Positions 1 to 53,445 of a DNA stretch of 53,445 nt are shown here, in pieces. This DNA is from Lachnospiraceae bacterium. Lineage in GTDB: Bacteria; Bacillota; Clostridia; Lachnospirales; Lachnospiraceae. The stretch spans positions 1 through 53,445 of the forward strand of contig SVED01000007.1 of NCBI GenBank assembly GCA_015057515.1, given 5' to 3'. A program made the translations under genes and the position numbers. Under the pieces are notes generated by a model. It saw only the letters and a program-made list of their open reading frames with translations, was not told the DNA's origin and made no database searches. The number at the start of each line of letters is the position of its first letter. Position 1 is the stretch's first letter.

Positions 1-1464
1 TGTTGTGTTAGCTTCCTCGTCACCCTGAGCAAGCTGCTCCTCCTGAGCCTTGAAACGTTCTCTTTGGTCGATTGGGTCGTTAAGCTCTGAGTATGCGTTA
101 CACATCTCCCAGCCATTCATAAAGAGTTCGAAACGCTCAACCTTATTTGGATCATCTGGTTTCTTCTTAGTAAGTGGAGAAATCTCAATTGGGTGATCCA
201 TAACAAATGTAGGCTGAATAAGGTGCTCCTCTACAAACTCCTCGAAGAAGAGATTAAGGATGTCACCCTTCTTGTGTCTATCTTCAAACTCTACATGCTT
301 TTCCTTTGCGATGGCACGTGCCTCTTCAAGAGTCTTAATCTCATCGAAGTCAACTCCTGCGTACTGCTTAACTGCCTCTGTCATAGTAATTCTTGCAAAA
401 GGCTTACCGAGATCCATCTCTATGCCATTGTAAGTAATAGTTGTAGTACCAAGAACCTCCTGGGCAACATATCTAAACATATTCTCAGTAAGGTCCATCA
501 TTCCATTGTAATCTGTATATGCCTGATAAAGCTCCATAAGAGTAAACTCTGGGTTATGTCTTGTGTCAAGTCCCTCGTTACGGAATACTCTACCAATCTC
601 ATATACTCTCTCAAGACCACCTACGATAAGTCTCTTAAGGTAAAGCTCAAGTGATATACGAAGCTTGAAATCCTCACCTAAAGCGTTGAAATGTGTCTCG
701 AAAGGTCTTGCTGCTGCACCACCTGCATTTGAAACAAGCATAGGTGTCTCTACCTCAAGGAAGTTCTCTCCCGCAAGGTACTTTCTAATAGCAGCTATAA
801 TCTTAGAACGATTGATAAATGTTTTCTTGCTTTCTTCATTCATAATAAGATCCACATATCTCTGACGATAACGTGTATCTGTATCTGTTAAGCCGTGGAA
901 CTTCTCTGGAAGAATCTGTAAGCTCTTTGAAAGAAGTGTCAATTCCTCTGCATGAATGGATATCTCACCTGTCTTAGTTCTAAATATATATCCCTTGATA
1001 CCATAGATATCACCGATATCTGACTTCTTGAAATCAGCATATACTTCTTCACCAACTGCATCTCTCGCTACGTAAACCTGAATCTTACCTTTGATATCCT
1101 GAATATTGCAAAACGAAGCCTTGCCCATAACACGCTTGAACATCATACGTCCGGCAATTGATACCTTGATAGGGTCTGCGTCCATAATGCTTCTTCGCTC
1201 ATTGTAATCTGCATTGAGAATATCCTTTGCCTCCTCCTCAGACATACCCTCTGTGGAAGGTGCAACTCTTCCGGCCAAAAGTTTAGCCTCGTGAGCGTCA
1301 TACAAATCTCTCACCTCATCTGTGTGATGAGTCTGATCATACTTTGTAATCTCGAATGGATCCTTGCCTGCATCCTGTAAATTCTGCAGCTTTTCTCTTC
1401 TAACCTTTATAAGCTGATTAACATCCTGCTGCTTGTTATGATTGTTATTATTATTGTCAGCCAC
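1..1464 (-). CDS. lysS: Lysyl-tRNA synthetase, class II (3' end beyond window)
   Basis: Charges tRNA-Lys with lysine in the cytosol. About 488 codons are visible on the minus strand with no stop before the window edge, so the C-terminus (class II motif 3 region) is missing. The visible C-terminal part carries the class II signature AYSELNDPIDQRERF near the edge, and the N-terminal half reads as the OB-fold anticodon-binding domain (IKVSIAGRMMFKRVMGKASF). I place the start at the GTG at 1464: it is preceded by an AGAGAG-type ribosome site and followed by an Asn-rich tail (VADNNNNNHNK) before the conserved domain. It lies 27 bp downstream of greA and is probably cotranscribed from the greA promoter. 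Identification is firm; the start codon is less certain because there is no ATG alternative near it. Confidence 0.93.
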   Translation of the reverse strand, partial: MADNNNNNHNKQQDVNQLIKVRREKLQNLQDAGKDPFEITKYDQTHHTDEVRDLYDAHEAKLLAGRVAPSTEGMSEEEAKDILNADYNERRSIMDADPIKVSIAGRMMFKRVMGKASFCNIQDIKGKIQVYVARDAVGEEVYADFKKSDIGDIYGIKGYIFRTKTGEISIHAEELTLLSKSLQILPEKFHGLTDTDTRYRQRYVDLIMNEESKKTFINRSKIIAAIRKYLAGENFLEVETPMLVSNAGGAAARPFETHFNALGEDFKLRISLELYLKRLIVGGLERVYEIGRVFRNEGLDTRHNPEFTLMELYQAYTDYNGMMDLTENMFRYVAQEVLGTTTITYNGIEMDLGKPFARITMTEAVKQYAGVDFDEIKTLEEARAIAKEKHVEFEDRHKKGDILNLFFEEFVEEHLIQPTFVMDHPIEISPLTKKKPDDPNKVERFELFMNGWEMCNAYSELNDPIDQRERFKAQEEQLAQGDEEANTT

Positions 1465-1491
1465 TGTTATATCTCTCTTTCTGCCTTATTA

Positions 1492-1971
1492 TTAGCTTCT
1501 CTTTATCTCGAGAACCTTGTACTCAAATGTTCCATCTGGAGCGTCTACCATAACAACATCTCCAACCTTCTTCTTCATAAGCTTTTCGCCTAAAGGTGAC
1601 TCGTTTGAAATTTTGCCCTTTAAGATGTCTGCCTCAGTTGAACCTACAATCTTGTATGTTACTTCTTCCTTCATATCAGCGTCGTATAAAACAACCTCTG
1701 AACCAAAGTTGATAGTATCCTTATCAAATTCGTCCTCGTCGATAACCTCTGCGTTCTTGAGAATCTTCTCGATTTCTTCGATTCTTGCCTCTATATCACG
1801 CTGCTCATCCTTGGCTGCATCGTACTCAGCGTTCTCAGATAAGTCTCCCTGCTCTCTAGCTTCTTTTATCTTCTGAGCAACTTCCTGACGTTTGTTTACT
1901 TTTAATTCCTGTAACTCATCTTCCAATTTTTTAAGACCTTCGTAGGTCAAAATGTTTTTCTTCTCTGCCAT
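1492..1971 (-). CDS. greA: Transcription elongation factor GreA
   Basis: GreA binds the secondary channel of RNA polymerase and stimulates cleavage of backtracked transcripts. The 159-residue length is standard. Residues 1-75 form the antiparallel coiled coil, with the acidic tip GDLSENAEYDAAKDEQ at about 42-57; the rest is the FKBP-like domain with the conserved SPLGEKLMKKKVGD near 125-138. The start is supported by an AAAGGG site 8 bases upstream. A near-perfect sigma-A promoter lies 60 bp upstream, and lysS follows closely. Nothing unusual. Confidence 0.97.
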   Translation of the reverse strand: MAEKKNILTYEGLKKLEDELQELKVNKRQEVAQKIKEAREQGDLSENAEYDAAKDEQRDIEARIEEIEKILKNAEVIDEDEFDKDTINFGSEVVLYDADMKEEVTYKIVGSTEADILKGKISNESPLGEKLMKKKVGDVVMVDAPDGTFEYKVLEIKRS

Positions 1972-2031
1972 TTTGTTTGCCCTTTCTTAACACAAAATAT
2001 TTGCCCACTGTAAGTGGACATAGTTTCCACA

Positions 2032-2060
2032 ATTATACATTAGGTTTTTTCCATTGTCAA
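2032..2060 (-). promoter_or_regulatory. Sigma-A promoter for greA-lysS
   Basis: On the minus strand TTGACA (2055-2060), a 17-base spacer and TATAAT (2032-2037) match the consensus exactly. Transcription should start near 2025. The leader contains a short GTCCACTTACAGTGGGC hairpin of unknown relevance. Confidence 0.85.
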
Positions 2061-2079
2061 ATATAGGTTTTTCAAGGAT

Positions 2080-2772
2080 TTAGTCCTTATCGTTGGTCAC
2101 GTCACCGTTCCCTGTAAGGTCAATCTTTCCACCCATAACAGAAGCATCCGGTTTAAATATAGTCACGAGAAAGTCTTTTCCTATTGCCAAGAACTCTCTA
2201 ATGTCTCTGCCTGTTTGCCCACTATAGTTTATATCCTCTGCTGCCACTCCATATACCTCTATACCAAGCTTCATACCAATATATACAGCCCTGTGCAAAT
2301 GATACTCCTGTGTAACCACTATAATCTTGTCAGCTCCGAATATTTCCTTTGCCCTTAAAAAACTCTCATAAGTAGAAAAACCCGCGTGATCCATAAATAT
2401 ATCCGAGGATGCCACCCCCTGATCTTTTGCATAATTTTTCATAACATTAACTTCGTCATAATAGACACCACCATGGTCGCCACTCATAAGAAGCTTCGGA
2501 GCACAACCTTCATAGTAAAGCTCTACACCTCTTTTAAGTCTATCCTCAAGCATAGGACTAGGTGTATCCCCGTTTGTAACAGATGCCCCAAGAACCAAGA
2601 TGCAATCAACATCTTCCAGCTCCTTCGCCTCCTTTACTGTTATTATGTTATCAGCTACAGTCTTTTTTACGTATATATTTGTACCTACAAAAAATACCAC
2701 TGTCACTATTATGAAGGCAAGGATAAATATGAGTATTCTTCCTGCTACCTTGAATAGTTTTTTGTCTTTCAT
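2080..2772 (-). CDS. SanA/YdcF-like DUF218 membrane protein
   Basis: A 230-residue protein with one N-terminal membrane segment (about 10-32) and an extracytoplasmic DUF218 domain. Family motifs visible: CILVLGASV near 57-65, LEDRLKRGVELY near 75-86, LMSGDHGG near 94-101 and VVTQEYHLHRAVYIG near 150-165. E. coli SanA affects envelope permeability to vancomycin at high temperature; a molecular activity has not been established for most of the family, so the exact role here is unknown. The tail (after about 215) is a polar, Asp/Asn-rich stretch. Its ribosome site (GGAAATAAT) is weak. It follows glgB on the same strand, but a long hairpin separates them. Confidence 0.8.
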   Translation of the reverse strand: MKDKKLFKVAGRILIFILAFIIVTVVFFVGTNIYVKKTVADNIITVKEAKELEDVDCILVLGASVTNGDTPSPMLEDRLKRGVELYYEGCAPKLLMSGDHGGVYYDEVNVMKNYAKDQGVASSDIFMDHAGFSTYESFLRAKEIFGADKIIVVTQEYHLHRAVYIGMKLGIEVYGVAAEDINYSGQTGRDIREFLAIGKDFLVTIFKPDASVMGGKIDLTGNGDVTNDKD

Positions 2773-2797
2773 ATTATTTCCAACCCATCCTACAAAC

Positions 2798-2844
2798 CAT
2801 ATGGGGCTTTTTGTGTGTCACTGCTCCACAAAAAACCCCATATG
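2798..2844 (-). terminator. Long hairpin between glgB and the DUF218 gene
   Basis: CATATGGGG at 2798-2806 pairs with CCCCATATG at 2836-2844, and the stem continues inward through T-rich and A-rich arms with a loop of about 10 bases. It lies 40 bp past the glgB stop. No clear U-run follows on the minus strand, so its efficiency as an intrinsic terminator is uncertain. Confidence 0.5.
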
Positions 2845-2883
2845 CTGTATATTTCTTGTTGTGATGTATATATTTACATCAAT

Positions 2884-5112
2884 CTATTTTTTATCTACGT
2901 AATCGTACTTAAATACCATTACTGAAAGTGGTGGAATAGTGAGACTCACTGAGTAGTCCATACGGTCGCAACGCTGATTAATCGCCTGCACAACTCCATT
3001 TACTCTGCCTTGTCCACCAAACTCCTCTGCATCGGAGTTAAGTATCTCTTCGTACTTAGTAAGACAAGGTGCACCAACCATATGAGTTGTTCTCTCAACC
3101 GGAACAAAGTTGCATACAAACATAAGTTGCTCCTTTGATGTCTTACCCCTTCTAATAAATGCTACAATACCATCCTCAGCATCATCACACTTAATCCATT
3201 CAAATCCTACTGGTTCGTTGTCATTGTAGTACATTGCATCATAGGTAGTATAGATATTGTTAAGTGCTTTTACAAAGTTTTGCATCTTGCTGTGAAGTGG
3301 CTGGTCAAGTAAAAACCAGTCCAAACTTCTTGCCTCACTCCACTCCCTAAGCTGAGCAAATTCCTGACCCATGAAAAGAAGCTTCTTTCCAGGATGTCCA
3401 TACATAAAACCATAAGCCGCTCTAAGGTTTGCAAACTTGTCCACCTCAAAGCCTGGCATCTTGTTGAGCATTGAACACTTAAGATGTACAACCTCATCAT
3501 GAGATATAACCAGTATGTAGTTTTCTGAGTATGTATATGTCAAACTAAATGTCAATCTGTTGTGGTTAAATGATCTGAAGTATGGATCCAGCTTCATATA
3601 CTCTAAGAAGTCATTCATCCAACCCATATTCCATTTAAAGAGGAAACCAAGTCCCTTAAATGCAGCTGGTGCAGTAACTCCTGCCCAGGCTGTTGATTCT
3701 TCTGCGATAAGATATGCTCCCGGATTACGCTCCTCCATAACACTGTTAATATTCTGTAAAAGTGCTATAGCATCGTAATTCTCATTTCCACCATCCTTAT
3801 TTGGTAACCACTGCCCATCCTGCTTACCATAATCTAAGTAAAGCATAGATGCCACCGCATCAACTCGAAGAGCATCTATATGGAACTTCTCTACCCAGAA
3901 TAATGCATTTGCAGTAAGGAAGTTTGCAACCTCTGTTCTACCATAATCAAATATATATGTTCCCCAGTCAGGGTGTTCTCCTCTTCTGGAATCCGCATGC
4001 TCATAAAGTGGCATACCATCAAATCTTCCAAGACCATGGGCATCTCTTGGGAAATGGGCAGGAACCCAGTCAAGAATAACACCTATATTAATTGAATGCA
4101 TATAATCCACAAAGTACATAAAATCTTCTGGGGTACCATATCTGCTGGTTGGAGCGTAGTAATTGGTTACCTGATATCCCCATGAACCATCAAATGGATA
4201 CTCTGCAACACCCATAATCTCAATATGAGTATACCCCATATCCTTAACGTAAGCACCTAACTGCTTTGCCATCTCTCTGTAATTATAGAAACCGAAGTCT
4301 GAATCCTCAATCTCCTTTTTCCAAGATCCCAAATGGACCTCATAAATGGACATAGGTTGTTTCAGTCTGTCAACTCTGGAGTACTTGTTCCTATTTGTTA
4401 TCCATTCTGTATCTTTCCATTTGTAGTTTCTAAGGTCTGCCACCACGTTAGCATTATCAGGTCTAACCTGTGCCTGATTGCCATATGGATCAGCCTTAAA
4501 TAAAATATCTCCTGTACGGGTAAGTATCTGGAACTTATATACTGCTCCCGGCATAACGTCAGGGATGAAGAGTTCATATATACCTGATGCTGGATGAATC
4601 TGCATTGGGTTTAGGGCTCCGTCCCACATATTGAAATCTCCCACAACGCTGACTCTTCTTGCATTTGGGGCCCAAACTGCAAAATATGTACCCTTCACAC
4701 CGTCAATAGTCATAGGGTGGGCACCCAATTTTTCATATATGTCATAATTTTTACCTTCCGCAAATAGATAAACATCATAATCTGTTATAATTGAATCAAA
4801 GGCATAACAGTCAGCCGAAGTCACTGTGCTGCCATCATGATACTCAGTCACGAAACGATACTTATTTCCTTTGAACTTTTTCTTTTCAAAGAATATTCCG
4901 TAAAAGCCCTCTCCTAAGGCTTCCATAGGAATAGGATTTTTGCCTGTTGTTGAGGCAACAGCCACTGATTTTGAATGTGGTTTGTATGCAGTTATAACCT
5001 GTCCTTCACCATAATCATGAACTCCAAGCAAATGTTTAGGTGCATTTATCTGCCCCTTTATGAGTTCATCATACAAAACCCAGTTGACCCAGTTTTCTAA
5101 TCTTTTTTTCAT
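2884..5112 (-). CDS. glgB: 1,4-alpha-glucan branching enzyme
   Basis: Introduces alpha-1,6 branches into glycogen (GH13). The 742-residue protein has an N-terminal CBM48-type module (YFAVWAPNARRVSVVGDFNMW), then the catalytic barrel. Catalytic residues are recognisable: Asp about 418 in LRVDAVASM, Glu about 468 in IAEESTAW and Asp about 539 in ISHDEVVH; the C-terminal beta domain follows. The start at 5112 (MKKRLENW) is chosen because GGAGG lies just upstream; the reading frame extends 26 codons further but into the intergenic region. It is 19 bp downstream of a DUF1461-like gene, so the two probably share a promoter. No other glycogen genes are in the window. Confidence 0.96.
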   Translation of the reverse strand: MKKRLENWVNWVLYDELIKGQINAPKHLLGVHDYGEGQVITAYKPHSKSVAVASTTGKNPIPMEALGEGFYGIFFEKKKFKGNKYRFVTEYHDGSTVTSADCYAFDSIITDYDVYLFAEGKNYDIYEKLGAHPMTIDGVKGTYFAVWAPNARRVSVVGDFNMWDGALNPMQIHPASGIYELFIPDVMPGAVYKFQILTRTGDILFKADPYGNQAQVRPDNANVVADLRNYKWKDTEWITNRNKYSRVDRLKQPMSIYEVHLGSWKKEIEDSDFGFYNYREMAKQLGAYVKDMGYTHIEIMGVAEYPFDGSWGYQVTNYYAPTSRYGTPEDFMYFVDYMHSINIGVILDWVPAHFPRDAHGLGRFDGMPLYEHADSRRGEHPDWGTYIFDYGRTEVANFLTANALFWVEKFHIDALRVDAVASMLYLDYGKQDGQWLPNKDGGNENYDAIALLQNINSVMEERNPGAYLIAEESTAWAGVTAPAAFKGLGFLFKWNMGWMNDFLEYMKLDPYFRSFNHNRLTFSLTYTYSENYILVISHDEVVHLKCSMLNKMPGFEVDKFANLRAAYGFMYGHPGKKLLFMGQEFAQLREWSEARSLDWFLLDQPLHSKMQNFVKALNNIYTTYDAMYYNDNEPVGFEWIKCDDAEDGIVAFIRRGKTSKEQLMFVCNFVPVERTTHMVGAPCLTKYEEILNSDAEEFGGQGRVNGVVQAINQRCDRMDYSVSLTIPPLSVMVFKYDYVDKK

Positions 5113-5131
5113 CCCCGACCTCCGTATATTA

Positions 5132-5797
5132 TTAGAATCTATGTGGTCGCCCACAATATTGTATAAACCATCTAACCAATACCATAGCAAGTATTAGTAT
5201 AAATACTATCAAAATGTATGCCAACAGTAAAATTCTGGCAAAGTCCGGTGGCAACATACCAATCAATATATCTCCCTCAGCAAAAAAGTTGTAATCACCT
5301 TTCAGTATCATATTTTTAAGCCCAAACAAGGTTCCTTCCTTGGACATAAAAATCACAAAAACTTGTATCACCGTAAAGAAAGCTGATAACAACCCTCCGT
5401 ATAAAAGTGGTTTGTACAACCTCCTCTTTGACAACTCGTAAAAGCACTTGATACCACCTATAAAACTAATAACAACTACTATCCATGCCAGCCTGTAATA
5501 AAACTTAAGCTGGTTAAGTTTTTCCACGTTGTTCTTGGATATAGGATATCCCGAAAACTCTATATCACCACCGAAAAATGTGGAAAATCCTTCCGCCATA
5601 TGTTCGTAGTTAAGCTGTGCCTCAAAGGAAGATAAAACATTGTCCCCTTGTCCTTGTTCCTCTAAAGTATCTATATAGTTGTCATAGCACCTGACATATA
5701 TACTTCTGTTTTTAGATAATATAATCAAAGCTGCACTAACAATAAATGCCGCCACACAAAGGCTGGCTAGTACCTGATATAATGTGTATCTGTTCAT
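5132..5797 (-). CDS. DUF1461/TIGR01906-like integral membrane protein
   Basis: A protein of about 221 residues with a membrane segment near 8-30, a long extracytoplasmic loop (about 31-110), two central segments and a last one at the C-terminus (ILLLAYILIVFILILAMVLV). This topology and the Gly/Phe-rich loop resemble the DUF1461 family, whose function is unknown. The start at 5797 (MNRYTLYQ) is preferred over an upstream GTG at 5854, because a good sigma-A promoter (TTTACA-17-TACAAT at 5835-5863) overlaps that GTG. The gene sits immediately before glgB. The family call is moderate. Confidence 0.65.
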   Translation of the reverse strand: MNRYTLYQVLASLCVAAFIVSAALIILSKNRSIYVRCYDNYIDTLEEQGQGDNVLSSFEAQLNYEHMAEGFSTFFGGDIEFSGYPISKNNVEKLNQLKFYYRLAWIVVVISFIGGIKCFYELSKRRLYKPLLYGGLLSAFFTVIQVFVIFMSKEGTLFGLKNMILKGDYNFFAEGDILIGMLPPDFARILLLAYILIVFILILAMVLVRWFIQYCGRPHRF

Positions 5798-5834
5798 AAT
5801 CAATATTCCATAAAAATAATCTATAATCCATTGT

Positions 5835-5863
5835 ATTGTACCATTTTTAAACACCTGTGTAAA
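5835..5863 (-). promoter_or_regulatory. Promoter for DUF1461-like gene and glgB
   Basis: On the minus strand TTTACA (5858-5863), 17 bases, TACAAT (5835-5840). It places transcription start around 5828, upstream of the preferred ATG at 5797 and inside the longer open frame, which argues against the GTG start at 5854. Confidence 0.65.
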
Positions 5864-5887
5864 GCAACCATTTCTATGAGTTTTTCC

Positions 5888-5916
5888 TTGATATAAATCC
5901 TTACATAGACTATAAT
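5888..5916 (+). promoter_or_regulatory. Promoter for the GGDEF/EAL gene
   Basis: TTGATA (5888-5893), 17-base spacer, TATAAT (5911-5916), followed by a short leader and an AAGGGGGG ribosome site. Divergent from the glgB-side promoter, with only about 25 bp between the two -35 boxes. Confidence 0.75.
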
Positions 5917-5938
5917 TATCTTATATGAGGTAAGGGGG

Positions 5939-8900
5939 GTGACCATCTTGGCATCTACTAATTTTGTTAACGGAAATGATGTTGCAACCTTTGTCCTTGA
6001 GACAAATGCACCATACAATATTCTAGATTTTGATCAAGGTCTATGTAATATGACCGGATATTCTCCAAGAGAGTTATCCCGCAAGATATGCACCCTTGAT
6101 AATCTCCTCTATGTAGAGGATTTCGCAGAGGCCATCGCCTCTATTAACTATCAACTTAGTATATCAAACCTAATAAGTGTACAGCACAGAATTGTTACCA
6201 AGAGTGGTAATGTTCTCACTGTTTTATGTAATGGTCAGGCTTTTTCTTTAAACGACGGGCGTGATGTGCTTCAGTGCGTCTTTACAGATATCACCAACCT
6301 TGAATCTGCTGCCAGCGAAACTGCAAAGGCAAAGACAGATCTTGAAATGTTTGCAAACACTGTTCCTAGTGGTGTAAGTAAGCATCTTTTAGACAATAAC
6401 CTTACCCTTACCTGGGCAAACAATTATTTCTATGATATGTGCGGGTACACCCCTTCCGAATACAAAAAGCAATACGGCAAAAGCACCCTTCCTATAGTTT
6501 TAGGGGAAGATTTAGCCATAGTTATAGATGCTTTGGCAGACCTCACCGAGGACTCTCAATCCATCATTCTAAATTTCCGTATTAAATGTGCTGATGACAG
6601 TATCAAATGGGTAAATGCCATATTTGCTCGTTCCGGAGACACTTCAGAAGGTTTCCCTGTTGTCAACTTAGTTATGTCTGATATTACCAACCTTAAGATT
6701 GCCGAGATGAAAGCTATGTTAGAGGAACAAAAATACCTCATCATCTCTGACATATCCGAGGAATTGCCATATGAGTACGATATTGCTGAGGATGTTATTA
6801 CTTTTGCAGAAAAATTCAACCACATATTTGAGGGTTCATCCATCATTGAGCATCCTTCCATCAATATGGTTAAGGAGGCCTTGGTTTCCTATGATACAAA
6901 AGACGCCTTAGAAGAGCTTTTTGAATTGGCAAGGCTGGGTTCACAGTACCACTCCACCGAGTTTAAACTCAATACCAAAAACGGTGGTTACCAGTGGTAT
7001 TTTTCCACCTTCTCAACTATCTTTGATGAGGACGGAAACCCTATCCGAGTAGTGGGACTACTCCGAAATATACACACTCAAAAGGTAGAACAGCAAAAGC
7101 TTCTCACCAAAGCAGAGACCGACCTTATGACCGGTCTCCTCAACAAGGCCACTACGGAAAGTCGAATCAAGTCTCACTTAAGAGAACTTAACGGAAACAA
7201 CTACAATGTACTAATGTTAGTTGATATAGATGATTTCAAGAACATTAACGACACCTACGGCCATCTAAAGGGTGATGAGGTTATTATTGATATTGCCAAT
7301 GCCCTACAGGCTATTACCGGTGAATATGACCTAGCCGGTCGACTTGGTGGTGATGAGTTCTGTGTATACTTCAGCAATCTTTTAGACACACAGGTTGCCT
7401 GTGAAAAAGCAGACTTGGTTGCAAACAGACTTAGAGAGTTATACCCAGGTGGTGACTCTTGCAAGGTGACTCTCAGTATTGGTATTGCTACAACCAAGGA
7501 GCAAATTCCTTACAACGTACTACTCGAAAATGCGGACACTGCTCTTTATCAGGCAAAACTAAACGGCAAGAATTGTTATTACTGCTACCAAGAGGACATG
7601 GAACGTGGCAACTACCGAAATGACCGTGGTGCAGCAAAGAATATTGAATCCACAGAAGATAAACTCGTCAACGATTTGTTAAGCTCTCTTTTCGGAAGCA
7701 CTAACACCTATAGTGCCATCGAAAAAGCCCTTGCTTCCATTGGTGAATACTATGATATTGACAAGATAAGCATCTGGGAATATGGCTTTAACAAGAGCTT
7801 CGTTGATTGCACTCATCAGTGGTGTCGTCAGGGTATTCCTAACGACAGGGCTCTATGTCAGCACACACCTGCCGCAGTCCTTGAGGAATTAGATGCCATG
7901 AATACTGACGGAATTGTTTACTCCTCTGACACATCACTTATTAAACTCAATTCCTCCAGCATGAATCCACTTTCTATGGGCGTAAAACGACTTATTCAAT
8001 CCCAAATTGTCCTAAACGGCAAAAACATCGGCTACATAAGTTTTTACTCTATGGATGGCAATAGTAGTTGGTCAACCGACACCTTATCTACTTTTAAGGT
8101 ATTATTCAAAATAATTGCAGAAGCAGTTTGTTCAAAGCAGAGCCAGAAAACTCTTTCCTTACTTAGAGAGGATACCATTAACACCTTCAATCTTGTACAG
8201 AATCCTATCGTTATTGTGGATAGAGATTCCTACGAGGTTATGTACTTTAATGATGTAGCTTTGGACTACTATCCTTCTCTTATGCTAAATGGCAAGTGCT
8301 ACAGTTGTATGTATCAAGAGGGACGACCATGTAGCGATTGTCCAGCTCACAAACTAAATAGCAATGCACCAACCAAGTGCACAAAACACAACAAAACTTT
8401 AGACGAAATGTTTGATGTATATCTTTCTCCTATCAAGTGGAGCGAGGGTAGTAATTCCTTTATCATATCTGCCGGTGCCCACAAGCAAACCAAGTCCGAA
8501 AGACTCAAACAGGAGATTGAGCAAAATCTCACAATAGAGAAAAAGATTGCCGAGGCTTCCTACAAGGATATTGTCACTGGCTATGGCAACTTCGAGAAAT
8601 TCAAGATTGATGCCGGAGACATATTAGCCGAAAACCCTGACACAGACTATGTTATGTTCTACTTCAACATAAAGAACTTTAAGTACATCAATGAAACCTA
8701 TGGCCACAGTATAGGAGACAGAACCCTCAAAACTGTTGCCGATGTATTAAGTAAATATCTGGGAGAGCAGGAAACCTTTGCCCGTGTAATAAGCGACACT
8801 TACATTATGCTTATTCATTACAAAAGTAAGGATGGTTTTATGACCACCTTTACCAATATCAAAAACGAAATTCACGATGCATGTCGAACCATTCAGGATA

Positions 8901-9850
8901 GATTTATCGTAGACTTTGTTACCGGCATACTCATCATTGACGAAACAATGCATAGCTACAGCATCAATCGTTTGGTAGACAGAGCTATGATGGCCGCAAA
9001 GTCTGTAGATTTCTCTATGGGTATTTCCTATGCCTTCTACGACGACGAGTATCACAAAAAGGTTCTCAACGAAGCACAGATTGAAAACAGCATGCATGGT
9101 GCTTTAGCGAACAACGAGTTTTCCGCTTATGTACAGCCGAAATACGACATATTAACCAATGGCTTAATCGGTGGTGAGCTTCTTGTAAGATGGATTTCTC
9201 CTTCCAAGGGATTTTTGGAGCCCGCAGCATTTATACCTTCCTTCGAGAAGAACGGTTTTATATACCAAATTGACTGTTTTATGCTAGAACAGGCTTGTAT
9301 TTCCCTTAGAAAATATTTGAATAACGATATATATGCTTTACCATTTTCAGTTAACCTTTCACGTATTACTCTGGCCAACCCAGAGTTTCTAAACAAGGTT
9401 CAGGAAATTATGGACAAGTACTATATACCTCATAGATACATTGAGTTTGAGATTACAGAAAGCATCTTCTCCGAGAACTATTCACAGATGATAGATGTTT
9501 TACGCAAATTAAAGGAAATGGACTTCCTCATCAATATGGATGATTTTGGTACTGGTTACTCATCTCTTACTCTCCTTAAGGATTTGCCTATTGACGTTAT
9601 AAAGCTAGATCATGACTTCCTGTCTCGTTCTGCTGCCAACGACAAAAACGCTACCTGTATTTTAAAAAGCATCATAGATATGGCTCATGCTTTGGACATA
9701 AGAGTTGTAAGTGAAGGTATTGAAACTCCTGAGCAATTAGATATGCTTAAATCCATAAACTGCGAAATTGGACAGGGTTTCCTCTTTGCCAAGCCAATGC
9801 CTATTGAAGATTATGACAAACTCATAAAAGAATACTCTCAACCTAGCTAG
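5939..9850 (+). CDS. Multidomain PAS/GGDEF/GAF/PAS/EAL cyclic-di-GMP protein
   Basis: Predicted to make and/or break cyclic di-GMP. Order in 1303 residues: three PAS-like domains (about 10-120, 130-260, 270-395), a GGDEF domain with intact RLGGDEF near 469, a GAF-like region (about 570-735), a PAS-like domain (about 750-850) with an unusual Cys cluster (KCYSC, RPCSDC, TKCTKH), a degenerate GGDEF (RVISDTYI near 949) and a C-terminal EAL domain. EAL residues look intact: GGELLVRW near 1078, SVNLSR, FEITES, DDFGTGYSS near 1200, IKLD, VSEGIE and GQGFLFAKPM. No RxxD inhibitory site precedes the first GGDEF. No membrane segments, so cytoplasmic. The start may be GTG 5939 or TTG 5948; AAGGGGGG fits the latter. 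Confidence 0.93.
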   Translation: MTILASTNFVNGNDVATFVLETNAPYNILDFDQGLCNMTGYSPRELSRKICTLDNLLYVEDFAEAIASINYQLSISNLISVQHRIVTKSGNVLTVLCNGQAFSLNDGRDVLQCVFTDITNLESAASETAKAKTDLEMFANTVPSGVSKHLLDNNLTLTWANNYFYDMCGYTPSEYKKQYGKSTLPIVLGEDLAIVIDALADLTEDSQSIILNFRIKCADDSIKWVNAIFARSGDTSEGFPVVNLVMSDITNLKIAEMKAMLEEQKYLIISDISEELPYEYDIAEDVITFAEKFNHIFEGSSIIEHPSINMVKEALVSYDTKDALEELFELARLGSQYHSTEFKLNTKNGGYQWYFSTFSTIFDEDGNPIRVVGLLRNIHTQKVEQQKLLTKAETDLMTGLLNKATTESRIKSHLRELNGNNYNVLMLVDIDDFKNINDTYGHLKGDEVIIDIANALQAITGEYDLAGRLGGDEFCVYFSNLLDTQVACEKADLVANRLRELYPGGDSCKVTLSIGIATTKEQIPYNVLLENADTALYQAKLNGKNCYYCYQEDMERGNYRNDRGAAKNIESTEDKLVNDLLSSLFGSTNTYSAIEKALASIGEYYDIDKISIWEYGFNKSFVDCTHQWCRQGIPNDRALCQHTPAAVLEELDAMNTDGIVYSSDTSLIKLNSSSMNPLSMGVKRLIQSQIVLNGKNIGYISFYSMDGNSSWSTDTLSTFKVLFKIIAEAVCSKQSQKTLSLLREDTINTFNLVQNPIVIVDRDSYEVMYFNDVALDYYPSLMLNGKCYSCMYQEGRPCSDCPAHKLNSNAPTKCTKHNKTLDEMFDVYLSPIKWSEGSNSFIISAGAHKQTKSERLKQEIEQNLTIEKKIAEASYKDIVTGYGNFEKFKIDAGDILAENPDTDYVMFYFNIKNFKYINETYGHSIGDRTLKTVADVLSKYLGEQETFARVISDTYIMLIHYKSKDGFMTTFTNIKNEIHDACRTIQDRFIVDFVTGILIIDETMHSYSINRLVDRAMMAAKSVDFSMGISYAFYDDEYHKKVLNEAQIENSMHGALANNEFSAYVQPKYDILTNGLIGGELLVRWISPSKGFLEPAAFIPSFEKNGFIYQIDCFMLEQACISLRKYLNNDIYALPFSVNLSRITLANPEFLNKVQEIMDKYYIPHRYIEFEITESIFSENYSQMIDVLRKLKEMDFLINMDDFGTGYSSLTLLKDLPIDVIKLDHDFLSRSAANDKNATCILKSIIDMAHALDIRVVSEGIETPEQLDMLKSINCEIGQGFLFAKPMPIEDYDKLIKEYSQPS

Positions 9851-9878
9851 GATTTTTTCATATTTTTTGTCAAAAGTA

Positions 9879-9907
9879 TTGACATCAAAAGACCTTTTTG
9901 ATATTCT
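9879..9907 (+). promoter_or_regulatory. rpsT promoter
   Basis: TTGACA (9879-9884), 17-base spacer, TATTCT (9902-9907). Transcription should begin near 9914, giving a leader of about 130 bases before rpsT. Confidence 0.8.
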
Positions 9908-9913
9908 ATCTTG

Positions 9914-10036
9914 TGCGTGCGTAGATGTACGAGAATATTTCACGCTGGTCCGTCTTATCTAGTGGTGTGGGTAAGATGTTCGTGTCTTGACCATAGTGAT
10001 GAATATATACATTATTGATTTATTATTTTATGGAGG
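9914..10036 (+). promoter_or_regulatory. Structured rpsT leader
   Basis: The 120-base 5' leader contains a stem TCTTATC / GGTAAGA (about 9953-9976) around a G/T-rich loop, plus complementary GCGTG/CACGC segments near 9915-9945, just upstream of the GGAGG site (10032-10036). Ribosomal protein leaders often hold autoregulatory sites; a role in S20 autocontrol is inference only. Confidence 0.4.
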
Positions 10037-10044
10037 CGTCAGAT

Positions 10045-10308
10045 ATGGCTAATATCAAATCTGCAAAGAAGAGAATTCTTGTAATTGAAACTAAGACATT
10101 GAGAAACAAGACAATCAAGTCTAAGGTTAAGACTATGGTTAAGAAGGTAGAGGCTGCTATTGCTAGCAAGGATAAGGCTGCTGCTGAGGCTGCTCTTAAG
10201 GTTGCTATCTCTGAGATTAGCAAGGCTGCATCAAAGGGTATCTACCACAAGAACACTGCTGCTAGAAAGATTTCTCGTTTAACAGTTGCTGTTAACAAGA
10301 TGGCATAA
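10045..10308 (+). CDS. rpsT: Small ribosomal subunit protein S20 (bS20)
   Basis: Binds 16S rRNA early in 30S assembly. The 87-residue, Lys/Ala-rich helical sequence begins MANIKSAKKRI and contains the conserved IYHKNTAARKISRL near the C-terminus. The start at 10045 is preferred because GGAGG lies 8 bases upstream; the open frame extends 10 codons further upstream past the ribosome site. Monocistronic, with its own promoter and a strong terminator shared with the convergent holA gene. As often in Firmicutes, it lies beside holA. Confidence 0.97.
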   Translation: MANIKSAKKRILVIETKTLRNKTIKSKVKTMVKKVEAAIASKDKAAAEAALKVAISEISKAASKGIYHKNTAARKISRLTVAVNKMA

Positions 10309-10314
10309 TAAACT

Positions 10315-10362
10315 AGAGCAATAAAAAAACTACTTCTTACGAGGTAGTTTTTTTATTGCTCT
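10315..10362. terminator. Bidirectional terminator between rpsT and holA
   Basis: A perfect 19-bp stem (10315-10333 with 10344-10362) around a 10-base loop. The arms carry runs of A and T, so it gives a U-tract on both strands. It serves rpsT (plus) and the HK-GerMN-comEC-holA operon (minus). Confidence 0.9.
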
Positions 10363-10363
10363 T

Positions 10364-11389
10364 TTAGTTGTTTAAAAGTTCTACAATAAGCATCTCTACT
10401 GCAAGGCTATCCTTCATAGCACCTGATTTAATGTTTGTGTCTGTCTCCTGACATTTGTTTACCTTTGCTACAAGCTGCTCGTAAGTATAGGCATTTGCCA
10501 TAGAGATATATTTTTTTATGGTAAAAGGCGGTACCTTTAGGACACTTGCCATCTTACTTCCCTCCACCTTGCTATCAATAGCAACCTTAGTCTTAAGCAG
10601 TATGTTAAACTGTCTGGTTATATTGAATAACATTCTCATAGATGGTTCTCTCAGCTTAACCAAATCGGAATAAAGGGCGATAGTCGTCCTTCCATCTCTT
10701 CTGGATAAGGCATCCATCATATCAAACACTTTTCCCTCGACTTCATTGATACAAAGAGCATCCACATCTTCTGCTGTGACTATACCTTTTTCTAGTGCAT
10801 AGCTCTTTAACTTAGTAACTTCGTTATACAATCTGTTCATGTCTGTGCCCACACATTCTATAAGTCTGAACACCGCCACATCCTCCACCTGAACCTCAAC
10901 ATCCAGCAAATCTTTTTTTATAAACAAGGACTTCACCCATATAGCCAAGGACCTTTCATCCTGGGCTTCAAACTTGGCTACAACACCATGTTCTTTAGTT
11001 CTGTTGTATATTGCTTTTCTGGCATCAATATTATGCTCAACAAATACCATAACCGTTGTATCTGGAATATTGGGCAAAAATTCCTCTATATCCTGACAAC
11101 CATTCTTAAAGAAATCACTATCCTCAACAAGTACTACTCTTCTATCCGCAAAAAACGGCATAGTAAGGGCAAAATCTATAATAGCATCCGCCTTGGCATT
11201 TTGACCCTTAAACACACCAAAATTCATAGTGTCCTCCACGTCAATTAAAGCGCGTACCAGCTTGTCCTTATATTGGGACACCAAATATTCCTCGGCTCCG
11301 CAAAGAAGATACATCTTAGCAAATTCACCTGTATTTATGTGATTGTTTATTAATGACATAGCATCAACTTTTTCTTTTATCTTAGCCAT
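10364..11389 (-). CDS. holA: DNA polymerase III subunit delta
   Basis: Clamp-loader subunit that opens the sliding clamp. The 341-residue protein shows the delta fold pattern: YLLCGAEEYLVSQYKDKL near the start, the RVVLVEDSDFF strand, the linker DALCINEVEGKVFDMMDAL and the C-terminal collar domain. The start at 11389 (MAKIKEKV) is chosen because GGAAGG lies 8 bases upstream; a longer frame adds 14 codons. It is the last gene of an operon and ends at the bidirectional terminator. The comEC-holA-rpsT neighbourhood is common in Firmicutes. Confidence 0.95.
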   Translation of the reverse strand: MAKIKEKVDAMSLINNHINTGEFAKMYLLCGAEEYLVSQYKDKLVRALIDVEDTMNFGVFKGQNAKADAIIDFALTMPFFADRRVVLVEDSDFFKNGCQDIEEFLPNIPDTTVMVFVEHNIDARKAIYNRTKEHGVVAKFEAQDERSLAIWVKSLFIKKDLLDVEVQVEDVAVFRLIECVGTDMNRLYNEVTKLKSYALEKGIVTAEDVDALCINEVEGKVFDMMDALSRRDGRTTIALYSDLVKLREPSMRMLFNITRQFNILLKTKVAIDSKVEGSKMASVLKVPPFTIKKYISMANAYTYEQLVAKVNKCQETDTNIKSGAMKDSLAVEMLIVELLNN

Positions 11390-11458
11390 AGTACATACCT
11401 TCCCAAGAAATAATCTATCGTTATTATACACTATACTCCATAGAAATACTATTTTATT

Positions 11459-13909
11459 TTAATGGACAAATTCAATCTTTATATAGCCACTCATATCAGT
11501 TCTAAATACTTTACCTCCAACAGATTCTAACATGGCAAGGGTATCCCTATGGGGATGACCATACAGATTATTTTTTCCACACGAAATCACTGCCACTTCG
11601 GGTTTTATCTGCTGATAAAAGATTTCTGAAATAGAATTCTTAGAACCATGATGAGGCACCTTAAGTACATCAATATCCTCAACCAGATTACCATTCCTTT
11701 CAACCAAAGCATCCAACCCCTCTTTACCCATATCTCCTGTAAAAAGAAAACCTACAGTACCTCTTTTATACACCAACGCCATAGACGCCTGATTGCTATC
11801 CTCATACTGCACCTGAAAAAAAGGTGCCACACAGGTCATCTTTCCAATCTTCGTTTTTATTACATCGCCTGGTTCCATATATATAATATTGATTTCCTTA
11901 CGTCTTGCTTTTTCTATTATTTCTTCCCCACCCACACCATATCGGGGCACAACCAGATTCTTGATTTTTATCCCTGTCAAATCACCATAATCTAGTATAT
12001 ATATTAACCCACTGATATGATCCTTATCAAAATGCGAAATATACCAATATTCAACTGTGGACATTCTAAAATATTTTAAAAGGGGTTCCATAACATATTC
12101 ACCTAAATTTTCATTGCTGGTGGAGCCACCATCTATCACTATAGACACCCCATCTTCTTTAATTAAAATACCATCACCCTGCCCCACATCAGCAAAATAA
12201 ACAACTTTACTATTTCGGTTTCCTTCTACAACAAATATACTAATACTTACGGAAGAAACTACTAACAACGCAAAACAAAAAACTGCCTTTCCCCACCAAT
12301 GATAATCAAGCCATATTCCAAACCTTTTATATATACACTGTCGTACTTTTCTTTGTATTTTAGGTTTTAAAATTATAAGTATTATACCTAGCGCAAAATA
12401 ATAAAGGATAACACTTAAAACACTTATATTTCCGCAATTTAAGCTGGCATACGGCAGTTTCATCATAAGCTGGCACAAATAAGTAATATATTTAATTACA
12501 CCCCCAGCCGGAATATAGATTAACCAGCCCCATATAACAGATATGTATGACAGCAATACACCAAGGATTCCAAGGACCAGAACAACACCCATAACAGGCA
12601 CAATCAAAAGATTTGTGACTATTGAGTAAAGTGGTATCTCATAATACATATTTGCGATTATAGGTAGGATTACAACATTTACAGAAAGTGAAAGCACCAC
12701 CCCGCTAATAATTTTATACAAGAAATATGCTTTTCTTCTAAGTTTTTTTATCTTCGAATTTCTATTCAGTATCCTTATAATATATTTTCCCATTATTACC
12801 CCGGCAACGGCCCCATAGCTTAACCAGATTCCACCATCACATATTCTAAATGGTTCTATCAAAAGCATTATGATAAGTGCTAAGGACATAGAGGTAACCA
12901 TATCATATTCTCTACTTAATCTGTAACCAATCATGGAAATAGTAAGCATTATAATTGCCCTTATAGTGGCAAATCCAAACCCGGACATTCCACCATAAAA
13001 AACAACACATATTATGCTTGCGACAGCAGCCACAGTATGCCCAGTCCCAAAAGCAACCATAACCTTAAACAATACGCCTCCTATAAGGGATATATGAAGG
13101 CCCGAAATAGTTAATATGTGTGCAATACCACTCACCCTGTAAAGCTTACTTGTCCTGATGTCCATATAGGCCTTATCCCCAAGTAGTATACCCTTAAAAA
13201 AAGCCGCCGTGTCTTCCTCGGCTATATTATCAATCTGCTTTGACAGGGAGTTTTTTACATCCACAAGAACATTTACCATAAAGTAGTATGTTTTCAAAAC
13301 AACATTTCTCTTACCCTCAGCTATCTTTTCAATGTGCAGTTTATCGCCTTGTCCATTAAACAAAATTCCTCTTGCCCTATAGTAGTTATTCATATTCATA
13401 CAACCTAGATTAGTCCCACTCTCAATAGAACTTATAGTCCCCACAACATAAACTCTATCACCCAGTCTGTATGTTTTTTCTCCCTCGTATACAACTACCT
13501 TGTATGACCACACACCACTGCCAAACTTTATAATCAGATTTGAACCTTTTTCCCCTACCTCCACGCCAGTAATGGTACCTGACGCTTCTATGTAAAAATT
13601 TCTTTCACTTTGTTTTGTTTGTGTCGTTACAATAAATCCATCCATATCATACTTTTCAGTAACCGTCTTTGACTCATTGTAGGTAATCGGGCTTATACTA
13701 TCTCTGAAGAATATGTAAGAAAATCCTCCAACAAAGAACAGACCTAGAAATACATACTTTTTTATATATTTAGTTTTTTTTACTGATAAAAGAACAAGAC
13801 AAATAAGCATAGCCAAAGCTATGCTGTATTTGATTATTCTGTCCGCATATAAATACGTCACCTCTCCAAGTGCAAACATACTTACCGCCCAGAATAAATA
13901 TCTTTTCAT
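11459..13909 (-). CDS. comEC: ComEC/Rec2 DNA-uptake channel protein
   Basis: Polytopic membrane protein that carries transforming single-stranded DNA across the membrane. Order in 816 residues: N-terminal hydrophobic segments, an extracytoplasmic DUF4131/OB-like domain (about 90-190), the Competence transmembrane domain (about 235-510, with AHILTISGLHISLIGG) and a C-terminal metallo-beta-lactamase domain. The latter carries ADVGQGDGI, SHFDKDHISG near 625 and the HHGSKNS motif near 752, so the nuclease-like domain looks complete. It is 12 bp downstream of the GerMN gene. No other competence genes (comEA, comGA) are in the window, so natural transformation cannot be inferred from this region alone. 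Confidence 0.95.
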   Translation of the reverse strand: MKRYLFWAVSMFALGEVTYLYADRIIKYSIALAMLICLVLLSVKKTKYIKKYVFLGLFFVGGFSYIFFRDSISPITYNESKTVTEKYDMDGFIVTTQTKQSERNFYIEASGTITGVEVGEKGSNLIIKFGSGVWSYKVVVYEGEKTYRLGDRVYVVGTISSIESGTNLGCMNMNNYYRARGILFNGQGDKLHIEKIAEGKRNVVLKTYYFMVNVLVDVKNSLSKQIDNIAEEDTAAFFKGILLGDKAYMDIRTSKLYRVSGIAHILTISGLHISLIGGVLFKVMVAFGTGHTVAAVASIICVVFYGGMSGFGFATIRAIIMLTISMIGYRLSREYDMVTSMSLALIIMLLIEPFRICDGGIWLSYGAVAGVIMGKYIIRILNRNSKIKKLRRKAYFLYKIISGVVLSLSVNVVILPIIANMYYEIPLYSIVTNLLIVPVMGVVLVLGILGVLLSYISVIWGWLIYIPAGGVIKYITYLCQLMMKLPYASLNCGNISVLSVILYYFALGIILIILKPKIQRKVRQCIYKRFGIWLDYHWWGKAVFCFALLVVSSVSISIFVVEGNRNSKVVYFADVGQGDGILIKEDGVSIVIDGGSTSNENLGEYVMEPLLKYFRMSTVEYWYISHFDKDHISGLIYILDYGDLTGIKIKNLVVPRYGVGGEEIIEKARRKEINIIYMEPGDVIKTKIGKMTCVAPFFQVQYEDSNQASMALVYKRGTVGFLFTGDMGKEGLDALVERNGNLVEDIDVLKVPHHGSKNSISEIFYQQIKPEVAVISCGKNNLYGHPHRDTLAMLESVGGKVFRTDMSGYIKIEFVH

Positions 13910-13921
13910 AAGTCTCCTGGA

Positions 13922-14797
13922 TTAATTAAGAATACTGTTATTGAATTCTAACGGACTTGAAATGTCCGTTGTCTCACGATAGGTTTTTAAATGTTCACCA
14001 TCAATAATTATTTGAACCTTACTCACATCAGTAACAGATGTAATTGAGTTTACCACTGCATATACTACCGTCTCACTTTTCACACCTTCAACACCATTTT
14101 CAAACTCCTTGCTTAGATTTAGATAGCAGATATCTGCATTAATTGATACAGACAACACCCTAGTGTCTGATGGCAAAGCTCCACTATCAACCAATTCATT
14201 TACAATAGTTTCTTCCATTGTTGTATTTGGCAAAGATGGTATATTCGCCTTCTTCCTGTCTAAGGAAGAACCATCAGCAGAAGGATAATACAATGTAGCT
14301 TCTATATTGTTTAAAAGATCATCATCTTCATAATCATAAAAGTAAAATGAATCTCTCATAAACAAAACATCAGATATTAGTTTTCCCCCTGCATCTGATA
14401 TGCTTATCTTTACACTGTTTACCCCTTCAATCTGAAAAAGAGTTTCAGCCACCGATGCTCTTGCAAGAAGAATATACTCTGTATCATATTCACCTTTTGA
14501 AACAAACTCCAACGTAAGGTTATTATCTGTATCCATCATATATGTGTGATATTCCATGCTTTCGTTTAGTTTGCCCTTAAGCTGTAGCATTATTTCCTCC
14601 ACAGCTGCAGTAACAGAATCCGGTTGTTTGATCTGATATTTTTCTTCTGCTCTCACGACTTGATTACCCTTGGGGTAATATATTTCTATCATGCTATTAC
14701 CCTGTAGTTCTTCCACCGTTTTCTCATCTTGTTTCTTGCAGGCTGTAAAAGAAAATATCATCAACATGGCAGATAGCATAATTAATAATCTTTTCAT
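13922..14797 (-). CDS. GerMN-domain lipoprotein (GerM-like)
   Basis: A 291-residue secreted lipoprotein: signal peptide with lipobox FTAC (Cys about 20), then two GerMN-type domains (about 55-150 and 185-285). The second shows VNELVDSGALPSDTRVLSVSINADICYLNLSKEF, the family pattern. In Bacillus, GerM belongs to the spore-envelope channel assembly, and GerMN lipoproteins also occur next to two-component systems (as LpqB with MtrAB in Actinobacteria). Here it starts one base after the histidine kinase stop, so the two are translationally coupled; a signalling partnership is a reasonable inference. Confidence 0.85.
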   Translation of the reverse strand: MKRLLIMLSAMLMIFSFTACKKQDEKTVEELQGNSMIEIYYPKGNQVVRAEEKYQIKQPDSVTAAVEEIMLQLKGKLNESMEYHTYMMDTDNNLTLEFVSKGEYDTEYILLARASVAETLFQIEGVNSVKISISDAGGKLISDVLFMRDSFYFYDYEDDDLLNNIEATLYYPSADGSSLDRKKANIPSLPNTTMEETIVNELVDSGALPSDTRVLSVSINADICYLNLSKEFENGVEGVKSETVVYAVVNSITSVTDVSKVQIIIDGEHLKTYRETTDISSPLEFNNSILN

Positions 14798-14798
14798 A

Positions 14799-16220
14799 CT
14801 AACCCTCCACTCTCTTTATCGGAATCTTTATGGTAAAGGTAGTTCCCTCACCAGATTCACTATAAAGCTTAATTGAACCTTTATGCATTCTTATAACATT
14901 TCTGGTTATAGCAAGACCAAGACCTGTTCCACCTGTATCACGACTTCTGGCCTTATCCACTCGATAAAATCTTTCAAAAATATGCTCCTTGCAATCATCT
15001 GGTATACCCACTCCAGAATCAGCCACCTTGATATGGAAATTCTTGTGATCAGCATTGAGAGTAACCTTTACCCAGCCGTTATCCACATTATATTTAACTG
15101 CATTTTCTATAATATTTGTAAGGGCAAGGCTCAGCTTTACTTCATCCGCATCTGCAACTACATCTCGGTAGCTCTCATATGTTATCTCTATTCCCCTACT
15201 TGTGGCAATAGGCGTAACTCTCTTTAATATAACCTCTAAAAGCTCGTTTACATCCACCTCAGATATGTTCATCTCCGCATCCTTACGGTCTGTTTTAACA
15301 AGGGTAAGGAGATCATTTATGATTTCACTTTCTCTGTCAATCTCATCAATAATATCCTTCATAAATTCCTTGTACATCTCCAAATCTGCCTCTTGATTTT
15401 GCACCAAGGAATCAGCCAGAACCTTCATTGATGTAATAGGTGTCTTAAGCTCATGGGACACATTTGACACAAACTCCTGTCTGCTAGAATCTATAACCAT
15501 CAGTTTTTCTATGGTTTTGTTATAGCTGGCTGTAAGAGTTCTAAACTCCTTAAAGCCCTGAACCGGCAGTGGCTCATACAAATGACCTGAACGGGTATTT
15601 TCGATTTCTTTATTGATTCTTTTTATGCCTCTTACACTAGAGTAACCCACAAAAAGAGCTACCCCTATAGAACCTAAAATAATAATTGTGGCAATGGTAA
15701 TATTTGTTCTACTAGAAGTAGGAGTTACATTTTTAATGTGAGCCGTAGATGCATTTATTAGAACTACGCCTAAAGTTTCTCCCTCTGACTTAACTGGATA
15801 CACGTATTGAATATAATCACCTTTAAGAGACAACAATTCACTCTTCTCTCCAGTCATAACACGGATAACATCATCACTTATTATATAAGCATTTTCTCTA
15901 TCACCAAAAGTATCCTTTATAATTCGATATTCCTCATTTATAACTAATATTCTACCATTAAAGAAATTAGCCACTGTGTCAGTAACTAAATCCAATTCGG
16001 AAGTAGCATCAAAATCCATAGATTTATTTACTAGATTGTAGGTAAGTATTTCACATTGAAGTTTAATATCACTCTCCAAATCACGAATACTCTTTTCTCT
16101 ATAGGTTTTGGTAGATATCATTGAATACGCAAATAAAATCACACCACTTATGAGCACAATCATAAATGTTATGAATCCACGTAAGCTTATATTCAATTTT
16201 GAAAGATGAAACTTTTTCAA
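14799..16220 (-). CDS. Sensor histidine kinase (PhoR/ResE/VicK-like)
   Basis: A 473-residue membrane kinase: membrane segment about 15-33, extracytoplasmic sensor region about 34-168, second segment about 170-192, HAMP linker, HisKA box FVSNVSHELKTPITS (phospho-His near 256) and an HATPase_c domain with NIIENAVKYN, DSGVGIP and GTGLGLAI. No response regulator adjoins it: upstream is the divergent adenosine deaminase gene, downstream the GerMN lipoprotein, comEC and holA. Its cognate regulator must lie elsewhere. It heads the operon under a sigma-A promoter at 16253-16281. Confidence 0.94.
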   Translation of the reverse strand: MKKFHLSKLNISLRGFITFMIVLISGVILFAYSMISTKTYREKSIRDLESDIKLQCEILTYNLVNKSMDFDATSELDLVTDTVANFFNGRILVINEEYRIIKDTFGDRENAYIISDDVIRVMTGEKSELLSLKGDYIQYVYPVKSEGETLGVVLINASTAHIKNVTPTSSRTNITIATIIILGSIGVALFVGYSSVRGIKRINKEIENTRSGHLYEPLPVQGFKEFRTLTASYNKTIEKLMVIDSSRQEFVSNVSHELKTPITSMKVLADSLVQNQEADLEMYKEFMKDIIDEIDRESEIINDLLTLVKTDRKDAEMNISEVDVNELLEVILKRVTPIATSRGIEITYESYRDVVADADEVKLSLALTNIIENAVKYNVDNGWVKVTLNADHKNFHIKVADSGVGIPDDCKEHIFERFYRVDKARSRDTGGTGLGLAITRNVIRMHKGSIKLYSESGEGTTFTIKIPIKRVEG

Positions 16221-16252
16221 AACTTATCTTCCTTTCAAATCTAACTTCTCAC

Positions 16253-16281
16253 ATAATAACACACCTGTTTTATCCATTCAA
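16253..16281 (-). promoter_or_regulatory. Promoter for the HK-GerMN-comEC-holA operon
   Basis: On the minus strand TTGAAT (16276-16281), 17 bases, TATTAT (16253-16258). Divergent from the adenosine deaminase promoter, whose -35 box is only 6 bp away. Confidence 0.65.
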
Positions 16282-16286
16282 GATGC

Positions 16287-16315
16287 TTGTTAAATCCCCT
16301 CTTTATTGTTAAAAT
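16287..16315 (+). promoter_or_regulatory. Promoter for adenosine deaminase gene
   Basis: TTGTTA (16287-16292), 17 bases, TAAAAT (16310-16315), 36 bp before the GTG start. Confidence 0.6.
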
Positions 16316-16351
16316 AAACACATAAAATAAATGTTTTGGGGAGGTGTGCCT

Positions 16352-17347
16352 GTGAACAATTCAAACTCTATATCTGATTATATTAACACTATGCCAAAAA
16401 TAGATTTACACTGTCATTTGGATGGTTCCTTTTCCTTGGACTATATAAAAGCCTATTCCGGTCTTAATTTGACAGATGATGTTCTTATCTCTAAGTTACA
16501 AGCCCCTAAAGACTGTGATAGCCTCACCACCTACCTTACCTGCTTCGATATACCAATTAGCTGTATCCAAACAAAAAAAGGTATTACTCATGGTGTTTTA
16601 GATCTCATCAGAGAAGCTTCCCAAGAAGGCGTTTACTACATCGAAATACGTTTTGCACCTTCCTGTAGCATCAATTCTTCCTTAAACTACAAAGACGTCT
16701 ATGAAGCGGCCTTAGAAGGCTGTAAAAAAGGGCTTGCACTCTACAATGTACATTCAAACATTATTCTTTGCGCCATGAGACATCACAGTATGGATATGAA
16801 CCTAGAGGTTATACATACTGCCATGGATTATCTTGGTTATGGTATATGTGCATTGGATCTGGCAGGTGACGAATCTGCTTTTGCGAATTCTTGTTTTGTA
16901 GAATTATTTGAAGAAGCAAAAAGACTTGGTATGCCTTTTACTATTCACTCCGGGGAGTGTGGTAGCGTAGACAACATTAAAACTGCTATGGATTTGGGTG
17001 CTAAAAGAGTAGGACACGGCATTGCCTTATATAAAGATCCTTACCTTGTAAAGGAATGCAAGAAGCAAGGGTTAGGCTTGGAATTATGCCCAACCTCAAA
17101 CTTCCAAACAAAAGCCTCATCTAATTACAAGGATTATCCCCTCAAATATTTTCTAGAAAATGGTTTACTGGCCACAGTAAACACTGACAATCGAACTGTA
17201 AGCAACACTAATATGACAAAGGAACTTGCTTTTGTTGTCAATCAACTTGGAATAGAGGAAAAGGATCTCTTAACATTATACAAAAACAGTATCGAAATAT
17301 CCTTTGCCTCTGATAATATCAAAGATTACCTATATAAGCTAATCTAA
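16352..17347 (+). CDS. add: Adenosine deaminase
   Basis: Hydrolyses adenosine or deoxyadenosine to inosine in purine salvage. The 331-residue protein has the zinc and catalytic signatures of the family: DLHCHLDGS (His 20 and 22), FTIHSGECGS with the catalytic Glu, KRVGHGIAL and the C-terminal VNTDNRTVSNT carrying the second metal-site Asp. I choose GTG 16352 because GGGGAGG sits 7 bases upstream; the open frame starts at an ATG 21 bases earlier that overlaps the ribosome site. Single gene with its own promoter, convergent with the DUF2156 gene; only 1 bp separates the two stops and no terminator hairpin is obvious. Confidence 0.95.
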   Translation: MNNSNSISDYINTMPKIDLHCHLDGSFSLDYIKAYSGLNLTDDVLISKLQAPKDCDSLTTYLTCFDIPISCIQTKKGITHGVLDLIREASQEGVYYIEIRFAPSCSINSSLNYKDVYEAALEGCKKGLALYNVHSNIILCAMRHHSMDMNLEVIHTAMDYLGYGICALDLAGDESAFANSCFVELFEEAKRLGMPFTIHSGECGSVDNIKTAMDLGAKRVGHGIALYKDPYLVKECKKQGLGLELCPTSNFQTKASSNYKDYPLKYFLENGLLATVNTDNRTVSNTNMTKELAFVVNQLGIEEKDLLTLYKNSIEISFASDNIKDYLYKLI

Positions 17348-17348
17348 A

Positions 17349-18236
17349 CTATACCCGTGTCACAACTCCCTTATCAATCAATTTAATTGGTTGATAAGAG
17401 GTTTTGGCATGTCTTAGTCCAGGAATACCCATATCCTCTTCTCTATTAATATATTTAAAATTTCTAAGTTCTCTGCGAACAAACTCCCTATTTATCATGG
17501 GATATGCACCTTGTACATCCGCATATGCTTTCTCAAAATGTACAACATATACATCCTTTGTAAGTGATTCCCCAAGTGTAAATGCCACCACTCTGTCATC
17601 CACTCGTATAAGCGCACCATTCAACCCCAAAGTATCTCGGTGTTTTAAAGCTAATGTCAATATGTTAGTCTCGTACGATAATTCTTTTTCATCTGGATTA
17701 TTAGTCCTATCCCAATCCTCTGCCAACTTTATACATTCTTCAAAATTAGACTCATTTATTTTTTCATATAAATAGTCTGGGTAGTTTTCCAAAAAGCGAT
17801 TGATATGGTTACGCTTCCCATGAAGTTTTTTCCCCTTAAGGTATGCCAGGGTATCCCACTCATACAGATAATCCGCAACATCTCTATCATACTTAATCTG
17901 ATATTTTCCCGGGTACCATTCATCTATAAGTTGAAACATCTCTCTCTCAACCATATACATATAAAAAGGCAAATTATTATTTTTAAAATGACTTACTATT
18001 GCGTCAAATGCCTTCTTTTTATCACCCTTTCCTATAGGAAATGTCATCTGTACCGGAATGTTATTTTCCACCTTACAAAACACTAAATTGTCTTCAATAA
18101 TAGTGAAACAAGTCTCATAGTATTCTGACCATAAAATATTATTGGCTGCGGAAAATTCGCAGCCATAATATTCGTTGTACGCCATATAACTATCTAACAA
18201 TTCCTTATTTGAAAAACAAGGTTTTTGTATTAACAT
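17349..18236 (-). CDS. DUF2156 (phosphatidylglycerol lysyltransferase-like GNAT) protein
   Basis: A 295-residue soluble protein resembling the DUF2156/UCP018688 group: two tandem GNAT-like halves, with GKKLHGKRNHINRFLENYP near 135-153 and the C-terminal ...EKAYADVQGAYPMINREFV...INREEDMGIPGLRHAKTSYQP. These resemble the aminoacyl-tRNA-dependent transferase part of MprF but lack membrane segments. The substrate is unknown. The gene follows the DSAF-repeat protein by 20 bp on the same strand with a GGAGG-type site in the gap, so the two are probably cotranscribed. Confidence 0.8.
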   Translation of the reverse strand: MLIQKPCFSNKELLDSYMAYNEYYGCEFSAANNILWSEYYETCFTIIEDNLVFCKVENNIPVQMTFPIGKGDKKKAFDAIVSHFKNNNLPFYMYMVEREMFQLIDEWYPGKYQIKYDRDVADYLYEWDTLAYLKGKKLHGKRNHINRFLENYPDYLYEKINESNFEECIKLAEDWDRTNNPDEKELSYETNILTLALKHRDTLGLNGALIRVDDRVVAFTLGESLTKDVYVVHFEKAYADVQGAYPMINREFVRRELRNFKYINREEDMGIPGLRHAKTSYQPIKLIDKGVVTRV

Positions 18237-18256
18237 ATAATGCCTCCTTATTGATA

Positions 18257-19594
18257 CTACATACCTTCAATAAGTACATCAACATCGTTTCTACCAAACT
18301 CATATAAGAGTTTACGTATCTCATTGATAGTGTAATCATCAGCATGTATCTCAACTTTGTCAAAAAGCTTGTCCACGTAACCACACCATTTTTCATATAC
18401 CTTTACCAAATCCTGTGTACTTGGCTCTTTAAGCTTAGCCTGTGTAGTATAGTTACGATTACCTGAGGTAAGTATCTCCTTCATGGACACAGCTCTTGGC
18501 TCTATGCCGTAAGCAATGTATTTGATTTCTTCTGTTCTAACTAATGCACAGTCATACATTTCCATAATAAGTTCCTCAATACAATCCTTAGGAACATTAA
18601 AATGATGGTGGTACATCTCTGCTGTCTTGTAGGATGGTTTTTCTGCCACATCCATTTTGTTAAACCAATAAAAATCATCGGATGGTGAAACAAAACTCTT
18701 TCTCGGTTTATGACGACCACCTGCAGAATGACTTACCGACTCTTGATATGATGGATTAGTCATAGCTGCACCTAAAGCAACCGCCTCTTTAACCGACTGA
18801 TCAAGTGCTTCATCTATGACTTGATTTGAGTTATAAGAGTTGTCCGAAAATGCACTATCAGCAAAGGCACTGTCAACAAATGCGCTATCTTCCATAGGTG
18901 CCACTGGTTCTTCTGCAAAGGCACTGTCTTCTACTGCAGTTGCTGGTTCCTCAACAAAAGCACTGTCCTCTACTGTAGCTGCTGGCTCCTCAACAAAGGC
19001 ACTGTCCTCTACTATAGCTGCTGGTTCCTCAACAAAAGCACTGTCCTCTACTGTAGCTGCTGGTTCCTCAACAAAAGCACTGTCCTCTACTGTAGCTGCT
19101 GGCTCCTCAATAAAAGCACTATCCCCTACAGGCATCTCGTTTTTGTCTTCAGATTCTTCAGCATTTAAAATAGCATCAAAAGCGCTATCCATAGCCAAGT
19201 CAATAGTTATAGAATCCGGACCAACATCTACATCATCAAAAGCTGAATCTAAATTATCAATCTCCTCTTCCTCATCTAAAACATCAGCAAAGGCACTGTC
19301 TATTGGCGCTGACTTTGCAAAAGCACTGTCTGCTTCTGCAAAAATACTGTCTTCATCCTCAAGCGCATCCTCCATCTTTGATACGGCGCTATCTAATGTT
19401 GCAAAATCATCGTTAACAACCGCATCCTCATCCTTAAGGAATAAATCATACTCATATCCATCTTTTTCCTCATCAAAGTCATCCTCATCGTCCTTCTTTC
19501 TATTAACCACAAGCGTAATAGTTAGGACTATTAACAACAAAAGAAAAATAGCTATAAAAATACCATATATAATTGCAATTGTGCTTCCACTCAT
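18257..19594 (-). CDS. Membrane-anchored acidic protein with tandem DSAF repeats
   Basis: I do not recognise this 445-residue protein. It has one N-terminal membrane segment (about 6-31) followed by KKDDEDDFDEE, then an acidic low-complexity region (about 35-270) with 13 exact DSAF tetrapeptides. Six lie in perfect register as 13-residue units of the form DSAFVEEPAATVE (39-bp tandem DNA repeat, about 18890-19125), and three more are packed as DSAFVDSAFADSAF. A compact C-terminal region (about 315-445, from FYWFNKMDVAEKP to the end) is non-repetitive, rich in Trp/Tyr/His and probably folded. By charge rule the C-terminus is cytoplasmic. The design suggests a membrane tether with a multivalent linear-motif linker. 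Repeat number may vary between strains. Confidence 0.85.
   Translation of the reverse strand: MSGSTIAIIYGIFIAIFLLLLIVLTITLVVNRKKDDEDDFDEEKDGYEYDLFLKDEDAVVNDDFATLDSAVSKMEDALEDEDSIFAEADSAFAKSAPIDSAFADVLDEEEEIDNLDSAFDDVDVGPDSITIDLAMDSAFDAILNAEESEDKNEMPVGDSAFIEEPAATVEDSAFVEEPAATVEDSAFVEEPAAIVEDSAFVEEPAATVEDSAFVEEPATAVEDSAFAEEPVAPMEDSAFVDSAFADSAFSDNSYNSNQVIDEALDQSVKEAVALGAAMTNPSYQESVSHSAGGRHKPRKSFVSPSDDFYWFNKMDVAEKPSYKTAEMYHHHFNVPKDCIEELIMEMYDCALVRTEEIKYIAYGIEPRAVSMKEILTSGNRNYTTQAKLKEPSTQDLVKVYEKWCGYVDKLFDKVEIHADDYTINEIRKLLYEFGRNDVDVLIEGM
18880..19130 (-). repeat. 39-bp tandem repeats encoding DSAF units
   Basis: About six units of 39 bp, each encoding a 13-residue block starting DSAF. Adjacent units differ by only a few bases (for example tactgtagctgctggttcct versus tactatagctgctggttcct), so the array is recent or kept homogeneous by recombination. 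It could change length by slippage without shifting the frame. Confidence 0.9.
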
Positions 19595-19690
19595 AAATAT
19601 ACCCAGCCTTTGCTAAAATTATTATCAAAATGATGTTTAGACATCCAAATGTTAGTATACTAAAAATCCAAAGAATAATCAACTATTGTG

Positions 19691-19719
19691 TTGTAAATTC
19701 CTTTTTATTGGGTTATAAT
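19691..19719 (+). promoter_or_regulatory. gltX promoter
   Basis: TTGTAA (19691-19696), 17 bases, TATAAT (19714-19719), giving a leader of about 30 bases with AAAGGGAG before the ATG. No room for a T-box leader. Confidence 0.75.
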
Positions 19720-19756
19720 CTCAAAAGATAAAATTCGTACAAAAGGGAGTTGTATT

Positions 19757-21205
19757 ATGTCAAAAGTTAGAACTAGATTTGCCCCAAGTCCAACAGGAAG
19801 AATGCACGTTGGAAACTTAAGAACAGCATTATATGCATACCTCATCGCTAAGCATGAGGGTGGTGATTTCATTTTAAGAATCGAAGATACAGATCAAGTT
19901 AGAGAGGTTGAAGGTGCAGTAGATATTATTTATAGAACTTTAGCGAAAACTGGTCTTTTACACGACGAAGGTCCTGACAAAGACGGTGGCGTTGGTCCCT
20001 ATGTACAAAGCCTACGTCAAAGTCAGGGTATTTATTTAGAATATGCGAAAATGTTAGTAGAAAAAGGAGAAGCCTACTATTGTTTCTGTGACGAAGAGCG
20101 TCTTAACAGTCTTGTTACCGAACTAGAAGGAAAAACTATTTCTCGCTATGACAAGCATTGTCTCAACCTTTCAAAGGAAGAAGTAGAAGCAAATTTGGCA
20201 GCAGGAAAGCCTTATGTCATTAGACAAAACAACCCATTAGAAGGTACTACTACTTTTAATGATGAATTGTACGGTGATATTACAGTTCAAAATGAAGAGC
20301 TTGATGATATGATTCTCATTAAGTCAGATGGATTTCCAACTTACAATTTTGCAAACGTAGTTGATGACCATCTTATGAACATTACTCATGTCGTTCGTGG
20401 AAACGAGTACCTTTCTTCTTCTCCAAAATACAATCGTCTTTACGAAGCATTTGGATGGGAAGTTCCAACTTACATTCATTGTCCTCTCATAACTGACGAG
20501 ACTCACAAAAAGCTCAGTAAAAGAAGCGGACATTCTTCTTTTGAGGATTTACTAGAGCAAGGTTTCTTAACTGAGACTATTATTAACTTTGTTGCTCTTT
20601 TAGGATGGTGCCCAGATGATAATCAGGAGATTTTTTCACTCGAGGAGCTTATCAAGGTTTTCAATTATAAAAATATGTCAAAATCACCAGCTGTTCTTGA
20701 TATGACAAAACTCAAATGGATGAATAGCGAATACATTAAGGCTATGGATGATGAACTTTTCTATGAGATGGCTCTCCCTTATATCAACGAGGTTATCTCA
20801 AAGCCTATGGACACAAAGAAAATTGCTTCTATGATTAAATCAAGAATAGAAGTTTTCACAGACATTAAGGACCAGATTGATTTCTTTGAAGCTGTTCCTG
20901 AGTACTCTATTGATATGTACACTCACAAAAAAATGAAAACTAATGCAGAGAACTCCCTTACTCTTTTACAGGAAGCTTTACCAGTATTAGAAACTATGGA
21001 TTCCTTTGATAACGATTCTCTTTTCGAAGCACTCTCCGCTTTCGCCAGCGAGCACGAATACAAAACAGGTTTCGTAATGTGGCCTCTACGTACTGCTGTT
21101 TCTGGCAAGCAAGCCACTCCAGGTGGAGCCACTGAGCTTATGTCAGTTCTTGGCAAAGAAGAAACCTTAGCCCGCATCAAAGCAGCCATAGCAAAGTTAA
21201 GCTAA
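19757..21205 (+). CDS. gltX: Glutamyl-tRNA synthetase
   Basis: Charges tRNA-Glu (and often tRNA-Gln in organisms using the transamidation route). The 482-residue class I enzyme begins [20 protein letters not shown], with the HIGH box as HVGN, has the FRYD-like [18 protein letters not shown] segment and the KMSKS loop as [10 protein letters not shown] near 252. A helical anticodon-binding C-terminus follows. The start has a good AAAGGGAG site. The stop codon (21203-21205) falls inside the left terminus of a 779-bp palindromic element that also provides a terminator hairpin. Confidence 0.97.
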
Positions 21206-21311
21206 GCCATACCTGTTACCTACGCCCCTGCCAAAGCTTCAGAGTTTGACATAGGCACAGGCATAGGAAGTAAACCTGGCTCGATTTAGGTGTCACAAAC
21301 TAAAAAATCCC

Positions 21312-21352
21312 AAAAGAACATACCACTAAGTATTGCTGGTATGTTCTTTTTT
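21312..21352 (+). terminator. gltX terminator in the left palindrome arm
   Basis: AAAAGAACATACCA (21312-21325) pairs perfectly with TGGTATGTTCTTTT (21337-21350) around an 11-base loop, followed by more T. A strong intrinsic terminator on the plus strand, about 110 bp after the gltX stop. Confidence 0.85.
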
Positions 21353-21825
21353 ATATGTTTTATTTTTGACTACGTAGTATTCTACAACATATGTCAAATA
21401 ATTTCTTTGCAACTTTACGGATTTAAGTAATCCTACGGTTCGCGCTTTCGATGTTTGATTGGCGTGCCACTTCCAAAACTCACGTGCCGCAAGAACTTGC
21501 TGGGTGGATTTTTTTGACAACTAGCTTGTACCAAATATCAAGTTTTTATCAATTGCGATGAAGGCACCGCGGGAGCGATGTCTGAGGTACGAGTTCGCGA
21601 GAGCGGTGCCCTATCAAACATCGCAATTGTAAAAACTTAGATATTTGCGCAAGCGTAAAGTTGCAAAAAAATCCACCCAGCAAGTTCTTGCGGCACGCTC
21701 AGACAGTTGTACGTGGCACGCTTTATCGAAAGCGTCTGCACCTAGGATTACTAAAAACCCTAGTTGTCTGCAGAAATTATTTGACACATATTGCAGAATA
21801 CTACTTAATCTAAACAAGCATTAAA

Positions 21826-21866
21826 TATAAAAAGAACACACCAGCAATACTTAGTGGTATGTTCTT
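21826..21866 (-). terminator. HD-gene terminator in the right palindrome arm
   Basis: AAGAACACACCA (21832-21843) pairs with TGGTATGTTCTT (21855-21866), one mismatch. On the minus strand the stem is followed by TTTTTATATT. It is the mirror copy of the left-arm hairpin. Confidence 0.8.
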
Positions 21867-21976
21867 ATAAAATATTCTTAACTTGGTGACACCTAAATCG
21901 AGCCAGGTTTACCTCCTATGTCTGTGTCCATATCAAACTCTGAAGCTTTGGCAGGGACATAGGTAACAGGTATGGC

Positions 21977-22564
21977 TTAGTTTAACTCATCCAGAGTTTT
22001 TGAGTAGGCTGGGAGGAAATCCTTTACAAAATCAAAGACTTCCGGAAGCTCCTTTGATAAATCTCTTAAGGTGTTTTCTGTAGCCTCCTTGGCTTTCACA
22101 AACTCTCTGTTACCAGTTTTTTCCTCCTCCATGCACTTAATCATAGCAGAAAGCTTATCTGCTGCTTTGACAAGTTTCCATTCGTAAGAATAGGCATCTG
22201 TTTTGAAAAAGATATTCTGATAGGCAGCCCGTAGGTCTTCAGGAAGCTGGTTTAATAAACTTTGATTAGCTTCGTCCTCCAATGACTTAAAAGCTTCCTT
22301 TATAGATTTGTTGTAATATTTTACCGGTGTCGGCATATCACCAGTTATAATCTCTGATGCATCGTGATAAATACCTATCATAGCCGCCATATTAGCATCT
22401 AGGGTTTTGCCATATCTGGTGTTACCTATAACGCAAAGTGCATGAGCAATCATGGAAACATCTAAAGCATGCTCCGACAAATTCTCAGGTCGCGTATTTC
22501 TCATAAGAGCCCATCTCTCAATATATTTCATTCTGGCTATGGTTGCATAAAAATTGTAACCCAT
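21977..22564 (-). CDS. HD-domain 5'-deoxynucleotidase (YfbR-like)
   Basis: A 195-residue HD-superfamily phosphohydrolase. The opening (FYATIARMKYIERWALMRNT, then ENLSEHALDVSMIAHAL) closely follows E. coli YfbR, a dNMP 5'-nucleotidase. Metal ligands are visible: the His of SEHAL, the HD pair in GIYHDASEIITGDMPTP and a later Asp in VKAADKLSAMIKCMEE. It probably trims deoxyribonucleoside monophosphates. The start has GGAGG 7 bases upstream, overlapping the end of ftsH (2-bp gap), so it is cotranscribed with ftsH. Its stop codon lies in the right terminus of the palindromic element. Confidence 0.9.
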   Translation of the reverse strand: MGYNFYATIARMKYIERWALMRNTRPENLSEHALDVSMIAHALCVIGNTRYGKTLDANMAAMIGIYHDASEIITGDMPTPVKYYNKSIKEAFKSLEDEANQSLLNQLPEDLRAAYQNIFFKTDAYSYEWKLVKAADKLSAMIKCMEEEKTGNREFVKAKEATENTLRDLSKELPEVFDFVKDFLPAYSKTLDELN

Positions 22565-22566
22565 AA

Positions 22567-24471
22567 TTATTCCTCCACTGATGCATACTCTAACTTAGTA
22601 TGCTGGTACTCTTCATAAAGCTCCATAAACTCTTTTCCCTCAAGGTTCTCTTTTTCATAAAGCACCTTAGCAATAGCATCCAGGGTTTCTATGTTATTCT
22701 TCAAAAGCATATATGCCTTTTCGTAGGCATTTTTAATCATATCCTTAACTTCCATATCTACCTGAGTTTCTGTCTCAGCAGAACAATTTAGTACCCTTCT
22801 TCTATCCAGATACTCCCCTGTCACACCTTCTAACTGAACCATTCCAAACTTTTCTGACATACCATACATAGTAATCATTGTTCTTGCAATATTGGTAGCC
22901 TTTTCTATATCGTTAGATGCACCTGTGGTAACAGAATCAAATTTAAGTTCTTCTGCAGCTCTTCCAGCTAAACATATTACAATCTGTTCTTCCAGTTCTT
23001 TTTTGGTTTCCAGATTCTTCTCGTCCTCTGGCACCTGCCATACATAGCCTAAAGCACCTGTAGTTCGTGGAACGATAGTAATTCTTTGTATAGGTAAAGT
23101 GTTTTTTTGAAGAGCTGACACTAGTGCATGACCAGTCTCGTGGTAAGCAACAATTTCTTTTTCCTTAGGGCTTAAAAGCTTTTCCTTTTTCTCTTTACCT
23201 GCAAAAACTATTTCTACAGAAGCAATAATATCCTTTTGAGAAACCAAGCTTCTTCCATCTCTTACTGCCATAAGGGCCGCCTCATTAATTATACTGGCAA
23301 GGTCTGCTCCTGACGCTCCCGAAGTAGCACGAGAAATTTCATCAAAATCTACACTTTCATCCATCTTCACCTTTGCAGAGTGTACTTTCAAAGTGTCTAT
23401 TCTTCCCTGCATATCAGGTTTGGAAACAATGACTCTTCTGTCAAATCTGCCCGGTCTTAAAAGTGCCTTATCTAAAACCTCTGGTCTATTTGTAGCTGCC
23501 AGAACCACTATACCCTTTGAAGTATCAAAACCATCCATCTCAGAAAGAAGCTGATTAAGAGTCTGTTCTCTCTCCGAATCTCCTCCTGCATGTCTGGTAT
23601 CTCTACTCCTACCAATAGCATCAATCTCATCGATAAAGATAATACAAGGTGCTTTTTCATTTGCTTCTTTAAACAAATGCCTGACTCTTGACGCACCGAC
23701 ACCTACATACATTTCCACAAACTCTGAGCCTGAAAGTGAAAAAAATGGAACCTTTGCTTCTCCAGCAACAGCTTTTGCAAGAAGTGTTTTTCCAGTACCT
23801 GGAGGACCCACAAGCAAGGCTCCTCTTGGAAGCTTAGCTCCTATCTCCAAATACTTTTCAGGTTTCTCCAAAAAATCCACCATTTCAGACAGAGACTCCT
23901 TTGCCTCCTCCTGGCCTGCTACGTCATCAAATGTTACTCCTGTTTCATTTTCAACATAAAGCTTCGCCCTGGATTTTCCAATTCCCATGAAGCCTCCTCC
24001 CTTTGATGTACTTCTCATCAAAAGCACCATGAGGATGTAAAAAGCACCAATCATAAGTACATAGCCTAATATCTCATAGAGTATTACACTTGCACCCTGA
24101 TCAACCGTTTCAAACTCTACCCCTGCAACATTGAGTCTGTCAACTAAAGCATAATCATCAGTTTTTACTACTGAATATACTGTTTCGTATGCTGCGTTCT
24201 CGTCCTTTTCAATTAGCGTAAATTCTATTTTACTGTTATATATTTCAACCTTATCAACCTTGCCTTCTTCAAGCATAGTTATAAACTCATCATAGGTTAT
24301 TTTCTCTAGACCAGCTTCTTTAAAGCTCTTGTAACCCCGCCAAAATATAAGTGTCAAAAAAATAGATAGTATCAGTATAATTGTTGTGGCAGAAGGTTTC
24401 TTTTTCCCATTATTATTTTTGTTATTTTGTTCTGGATTATTTTTTTGATTATTGTCTTTTTTATTGTCCAT
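22567..24471 (-). CDS. ftsH: ATP-dependent zinc metalloprotease FtsH
   Basis: Membrane-bound AAA+ protease for quality control of membrane and regulatory proteins. The 634-residue protein has an Asn/Lys-rich N-terminus, membrane segment 1 (about 27-45), an extracytoplasmic FtsH_ext domain, membrane segment 2 (about 130-150), the AAA domain with Walker A GPPGTGKT near 222, Walker B FIDEIDAIG, the second-region-of-homology Arg residues (ATNRPEVLDKALLRPGRFDRR) and the M41 protease domain with HETGH near 440. The start at 24471 (MDNKKDN) has GGAGAG just upstream; a longer frame adds 7 codons. It follows glyA behind a long hairpin. Confidence 0.96.
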   Translation of the reverse strand: MDNKKDNNQKNNPEQNNKNNNGKKKPSATTIILILSIFLTLIFWRGYKSFKEAGLEKITYDEFITMLEEGKVDKVEIYNSKIEFTLIEKDENAAYETVYSVVKTDDYALVDRLNVAGVEFETVDQGASVILYEILGYVLMIGAFYILMVLLMRSTSKGGGFMGIGKSRAKLYVENETGVTFDDVAGQEEAKESLSEMVDFLEKPEKYLEIGAKLPRGALLVGPPGTGKTLLAKAVAGEAKVPFFSLSGSEFVEMYVGVGASRVRHLFKEANEKAPCIIFIDEIDAIGRSRDTRHAGGDSEREQTLNQLLSEMDGFDTSKGIVVLAATNRPEVLDKALLRPGRFDRRVIVSKPDMQGRIDTLKVHSAKVKMDESVDFDEISRATSGASGADLASIINEAALMAVRDGRSLVSQKDIIASVEIVFAGKEKKEKLLSPKEKEIVAYHETGHALVSALQKNTLPIQRITIVPRTTGALGYVWQVPEDEKNLETKKELEEQIVICLAGRAAEELKFDSVTTGASNDIEKATNIARTMITMYGMSEKFGMVQLEGVTGEYLDRRRVLNCSAETETQVDMEVKDMIKNAYEKAYMLLKNNIETLDAIAKVLYEKENLEGKEFMELYEEYQHTKLEYASVEE

Positions 24472-24518
24472 ACTCTCTCCGAGGATTTTCATCCTTCTTT
24501 GCTAAATATTATTAAATA

Positions 24519-24582
24519 AGCTGTTGTAAGATTATATTAAGTATCCCACAAACTGTACTTAATATGTAATCTCACAACAGCT
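24519..24582 (-). terminator. Long hairpin between glyA and ftsH
   Basis: Arms 24519-24543 and 24556-24582 pair over about 25 bp with one mismatch and a 2-base bulge, around a 12-base loop, 13 bp after the glyA stop. The following minus-strand sequence (TTATTTAATAATATT) is a weak U-tract, so it may be a partial terminator that lets glyA transcripts read into ftsH. No clear ftsH promoter was found in the gap. Confidence 0.6.
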
Positions 24583-24594
24583 CCATTATATATC

Positions 24595-25830
24595 CTACTT
24601 GTATAAAGGATATTTATCTGTAATGCTCTTTACAAGAGCTGTAGCCTTGTCGTTGTCCTTATCAATAACAGCTGCCTTGATAGCATCTGCAATTGTTACC
24701 ATATCCTCTTCTTTAGCACCCCTAGTTGTTATAGCTGGAGTACCAAGTCTGATACCACTTGTTACAAATGGTGACTTTGGATCGTTTGGTACTGTGTTTT
24801 TGTTACATGTAATATGTACAGAATCAAGAAGCTTCTCTACTTCCTTACCTGTGAGATCAAGATTCTGTAAATCTACAAGCATAAGGTGGTTATCTGTACC
24901 CCCTGACACAATCTTGAAACCTCTCTCCATAAGTGCATTTGCAAGAGCTGTTGCATTCTTAACAACCTGTGCCTGATATGCCTTGTATTCATCAGAAAGA
25001 GCTTCTTTAAAACAAACAGCCTTTGCAGCGATAACGTGCATAAGTGGACCACCCTGAATACCTGGGAATACTGCCTTATTGAAATTGTATTTCTCATTGA
25101 CCTCGTTGCTTGAAAGAATCATACCACCACGTGGTCCTCTTAAAGTCTTATGAGTTGTAGTTGTAGTAACGTGAGCATATGGTATTGGGCTCTCATGCTG
25201 TCCTGCAGCAACAAGTCCTGCGATATGTGCCATATCTACCATAAGAACTGCGCCAACCTCATCTGCAATTTCTCTAAATCTCTTGAAATCTATAGCTCTT
25301 GCATATGCTGAAGCACCAGCTACGATAAGCTTTGGCTGACACTCCTTAGCTATTCTAAGAACTTCATCATAATCGATAAATCCATCATCGTTAACACCAT
25401 AAGGTACAACGTTGAAATATTTTCCTGATAAATTTACAGGTGAACCGTGAGTAAGATGACCACCGTGAGCAAGGTTCATACCCATAAAAGTATCTCCTGG
25501 TTCCATGATAGCAAAGAAAGCTGCCATATTAGCCTGTGCGCCTGAGTGTGGCTGTACATTTACATACTCACAACCGAAAAGTTCTTTTGCTCTTTCTCTT
25601 GCAAGATCCTCAACAACATCTACATGCTCGCAACCACCGTAGTATCTCTTGCCAGGATAACCCTCTGCATATTTATTGGTAAGCGGACTTCCCATCGCTG
25701 CCATAACAGCCTTTGAAACAATATTCTCAGATGCGATAAGCTCAATGTTATCATTCTGTCTGTTAATCTCGTCTGTCATAGCTGCTGCAACTTCAGGATC
25801 AAATCCAAAAACTTCGTTAAAATCGTACAT
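24595..25830 (-). CDS. glyA: Serine hydroxymethyltransferase
   Basis: PLP enzyme interconverting serine and glycine with tetrahydrofolate, the main source of one-carbon units. The 411-residue protein contains [12 protein letters not shown] near 30, [14 protein letters not shown] near 58, the PLP-lysine motif [16 protein letters not shown] (Lys about 228) and the C-terminal [14 protein letters not shown]. The start has GGAGGTA about 10 bases upstream. Single-gene leader with its own consensus promoter and a small hairpin; no riboswitch of a known class was recognised. Confidence 0.97.
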
Positions 25831-25893
25831 CCTATACGTACCTCCATTTTGTATTTTCTGGTTGGGTTTTTGTGCCCAACAATAGCTTTTAAC

Positions 25894-25922
25894 ATTATCT
25901 CATATCCAATTTTTAGTGTCAA
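25894..25922 (-). promoter_or_regulatory. glyA promoter
   Basis: On the minus strand TTGACA (25917-25922), 17 bases, GATAAT (25894-25899). The leader carries a GTTGGGCACAAAAACCCAAC hairpin (about 25861-25880), possibly regulatory. Confidence 0.8.
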
Positions 25923-25956
25923 CTATGCTTTAATAATAATTAGACCTTGTAAAATA

Positions 25957-26793
25957 TTATTTTCTTCTATTCAGAAAGTAGTTAATCTGTGCGCCAAACA
26001 ATACTATTTGCACACAGAAATATAGCCATATTATAACTACAATAACAGATGTCAGACCTCCATACATATATGACATATTAGAAATGTATTTTATATAAAA
26101 AGAAAATAATTTTGTCATAACAATAAGTGATATGGCAGCCACAGCCGCACCATATATTTCTTCTCGAAATCTTCCTTTTCTTGCAGGCAGCCTATAGTAT
26201 ATTAGCCAAATAAGCAAGAATAAAATAATAAACATTATTAAGGTTCTAAAGCTTAGTACTATTATGGTGGCATTTATTAGAATTCTGCTTTGGTTAATAA
26301 TCGATTCAAATATCTGATTTGCAAAAATGTCCACAATCATTGCAACTACACACAACACCAAGAGCACAAACATATATACAAGGCTCATAAGTCTTGTAAA
26401 AATGAAGCCCTTTTTTCTTTCAACCATATATATTCTATCAAGACCATATGTTAATGCCTGTACACTTTTTGCCGATGACCACAGCGCCAAAAAAACAGTA
26501 GCTATTGTAAAATATCTGCTGCTTGAATTAACTATGTCATCAACGATATAGTACACATACTTATGCATACTTTGTGGAACCACATCTAATGCTACTCTAA
26601 GAATATTATTCCACAAGTTAGGTACATTTGAAGATATTATAAATAGTAAGATTAGAATTGGAACAAAGGATAATATAATAAAAAAGGTAGTCTGTGCCGC
26701 ATATGCGGACAGACTATCCTCCTTAGATTTAATCATAAATGATTTTATGGCACCAAATATTTTCTTCATAGCAGATGATAATTTATTGTTCAT
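25957..26793 (-). CDS. YihY/BrkB-family inner membrane protein
   Basis: Polytopic membrane protein (about 278 residues from ATG 26793) with roughly six membrane segments and the family pattern: SAYAAQTTFFIILSFVPILILL near the start, SSRYFTIATVFLALWSSAKSVQAL, the ...YYRLPARKGRFREE loop and YMYGGLTSVIVVIIWLY near the end. The family was once called ribonuclease BN, but that activity is not supported; transport is suspected. The start is uncertain: ATG 26793 overlaps the spoIID stop in another frame with GAGGAG almost abutting it, while an in-frame ATG at 26841 would overlap spoIID further. Translational coupling to the SpoIID-like gene is likely. Confidence 0.85.
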   Translation of the reverse strand: MNNKLSSAMKKIFGAIKSFMIKSKEDSLSAYAAQTTFFIILSFVPILILLFIISSNVPNLWNNILRVALDVVPQSMHKYVYYIVDDIVNSSSRYFTIATVFLALWSSAKSVQALTYGLDRIYMVERKKGFIFTRLMSLVYMFVLLVLCVVAMIVDIFANQIFESIINQSRILINATIIVLSFRTLIMFIILFLLIWLIYYRLPARKGRFREEIYGAAVAAISLIVMTKLFSFYIKYISNMSYMYGGLTSVIVVIIWLYFCVQIVLFGAQINYFLNRRK

Positions 26794-29131
26794 TCTCCTC
26801 AACTTTCTTTCCTTCAATGACATATATTGATGAAAAATCAATGTATGAATAATAGTGTCTCAAAATATACATATAGTTATATCCCATCTCGGCTAAAACC
26901 TTTGCACCGTTCTGGCTCATACCTGCTCCATGACCAAAACCGCCACCATAGATAACAAACTTTCCATCTGATTGCTCAATGTAATAATATGGACTTGGCA
27001 ATGACGTCCAACCTGTAACTGCAGTACCATCCTGTCTGATAATTTGCTGGTTAACTGGTGTTATTATGTTTCGGATGTTAGTTTGTCCACTAACCTGTAT
27101 AGTTCCCAGTGTACCCTCTATTTCCAGAATACTTACTACACCACTCTTTGTTCTTTCTACAACTTTTATAGACTTTATGGTTCCTATATCTGTTATATCA
27201 GTGGTGACAAAATCTCCATCCTCATCTTTTATTTTGATATTGTCAGAAGACATTGTAAGTCGTTCTTCAAGCATAGAATTAACTGCTTCAGATATCTCTT
27301 CCTGAGTAAAAGTTATATTCCATCTATAGTATGGCATATCTTTGTCAATAATATCATAACCCTGACTATCCGCTATAAATTGAACAAAGGCTTCCTCCTC
27401 GGACAAATCGATGGTTTCTTTATCTACTGTTTCAACATTTGACTGAAGATAAGGATATGGTGTTCCTCCCCATATTTCCTCATTGGTACATGTAGTTCCA
27501 CCTGAAGTTGAAAAATACATAGGCACTATAACTGCACCATCATATGCAGGTACAATTCCATAGGTATCTTTTACTGCCTTTATACTACTTTTTGTAGCTT
27601 CCACATTGTTATACACCTGACATAATGTGGAATCATCCAAATGAGCCTCATACTCATCAAAACTTTGATCATTCATCTTTGTATAGGCATAGCCCCTTGC
27701 ACATATTGCCATAGCCTTTAAAGCTTCCTCAGGGTTTGTAGATGGCATTTCACTAGAGACTACACTATATAAGTATTCTTCCAACGGAAGCTCGTTAATA
27801 ATGTGTAAACCATCTTCCTTAATTCTAATCTCTATAATACCTGAATAAATTGGATTGCCATACTGTCTCTCCACACTGAGCAATTGTAATTTGCCGTCCT
27901 CATCTGTAGGTTCAATTGTAATGACATCCCCTTCTTCATAGTTATCATAATTGATAGTTACAACTTTTCCCGCTGTTCTTACTGCTTCAGAGTCATCAGA
28001 ATATATAATCTTGTAAGATGAATCACAGGAAATAGTAACCGATGGCATATTGTATGAGGTGTATGTATTGTTGCTTATAATAACTCTTATATTCTCACTG
28101 ATAAAAGAATCTTCTATTACACCAGCGATAATCTTTCCTGAATCCTGTATAAGAAGTACTTCACTGTGTCCCTTTATGACTGGAATACTTTCCTCCCAAA
28201 ACACATCCCCGCTGGCATCATATAATTTGAAATTATCTGCAAAGCTAACCGTTCCCACATTTTCAATTTCAAATATCTGATCACCCACATCCAGTACACG
28301 TCCTCTCAAGGTATCCGCATACTCCTCTAAGGTTGTAACGCCTGTATTATCAAAGGTTAACTTTATTACACTACCTTCTTTTACCTTTAGGGTACTGTCT
28401 GTTTGGGTGCTTTTGCTTGATAATGGATATGTCTTTTCATATCCATTATAAATAAAATTACAATAACCATCTTCTATAGATGTGAGCCAAACGTTAGGAA
28501 ATGTGACTGAAAGTTGACTGTATCCATTTATCTTAAACACCTGTCCATCCTTAACGTACATATCTATGATTTTGTCATGATATTCCTCTGGAAGTTGTAC
28601 TCCTAATATGTATGATTGCTCACCATCAGAAATAGATGTATATGTCTTTCCATCAGCATCAGTCTCATCCTTTATCTCATACACTAAAAAATCTTCTCGC
28701 AAAAGGCCTTGAACCACATCGGCATCCACAATATTGTGATATATGATATCAAATTGTTCTCTTGTTAGCAGTTCATCCTCTGACTTTCCATATAACTCAT
28801 CTAAATAAACCTCTACAGGTGCCTCTATAATGCGAACAACATCCTGTACATACTTAACATCTATAGGGTCACTCTTTGTCAAGGGATCTATAAGTCTGCC
28901 TAAGCTTTTTTCCTTTTCCTCGGTGTCTGCAAGATAGCTGACAATAGTTTCTACCTCACCATATGAATAGTACATACTATAATCCACCGCATCTGTATCC
29001 GTTGATGTAGCATCTGTATTAGTAGCAACCTTATCCTCTTTTTTGAAAAAGTTGCCTATTTCTTTTATCGCAATAGAAAAAACAGATAGCACCAATAGGG
29101 TGGCTATAACCAAAAGTACTTTTTTCTTCAT
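26783..29131 (-). CDS. SpoIID/LytB-domain protein
   Basis: A 782-residue secreted or membrane-anchored protein: N-terminal hydrophobic segment (about 4-24), a long Thr/Asp-rich extracytoplasmic region with beta-rich repeats (about 30-430) and a C-terminal SpoIID domain (about 450-770) with EYLYSVVSSEMPSTNPEEALKAMAICARGYAY and, near the end, GGGFGHGAGMSQNGAK. SpoIID is a lytic transglycosylase that trims denuded glycan during engulfment; Glu in SSEMP is in the position of its catalytic residue. This protein is about twice the usual length, so it may be a vegetative wall-associated relative rather than SpoIID itself. It lies directly downstream of the putative 6S RNA. Confidence 0.87.
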   Translation of the reverse strand: MKKKVLLVIATLLVLSVFSIAIKEIGNFFKKEDKVATNTDATSTDTDAVDYSMYYSYGEVETIVSYLADTEEKEKSLGRLIDPLTKSDPIDVKYVQDVVRIIEAPVEVYLDELYGKSEDELLTREQFDIIYHNIVDADVVQGLLREDFLVYEIKDETDADGKTYTSISDGEQSYILGVQLPEEYHDKIIDMYVKDGQVFKINGYSQLSVTFPNVWLTSIEDGYCNFIYNGYEKTYPLSSKSTQTDSTLKVKEGSVIKLTFDNTGVTTLEEYADTLRGRVLDVGDQIFEIENVGTVSFADNFKLYDASGDVFWEESIPVIKGHSEVLLIQDSGKIIAGVIEDSFISENIRVIISNNTYTSYNMPSVTISCDSSYKIIYSDDSEAVRTAGKVVTINYDNYEEGDVITIEPTDEDGKLQLLSVERQYGNPIYSGIIEIRIKEDGLHIINELPLEEYLYSVVSSEMPSTNPEEALKAMAICARGYAYTKMNDQSFDEYEAHLDDSTLCQVYNNVEATKSSIKAVKDTYGIVPAYDGAVIVPMYFSTSGGTTCTNEEIWGGTPYPYLQSNVETVDKETIDLSEEEAFVQFIADSQGYDIIDKDMPYYRWNITFTQEEISEAVNSMLEERLTMSSDNIKIKDEDGDFVTTDITDIGTIKSIKVVERTKSGVVSILEIEGTLGTIQVSGQTNIRNIITPVNQQIIRQDGTAVTGWTSLPSPYYYIEQSDGKFVIYGGGFGHGAGMSQNGAKVLAEMGYNYMYILRHYYSYIDFSSIYVIEGKKVEENEQ

Positions 29132-29145
29132 GGGAACAAACCTCC

Positions 29146-29350
29146 AAAAAAATATATATCCGGGATGCCGTTTCCTGCCTTTTGACTCCTAGCTAAGCTA
29201 GGTGGGCAACCGCACGTAGTATTTTGTCTTCCACTGATAGACGAGGCCTGACATAGGACTACGATATAGGAATCCCGTTAAAAGTAAATGTAGGTTCAAA
29301 ATTAACAGGAGTTATCGAACATTCCAGATATATATGTAGTGACAAATCTT
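29146..29350 (-). ncRNA. ssrS: Probable 6S RNA
   Basis: A promoter (TTGAAA-17-TATAAT) would start a transcript near 29350 that ends at a U-run (29146-29152), about 200 nt, the usual 6S size. The ends form a 16-base closing helix: 5' AUAUAUAUCUGGAAUG (near 29320) with 3' CAUCCCGGAUAUAUAU just before the U-run. After the 5' arm comes AUGUUCG and a weakly paired bubble; the middle forms a terminal stem (CGUAGU with ACUACG, inner GUCU with AGAC), and a small hairpin CCUAGC/GCUAGG sits on the 3' side of the bubble. The 3' part (CACCU, hairpin, AAAGGC, CGGCAUCCCGG) resembles E. coli 6S (CGGCAUCUCGG). 6S RNA binds RNA polymerase holoenzyme. Identity rests on architecture and partial similarity, not a model search. 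Confidence 0.72.
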
Positions 29351-29356
29351 TTATTT

Positions 29357-29385
29357 ATTATATTATATTTATATGCAATTTTCAA
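29357..29385 (-). promoter_or_regulatory. Promoter for the probable 6S RNA
   Basis: On the minus strand TTGAAA (29380-29385), 17 bases, TATAAT (29357-29362), in an AT-rich stretch. Read-through past the 6S U-run could also feed the SpoIID-like gene. Confidence 0.75.
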
Positions 29386-29534
29386 GAAAATATTTATTTA
29401 ACACCTCATTAGAAAGTTGATTTTTTTCAGTGAATTAGACATTTTTTCACAAATAAAATCAAACCTATGGCTAATTACCTTTTATTATGATATTCTATTA
29501 GACATATTAAGAAAAAACTAAGTGAGGTACTTTT

Positions 29535-30767
29535 ATGAAAAAGAATTGTATAGTTGCCCAATCAGGAGGACCAACTGTAGCTATAAATGCTTCTTTGGCA
29601 GGAGTCATCAAGGAAGCCATCCAAAGCGATTGTTACGAAACCGTCTATGGCTCTATCCATGGTATCCAGGGAGTTTTTAAAAGAGAATTTTTAGACCTAT
29701 CAAAAAGCAGTGACCGCTTCATAGAACAATTAAAATATACCCCTGCTATGTATCTTGGTTCTTGCAGATACAAGTTGCCAGACACAGAAGAGGACATCAC
29801 AGCTTACGAAACACTTTTTGCTATATTTGAGGAAATGAACATAGGTGCCTTTTTCTATATCGGTGGCAATGACTCAATGGACACAGTTGCAAAGCTTTCC
29901 AAATATGCCCAGTCCATCGGTAGCCCTATCCGTGTTGTCGGAATTCCAAAAACCATTGATAACGACCTTGTAGGGGTAGACCACACTCCTGGTTTTGGTT
30001 CTGCCGCCAAATACATTGCATCGAGCATGAGAGAAATGGCTTACGACACATATATTTATGATTTAAACAGTGTTCTTATAGTTGAAATAATGGGAAGAGA
30101 TGCCGGTTGGCTCACTGCTGCTTCAGCGCTTGCCAGAAACAGTTTTAGCAAGGCACCTCACCTTATATATCTTCCTGAGGTTGCCTTCGACAAAGACAAC
30201 TTCATAAAGGATATCCAAGCCCTTATGCCTACCACAAAAAACATTATCATTGCTGTGTCAGAGGGTATTCGAGACAAGAATGGCAATTATATATCAGCTA
30301 CCACTGCTGCTGCAGACAAATTCGGTCACGCACAGCTTAGTGGCACAGGAAAATGTTTAGAGCTTTTAGTAAAGGAACGCTTAGGCGTAAAGGTTCGTTC
30401 AGTAGAAATTAACGTACTCCAAAGATGTGCTGCTCATATGGCATCTATGGCAGATATTGATGAGGCTTTCTTACTCGGTAGCTTAGCTGTCGAGAAAGCT
30501 TCAGAAGGTCATACAGCTATAATGACCGGACTTGTCCGCACTTCTAACACTCCTTATACTTACGAGCTTATCACCCTTCCTGTTTCAGAAGTAGCCAATC
30601 AGGCAAAGGAGGTTCCAAGGCACTGGATAAATGACTCCGGAAATGATGTCACCTCAGATATGATTGACTATATCAAGCCTTTACTCGAGGGTGAAGTACC
30701 AACAAACTACGTAGATGGCGTTGTTGATTACTTAGATGTGAGTCATCTTATTCCAGATTCCAACTAA
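29535..30767 (+). CDS. 6-phosphofructokinase, likely pyrophosphate-dependent
   Basis: Phosphorylates fructose 6-phosphate to fructose 1,6-bisphosphate. The 410-residue length and sequence match the long PFK group. The phosphate-donor loop reads GGNDSMDT near 110, with Asp where ATP enzymes have Gly, and the substrate motif reads GIPKTIDNDL near 137 with Lys where ATP enzymes usually have Gly; this Asp/Lys pair is the known signature of PPi-dependent enzymes. EIMGRDAGWLTA follows near 188. GTGAGGTA precedes the start. Single gene with a strong bidirectional terminator. Confidence 0.92.
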   Translation: MKKNCIVAQSGGPTVAINASLAGVIKEAIQSDCYETVYGSIHGIQGVFKREFLDLSKSSDRFIEQLKYTPAMYLGSCRYKLPDTEEDITAYETLFAIFEEMNIGAFFYIGGNDSMDTVAKLSKYAQSIGSPIRVVGIPKTIDNDLVGVDHTPGFGSAAKYIASSMREMAYDTYIYDLNSVLIVEIMGRDAGWLTAASALARNSFSKAPHLIYLPEVAFDKDNFIKDIQALMPTTKNIIIAVSEGIRDKNGNYISATTAAADKFGHAQLSGTGKCLELLVKERLGVKVRSVEINVLQRCAAHMASMADIDEAFLLGSLAVEKASEGHTAIMTGLVRTSNTPYTYELITLPVSEVANQAKEVPRHWINDSGNDVTSDMIDYIKPLLEGEVPTNYVDGVVDYLDVSHLIPDSN

Positions 30768-30774
30768 TATATTC

Positions 30775-30816
30775 ACATAAAAAAACAGCTTTCATAAGAA
30801 AGCTGTTTTTTTATGT
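30775..30816. terminator. Bidirectional terminator between PFK and LCP genes
   Basis: Perfect 19-bp stem (30775-30793 with 30798-30816), ATAA loop, A and T runs in both arms. It overlaps the last base of the LCP gene stop codon. Confidence 0.9.
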
Positions 30817-31916
30817 CATCGCCCTGGTATAGTTGTATAATCTATTGGCTGATCTGTCTGCCATGTCTCCTCTTCAATCTTCACACTAGAATCAATAACT
30901 GACTGAGTTGGTACATAATTTTCTGTTCCAAAAAGGAAATAATGAAGGGCTGATACATTCATTTCCAAATCAGTTGCAACAACTATAGAACCCTTTGTCT
31001 CATGCATTGGAATAGAATAAGTAAATGGGAAACCTGTAGTTGCCACTATCTTGTAATCAAACATATCTGATATCATATCTGACATCTCATCCTTAGATAT
31101 ACTTGTAAGGATGTTAGGAAATACAACATCAAGCATACTGTTAATAGTCTTCATATCAGACTTTAATGCTTCCTTAATCATAGCCTGAAGTACCTCTCGC
31201 TGTCTCTCAGTTCTAGTAATATCTCCCTGATCTGTACTTCTAATTCTTGCATAGGCTGTAGCCTGTGTACCATTGAGTCTAAGGTTACCAGTCTCAAAAA
31301 CTCCATCTGAATAACCCCCCACTGTATTTAGCTGCTCAGCTATACACATATTAAGGGCTGCAAGCTCATTTTCTTCAACACCTACAGTTACGCCACCAAG
31401 CTCGTCAATAGCAAGCGTAAGAGCATGCCAGTTAACTGTAATAAATTCTGTTATCTCAAGGTCAAGGTTAGCATTCAGAGTCTTAACAGCTAATTCAGGA
31501 CCACCATATGCATATGCTGCGTTGACCTTTGCTGTAATACCACTTCCATCCTCAATCTCAAGAAGAGTATCTCTATATACAGAAACAATTCTGACTTCCT
31601 TAGTGTCATTGTTAATACTAGCTATCATAATAGCATCACTACGGTTACCTGCTCCAAGAGATGTATCTCTTGCATCAACACCAAATAAGGCAATAGTTTT
31701 GTATCCTTTTTGAGCTTCATTAGCACCTTCGTTGATAGCTAACTCATCCCTGTCTATCTCCATATGCTGAACATTTTGTTCGTATTTACTGCCCAACCAA
31801 AAGCTTATATATGCTATGGTCATAACAACAAGAACAACAATCTCTACAAATAAAGCTATACCCCATTTTAGATTGGGATTTAACCTTTTCTTTCTACTTT
31901 TAGATTTATTACTCAT
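30816..31916 (-). CDS. LytR-CpsA-Psr (LCP) family protein
   Basis: LCP enzymes transfer lipid-linked glycopolymers onto peptidoglycan outside the membrane. The 366-residue protein has a basic N-terminus (KSRKKRLNPNLK), one membrane segment (about 18-41) and the LCP domain (about 75-240) with IALFGVDARD, GNRSDAIMIASIN, VSVYRDT and the Arg cluster in AYARIRSTDQGDITRTERQREVL that binds the pyrophosphate. The C-terminal tail is Thr-rich. Its neighbours, a GT2 enzyme, a UDP-sugar pyrophosphorylase and the wall-polymer export operon, fit polymer attachment. Confidence 0.92.
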   Translation of the reverse strand: MSNKSKSRKKRLNPNLKWGIALFVEIVVLVVMTIAYISFWLGSKYEQNVQHMEIDRDELAINEGANEAQKGYKTIALFGVDARDTSLGAGNRSDAIMIASINNDTKEVRIVSVYRDTLLEIEDGSGITAKVNAAYAYGGPELAVKTLNANLDLEITEFITVNWHALTLAIDELGGVTVGVEENELAALNMCIAEQLNTVGGYSDGVFETGNLRLNGTQATAYARIRSTDQGDITRTERQREVLQAMIKEALKSDMKTINSMLDVVFPNILTSISKDEMSDMISDMFDYKIVATTGFPFTYSIPMHETKGSIVVATDLEMNVSALHYFLFGTENYVPTQSVIDSSVKIEEETWQTDQPIDYTTIPGR

Positions 31917-31966
31917 ATCTATATCCTTCCGAAAATTTCAATCAATCAAAACACAATGTTCTATAT

Positions 31967-31995
31967 ATGATACCTTATTTTTCATAAAATTACAA
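31967..31995 (-). promoter_or_regulatory. LCP gene promoter
   Basis: On the minus strand TTGTAA (31990-31995), 17 bases, TATCAT (31967-31972), about 50 bp before the start. Confidence 0.65.
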
Positions 31996-32015
31996 TATGT
32001 AATTATTTTCTATTC

Positions 32016-32044
32016 TTGTGAATGATATTCCATTATGTTATACT
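32016..32044 (+). promoter_or_regulatory. Promoter for GT2 and UDP-sugar pyrophosphorylase genes
   Basis: TTGTGA (32016-32021), 17 bases, TATACT (32039-32044), placing transcription start near 32051 and supporting the ATG at 32083 rather than 32035. Confidence 0.65.
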
Positions 32045-32082
32045 GTATTAGCAATTATATAAAGGTAACTAGGTTAAATATT

Positions 32083-32865
32083 ATGAACAATGAAACAACA
32101 ACTAACAACCTCATATTAAGTTCTTACTTTTCCCAGGATGTAAGCAAAAAAGCATTATGCGTGATAATGCCTGCCTACAACGAGGGTGCTGCAATATGCA
32201 ACAATCTACTTAATGCATCCAGCATTATATCCGAATTTTGCAAGGATTATATTATCATTGCAGTCAACGACGGAAGTAAAGACAATACTGAATCAGAGAT
32301 TATTAAGGCATCCGAGAAAGATTCTAACATTGCTTATATCAGTTACCATCAAAACAAAGGAAAAGGCGGTGCAATATCCACTGGTGTACATTACGCAAAC
32401 TCAACCTATACCGCTTTTTTAGACTCAGATTTAGAGCTTTCGCCTTCTATGCTTGAAGAATTCCTAACTCAGCTTGAAAAAGGTAATGGCGATATAGCAA
32501 TTGGTTCTAAGCTGCACAAGGAATCAAAGCTTAACTATCCTGCCATAAGGAAGTTTTTAAGTCTTGGTTACTACTTGCTATTAAAATTACTTTTCAGACT
32601 CAAAATAAAAGATACCCAAACCGGTATAAAACTATTTAAAACCCAGGTTGTAAAACCTATTTGTGAAAGCTTGTCTACCTATGGTTTTGCCTATGATATA
32701 GAGATTTTGGCCAAAGCAACAAAGAAAGGATACTCTATCATAGAGATGCCTATAGTTTTGAATTTTTCCAGAGACGAAAAATCCAAATCAAGATTTTCAC
32801 TTAAAGTAATTATACGAATGTTCAAAGAAACTCTAAAAGTTAAAAAAGCGGTAAAACAATACTAG
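32083..32865 (+). CDS. Family 2 glycosyltransferase (dolichol-phosphate-sugar synthase-like)
   Basis: A 260-residue cytoplasmic GT-A enzyme with VIMPAYNEGAAI near 28, IIAVNDGSKDNT, the YHQNKGKGGAISTGV motif and the metal-binding AFLDSDLEL near 110. The NKGKGGA block and length match the DPM1/ALG5-type group that loads a sugar onto a polyprenyl phosphate. It has no C-terminal membrane segments. The start at 32083 (MNNETTTNN) lies downstream of the promoter's start site, although its ribosome site is weak; the upstream ATG at 32035 overlaps the -10 box. It is 15 bp upstream of the UDP-sugar pyrophosphorylase, suggesting a shared nucleotide-sugar route. Confidence 0.85.
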   Translation: MNNETTTNNLILSSYFSQDVSKKALCVIMPAYNEGAAICNNLLNASSIISEFCKDYIIIAVNDGSKDNTESEIIKASEKDSNIAYISYHQNKGKGGAISTGVHYANSTYTAFLDSDLELSPSMLEEFLTQLEKGNGDIAIGSKLHKESKLNYPAIRKFLSLGYYLLLKLLFRLKIKDTQTGIKLFKTQVVKPICESLSTYGFAYDIEILAKATKKGYSIIEMPIVLNFSRDEKSKSRFSLKVIIRMFKETLKVKKAVKQY

Positions 32866-32880
32866 CTTTACGGAGGATAT

Positions 32881-34098
32881 ATGCAGGAAAATATACTAGA
32901 TATATTAAAAGAAAAGGAACAATTTCATATCATCGAACACTTAGAAAGTTTATCTGAGAAGGAAGCAGCTAAGCTTACTGAGCAAATCGAGGCTATTGAC
33001 TGGACTTTTTTAGATTACCTAAAAGAATCCCCAAAGAAAAGCAGTGTTATTGAACCAATACCTGCTCTTCAGATAAAAGATATCGACAATATGTCTGAGA
33101 CATACAAGACCATTGGTTCTAAGGCTATTAAGGACGGCAAGCTCTGTCTGTTACTTTTAGCAGGTGGACAGGGCACCAGACTTGGACATGATAAACCAAA
33201 AGGCGCTTACAATATGGGCATAACCAAAGATCTTTATATCTTCGAGCTCCTTATAGAACACACTATGGATGTTGTAAAGATGACAGACACCTGGATTCAC
33301 ATGTACATTATGACAAGTGATATCAACTACCATGACACCATTTCATTCTTCAAAGAACACAACTACTTTGGCTATAACCCCGACTTCCTACATTTCTTTG
33401 TTCAAGAGCTTAATCCTGCCACTGATTTTGATGGCAGGCTTTTGCTAAGTTCAAGGGATTCTCTTGCCCTTTCACCTAATGGCAATGGTGGATGGTTCAG
33501 TTCTCTAAAGCGTTGTGGCCTTTTGGACACTATTCTTTCCTCTGATATGGAATGGATTAATGTCTTTTCAGTAGATAATGTTTTACAAAGAATCGCAGAT
33601 CCTATTTTTTTAGGTGCAACTATACACAGCAAAAAAATGTGTGGTTCAAAGGTTGTTTACAAAGCCTCAGCTGAAGAAAAAGTAGGTGCTATATGCAAAG
33701 AAAACGGCAAGCCACATATTATTGAGTATTATGAGTTATCAAAGGATATGATGTACCAGACCAATGAAGATGGTTCCCTTGCATATGGATATGGTGTAAT
33801 ACTAAACTACCTGTTCCCTATCCACAGACTTAAAGAAACACTAGACATTAAAATGCCTCTTCACGTAGTGAAAAAAGCTGTTCCGTATATCAATTCTACG
33901 GGAGAACTCATAACACCAACAGAACCAAATGCATACAAATTCGAAACTCTGGCTCTTGACCTTATTCATGAGATGGATGATTGTCTTGTATATGAGGTTA
34001 GCAGAGAGAAAGAATTTGCCCCTGTAAAAAATCGTGTTGGTGTTGATTCAGTAGACACAGCAAGAGAGCTTCTCAGCAAAAATGGATATACCCTGTAA
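32881..34098 (+). CDS. UDPGP-family UDP-sugar pyrophosphorylase
   Basis: Uridylyltransferase of the eukaryotic-type UDPGP family that makes UDP-GlcNAc, UDP-GalNAc or UDP-glucose from UTP and the sugar 1-phosphate. The 405-residue protein carries LLLAGGQGTRLGHDKPKGAYNMG near 96-118, the UTP-binding signature, and MYIMTSDINYHDT, NGNGGWFSSL and WINVFSVDNVLQRIADPIFLG, the UAP1-type substrate region. GGAGG-type site (cggaggata) precedes the ATG. The last codons and the stop form one arm of the terminator hairpin. Which sugar is used cannot be told from sequence alone. Confidence 0.88.
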   Translation: MQENILDILKEKEQFHIIEHLESLSEKEAAKLTEQIEAIDWTFLDYLKESPKKSSVIEPIPALQIKDIDNMSETYKTIGSKAIKDGKLCLLLLAGGQGTRLGHDKPKGAYNMGITKDLYIFELLIEHTMDVVKMTDTWIHMYIMTSDINYHDTISFFKEHNYFGYNPDFLHFFVQELNPATDFDGRLLLSSRDSLALSPNGNGGWFSSLKRCGLLDTILSSDMEWINVFSVDNVLQRIADPIFLGATIHSKKMCGSKVVYKASAEEKVGAICKENGKPHIIEYYELSKDMMYQTNEDGSLAYGYGVILNYLFPIHRLKETLDIKMPLHVVKKAVPYINSTGELITPTEPNAYKFETLALDLIHEMDDCLVYEVSREKEFAPVKNRVGVDSVDTARELLSKNGYTL

Positions 34099-34123
34099 TG
34101 TTACAACTACAGGGTATATCCAT
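34082..34123. terminator. Bidirectional terminator overlapping the pyrophosphorylase stop
   Basis: Perfect 16-bp stem (34082-34097 with 34108-34123), 10-base loop, with T-rich sequence after it on both strands. Its left arm is coding sequence for the C-terminal NGYTL and the stop codon. It also ends the wall-polymer operon on the minus strand. Confidence 0.88.
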
Positions 34124-34124
34124 T

Positions 34125-34946
34125 TTATTTATATTTTTTTAAGCCGTTGTATGTATATGCAAACATCATAAAAGCTGATTTCACTTTTCCAAAACCTGCA
34201 TAACAGTAAGTTCTATATGTCATTTTTGCTGCTTTAAATTTGTTTCGTGATTTACCCCCTATAGACAGCCTGTACTTCATCAAAGGCTCATCTATACCAA
34301 CTACATCACCATAATCTTTTACTATCTGAAGCCATGCCAAATAATCTTCATGAGCATCGTCATGCTCCATAGGATATTTTAGGAGAGCTTCTCTTTTTAC
34401 AAGAACAGAGGAACAATTAATATAATTGGTTTTCTTTAGGTCCTTTATTGTTATAACCTCCGGAGTATGAATAATGTGTCCCACCGGTCTGCCATCATGA
34501 CGAACCAATTCCCTTGCAGTATTACACATAACCGCTCCTGTTTCCTCCATCGCTACAATCTGTCGCTTTAGCTTATTTTCCACCCACCAATCATCAGAAT
34601 CAAGAAGGGCAATATACTCTCCTTTTGCAAGGTTAACACCTATGTTTCTAGTAACAGCCACTCCCTGATTTGCTTTATTTTTATAAACGGAAACCAGAGT
34701 ATCATCCACCTTCCCTTGCCAATATAAAACAACCTCACAATTTTCCTTGTGAAGCTCCTTTGGCACTATCTCATTCCTTGGCACAAAATCCGTAGCATAC
34801 TGTTGAACAAAAAAATCTATGGATGAATCCTTTGAGCAATCATCAATTACAATAATCTCCTTTTCCACATCCTGAAGCAATGCAGAGGAAACTGCATGTA
34901 TCACATAATTTCCTGAATTGTATGATGGCACAATAACAGAAACCAT
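34125..34946 (-). CDS. Family 2 glycosyltransferase (cell-surface polymer)
   Basis: A 273-residue GT-A transferase with VSVIVPSYNSGNYVIHAVSS at the N-terminus, VIDDCSKDSS, NQGVAVTRNIGVNLAKGEYIALLDSDDWW (the DxD motif near 125-130), and HEDYLAWLQIVKDYG toward the end. It probably adds a sugar to the polymer repeat or linkage unit. The start at 34946 is preferred: AAGGAG lies 7 bases upstream, and the ATG follows the preceding stop by one base, so translation is coupled. It is the last gene of the operon. Confidence 0.9.
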   Translation of the reverse strand: MVSVIVPSYNSGNYVIHAVSSALLQDVEKEIIVIDDCSKDSSIDFFVQQYATDFVPRNEIVPKELHKENCEVVLYWQGKVDDTLVSVYKNKANQGVAVTRNIGVNLAKGEYIALLDSDDWWVENKLKRQIVAMEETGAVMCNTARELVRHDGRPVGHIIHTPEVITIKDLKKTNYINCSSVLVKREALLKYPMEHDDAHEDYLAWLQIVKDYGDVVGIDEPLMKYRLSIGGKSRNKFKAAKMTYRTYCYAGFGKVKSAFMMFAYTYNGLKKYK

Positions 34947-34947
34947 A

Positions 34948-36168
34948 CTAACTCCTTCCTTCAAATACTAGTTTCATAATTCTGTCTGTTGCATGTCCGT
35001 CACATGCACTCATGTACTTTTCCCTAAATTCAATGACTCTTTCCCTATCAAATGTGTTATCTATGTCCGAAATGTAATCTACAATCTCAGATGTTGTTGT
35101 TACAATAGGTCCTGGAACAAAATCCTTATAGTCGTAATAGAAACCTCTCCAATCAAAATAGTCCTCTAAATCATGAGCAAGGAATATCATAGGTCTTACA
35201 AACAATGAATATTCAAATACCAACGATGAATAATCTGATATACATATATCACTGACAATAATTAAATCTTCTATTGTAGACATATCAGTTAAATCCTTGG
35301 CAAACTCCTTGTACTTATCCAGGATAACAGGTCTACGCTTAACAAAAGGATGGTGCTTGAATATAATAACATATTCATCCCCAAATGCATCAAAAAGCTG
35401 CTCTACATCTAAAACATCCGGTGTTTTCGCCTTGGCAACTCTACCTCGAAAAGTGGGGGCATATAGTATTACTTTTTTGTTTCTCGCCTGAGGAAATACC
35501 CTATATACTCTGTCCTTTGCCGAAGAAATAAACTCTTTGTCAAAAAAGACATCCGTGCGTGAAACTCCTGTTGCCTTCACCACACCTTTTTCATTTTTTA
35601 AGGACATAGCCTCTTCGTAGGCCCATATAACTTCAGGAGAACTTACTGTTACATGAGTGTAGTTCCTGTGATAAGGGTACTTTTCCAAAGTAGCTTTATT
35701 ATCTCCAAATTTTAATTCTGCCGTACTCATGCCAAATTTTTTGAAGGCACCACATCCATGCCACAGCTGAGTTAATATTGTTTCTTTTCTCATAGAAAGA
35801 CAGCTGGTAACATTGGAGGATTCGTTCATAAACACATATTTTGCAGTCGCAATGTCCTTAACCATTGCTTTGCATAAATTTCTATATTCTTTTCTTTTAG
35901 CGAAACTCATCCTTAAAAAATGAGTGCTTACCTTGTAGCATGAGTCCCTTTTAACCCTATCATATATCAAGGAAAAATTGTCACTTATTTCAGGCATTCT
36001 TACTTCTATAAAAACCACTTTATAATCATCCACTGGTTTTTTTGAAAACTTTTTGTAAATGCCCGGATAAAGAATTCTTAAAGTATAAAACTTATAACCC
36101 TTTGACAGTATTTTTCGAAACTTCTTTTTTAGTTTAGAAAATCTCTTATATATTCCAGTATTACCCAT
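34948..36168 (-). CDS. CDP-glycerol/ribitol glycerophosphotransferase family protein (1)
   Basis: TagB/TagF-type enzyme (406 residues) that transfers an alditol phosphate from its CDP form to a growing wall polymer at the inner membrane face. Visible family motifs: ILTQLWHGCGAFKKFGMS near 130, TGVSRTDVFFD, KKVILYAPTFRG, FKHHPF and ISDICISDYSSLVFEYSLFVRPMIFL. A basic N-terminus suggests peripheral membrane binding. It pairs with a second paralogue immediately upstream, typical of a primase/polymerase pair. Confidence 0.9.
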   Translation of the reverse strand: MGNTGIYKRFSKLKKKFRKILSKGYKFYTLRILYPGIYKKFSKKPVDDYKVVFIEVRMPEISDNFSLIYDRVKRDSCYKVSTHFLRMSFAKRKEYRNLCKAMVKDIATAKYVFMNESSNVTSCLSMRKETILTQLWHGCGAFKKFGMSTAELKFGDNKATLEKYPYHRNYTHVTVSSPEVIWAYEEAMSLKNEKGVVKATGVSRTDVFFDKEFISSAKDRVYRVFPQARNKKVILYAPTFRGRVAKAKTPDVLDVEQLFDAFGDEYVIIFKHHPFVKRRPVILDKYKEFAKDLTDMSTIEDLIIVSDICISDYSSLVFEYSLFVRPMIFLAHDLEDYFDWRGFYYDYKDFVPGPIVTTTSEIVDYISDIDNTFDRERVIEFREKYMSACDGHATDRIMKLVFEGRS

Positions 36169-36187
36169 ACTATTAAAACCTCTGATG

Positions 36188-37303
36188 TCATTTACTTAAA
36201 TATCTATTCACTACTCTTTCTGTAACATAACCATCACAGGAAGACATATATTCTTTTTTGTAAGTATCACGTGCTTCTATGTATGTATCCTCAACCTCAT
36301 ACTCTTTTAGCGCCTTTTTAACTCTTTCCGGAAGACTTTCCCTGCCTATGACAAGCTTCCCCGGAAGCTCCTCATAATTGAGATAGAAACCTCTGCCAAG
36401 CTTGTATTCTTCATAATCCGGCGCCATAAATATAATTGGCTTATCCATTAAAAGGAACTCGAAGAAAACCGATGAATAGTCAGTAATAAGTATATCCGCA
36501 CAGGCAATAAGTTCATCCGTAGATAAAGCTTCCCTGCTGGTACCGATATGAGGATGAATACTTTTTATAAAATAGTAATCCTTCATCAAATCTTTTTCAT
36601 ACATAAGCATATCTATAGCATCCTGTCCCACCAAAGTAGCATTAGCAGCATTACCTCTAAAAGTTGGTGCCCATACAACCACTTTCTTACCTGCCGAATC
36701 AGGATACTCAAACCTTAACCTGTCCTTACATTGTTCTATATAATTTGCATCGAAAAGTCTATCTGTATGACTTGCCCCCACAGGAACCACCCTTCCCGCA
36801 AGGCACATAGCCTTGGAAAACCCGGGAACTGCTGCCTTTCCGCTTACCGTAACTTCAGTATAATTTTTGAACACATCCCCCTTATATCCCAAAGGAACAT
36901 CATCCTTTGAGCTGTAACCAAATTTTTTAAAAGCACCACAACCATGCCAAAGCTGAACTACCTTAGTTTTCTTTTTCTTTTTACAAGAGGATGCAGGAAG
37001 AAAATAATCGCACAAAAAAACCACATGGGCCTTTGGATAAATAGCCATAAACTCTATCATTCGTTTTAGGCCTTGAAACATTCCCAAGTTTTTTACATCA
37101 AAGTATATTTCCTCTATTTTATACCCGTTGGTCACCAGATATCGACGGAGTTCCATCATATGTGGCGGACAGCTCTCATGATGAGCATCGGCCAAAATAA
37201 CAAACCCTTTTTCCACGGGCTTCCATCTGTTGAAAAAGTATACTATTGGAAATATAGTATGCTGACATATCATTTTAAAAAATTGTTTGATTCTAAATTT
37301 CAT
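36188..37303 (-). CDS. CDP-glycerol/ribitol glycerophosphotransferase family protein (2)
   Basis: A 371-residue paralogue of the downstream gene, with VVQLWHGCGAFKKFGYSSKDD near 115, GASHTDRLFD, KKVVVWAPTFRGN, IKSIHPHIG and CADILITDYSSVFFEFLLMDKPIIFM. The N-terminal hydrophobic residues (MICQHTIFPIVYFF) may anchor it. The gene begins 2 bp after the ATPase gene stop. Which of the two acts first cannot be assigned here. A KKKKK run after SCK (near 108-113) is an oddity caused by an A/T-rich stretch. Confidence 0.9.
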   Translation of the reverse strand: MKFRIKQFFKMICQHTIFPIVYFFNRWKPVEKGFVILADAHHESCPPHMMELRRYLVTNGYKIEEIYFDVKNLGMFQGLKRMIEFMAIYPKAHVVFLCDYFLPASSCKKKKKTKVVQLWHGCGAFKKFGYSSKDDVPLGYKGDVFKNYTEVTVSGKAAVPGFSKAMCLAGRVVPVGASHTDRLFDANYIEQCKDRLRFEYPDSAGKKVVVWAPTFRGNAANATLVGQDAIDMLMYEKDLMKDYYFIKSIHPHIGTSREALSTDELIACADILITDYSSVFFEFLLMDKPIIFMAPDYEEYKLGRGFYLNYEELPGKLVIGRESLPERVKKALKEYEVEDTYIEARDTYKKEYMSSCDGYVTERVVNRYLSK

Positions 37304-37305
37304 AT

Positions 37306-38040
37306 CTACCCTATTATCTCTTTGTATTTATCTACAACTTCTTTTACATCTCCATACATAACCAGCTTTCCCTTTTCAAGAATTAGAGCTTTGTTACATA
37401 TTCTAGTTACCTGTTCCAAATTGTGAGATACAAAAAGCACCGTCACTCCTGTATCCATCATATCCAAAAGTTTTTTTTCACTTTTCTTTTTGAATTTTGC
37501 ATCGCCTACTGATAGCACTTCATCTAATATTAGTATGTCAGGCTTAACAACCGTAGCTATAGAAAATCCTAATCTTGCCCTCATGCCTGAGGAATAATTT
37601 TTTAAAGGAACGTTTATAAAATCACCAAGCTCTGAAAACTCAACTATCTCATCAAACTTTTCTTCCATGAAACGTCTGGAATGACCAAGGACTGCTCCAT
37701 ACAGGAAAATATTTTCAGCACCTGTATATTGCTTGTCAAAGCCTGCTCCCAATTCTATCATAGGCGCCAGGGTACCCCTTTTTTCAACAGTACCTTCCGT
37801 AGGACGAAAGACTCCCGCAATAACCTTCATGAGGGTTGACTTTCCTGCACCATTTAATCCTAAAACGCCAACTCTGTCCCCTTTGTTTACTGTGAAGCTT
37901 ACATCCTGCAACGCCATGAACTTATCGTACTTTAAATCTTTCTTAAGATACTTAATAACATATTCCTTCATGCTATCAACCTTTTCTTTACTTAGGTTAA
38001 ACTGCATACTAATATGTTCAAGCTTGATTACCTCTTCCAT
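37306..38040 (-). CDS. ABC exporter ATP-binding subunit (TagH/Wzt-type)
   Basis: ATPase (244 residues) that drives export of a lipid-linked polymer. Walker A GLNGAGKST near 70, signature NYSSGMRARLGF near 148, Walker B DILILDEVLSVGD near 170 and the switch His in LFVSHN are all present. The sequence is short, lacking the C-terminal carbohydrate-binding extension of Wzt proteins, so it resembles the core TagH/KpsT type. It follows the permease gene by 7 bp. Confidence 0.93.
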   Translation of the reverse strand: MEEVIKLEHISMQFNLSKEKVDSMKEYVIKYLKKDLKYDKFMALQDVSFTVNKGDRVGVLGLNGAGKSTLMKVIAGVFRPTEGTVEKRGTLAPMIELGAGFDKQYTGAENIFLYGAVLGHSRRFMEEKFDEIVEFSELGDFINVPLKNYSSGMRARLGFSIATVVKPDILILDEVLSVGDAKFKKKSEKKLLDMMDTGVTVLFVSHNLEQVTRICNKALILEKGKLVMYGDVKEVVDKYKEIIG

Positions 38041-38047
38041 AAAACCT

Positions 38048-38824
38048 CTACACGTATAAAATAAATTTATCCTGATTTCTATCGAATATTATAGTTCCAA
38101 CAACAAGTGCTATCAACGAAAATACACAAGAATATAAAAGCATTCCTCCATCCATTGACTCTCCAAAAACACAACTTCTAAAATTGGATATTATACAGAA
38201 AAGCGGATTGTATTCCAATATCCAGCTCACACTACTATTTAATATATTTTCGGGATAGTAAAATATTGCACTGGTATACATTATCATCATTAGGCCTATG
38301 TTCCATAAGTATTCCAGGTCTCTAAAAAACACTCCTAAAGTGGCTAATATAAGACCCACTCCAACAGATAAGGCAAAAAGGATGATAAGGGGTACTATTG
38401 CCAAAAATATTCTAGCTGTAGGCACAACACCTAAAACCAGGGATACAACAAAAAGCACTACCAAAGATATCAAAAATAAAACATAATTAAATGCAATTCC
38501 TGACAGGGGATATAAGTACTTTGGAACATATACTTTTTTTATCATTCCTTCATTTTGTCGAATAGACTTTAGTGCATTGGTAGTAGATTGTGAAAACAAA
38601 CTATACATGAGTCTTCCGGCAAGAATATAAACAGGAAATTCTTTCTCATCATATCCAAGCAATGTCCCAAAAACCACTGTCAAAACAACCATAGTGAGCA
38701 ATGGTTCCAGCATAGACCAAAATACACCCAGGTATGATCTTCGGTATTTTAATTTTATTCCTTTTCTGACCAATTCCACAAACAAGTTGCTATATTGGCC
38801 AAACTCTTCTATTTTTGATTTCAT
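38048..38824 (-). CDS. ABC-2 type polymer export permease (TagG/Wzm-type)
   Basis: Integral membrane protein (258 residues) with about six segments and the family N-terminus LVRKGIKLKYRRSYLGVFWSMLEPLLTMVVLTVVFG, followed by FPVYILAGRLMYSLFSQST. Partner of the downstream ATPase; together they would flip the undecaprenyl-linked wall polymer. It is 11 bp downstream of the SDR gene. Confidence 0.93.
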   Translation of the reverse strand: MKSKIEEFGQYSNLFVELVRKGIKLKYRRSYLGVFWSMLEPLLTMVVLTVVFGTLLGYDEKEFPVYILAGRLMYSLFSQSTTNALKSIRQNEGMIKKVYVPKYLYPLSGIAFNYVLFLISLVVLFVVSLVLGVVPTARIFLAIVPLIILFALSVGVGLILATLGVFFRDLEYLWNIGLMMIMYTSAIFYYPENILNSSVSWILEYNPLFCIISNFRSCVFGESMDGGMLLYSCVFSLIALVVGTIIFDRNQDKFILYV

Positions 38825-38835
38825 ATATCCACCTG

Positions 38836-39915
38836 TTACAGTTCTAATTTCTCCCGTAAAATATCTACTGTATGTCGCAAACCTCTTGAAATATCATACT
38901 TAGGCTTCCAGTCTAATTTTTTGAGTTTACTTATATCAAGTGTAGCCTTTGTGGCCTTGGAATAGCCTGCCTTCTCATCTTCCTCAGGAATGTCATATAC
39001 CACCTTTGTTCCCGCATAATCAGCAAGAAGCTTAGCCAATTCCCTAAGGGTTATATCAGAGGATGCTGATGCAATATTGTATGCTTCACCTGACTGTCCA
39101 TCTACCAATACCTTTAAAATAGCAAATACAGCATCACCCACATAACTATAAGAATATTCTTGAGTCCCCTCACTCTTTAGAACAATATCCTCTCCCATAA
39201 CACAGTTTTTTATAAACTGGGATATAGCCTTGGTATCTGCCTCAAGCATTGTTGGTCCATATACCCTGGAAAGTCTCGGTATAACCACATCAATACCCTT
39301 GTTCGCCTTATATGCCTGACATAAAGCCTCACCTGTTCTTTTGCTTTCAGGATATCCTGCCCGCAAAGTATTACAATCAATATATCCCAAATAATCCTCT
39401 GTAAACTTATCTATATCTCCTCTATTTTCTCCGTAAATCTCCACCGAGGACAAGAAAACAAATCTTTCACATTTTACCTTTGTAGCCCAGTGAAGAAGAT
39501 TGTTGGTACCCATTACATTGGCAGCAATAGTTCCTACAGGATCAGTAGCATAAGCCACCGGATGAGTATTACCTGCAGCGTGAATAATATAGTCCATGCG
39601 TCCTATTTCCATACCATCACACAGGCAGCTTATAGGCTGGTTGATATCCTGACAAAGGAAATTATAGTAAATAGATTTCCCATACTCCTCAAACCTTTCC
39701 ATAGCTTTTTTCTTGTCTCGACCTAAGACATATATATCGGTATTTTGATTAAAACGTTCATTTCTGTACATTAAAACATCTACCAAAAAACTTCCAATCA
39801 AACCTGTTCCACCAGAGATTGCAACACTTTTACCTTTAAGTTTCTCCCAGTTAAGTCTAAGCTCAGCAATCTCAGCAACATCCTTGTTGTACCTTTTACT
39901 ATTGAGAATTCTCAT
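38836..39915 (-). CDS. Extended SDR, NAD-dependent epimerase/dehydratase family
   Basis: A 359-residue extended short-chain dehydrogenase. It has the nucleotide-binding SGGTGLIGS near 34-42, HAAGNTHPV, the catalytic Ser in LSSVEIYGE and the YxxxK motif in GYPESKRTGE (Tyr near 200). Placed directly after an IspD/TarI-type cytidylyltransferase, it could be the reductase that makes an alditol phosphate (as with the Bcs1 fusion for CDP-ribitol, or the pneumococcal arabinitol and mannitol enzyme pairs), or it could modify a nucleotide sugar. The first is inference from context. It starts 14 bp after the cytidylyltransferase stop. Confidence 0.85.
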   Translation of the reverse strand: MRILNSKRYNKDVAEIAELRLNWEKLKGKSVAISGGTGLIGSFLVDVLMYRNERFNQNTDIYVLGRDKKKAMERFEEYGKSIYYNFLCQDINQPISCLCDGMEIGRMDYIIHAAGNTHPVAYATDPVGTIAANVMGTNNLLHWATKVKCERFVFLSSVEIYGENRGDIDKFTEDYLGYIDCNTLRAGYPESKRTGEALCQAYKANKGIDVVIPRLSRVYGPTMLEADTKAISQFIKNCVMGEDIVLKSEGTQEYSYSYVGDAVFAILKVLVDGQSGEAYNIASASSDITLRELAKLLADYAGTKVVYDIPEEDEKAGYSKATKATLDISKLKKLDWKPKYDISRGLRHTVDILREKLEL

Positions 39916-39929
39916 AGAAAGCCTCCTTT

Positions 39930-40646
39930 CTATTTTGACCGCTCTTCCTTTGTGGCAGCCAAATACCCCTTAAATATCTCCAGGTCATCCCTTGTTGTCA
40001 GCTTAATATTTTTGTCAGAACCCTTTGCAAAATATAATCTCTCACCTAGTTCTACCATCATAGTATTAGTGTACGCTGAACCATATATTCCTATTTTTTC
40101 CGAAAAAGCCTTTTGGTAAGCCCATGCCAGTTTTTCATACTTATAAGCCTGGGGAGTTGATACTCTTCGCAGGTTTTCTCTTGGAATATATTTTGTGGTT
40201 GATGTTTCATCATCAATCACAAATATCTGTTCATTGTAAGGTAAAGATGTAACTCCGTTGCCAAAGTTATGGCATTTGTCTATAACATCATCTAAAACAT
40301 CTGAATCAACCAAAGGTCTTATGCCGTCATGAATAATGATTGTATCATCAAAAGCACATTTATCCTTCAGATATTCCACGCCATTTCTAATGGATTCCTG
40401 AGCGGTATCTCCACCTGTGGTTATCCATTTTAGCTTGGTTAAATTGTATTTTTCTTTGTAGCTCCACATTTCATTTTGCCAGCCATCAATACATACAACC
40501 TCTATACAATCTATCATAGGATGATTTTGAAAGCTTTCCAAGGTATATACAATAACTGGTTTATCATAGACTAATATAAATTGCTTTGGTATATCTTCAC
40601 CCATTCGCTGGCCTGTACCACCTGCAATTATTATTCCTATATTCAT
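39930..40646 (-). CDS. IspD/TarI-family cytidylyltransferase
   Basis: A 238-residue CTP-dependent nucleotidyltransferase. The signature IIAGGTGQRMGEDIPKQF begins the protein, with TGGDTAQESIRNGVEYL near 77, IIHDGIRPLVD near 105 and a C-terminal KLTTRDDLEIFKGYL. IspD (isoprenoid route) and TarI (CDP-ribitol) share these features. Its place inside a wall-polymer export operon beside an SDR and two CDP-alditol transferases favours the TarI-like role. It overlaps dapF by 4 bases (ATGA), so the two are coupled. Confidence 0.85.
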   Translation of the reverse strand: MNIGIIIAGGTGQRMGEDIPKQFILVYDKPVIVYTLESFQNHPMIDCIEVVCIDGWQNEMWSYKEKYNLTKLKWITTGGDTAQESIRNGVEYLKDKCAFDDTIIIHDGIRPLVDSDVLDDVIDKCHNFGNGVTSLPYNEQIFVIDDETSTTKYIPRENLRRVSTPQAYKYEKLAWAYQKAFSEKIGIYGSAYTNTMMVELGERLYFAKGSDKNIKLTTRDDLEIFKGYLAATKEERSK

Positions 40647-41518
40647 AGACCTTCTCCTATATCTATTACTCCGTCAAATACCACCTTTGCCGGTCCAGTC
40701 ATATACACTAAATTAGTTTCTCTATCCCACTTAATAATCAGTTCACCACCGAGAAGTTTTACAGTAACCTCATCCTCTGTAAGACCATTTAAGATACTTG
40801 CCACAACGGTTGCGCAGGTACCTGTACCACAGGCAAGAGTCTCCCCTGAACCTCTCTCCCATACACGCATCTTAAGATAGTTACGGCTTACAACCTGAAC
40901 GAATTCTGCATTTACTCTTCTAGGGAATAATGGACTTGACTCAAACTTAGGACCTATCTCCTCAAGTGGAAATGTATCTGTGTCCTCCACATAGGTTATA
41001 CAGTGAGGATTACCCATAGATATACAAGTTATGTTGTAGTTTGCATCATCAATAGTTACCGGATAGTCTACAACCTTTTCTAAATCCTCATTGATGGCAA
41101 CTGGCACCTCTTCTGGCTTAAATATAGGCTCACCCATATTTACTGTAACCATAGAAACAGTTCCCCTGTCCGATGCATCTTTTCTGTCTATAACAAATTT
41201 CAGATATTTAATACCTGCCAAGGTCTCCACAGCAATTTCTTCCTTGTCAGTGAGACCATAATCATATACATACTTGCCAACACATCTGATGCCATTTCCA
41301 CACATCTCAGACTGAGAACCGTCCGCGTTATACATCTCCATGGTAAAATCTGCCACCTTGGAGGGCTTAATAAGTATAAGTCCGTCGGAGCCTATACCAA
41401 AATGTCTGTCACTGATCTTTATTGATAATTCGGATGGATTCTCTATAGTCTCCTTGAAACAATTCACATATACGTAATCATTTCCAAGTCCTTCCATCTT
41501 AGTAAAATTTAGCTTCAT
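40643..41518 (-). CDS. dapF: Diaminopimelate epimerase
   Basis: Converts LL- to meso-diaminopimelate for lysine and peptidoglycan. The 291-residue protein begins MKLNFTKMEGLGNDYVYV and carries both catalytic Cys motifs: SEMCGNGIRCVGKYV near 73 and GSGETLACGTGTCATV near 235. AAGGAG precedes the ATG. It is the first gene of the wall-polymer operon, which ties precursor supply to polymer export, although the link may be only chromosomal. Confidence 0.97.
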   Translation of the reverse strand: MKLNFTKMEGLGNDYVYVNCFKETIENPSELSIKISDRHFGIGSDGLILIKPSKVADFTMEMYNADGSQSEMCGNGIRCVGKYVYDYGLTDKEEIAVETLAGIKYLKFVIDRKDASDRGTVSMVTVNMGEPIFKPEEVPVAINEDLEKVVDYPVTIDDANYNITCISMGNPHCITYVEDTDTFPLEEIGPKFESSPLFPRRVNAEFVQVVSRNYLKMRVWERGSGETLACGTGTCATVVASILNGLTEDEVTVKLLGGELIIKWDRETNLVYMTGPAKVVFDGVIDIGEGL

Positions 41519-41553
41519 AATATTAATCTCCTTAATCCATATATCTTTTAAAT

Positions 41554-41582
41554 ATTTTACTCTAATTCCCTAAAAAAAACAA
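41554..41582 (-). promoter_or_regulatory. Promoter for dapF and the wall-polymer operon
   Basis: On the minus strand TTGTTT (41577-41582), 17 bases, TAAAAT (41554-41559). No internal promoter is evident in the tightly packed genes downstream. Confidence 0.6.
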
Positions 41583-41728
41583 TTACCAGAGTATGATGCA
41601 CAATACAAAAACATAAAAAAACTACGTTACTGGGAATATAGTTTAAATATGCGACTATATTTAATCTAAATTTGTGATATGATGAAAAATATAATAATTT
41701 TATTCTATATATAGGGGAGGAATTTTTT

Positions 41729-42136
41729 GTGGACATCGATAAAAACTCTTTAGGAAAACACCTTTTAGAACTGGCAATACTTCTCATTGCATTATGTACC
41801 TATTTTTCTGTTGCCAATTTAGTCTCAATAAAGGGCAGGGAAAAAACTGAGGCAACAGTTTCTGAAATTGTGCGAAATGAATATCGTAGAAGTTCAAGAA
41901 GAAGTGGCTATGATGTTTACGTAGATTACACCTACGATGGAGTCATCTACCAAAATATAAAATTAGGCAAATACAAAAGTCCTTTTATCATGTTTGGTGA
42001 TGAAGGTTCAGATTGCACCATATACATAGATAAAAATGATCCTACTGATATTGAGCATCTTAACATATTTCCATTTATCGGTCTTCCTATAACAATAATT
42101 ATGGGTATTGTAGGATATCGAATGAAAAAATCGTAA
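41729..42136 (+). CDS. DUF3592-like small membrane protein
   Basis: A 135-residue protein with an N-terminal membrane segment (about 12-33), an extracytoplasmic beta-rich middle (TEATVSEIVRNEYR..., YDVYVDYTYDGVIYQNIKLG, CTIYIDKNDPTDIEHL) and a C-terminal membrane segment (about 113-130). This arrangement matches DUF3592, whose function is unknown. GTG start with GGGGAGG 8 bases upstream. Single gene with its own terminator. Confidence 0.8.
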   Translation: MDIDKNSLGKHLLELAILLIALCTYFSVANLVSIKGREKTEATVSEIVRNEYRRSSRRSGYDVYVDYTYDGVIYQNIKLGKYKSPFIMFGDEGSDCTIYIDKNDPTDIEHLNIFPFIGLPITIIMGIVGYRMKKS

Positions 42137-42164
42137 ATACTTAAAACAGCATCTTACTTAACAA

Positions 42165-42220
42165 TTTAGCCGCAGGTATTAGCTTATGACAAAGCTAACG
42201 CCTCCGGCTAAATATTTTTT
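42165..42220 (+). terminator. Terminator after DUF3592 gene
   Basis: TTTAGCCG (42165-42172) pairs with CGGCTAAA (42205-42212), with an inner TTAGCTT/AAGCTAA stem, followed by TATTTTTT. Confidence 0.8.
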
Positions 42221-42229
42221 CAATATTTT

Positions 42230-43087
42230 TTACTTATGTCCGCCATCTATAAACAATACACCTAATGTTCCCGGACCACAGTGAGAGGAAATCACTCCAC
42301 CTGCCCTGGTAACTAATATCTCATCAAAGTATTCCATTTTTACGAGATAGTTGTATACCTCGCTTACCACGTTTGACGGACAACCAGAATGGGTAATGAA
42401 TATTCTGTCTTTTTTTGCAGATTTTATACTATCCTCTAAATCTTTTATGTAGTCCATAATTACACGTTCCATTTTGCCCCTATACTTTTTACTAGCTGAC
42501 ATTTTACCATTTTCTACCACAATCATAGGGTGAAGCTTTAGAACACCACCTGCTAAAGCAGCTACTCCACTACATCTTCCGCCTCTATGCAGATATGTAA
42601 GTGTATCAACCACAAAGCTTGATTTTACCCTTGGTTTAAGTTCCTTTATGTGTTCTAATATTTCTTTTCTGGACTTTCCCTGCCTAGCCATAACAGCGGC
42701 TTCCATAACCAAAAGTCCGATACCTGTTGACAAATTAGCCGAATCAATTACGGATACTCTGTCCTCAAGCTCTGCCTCCTCTGCAGCTATTCTAAATGCA
42801 TTGGCAGTGACAGACATTTTCTCAGATATAGTAAATATAATAAGCTCATCATTGGTATCCTTTATAACCTCAATAGCATCTAGAGCCTCACTCAGTCCGA
42901 CAGCTGATGTCTTAGGTGTATCATTGTTCTCGTCAGACCATTGATATATCTTATCGGGCGTAATGTCCTTTCCGTCCAAATACTCCTTATCTCCTAATAC
43001 AATATGTAATGGAACTATGGTAATTCCATAATCCTGAATCATTCCAAATGATAGATCGCAGGTACTATCTGCCATTATTTTAACCAT
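42230..43087 (-). CDS. DegV family fatty-acid-binding protein
   Basis: DegV/FakB proteins bind a fatty acid and present it to the FakA kinase. The 285-residue sequence starts MVKIMADSTCDLSFGM, then has IVPLHIVLGDKEYLDG, TSAVGLSEALDAIE, the IDSANLSTGIGLLV motif and SFVVDTLTYLHRGGRCSG, all typical. No fakA partner is in the window. The ribosome site (AGAAGGATA) is good. Convergent with the DUF3592 gene. Confidence 0.93.
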   Translation of the reverse strand: MVKIMADSTCDLSFGMIQDYGITIVPLHIVLGDKEYLDGKDITPDKIYQWSDENNDTPKTSAVGLSEALDAIEVIKDTNDELIIFTISEKMSVTANAFRIAAEEAELEDRVSVIDSANLSTGIGLLVMEAAVMARQGKSRKEILEHIKELKPRVKSSFVVDTLTYLHRGGRCSGVAALAGGVLKLHPMIVVENGKMSASKKYRGKMERVIMDYIKDLEDSIKSAKKDRIFITHSGCPSNVVSEVYNYLVKMEYFDEILVTRAGGVISSHCGPGTLGVLFIDGGHK

Positions 43088-43185
43088 ATTTTATCCTTCT
43101 TTCTGCAACAAAAATAGTAAGCAAGACACATTATATCATACACAGATTGATTTTATTCTCAATTATTGTTGAGTTTTCCTAACCA

Positions 43186-43215
43186 CAAAAATGACAAGGC
43201 CATTACACCTTGTCA
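43186..43215 (-). terminator. Terminator of the 43.2-44.4 kb gene pair
   Basis: TGACAAGG (43192-43199) pairs with CCTTGTCA (43208-43215); on the minus strand the stem is followed by TTTTTGTGG. Confidence 0.75.
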
Positions 43216-43241
43216 CTTTTAGTGTTTTGTTGAATAGTATC

Positions 43242-43955
43242 TTACATATTAATCTGTGGATTAGTCTGCTGATAGGCTTGCTGACCATGCACCATATTCA
43301 TTTGAGGATATACATATTGTCTCATGTACATATCTTTCGCCTGCATCAAAGCTCTGTTAAAATCCTCAATTTCCCTTCTATTAATACCTGAAACAGGAAT
43401 GGCATATGCATATGCACCCACTGAAATTTTTAGCAAGTTTAACTTTTTTGTTGATATTACAATAGCAAATCCTACTACTAATAAAACGCCAGCCATAATT
43501 AATCCTACTATTGCATATTTCTTGGCAGTTGCATAATATTCTTTCGCTTCAAATTCATATTCCACAGCAGACTTTTGTTCTTGAAAATGTTCAACCACAT
43601 TTTCGACACTGAGCTCACTCTTTTCCATCATGGTATCACCATTAGCTTGCGCTTTAAACGCACTGAAAAAAATGTATGCAACAGCCGCGAATAAAATGAG
43701 CATTAATACTGATTGCCAAGCTTTGGCACTTGACCATTTTATCCTATTAGCAATTCCAACATCTTTAATTTCAGCAAAATTATTTTCTCCGGCCTTTATC
43801 CATTCTTTTCCATCCAAATAGTACTGTTGCCCTGTAAAATAAACTCTCTTATCTGTTATCGTACATCCACCATTTTTACCAACTGCACATTTACTACTAA
43901 TATTGTACAACACACGTTCATTTCCATCATAAAAAGTATCCTGCATATTCATCAT
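43242..43955 (-). CDS. Hypothetical two-segment membrane protein
   Basis: Not recognised. The 237-residue protein has an N-terminal soluble part (about 1-75) rich in beta-like segments (KCAVGKNGGCTITDKRVYFTGQQYYLDGK), resembling small PH-like or YokE-type domains, then membrane segments near 80-100 and 148-170 separated by an acidic loop, a second similar motif (LNLLKISVGAYAYAIPVSGINRREIEDF) and a Gln/Met/Tyr-rich tail. It is 13 bp downstream of the zinc-ribbon gene, so the two form a small operon. The ribosome site is GGAGGTAG. Confidence 0.8.
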   Translation of the reverse strand: MMNMQDTFYDGNERVLYNISSKCAVGKNGGCTITDKRVYFTGQQYYLDGKEWIKAGENNFAEIKDVGIANRIKWSSAKAWQSVLMLILFAAVAYIFFSAFKAQANGDTMMEKSELSVENVVEHFQEQKSAVEYEFEAKEYYATAKKYAIVGLIMAGVLLVVGFAIVISTKKLNLLKISVGAYAYAIPVSGINRREIEDFNRALMQAKDMYMRQYVYPQMNMVHGQQAYQQTNPQINM

Positions 43956-43968
43956 TAAAATCTACCTC

Positions 43969-44388
43969 CTATATCAGTACAAATATAAGACAACCCAGCG
44001 CACATACAGTGCTAATACTAAATATCGCAATAGATAATCCCTTACTATACTTCTCATTTCCGTATTTAACATCACAGCCGGAAATGATTGCAATTACAGT
44101 CGAAAAGGCAATAACAATCAACTCATTCGATGCCATCACACCAAGACTTTCAGCCACCATATTACCGAATATTAAAAACAAAATCCACGCAAAAAAGCAA
44201 ATTGTACCAATAGGCGAAAACGCCTTCTTTGTTTTTTTATTGCTACCCGCCGGATATACATAAGGCTGTGCTACAGGTTGTGTTACAGGTTGTGTTACAG
44301 GTTGTGCAGCAGTTTCTAATGGAGTCCCGCAACAGGGGCAGAATTTTACGCCATGATTAATTTGATTTCCACATTTTTTACAAAACAT
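43969..44388 (-). CDS. Zinc-ribbon membrane protein
   Basis: A 139-residue protein starting MFCKKCGNQINHGVKFCPCCG, a double-Cys zinc ribbon, followed by a (QPVT)n proline-glutamine linker encoded by 15-bp repeats, and three membrane segments (about 58-78, 83-103, 118-138). Such proteins are common and mostly uncharacterised. The start at 44388 has AAGGAG 8 bases upstream; the open frame runs 43 codons further but through the promoter at 44428-44456, so the longer form is not real. Confidence 0.87.
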   Translation of the reverse strand: MFCKKCGNQINHGVKFCPCCGTPLETAAQPVTQPVTQPVAQPYVYPAGSNKKTKKAFSPIGTICFFAWILFLIFGNMVAESLGVMASNELIVIAFSTVIAIISGCDVKYGNEKYSKGLSIAIFSISTVCALGCLIFVLI

Positions 44389-44427
44389 AATTTTATCTCC
44401 TTTGTAATTTATTTTTATTATGCCTTG

Positions 44428-44456
44428 ATTATACAAAAAGAAAAATTCATATACAA
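44428..44456 (-). promoter_or_regulatory. Promoter for the zinc-ribbon operon
   Basis: On the minus strand TTGTAT (44451-44456), 17 bases, TATAAT (44428-44433). Confidence 0.7.
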
Positions 44457-44555
44457 GGATTCCTCCATTTTTAGGACAGAAAATGCAACATTTGGAATTT
44501 GGTGACAGATATCCCATGAAACTTTCACCCTTTTGTCTGCTATTAAATTGCTTTT

Positions 44556-44590
44556 AAAAAAGCACCCTGCAATTGTTAGCAAAGTGCTTT
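44556..44590 (-). terminator. Terminator of the 30-codon gene
   Basis: On the minus strand AAAGCAC (44584-44590) pairs with GTGCTTT (44559-44565), then TTTT. The stop codon of the small ORF lies in the loop. Confidence 0.65.
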
Positions 44591-44668
44591 ATAAACTGGT
44601 ATATTGGGGGGTAAAGATAATGTTATATAAAACGTATCTAAGATAATTCTTACTTCGTATTCGTTCAT
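44576..44668 (-). CDS. Small 30-residue ORF with own promoter and terminator
   Basis: Thirty codons starting MNEYEVRIILDTFY and ending IPVYKALC. Support for expression is strong for so short a frame: TTGACA-17-TAGTAT (44690-44718) lies immediately upstream, GGAGG sits 6 bases before the ATG, and a stem-loop with a U-tract closes the unit. The whole transcript would be about 130 nt. The peptide has a charged N-terminus, a hydrophobic middle (FYITLSLPP) and a C-terminal Cys; no signal peptide. It could be a peptide signal, leader peptide or small regulator, or the RNA itself may be the product. I do not recognise it. Confidence 0.55.
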   Translation of the reverse strand: MNEYEVRIILDTFYITLSLPPNIPVYKALC

Positions 44669-44689
44669 TGGCTACCTCCTATTTATGTT

Positions 44690-44718
44690 ATACTATCTTT
44701 CTAACAACTACTTGTCAA
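44690..44718 (-). promoter_or_regulatory. Promoter for the 30-codon ORF
   Basis: On the minus strand TTGACA (44713-44718), 17 bases, TAGTAT (44690-44695). Predicted start near 44683, so the leader is only about 14 bases. Confidence 0.75.
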
Positions 44719-44750
44719 TCTAAAGCAGACTACTTTTTAATTATGCACAC

Positions 44751-45572
44751 TTAAATCGAGGGCATATTAGTCCCTATATTATTTTTCAAAGATACCAGAC
44801 TAAATTGAACCACTCTATTTACCACTATCATTGGCGCGTATGACCAGCTCTCCATGGTAACAAACATGTCGTACGCAAAATAATAAATCATAAAAATCAG
44901 CGCGATATTATTCAGTATCCTTAAACCTTTTATGCTTTTTTGTCGTTTTGTCTCATTCATTCGTGGAATACAAAGGGCTATCATAATTACTACGTATATT
45001 GTCAATGCCATAGGAATGAGAACATTGGTAGCTATATACAAAAAGCATTCATCACCAAATAAAGCTTTAGATATCAAACACACAAATTCATAGGTGAAAT
45101 CGTCACACTCTAATCCACATATCTCCCCAACAGAGAATACATTGATAAAGTTAGTAAGAAACACTCCTATAATTGTCAATAAAACCAACCCTATATTGTA
45201 TTTCCAATTTAACTTTGTCTCTCTTTTTCCATACTGAAGTCTTAATACAATTAGCAAAATTGTCAGGATAATGATATATCCCAGCCATCCCTCGAACTCA
45301 ATTCTATAGAAAAGCCAATTTTCATTATCCCTGTTATAATATCCATCCTCAAAAAGATTATCTCCCAGTGTGAAAAATTCGTTATGGATTAAAGATAATG
45401 CTTCCGTTAGCAAAAAGATTATGTGAATTTTGGTTACTAATATGTACGAGGTATTATGTATATTCTTTGTCTTTTCTAATAATAAACATGTAAAATAGAC
45501 TGCCAGCATTACTATAAACAGTATTATGTGCACCCTATATCCATACCACATTTCAAAACATCTTTCTAACAT
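44751..45572 (-). CDS. Hypothetical polytopic membrane protein
   Basis: Not recognised. The 273-residue protein has about six hydrophobic segments (roughly 12-30, 43-60, 93-112, 127-147, 187-207, 222-242). The first extracytoplasmic loop is acidic and aromatic (FTLGDNLFEDGYYNRDNENW), and a second loop contains three Cys (GEICGLECDDFTYEFVC). The arrangement could be a sensor or immunity-type membrane protein, but nothing decides it. AAGAGGTAA precedes the ATG. It lies 35 bp after the 45.6-46.1 kb gene and is probably in its operon. Confidence 0.8.
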   Translation of the reverse strand: MLERCFEMWYGYRVHIILFIVMLAVYFTCLLLEKTKNIHNTSYILVTKIHIIFLLTEALSLIHNEFFTLGDNLFEDGYYNRDNENWLFYRIEFEGWLGYIIILTILLIVLRLQYGKRETKLNWKYNIGLVLLTIIGVFLTNFINVFSVGEICGLECDDFTYEFVCLISKALFGDECFLYIATNVLIPMALTIYVVIMIALCIPRMNETKRQKSIKGLRILNNIALIFMIYYFAYDMFVTMESWSYAPMIVVNRVVQFSLVSLKNNIGTNMPSI

Positions 45573-45607
45573 AGTTACCTCTTATTTGAAAAACTATCTC
45601 TTTATGC

Positions 45608-46147
45608 TTAATCTACTTTTTTCAAAACAAGCTCCCTTCCAGCTTCTTCAATTGTAATTGTTTCTTCAACCGGGTCATACTTTCCATACAAGTACTCACC
45701 TCCTGATTGCATAGATATATCATTGCCATCAATTTTAAAATATGCACCAACGCTGGCTCTTGTATATGTATAATCATATTCAAGTTTACAATTTGTTCCC
45801 TTTACCTCTAATTTGACATATATATTCATCCCTGAATTTTCTTCCAATTCTTCCACGGTAAAGTATGTTCCTAAGTAACTAGCCCCAATCAACTCATAGG
45901 TTCCATCAAGTTTATGACGACTATTATATCTGAATATAGTTAATCCGATAAAAATTATTATGCCAGCAACGATTAATATAATTTTTTTGGTATTTTGATC
46001 ATTATTTTTATTTTTAGCATCAATATTTGTAATTTGATACGGTGCGTCCAAATCATCCTTGTTAAATAATGTATCACTTGGATTGGAATATTTATTCTCT
46101 GTTTCATAGTCATTTGTGTAATCAGTCTCAGTTCTCTTTAGTTCCAT
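45608..46147 (-). CDS. Hypothetical membrane-anchored protein with lipocalin-like C-terminus
   Basis: A 179-residue protein with a polar N-terminus of about 53 residues (YTNDYETENKY...), one membrane segment (about 54-72) and an extracytoplasmic beta-rich domain beginning KLDGTYELIGASYLG and ending YGKYDPVEETITIEEAGRELVLKKV. This -GTYxL- plus -GxYxxxxxTI- pattern resembles small lipocalin-like DUF domains of Clostridia. Function unknown. GGAGGA precedes the start. Confidence 0.8.
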   Translation of the reverse strand: MELKRTETDYTNDYETENKYSNPSDTLFNKDDLDAPYQITNIDAKNKNNDQNTKKIILIVAGIIIFIGLTIFRYNSRHKLDGTYELIGASYLGTYFTVEELEENSGMNIYVKLEVKGTNCKLEYDYTYTRASVGAYFKIDGNDISMQSGGEYLYGKYDPVEETITIEEAGRELVLKKVD

Positions 46148-46176
46148 AATATCGTCCTCCTACATTTGCTTCCTGT

Positions 46177-46205
46177 ATTATAATCTTTATAAAAATATTA
46201 TTCAA
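46177..46205 (-). promoter_or_regulatory. Promoter for the 44.7-46.1 kb gene pair
   Basis: On the minus strand TTGAAT (46200-46205), 17 bases, TATAAT (46177-46182). Confidence 0.7.
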
Positions 46206-46233
46206 CAGCCACTATGATGTTGTTATCCACTTC

Positions 46234-46707
46234 TTAGGTTTTACCATTTTTTTTAATATATATTTTATTAGATACTATACTCCATAAAGTTCCATATAAT
46301 ATTACCATACTAATTATACTTCCAATAATAAGTACTATAATATTTATCATTGTTGCACTTGATGGATTATTTGGATTTATTGTTATTTTGTATGTGTTAT
46401 TTTCAGTTGGATTTTTGATACCAAATGGAGTGTCGTCTACCCAGTCATATATTTGTCCATTTACTTCATATCTATATATACCTTTAACTAATTCTTCTTT
46501 GTATTCTGATGGTGAAATCAATCCATAACTATCTGCATGTTGATCAATATAATAACTAATAGACGTGCCAATACATTTAGCATTTACTTTTTCAGTACAT
46601 CCTAATCTTACACCTGACAAAAACAAAGTTAGTCCAAATATAACTAATGTAATAACAACATTTCTGATATGTTCACCAATAGAATAATAACGATCGCCTA
46701 ATTTCAT
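46234..46707 (-). CDS. DUF3592-like membrane protein
   Basis: A 157-residue protein with membrane segments near 14-34 and 119-142 and an extracytoplasmic middle containing GIYRYEVNGQIYDW and YKITINPNNPSSATM. The same plan (segment, Y-rich beta region, NPNxP turn, segment) is seen in DUF3592 proteins and in the 41.7 kb gene, but similarity is weak. Two Cys lie just outside the first segment. AAGGGG precedes the ATG. Confidence 0.72.
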   Translation of the reverse strand: MKLGDRYYSIGEHIRNVVITLVIFGLTLFLSGVRLGCTEKVNAKCIGTSISYYIDQHADSYGLISPSEYKEELVKGIYRYEVNGQIYDWVDDTPFGIKNPTENNTYKITINPNNPSSATMINIIVLIIGSIISMVILYGTLWSIVSNKIYIKKNGKT

Positions 46708-46754
46708 TTATAAACCCCTTAATTTGAATAGTAACAAATATAAAATCTACTATT

Positions 46755-46965
46755 ATGATAAGTGCTCTCTTTTTATTCATCAGATATTATCTTATATATC
46801 CGTTGTTTTTCCACTTTGACTTTGCACTCAGAGCAACAAAGAAATTGATTACCACCATAACAACTACCACAACAGCTACAATAATAAATCTATCTTATAG
46901 CAACATATACTTAGAGCAATATTTGATATACATCTTTGATTTTCATATAATCACCTTGTTTCACA
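46755..46965 (-). pseudogene. Possible remnant of a small Cys-rich or membrane protein gene
   Basis: Downstream of the DUF6440 gene on the minus strand, a ribosome-site-like AAGGTGA and ATG (near 46958) open only 11 codons. Further on, one frame reads a Cys-rich segment (YYCSCCGSCYGGN, then CCSECKVKVEK) to a stop near 46773, and another frame reads a hydrophobic segment (VVVVVMVVINFFVALSAKSKW). No frame has a good start. This looks like a decayed gene, but chance cannot be excluded. Confidence 0.3.
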
Positions 46966-46970
46966 AGCTA

Positions 46971-47150
46971 TTATTCCTCTACTTTTGTTACCACAGGTTT
47001 TCCATCTTTATCTAATAAAACTGTCAATCCTCCTGCGTAGCCTTGGTGATGAAACAGGTAATTTACCCCTGTCTGTTTATCCACTAAAATTTCTGTTGCA
47101 CTGATTCCTCCCTGTGAAAAAATTTTCACAAATCTTTCTTCCTTTTTCAT
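46971..47150 (-). CDS. DUF6440 family protein
   Basis: A 59-residue protein starting MKKEERFVKIFSQGG, with EILVDKQTGVNYLFHHQGYAGGL and LLDKDGKPVVTKVEE. The VDKxTGVNYLF...GYAGGLTxLLDxxGKPV pattern is the core of DUF6440, a small family of Firmicutes of unknown function. GGGAGG lies upstream and a promoter is present at 47203-47232. Complete and of normal family length. Confidence 0.85.
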   Translation of the reverse strand: MKKEERFVKIFSQGGISATEILVDKQTGVNYLFHHQGYAGGLTVLLDKDGKPVVTKVEE

Positions 47151-47202
47151 CTTGATATCCTCCCATAACTTTTCTACTGTTATTACAATATTCTGAATAT
47201 GT

Positions 47203-47232
47203 ATTATAGCATAATATACCAGCTCACACCAA
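47203..47232 (-). promoter_or_regulatory. Promoter for the DUF6440 gene
   Basis: On the minus strand TTGGTG (47227-47232), 18 bases, TATAAT (47203-47208). Confidence 0.6.
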
Positions 47233-47299
47233 GCATTTTCTAAGTCTGGTTAAGACGTAACTTGCCCTCTGTGAATCTAATCTCTCTTTAAAACAAAAA

Positions 47300-47340
47300 G
47301 GAACTAATGATTCGCACAAAATGGTGCAAAGGTTAGTTCC
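47300..47340 (-). terminator. Terminator-like hairpin, 47.3 kb
   Basis: GGAACTAA (47300-47307) pairs with TTAGTTCC (47333-47340), with an inner GCAC/GTGC pair. On the minus strand TTTTTG follows. It lies beyond the lipoprotein terminator and may be a second stop signal. Confidence 0.55.
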
Positions 47341-47355
47341 TTTAAGTTGGTTTAA

Positions 47356-47390
47356 TTGAACGATACACCATTTTGGAATGGGGATATCCA
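47356..47390 (+). repeat. Short dispersed repeat, copy 1
   Basis: Begins ATTGAACGATACACCATTTT like copies 2 and 4, then GGAATGGGGATATCCAT; the right end is diverged from the CGTTCAAC of other copies. Confidence 0.7.
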
Positions 47391-47433
47391 TGTTTTACAA
47401 TATAAAACGCTATATACCACTACAAATCAAAAA

Positions 47434-47457
47434 AGCAGTTGTTATCAAACAACTGCT
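47434..47457 (-). terminator. Lipoprotein gene terminator
   Basis: AGCAGTTGTT (47434-47443) pairs with AACAACTGCT (47448-47457); TTTTTT follows on the minus strand. It starts 7 bp after the stop codon. Confidence 0.85.
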
Positions 47458-47463
47458 ACGCGA

Positions 47464-47835
47464 CTAATCTACATTAATATAAAGAACACCGTTTCTTGAA
47501 CGAAATTCGTATCTTGACCATGTATCATCATCAGCATCACCAACTAAGGCAACATTAACCAAACATGTCTTACCTTCATGATTTTGACATACTCTAATAT
47601 CCTCAGGGTCAGTAGATACTACGATTTGGCCATTAATATCAAAAGTCACCATAGAATCATTGACATCTAAAATTTCAACATCATAAATATTCTCATGTCC
47701 CCAAATTGCTATTTTTTCAACAACTGGCTCTTCTGTTGTTTCTACTTCGGTAGTAGTAGTTTCAATTTCTTTGCTGTTACAACCAACAAGCGTTAAATAC
47801 ATTGCTACTACCATAATTAATAAAACTTTCTTCAT
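47464..47835 (-). CDS. Small lipoprotein
   Basis: A 123-residue secreted protein. The signal peptide MKKVLLIMVVAMYLTLVGCNS has a lipobox LVGC (Cys 19), followed by a Thr/Glu-rich linker (about 24-38) and a beta-rich domain (about 40-123: KIAIWGHENIYDVEILDVNDS, SRYEFRSRNGVLYINVD). No known family recognised. The start at 47835 has GGAGG 8 bases upstream; an earlier ATG overlaps the ribosome site. It has its own promoter and terminator. Confidence 0.85.
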   Translation of the reverse strand: MKKVLLIMVVAMYLTLVGCNSKEIETTTTEVETTEEPVVEKIAIWGHENIYDVEILDVNDSMVTFDINGQIVVSTDPEDIRVCQNHEGKTCLVNVALVGDADDDTWSRYEFRSRNGVLYINVD

Positions 47836-47884
47836 ATATTTATCCTCCATATTCTTTTTATCCTTTTGTTTATTTGATAGTGCA

Positions 47885-47913
47885 ATTATAATTCACCTTG
47901 TTTCGTAAAACAA
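47885..47913 (-). promoter_or_regulatory. Lipoprotein gene promoter
   Basis: On the minus strand TTGTTT (47908-47913), 17 bases, TATAAT (47885-47890). Confidence 0.7.
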
Positions 47914-47953
47914 TATCTTTGCCACTTTTGGACCAGCAATTGTCATATTTGGA

Positions 47954-48043
47954 CTAAAATTTGTCAATATACCCTTCATAGGCCGTCACACTATCGCTAT
48001 AATCAGCCTTACCCATGCCAATATCTATGCCTCCCAGAAGCAT
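47954..48043 (-). pseudogene. Possible gene fragment next to repeat copy 2
   Basis: A 29-codon frame (MLLGGIDIGMGKADYSD...YEGYIDKF) with protein-like composition and no ribosome site. Its 5' side lies about 20 bp from repeat copy 2, with a stop codon in frame just upstream. It may be the 3' end of a gene cut off when the repeat or a deletion arose. Low certainty. Confidence 0.3.
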
Positions 48044-48062
48044 AAATCAACGGTTGCTTTTA

Positions 48063-48099
48063 GTTGAACGATACACAATTTTAGGGTGGGACATTCAAC
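48063..48099 (+). repeat. Short dispersed repeat, copy 2
   Basis: GTTGAACGATACACAATTTT at the left, CATTCAAC at the right; the ends are near inverted copies of each other (GTTGAACG with CATTCAAC). Confidence 0.8.
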
Positions 48100-48164
48100 A
48101 TTACATCTATTCTGACGAACTACAAACAAACGATTAAAGAACAGAAAAATACCAATTTGCAACC

Positions 48165-48216
48165 AGCAGTTGACATTTTTCCAAGCGCACTTGGTGGTTG
48201 TCAACTGCTCTTTTTG
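48165..48216 (+). terminator. Orphan terminator-like hairpin
   Basis: AGCAGTTGACA (48165-48175) pairs perfectly with TGTCAACTGCT (48199-48209), with an inner CCAAG/CTTGG stem, followed by CTTTTTG on the plus strand. No plus-strand gene ends here, so it may close a small RNA or be left over from a lost gene. Confidence 0.6.
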
Positions 48217-48277
48217 CTATGATTTACCCAAGTTAGATAGAGCCGGCAACACTATTTGACAGAATTTGTTTAAAAGG

Positions 48278-48306
48278 TTGAACAAAAAATTCATAGGTAG
48301 TAAAAT
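48278..48306 (+). promoter_or_regulatory. Promoter for the HTH regulator gene
   Basis: TTGAAC (48278-48283), 17 bases, TAAAAT (48301-48306), 22 bp before the chosen ATG. Confidence 0.65.
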
Positions 48307-48327
48307 AGCATATGGAGGATGAAAAAC

Positions 48328-49332
48328 ATGATTTTAGCAGACAAGATTATGAATTTAAGAAAACAGCAGGGCATGTCTCAGGAAGAGCTTGCTCATCAGT
48401 TGGGTATAAGTAGACAGTCAGTGTCAAAATGGGAGTCAGGAGCATCCATTCCCGATTTGGATAAGATACTTAAGCTTAGTGATTTGTTTGGAGTAAGTAC
48501 AGATTACTTGTTAAAGGATGAACTAGAGGAGGTATCATTCTTAGAACCAGGTACTACAACAGACGATAATATTGATTCAGAAATTGTGAAAAGTATAAGT
48601 ATAGAAGAGGCTAACGCCTTTATGGATTTATACGAAAGAGCTTCAAAGAAGATTGGTATAGGTGTGGTGCTTTGTATACTATCTCCAGTTTTACTTATTT
48701 TGGCAGGAGGCCTTTGTGAGCTTGGAGGTATAGAAGATTCTGCCTCTGAAGACTTTTTGTGTGGTATAGGAACAGCAATCCTTCTTTCTATAATTGCAGT
48801 TGCAGTAAGTTTATTTATAAGATATGGTATGCTGCTTGATAAATACGAGTATATGGAAAAAGAAAAGATATCACTGCAATATGGTGTTCAAGGCATTGTT
48901 GAAAAGAAGAAGGAAGCCTATGAGGAAACCTTTAGAGATACTATTGTGAGAAGCACACTTATGTGCATATTTGGTGTTATACCACTTATAGTAGGTGGTG
49001 CCTTGAACCTAGATGATTTTATTCTTGTAATATTAGTGGATTTACTTCTTATTCTTGTGGCTATAGCATCATATGGTTTCGTAGTAGCTGGTATGATTCA
49101 TTCTAGCTATCAGATCTTACTTCAACAGGGAGATTATGATGTAAAAAACAAGAAGGGCAACAAGAAGGCTGAGGCATGGTCAGGAGCTTACTGGTGTTTA
49201 GTAACAGCTATATTCCTTGGCGTGTCATTTATAACAAAAGCCTGGGATATGACATGGATTATCTGGGCTGTGGCAGGAGTTCTATACGCAGGACTTTGTT
49301 GTGTGTTCCGTGCTGTTAGTAACAACAAATAA
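48328..49332 (+). CDS. XRE-family regulator with membrane domain
   Basis: A 334-residue protein with an N-terminal helix-turn-helix (about 5-60: KIMNLRKQQGMSQEELAHQLGISRQSVSKWE, VSTDYLL) and a C-terminal membrane domain with four segments (about 113-137, 147-167, 213-235, 240-262) plus two more near the end. Such membrane-tethered XRE proteins are frequent in Firmicutes and probably sense the membrane or a ligand; the target is unknown. The start at 48328 is chosen because GGAGG lies 9 bases upstream; an ATG three codons earlier abuts the ribosome site. The gene is on the plus strand among minus-strand small genes. Confidence 0.9.
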   Translation: MILADKIMNLRKQQGMSQEELAHQLGISRQSVSKWESGASIPDLDKILKLSDLFGVSTDYLLKDELEEVSFLEPGTTTDDNIDSEIVKSISIEEANAFMDLYERASKKIGIGVVLCILSPVLLILAGGLCELGGIEDSASEDFLCGIGTAILLSIIAVAVSLFIRYGMLLDKYEYMEKEKISLQYGVQGIVEKKKEAYEETFRDTIVRSTLMCIFGVIPLIVGGALNLDDFILVILVDLLLILVAIASYGFVVAGMIHSSYQILLQQGDYDVKNKKGNKKAEAWSGAYWCLVTAIFLGVSFITKAWDMTWIIWAVAGVLYAGLCCVFRAVSNNK

Positions 49333-49342
49333 TTATGTAAAC

Positions 49343-49376
49343 AAGAAAGAGTAGTCCACTAGGACTACTCTTTCTT
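49343..49376 (+). terminator. Terminator of the HTH regulator gene
   Basis: Perfect 15-bp stem (49343-49357 with 49362-49376) and a 4-base loop, 10 bp after the stop. The arms contain A and T runs, so it could act on both strands. Confidence 0.85.
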
Positions 49377-49398
49377 CAGTTAAGAATTGTGTAATGGG

Positions 49399-49430
49399 GA
49401 TATTCACACCATTTGAGGCGGATCGTTCAA
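49399..49430 (+). repeat. Short dispersed repeat, copy 3
   Basis: CACACCATTTGAGGCGGATCGTTCAAC aligns to the right two thirds of copy 4; the left end is diverged (GGATATT for GAACGAT). It ends one base from the stop codon of the DUF1653 gene. Confidence 0.7.
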
Positions 49431-49431
49431 C

Positions 49432-49635
49432 TTACTCCTCTATCTTCTTAAATCGAGGGATAACCCTACCATTAACCTCTATCTTCTCTAAAAACATATT
49501 CTTCGGCCTCACCCATAATCCATAATCTCCATACTGTGCTTGGTATACTACCATCTCCTCCAGAGATTCACTATGCTTGGCAACACCTAAAACCTTGTAT
49601 TTATTTCCTTTATAATGTTCATATAATCCTATCAT
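49432..49635 (-). CDS. DUF1653 domain protein
   Basis: A 67-residue protein, MIGLYEHYKGNKYKVLGVAKHSES followed by VVYQAQYGDYGLWVRPKNMFLEKIEVNG. This is the whole DUF1653 domain (small beta-barrel, starts GxYxHYKGxxYxVlgxA). Family function unknown. Its stop codon abuts repeat copy 3. Confidence 0.92.
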   Translation of the reverse strand: MIGLYEHYKGNKYKVLGVAKHSESLEEMVVYQAQYGDYGLWVRPKNMFLEKIEVNGRVIPRFKKIEE

Positions 49636-49667
49636 TACGTCTCCTTAACACAAAACTTCTGTAGAAT

Positions 49668-50228
49668 TTACGCTTCCATTTTGTTTCTTTTCTTATGTAC
49701 TATAAACCCAATCAACCACACCAAGCCAGCTATTACGATTATAGGTCCCACTATAATGGATACTCCCAGAGTTCGCCAGCACCACGTACTTGAAATTTGT
49801 TCTCTACACAAATCAATCATATATATATCTATAATAGTATAACGTTCCTGTCCGCTATCATAAACAAATCCTAGTTCTTTTGCATAAATCTCTAAATTCC
49901 CCTTTTCATCAGGATATTTGTCAATATATTCATCCTCCACGGAAACTAGCAGATTTTCATAATAGTCTCCATCTAATATAACTTCACGATGAGCCTCAAA
50001 GAAAACATACTCTTTGCCATCTATTATCAAATTATCCTGTCTGGTACATACATCGTAACTATCACAATATCCGGCTTCTCTAGCCTCTCTTAATGTATGT
50101 GTGTACTTATTCCTCTGTACCTTATATACAACCCAAACTGTAATGTCAAATATCACAAGTAATGCCAATATTATAAATATTACATACCCAAAAATCTTCC
50201 ATGGTTTACTAATTTTTTTCTTTTCCAC
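49668..50228 (-). CDS. Hypothetical two-segment membrane protein
   Basis: Not recognised. The 186-residue protein has a basic N-terminus, membrane segment near 12-34, an extracytoplasmic domain (about 35-145) with paired Cys (GYCDSYDVCTRQD) and an acidic beta-rich middle (EYVFFEAHREVILDGDYYENLL), then a second segment near 150-173 and a Lys/Arg-rich end. By position it may be cotranscribed with the DUF1653 gene (32 bp gap). Confidence 0.8.
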   Translation of the reverse strand: MEKKKISKPWKIFGYVIFIILALLVIFDITVWVVYKVQRNKYTHTLREAREAGYCDSYDVCTRQDNLIIDGKEYVFFEAHREVILDGDYYENLLVSVEDEYIDKYPDEKGNLEIYAKELGFVYDSGQERYTIIDIYMIDLCREQISSTWCWRTLGVSIIVGPIIVIAGLVWLIGFIVHKKRNKMEA

Positions 50229-50273
50229 GTTTTAGCCCCCTAAGACAAAAAGCCTAGTATCTTACATACAAAC

Positions 50274-50431
50274 TTATTTCTTTCTGTTAGTCGCGTAACC
50301 AACCATACTACCTACAACACCACCAAGAATGTTGAACGATACACCATTTTGGGCGGGGCGTTCAGCGCTGGCAACTGTCCATCCTTTACAATAATCTCTT
50401 TAATTTTCTTATAAATACTCATCTCTGCCAT
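50274..50431 (-). pseudogene. Small gene interrupted by repeat copy 4
   Basis: With AAGGGG 8 bases upstream, ATG 50431 opens MAEMSIYKKIKEIIVKDGQLP, then the frame runs through the repeat (ALNAPPKMVYRST) and stops at 50312. In another frame, immediately past the repeat, FNILGGVVGSMVGYATNRKK reads to a stop at 50274, a Gly-zipper-like hydrophobic tail. Removing an insert of about 35 or 38 bp would join the two parts in one frame, giving a protein of about 40 residues. The disrupted-gene reading is inference; a 39-residue product is still possible. Confidence 0.55.
50331..50366 (+). repeat. Short dispersed repeat, copy 4
   Basis: GTTGAACGATACACCATTTT at the left and CGTTCAGC at the right; GTTGAACG and CGTTCAGC form imperfect terminal inverted repeats. 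Located inside the small reading frame at 50274-50431. Confidence 0.85.
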
Positions 50432-50444
50432 TTCAAATACCCCT

Positions 50445-52073
50445 TTATATATTATTTTTCATATGTTGCTTATTGTTATACATATTATTATCTGCTCGCT
50501 TAAACACATCTTCATATCCAGTATCTCTCTTCTTGTCATATACTGTACTGCCTATAGCCGCTGACGGTTTAATCTCCAAAGTGCTGTTAGCAAGTACTTG
50601 AGCAAATTTTCTCTCATATTCTGTGCAATCCATATCACTCAAGTCCTTCATAATCACTACAAACTCATCTCCACCAACTCTGTATACATGTTCATAGTCA
50701 AAAACTTCAACAAGGCATCTTGCGACCTCTTTAATAAGCCTATTGCCTACCTCGTGTCCCAAAGTATCATTGGTAATCTTGAGCACATTAATATCAACCA
50801 CAAAGATTGCAAAGGATATACTGCCATATTCTATCTTTTGCAAGAGTTCATTTTTTTCTTGTGCGTAAGCTGTACTATTTTTAACTTGGGTTAACGCATC
50901 TATATAAGCCAAATTATTTATATAATCTATTCGACTCTTAAGTTCTTTCGCAGTATACTTAAAGCTTTCGGTAAGGGTTCCAACTTCATCCTGGGAAGCA
51001 CAGGATAATTCAACATCTAGATTTCCTCCCGCAATCTCCATCGCCGCACTATTTAACTCCTTAAGCGGTTTTACGATAGAATTTGCTATAAACACTGCCA
51101 CGCAAACAAATATAAGTACTATTATAACAGTTATTATACCAAGCTCACTTATGAGTGCATTTGTATTTGCATTTATCTCATCTACCGGAGCTGCTACTAC
51201 AATATACATATCATTTTCCAAGGGCTGAAAAGCAAGTTTAGTATCTTCTCCGTGATGTTTATGCTCATAAAGAGAATTCTCATATGCAATTTGACTAAGT
51301 TCTGCATTTTTTAATTCGTCACTAAAGTCTCTAACCGATACGCCCTTCTCATAATGTTCACTGTGAAGCACACACAAATTATTATCTGTCAAAAATGCAT
51401 GTCCTGTATCAAATATGTGAATTTCATCTGTTTTGTCAGTAATAAAATCAAAGTCAACATCCATACCTACAATACCAATGAGAGTTCCATCCTTATATAT
51501 AGGAATAACATAAGAAATCATATAAATATCTATGTTATCGTTATGATAGGGTTGCATCCATGTAGGTTCACCGTTACTAACTGGAATATAATACCATCCT
51601 ACATGTTCCATATCATCTTCATCATATAAAGACAAATCTGTCAGTTCCACATTATTGAACTCATCTGTATCAGGATTTTTTATCTTAAAAAAACCTGATT
51701 TATATCCCGCAATATCAGGATTAAATCTGATATAAACCGCCACCGCGCCTTCAGTTTCTTCAACAATAGTCTGACCTAGCTCTTCTATCAGCTTAGTATA
51801 CTCCTGAAGATACTCCTTATCCGAAGAAAGTTTTTCAACACTCTCTAAATTATCAATAGCATGTTTTGCCATAATTTCCACAGACTGTTCTATCCTAACA
51901 AAAACATTGTTAAGTTCTCTTGCCTTATCCGAACAGGTAATATTCATAATTTCAGCGGAATTCTTATTCATGGCATACTTAAAAGATAAAATACTTACTC
52001 CGCCAATAATAATAGATGACACAACAATACCTATAATTATCAGTGATGTAATTTTAGTTTGTATTGATTTCAT
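50445..52073 (-). CDS. Membrane diguanylate cyclase (dCache-HAMP-GGDEF)
   Basis: A 542-residue receptor cyclase: membrane segment about 9-32, extracytoplasmic dCache_1-like sensor (about 40-290, with GIVGMDVDFDFI), second segment about 300-325, HAMP (ANSIVKPLKELNSAAMEIAGGNLDVEL), short coiled coil and GGDEF domain (about 385-540). The active-site loop reads YRVGGDEFVVIM near 467, so cyclase activity is expected. No RxxD inhibitory site is seen. Such proteins couple an external ligand to cyclic di-GMP. It diverges from the LytTR regulator gene. Confidence 0.94.
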   Translation of the reverse strand: MKSIQTKITSLIIIGIVVSSIIIGGVSILSFKYAMNKNSAEIMNITCSDKARELNNVFVRIEQSVEIMAKHAIDNLESVEKLSSDKEYLQEYTKLIEELGQTIVEETEGAVAVYIRFNPDIAGYKSGFFKIKNPDTDEFNNVELTDLSLYDEDDMEHVGWYYIPVSNGEPTWMQPYHNDNIDIYMISYVIPIYKDGTLIGIVGMDVDFDFITDKTDEIHIFDTGHAFLTDNNLCVLHSEHYEKGVSVRDFSDELKNAELSQIAYENSLYEHKHHGEDTKLAFQPLENDMYIVVAAPVDEINANTNALISELGIITVIIVLIFVCVAVFIANSIVKPLKELNSAAMEIAGGNLDVELSCASQDEVGTLTESFKYTAKELKSRIDYINNLAYIDALTQVKNSTAYAQEKNELLQKIEYGSISFAIFVVDINVLKITNDTLGHEVGNRLIKEVARCLVEVFDYEHVYRVGGDEFVVIMKDLSDMDCTEYERKFAQVLANSTLEIKPSAAIGSTVYDKKRDTGYEDVFKRADNNMYNNKQHMKNNI

Positions 52074-52232
52074 TTATACATATTCACCCATATAAAACAG
52101 TAATTTGTTACATAGTATATATTAACACGTTATCATAATTAATTCGATTGTTTTTTATAAAAAATTAAAATGTTGATGAATTTTCTCTTGTTTTATGCTA
52201 CATTTAATATATCAAGTCAAGGAGGTGAGATA

Positions 52233-52949
52233 ATGAATATTGCCATATGTGACGATGACAAGCAGTGTAGCGGGATGCTTACTATATCTCTCAATGAATA
52301 TGCTTCACGTAAATGCATCACTGATTTTTCTGTTTCCACATATACCGACGGCAACGATTTACTGGATGCCATACAGGAAAACAAAAGCTTTGATATCTGC
52401 ATATTAGACATATTGATGCCTGCAGTAAGTGGCATAGAGCTTGGTGTTAAGCTTAGAGAAAACGGATTTAATGGCGTTATAATTTATCTCACATCAAGCA
52501 AGGAATTTGCCCTTGATTCCTACAAGGTTAAAGCTTTTAATTACATATTAAAGCCTGTTATTCCTGAGGAATTATACTCCACTTTAGATGACGCTATGAG
52601 AACCTTGTCATTTAAAACAGATAAAAGCATCATAGTCAAAACTAAGGAAGGTAACGTACGTCTTTCTTTAAGTAATATTATGTATGTTGAATTATGCAAC
52701 CGAATCCTTGTATACCATCTGGACAATGGCTCAACCTTGGACAGTATATATATTAGAGTTCCATTTGCTGAAGCAACCAAAGAGCTTCTTGCAGACAAAA
52801 ATTTCATTCAATGCGGAGCAGGAAAGATTATTAATCTCTCACAAGTAACTATGGTTGGGAATGATGAAGTAACTTTCAAAGACACCTTCAAGGTTTTCTT
52901 TAATAAAAAAATCTGCAACGAAATCCGTTCTGTCTGGATAAATAACTAG
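52233..52949 (+). CDS. LytTR-family response regulator
   Basis: A 238-residue regulator: receiver domain (about 1-118) starting MNIAICDDDKQC, phospho-Asp in CILDILMPAVSG near 58, conserved Thr/Ser in YLTSSKEFALDSYKVKAFNYILKPV, and a LytTR DNA-binding domain (about 135-235, SIIVKTKEGNVRLSLSNIMYVELCNRILVYHL). No AgrC/LytS-type kinase adjoins it. The start at 52233 is preferred because GGAGGTGA lies 6 bases upstream; an open frame extends 21 codons further. It ends at a strong terminator. Confidence 0.93.
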   Translation: MNIAICDDDKQCSGMLTISLNEYASRKCITDFSVSTYTDGNDLLDAIQENKSFDICILDILMPAVSGIELGVKLRENGFNGVIIYLTSSKEFALDSYKVKAFNYILKPVIPEELYSTLDDAMRTLSFKTDKSIIVKTKEGNVRLSLSNIMYVELCNRILVYHLDNGSTLDSIYIRVPFAEATKELLADKNFIQCGAGKIINLSQVTMVGNDEVTFKDTFKVFFNKKICNEIRSVWINN

Positions 52950-52990
52950 GGCAAGCACACTAATCATTTAGTGCACTTGCCCTTTTTTTA
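52949..52990 (+). terminator. LytTR gene terminator
   Basis: GGGCAAG (52949-52955) pairs with CTTGCCC (52976-52982), with an inner CACTAA/TTAGTG stem, then TTTTTTT. It overlaps the stop codon by one base. Confidence 0.88.
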
Positions 52991-53002
52991 CATATAGGTC
53001 AT

Positions 53003-53445
53003 CTACTCTATATAGTTCTTCTTTTTAAGATATATAATACCTGTCATTCCAAGCATAGCAAGAAGCATCAAGCTCAAAAGATACAATACTCCCTTATCAC
53101 CGGTACCTGGTCCATTGTCAATAGCTGGTGCCTTCATACCCAAATCCACATCATCAATTACGATAACATAATCCGATGCATGAGTAAATGTAAGCTCGGC
53201 AGTTCCATCATCCGCTATCACATCCGCACACACGTACTCCAATTCCTTGGTTGTAGGATTGTAGTAGAACAGGTTTGCATAGTATCCTGCATTGGCACTA
53301 CTAAGATTGGTTGTAAGGACTGCTGTAAATCCAAACTCACCTGAGTATGCCAGATTAACCTCTATTGTACTTTTCTCCCCTGTAATATTATTTATTACAT
53401 CTACAGGAATATTATTAAGAGGATTATCCTCTGACTCAATTGTTG
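53003..53445 (-). CDS. Cell-surface protein C-terminus (5' end beyond window)
   Basis: The frame is open from the window end to the stop at 53003, so at least 147 codons are present and the start is outside. Visible: beta-rich Thr/Asn/Ser segments (VNLAYSGEFGFTAVLTT, YYANLFYYNPTTKELEYV, LTFTHASDYVIVIDD), then a spacer AIDNGPGTGDKG, a hydrophobic stretch (VLYLLSLMLLAMLGMTGIIYL) and a KKKN tail. This is the layout of a sortase-type sorting signal, but the motif is GPGTGD rather than LPxTG or NPxTG. It could be a membrane-anchored adhesin or substrate-binding surface protein. Confidence 0.8.
   Translation of the reverse strand, partial: TIESEDNPLNNIPVDVINNITGEKSTIEVNLAYSGEFGFTAVLTTNLSSANAGYYANLFYYNPTTKELEYVCADVIADDGTAELTFTHASDYVIVIDDVDLGMKAPAIDNGPGTGDKGVLYLLSLMLLAMLGMTGIIYLKKKNYIE

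Follow-up and report, generated by a model that had tools for sequence, protein, structure and literature searches.

The long palindrome between gltX and the adjacent HD-phosphohydrolase gene in the window (the whole stretch of 53,445 nucleotides analysed, from the Lachnospiraceae bacterium contig SVED01000007.1) has at its centre a dispersed repeat core, and nearly every copy of this core is the centre of a palindrome built from the DNA of its own site, including terminators, stop codons and sometimes coding ends. The core is probably (at a rough probability of 0.57) a non-autonomous mobile hairpin found at the 3' ends of genes, which on folding primes synthesis by template switching and so mirrors the flanks; here we infer both the insertion and the fold-back.

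An inverted-repeat search of the window and a chained scan both confirmed the near-symmetrical palindrome with one centre given in a preliminary description. The chained scan returned 21202-21980 with a 32-nt middle as the sole palindrome in the window with a score of at least 40, and the inverted-repeat search placed its real extent at 21195-21987, from the last gltX codons, across both stop codons and into the last codons of the HD gene, as nested inverted repeats around a single centre (Table 1). The perfect 34-bp arm and the middle of about 32 bases reported earlier were both recovered, as were the terminal arms described as 95 bp at about 90% identity, although these are longer (114 nt at 89%). 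The two halves of the 779 bp share 78% identity (self-match, minus strand). No palindrome of that score was present in one block shuffle of 841 kb from five genomes (single bases, 200-base blocks). When folded as RNA, a check the preliminary description had proposed, the 779 nt are far more stable than 20 shuffles (-446.8 versus -183 kcal/mol, sd 7), lying 36 standard deviations lower.

The neighbouring genes, gltX (PF00749, PF19269) and a YfbR-like HD phosphohydrolase (PF12917), are convergent, with both stops inside the palindrome. At its borders the two native gene ends resemble each other over a short stretch (gltX AGTTAAGCTAA, HD gene AGTTAAACTAA), and a border likeness is also seen at the copy G009_C38 (AGGAAATATA). 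The left and right arms of the window copy are 84% identical over 200 columns. No promoter or terminator came out of an automatic scan of 21100-22080; its terminator search accepts only loops of 3-8 nt, and the hairpin behind gltX has one of 11 nt. Elsewhere in the window, 18257-19594 (minus strand) encodes a protein of 445 amino acids without a Pfam match; its N-terminus looks hydrophobic by eye, and it contains tandem DSAFVEEPAATVE-type repeats.

Table 1. Features of the palindrome and its core, in window coordinates.
Feature	Position	Strand	Size and identity	Basis
Left locus-specific palindrome arm (gltX last codons, stop, downstream DNA)	21195-21388	+		Arm repeats
Arm pair	21195-21308/21874-21987		114 nt, 89%	
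Arm pair	21314-21351/21829-21866		38 nt, 97%	
Terminator-like hairpin behind gltX (T run)	21314-21351	+	12-bp stem, 11-nt loop	By eye
Arm pair	21364-21406/21772-21814		43 nt, 86%	
Core, dispersed repeat family 1 (read as two nested imperfect hairpin units)	21389-21781	+		Genome searches, copy alignments
Outer alpha module	21406-21485	+		Module alignment; model R1 match 21406-21483 (sequence itself in model)
Arm pair	21483-21516/21664-21697		34 nt, perfect	
Variable stem 2, left strand (pairs with 21666-21697)	21486-21515	+		Majority identity 0.63 across copies
Inner beta module	21516-21587	+		Sequence reading and unit comparison
Arm pair	21532-21560/21619-21647		29 nt, 83%	
Inner alpha module (homologous to outer alpha, opposite orientation)	21588-21665	-		Model R1 match 21589-21667, minus strand (sequence itself in model)
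Variable stem 2, right strand	21666-21697	+		Inverted-repeat search and unit comparison
Outer beta module (limits approximate)	21698-21773	-		Copy comparison
Right locus-specific palindrome arm (HD-gene downstream DNA, stop, last codons)	21782-21987	-		Arm repeats, genome search
Mirrored terminator-like hairpin, HD-gene side	21829-21866	-		Arm pair, 97%

With the 779 bp as query, a search of the genome that contains the window (G000, 84.9% complete, 2.15 Mb in 117 contigs) showed that the part near 21389-21781 recurs elsewhere whereas the outer arms do not, the left arm (query positions 1-184) having no other match anywhere in that genome. The 779 bp had been taken as one element; it is instead a core of about 393 bp, encoding no evident protein, inside locus-specific inverted flanks that are single-copy in the searched genome. 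By blastn the core was found in three of 37 genomes of the genus, with ten copies in G000, 12 in G033 and six in G009, so that the alternative of a single copy with no homologue does not apply. All three carriers are metagenome-assembled genomes (MAGs; 85-87% complete). Both arms are present in 22 of these 28 copies, the other six being cut at a contig end or close to one; additional, more diverged matches to the alpha module lie within the same three genomes. An exact 18-base motif gave 15 stretches in one genome per species of 84,980 species, a set from which the window's own records were possibly excluded. Twelve of them are in two Lachnospiraceae MAGs from water-deer gut (RGIG8967 and RGIG8516), and the remaining ones, one each in Anaerobiospirillum, Sinomicrobium and Alkalimonas, were taken to be chance.

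Copies of family 1 lie at gene 3' ends, and between convergent genes more often than gene orientation predicts: 12 of 21 are between convergent genes, nine between tandem genes and none between divergent ones (ORFs ≥ 100 amino acids; one copy had no left ORF), against a background of 37 convergent pairs in 271 (ORFs ≥ 80 amino acids, sampled G000 and G033 contigs). Long palindromes are not a general habit of the genus, since the scan found one in 400 kb of the complete genome G005 and none in 80 kb of G030 or 40 kb of G026; the G000 and G033 contigs in this sample were chosen for holding copies, which biases their densities upward.

As judged from its sequence, the core consists of a pair of homologous units, each an imperfect hairpin, with one lying inside the other in opposite orientation. 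Its inner half repeats the outer half inverted: in hand-chosen rows the alpha modules align (GCAACTYTACG ... CGATGTTTGATT ... AACTC), and by eye the inner left strand resembles the outer beta module (GACAACTAG ... TGTCTGAG). An alpha arm is paired with a beta arm in all 22 two-armed copies, each of them under about 490 bp, and two like arms occur in none. As this asymmetry is always kept, free conversion between arms cannot act inside the modules, and selection must be added. The outer unit occurs alone in two short copies (G009_C189 and G033_C134b).

The flanks differ from locus to locus but mirror each other within each. When the left flank of each copy was compared with its own reverse-complemented right flank, 23-200 columns aligned at 74-95% identity, and in 21 of 22 family-1 copies, a set chosen by the core alone, the own left/right score was higher than any cross-copy score. 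The exception, G000_C62a, scored 16.1 with itself and 17.3 with another copy. With 220-nt flanks one cross-copy pair (G000_C80 and G033_C59a) scored 80, probably because of shared gene sequence. In 40-nt flanks of the 22 copies the inverted own-flank score was 18.5, and there was no excess of direct repeats (mean 5.36 for own and 5.52 for cross-copy flanks), a comparison too coarse for duplications of 2-4 bp. At 20 of 34 facing gene ends the mirror's limit is no more than 20 nt away from the facing stop codon, a raw count with no null model. In addition, the convergent genes around G000_C62c (L049, G000:C62 near 23.2-23.7 kb) have similar C-terminal coding ends; this may be a mirror reaching far into coding DNA or a pair of tail-to-tail paralogues.

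These observations could be accounted for as follows. A factor recognising the hairpin would move or copy the core to gene ends. During copying of the element the nascent strand would fold back at the base of the hairpin, and its 3' end would copy its own flank, mirroring that flank onto the other side. A short homology, in many cases close to the stop codon of the other gene, would then let synthesis return to the normal template. Fold-back copying of this kind would double a single terminator and keep the variable stems complementary, and selection on coding ends would bound the mirrored tract.

Alternatively, the core may insert into the centre of palindromes that already exist, such as terminator hairpins or older palindromes, in the manner of stem-loop-targeting insertion sequences, and the flanks would be the split target. 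This would explain the locus-specific inverted flanks, the preference for terminators and the nesting of unit within unit, and IS1272 is described as targeting inverted repeats without target-site duplications (PMC5678879). To compare filled and unfilled sites, the same gene end was read in sister species for 15 copies, and the junctions given here are a minimum. A long palindrome was present at six of 35 fetched sister loci: L177 is G000's own family-1 copy, and L164, L166, L176, L184 and L185 hold another long palindrome at or near the site, so that a palindrome may sometimes have been there first. Against this, at least six clear unfilled junctions hold one short terminator-like hairpin and no element, with the neighbour or following sequence kept, and the palindrome scan found no long palindrome at their loci. 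These are the sites of G033_C36 (in G000, L171, and in G009, L172), G033_C88 (in G009, L165), G033_C81 (in G009, L169), G033_C81b (in G009, L180), G033_C74 (in G009, L167) and G009_C38 (in G000, L183).

Three of these sites favour duplication of the flanks over insertion into an old palindrome. At G033_C36 the core has the terminator found in G000 to one side and, to the other, a terminator that is diverged but whole, not half of one. At G033_C88 and G009_C38 an inverted copy of the coding end of one gene lies behind its neighbour; that coding end is conserved as protein in relatives, where the copy is absent directly behind the neighbour (two and one relatives compared, respectively). Insertion into pre-existing palindromes thus appears unlikely. 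That the flanks are split terminators was rejected because of the whole terminators on both sides of G033_C36.

Sister species also differ in which palindrome they carry. The site of G033_C88 has a plain terminator in G009 and palindromes in G030; at the junction of G009_C203, G000 has a family-2 palindrome (see below) and G033 a third one, and at that of G033_C74, G000 has family 2. At a glycogen-phosphorylase-like gene (named by eye) the element is found in both G033 and G009, with outer stems that differ and yet are palindromic in each; if the insertion is a shared one, this points to ongoing concerted change. At L175 and L162, short mirrored stretches (TTTCTCATAATGCATTTTAT and similar) lie beside terminators at places where a sister species has a full copy; these are deletion derivatives or the outer part alone.

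A role in RNA was also considered. The core could be a functional structured RNA, maintained by selection as a bidirectional terminator, an insulator or a stabiliser of 3' ends, its copies being duplications of a useful part and not selfish. Its position at gene 3' ends, the terminator-like hairpins seen by eye in several centres and flanks, the conserved loop motifs and the strong covariation all agree with this. A consensus structure over 18 full copies comprises 118 pairs, with 96.7% of cells paired; both sides have changed at 49 of the 118 pairs, a value reached in none of 500 shuffles, the structure being derived from the same alignment. Changed cells number 200 on both sides and 41 on one side. 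Covariation of this strength is what a conserved secondary structure predicts, but copying of arms could give the same signal. G-U pairs make up 3.4% of standard pairs; this scarcity, judged without a control RNA family, fits arm-to-arm copying or a selected DNA hairpin, as stepwise compensation in RNA should leave more such intermediates. The inter-unit stem keeps its complementarity at a majority identity of 0.63-0.64, and the longest stem (helix 15, 34 pairs) hardly varies. Hand-picked loop motifs have a majority identity of 0.88-0.99, and high conservation is limited to them: over all columns, conservation is 0.81 for unpaired and 0.89 for paired positions. Conservation of the loops suggests that the hairpin is recognised, as DNA or as RNA, and it may be what a mobilising enzyme acts on.

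Other evidence speaks against selection for an RNA. Sister species have different palindromes, or just a short hairpin, at the same junctions, so these places do not depend on any particular sequence. By eye, the mirror copy of the terminator next to G033_C59b seems degenerate. The scan of 21100-22080 was empty, and no Rfam family reached the gathering level at ten loci. Matches of the window stretch all fell below the gathering score; one of them, to MIR5048, was rejected as just a long hairpin. The suggestion of a structured RNA or hairpin role is supported in part, by the conserved loops and the strong covariation, and we consider selection for RNA function an improbable origin of the repeats. 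Scarcely credible is a joining of inverted copies by short-read assembly, the artefact raised in the preliminary description: although the carriers are fragmented MAGs with six of 28 copies breaking at or near contig ends, the flank arms are 5-26% diverged, the stems are compensated, different genes lie on either side, and the pattern recurs at many loci, including those in assemblies that are 97-100% complete (G030, G028, G036 and G156).

The layout is not confined to family 1. At the gltX-HD junction of G033 there is another palindrome of different sequence, family 2, which is marked by the motifs AAACCGTTTGA and GAGACGAGCGA (loci L087, L147:52-534 and 4212-4635, L166, L185 and L230-L249) and has matches in 19 of the 37 genus genomes, in some as one weak match. 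With two mismatches allowed in author-chosen motifs, 17 of 24 family-2 loci have four motifs arranged as beta-, alpha+, beta+, alpha-, or the reverse complement of this, with an alpha matching the other strand as well in six of the 17, and seven are incomplete; by eye, several copies are centred on a terminator-like hairpin. The nested two-unit layout is common to at least two families of the genus that differ in sequence. The flank test was passed by 17 of 22 family-2 loci scored as holding a detected palindrome, two of the 24 (L240 and L241) having been dropped because no palindrome was found. Of the five failures, L236-L239 scored higher against another copy than against themselves, probably because they share outer sequence, and L242 was perhaps mis-anchored.

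A sequence model of the alpha module matched nine of the 37 genus genomes and four of 397 sampled from the bacterial family; these counts are lower bounds, as searches of the bacterial family scored two blast candidates per genome, or eleven for the model. The four are G000 itself, G156 and G452 from another genus (at least 11 matches each) and G345 (one weak match). All nine G156 loci lie within palindromes of 550-668 bp with locus-specific outer arms, and all nine, scored like the family-2 loci because they hold a detected palindrome, passed the flank test, with flanks anchored by model coordinates. In G452 one of ten loci lies in a detected palindrome, the other nine being cut short by contig ends. 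Downstream of gltX in G030 there is a 586-bp palindrome with diverged alpha modules (L088:943-1528), indicating that the gltX end bears palindromes in several species of the genus; a palindrome scan behind gltX found long palindromes in L087, L111 and L100 and none in L106, L107 and L112. A possible third family is represented by L122:6247-6545, L100:2974-3295 and L164, palindromes by scan with short hairpins having TCCATG-type loops near the centre (by eye), and L104 has similar motifs with no palindrome by scan. A new class of bacterial mobile hairpin, in which spreading through fold-back DNA synthesis leaves an inverted and not a direct target duplication and makes convergent intergenic regions palindromic from stop to stop, can be put forward only tentatively and is rather doubtful.

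Candidate enzymes and sources were sought for the mobile hairpin. A RAYT domain (Y1_Tnp, PF01797) was found in none of the three original carriers, whose 85-87% completeness leaves room for a missing contig, and a RAYT was rejected as the mobiliser on this ground; Y1_Tnp is present in eight of the 37 genus genomes, only one of which (G004) is among the nine with the alpha module. No autonomous transposon partner with shared terminal inverted repeats was seen; the 22 two-armed copies are all shorter than about 490 bp. A phage or plasmid origin was rejected, as the plasmid and phage collections gave no match and viral contigs no exact pattern. Loss of SbcCD, as a reason for the survival of the palindromes, was likewise rejected: SbcD is above the curated cut-off in eight of 25 genomes searched, including G000 and G033, the other 17, including G009 and G156, having weaker matches only. 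In two genomes a family-1 copy lies about 2 kb or less from the SbcD gene (G000:C35, sbcD match 530-1261 and truncated copy 2903-3049; G033:C81, sbcD match 18975-19721 and copy 20482-20947), by chance or as a shared old site.

Instability is the expectation for long palindromes in bacteria, yet those described here are dispersed, have been mirrored afresh from site to site and, in at least two carriers, occur together with an SbcD gene. Should the fold-back reading prove true, these loci are natural records of bacterial template switching, and inverted target duplication is a testable signature of movement. It would also mean that compensated stems can arise by copying and not by selection on RNA, and would caution against accepting RNA function as proven by covariation.

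No description of these elements was found in open-licence papers. The preliminary description had proposed foldback or MITE-like mobility, which fits in that the core is dispersed, free of protein genes and present or absent at the same junctions in sister species, but no excess of the direct duplications of MITEs was found. Family 1 is REPIN- or MITE-like as a small, dispersed, non-autonomous hairpin, yet tested features of each were not found (a RAYT domain and an excess of direct duplications, respectively). REPINs are roughly 100 bp in size. REPINs and BIMEs are described as REP doublets mobilised by RAYTs, which are Y1 transposases (PMC3116915), with a GTAG or CGTC tag beside each hairpin as a feature of the REPIN/RAYT system (PMC3733652). 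Family 1 resembles them in being non-coding, dispersed, extragenic and non-autonomous, and its two homologous, oppositely oriented units recall the inverted hairpin doublets, but they are much longer and nested in one hairpin; unlike REPINs it is about 390 bp long and has locus-specific mirrored flanks, and its three carriers gave no Y1_Tnp match. Among bacterial MITEs and stem-loop repeats are ERIC, Correia and NEMIS. A total of 92 stem-loop families are reported in PMC2267715. With these, family 1 shares its small size, dispersal, palindromic form and lack of genes, but it is longer, shows no excess of direct target-site duplications and has flanks that join the palindrome. The association with inverted repeats without target-site duplications recalls IS1272, which carries a transposase gene whereas none is evident here, where the flanks look duplicated and not replaced. 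Template switching, described as making and keeping hairpins, there for stems in RNA genes, by copying of the nascent or complementary strand (PMC8794818), similarly creates or repairs stems by strand copying; here the mirrored tracts extend for about 23-200 columns beside a dispersed repeat.
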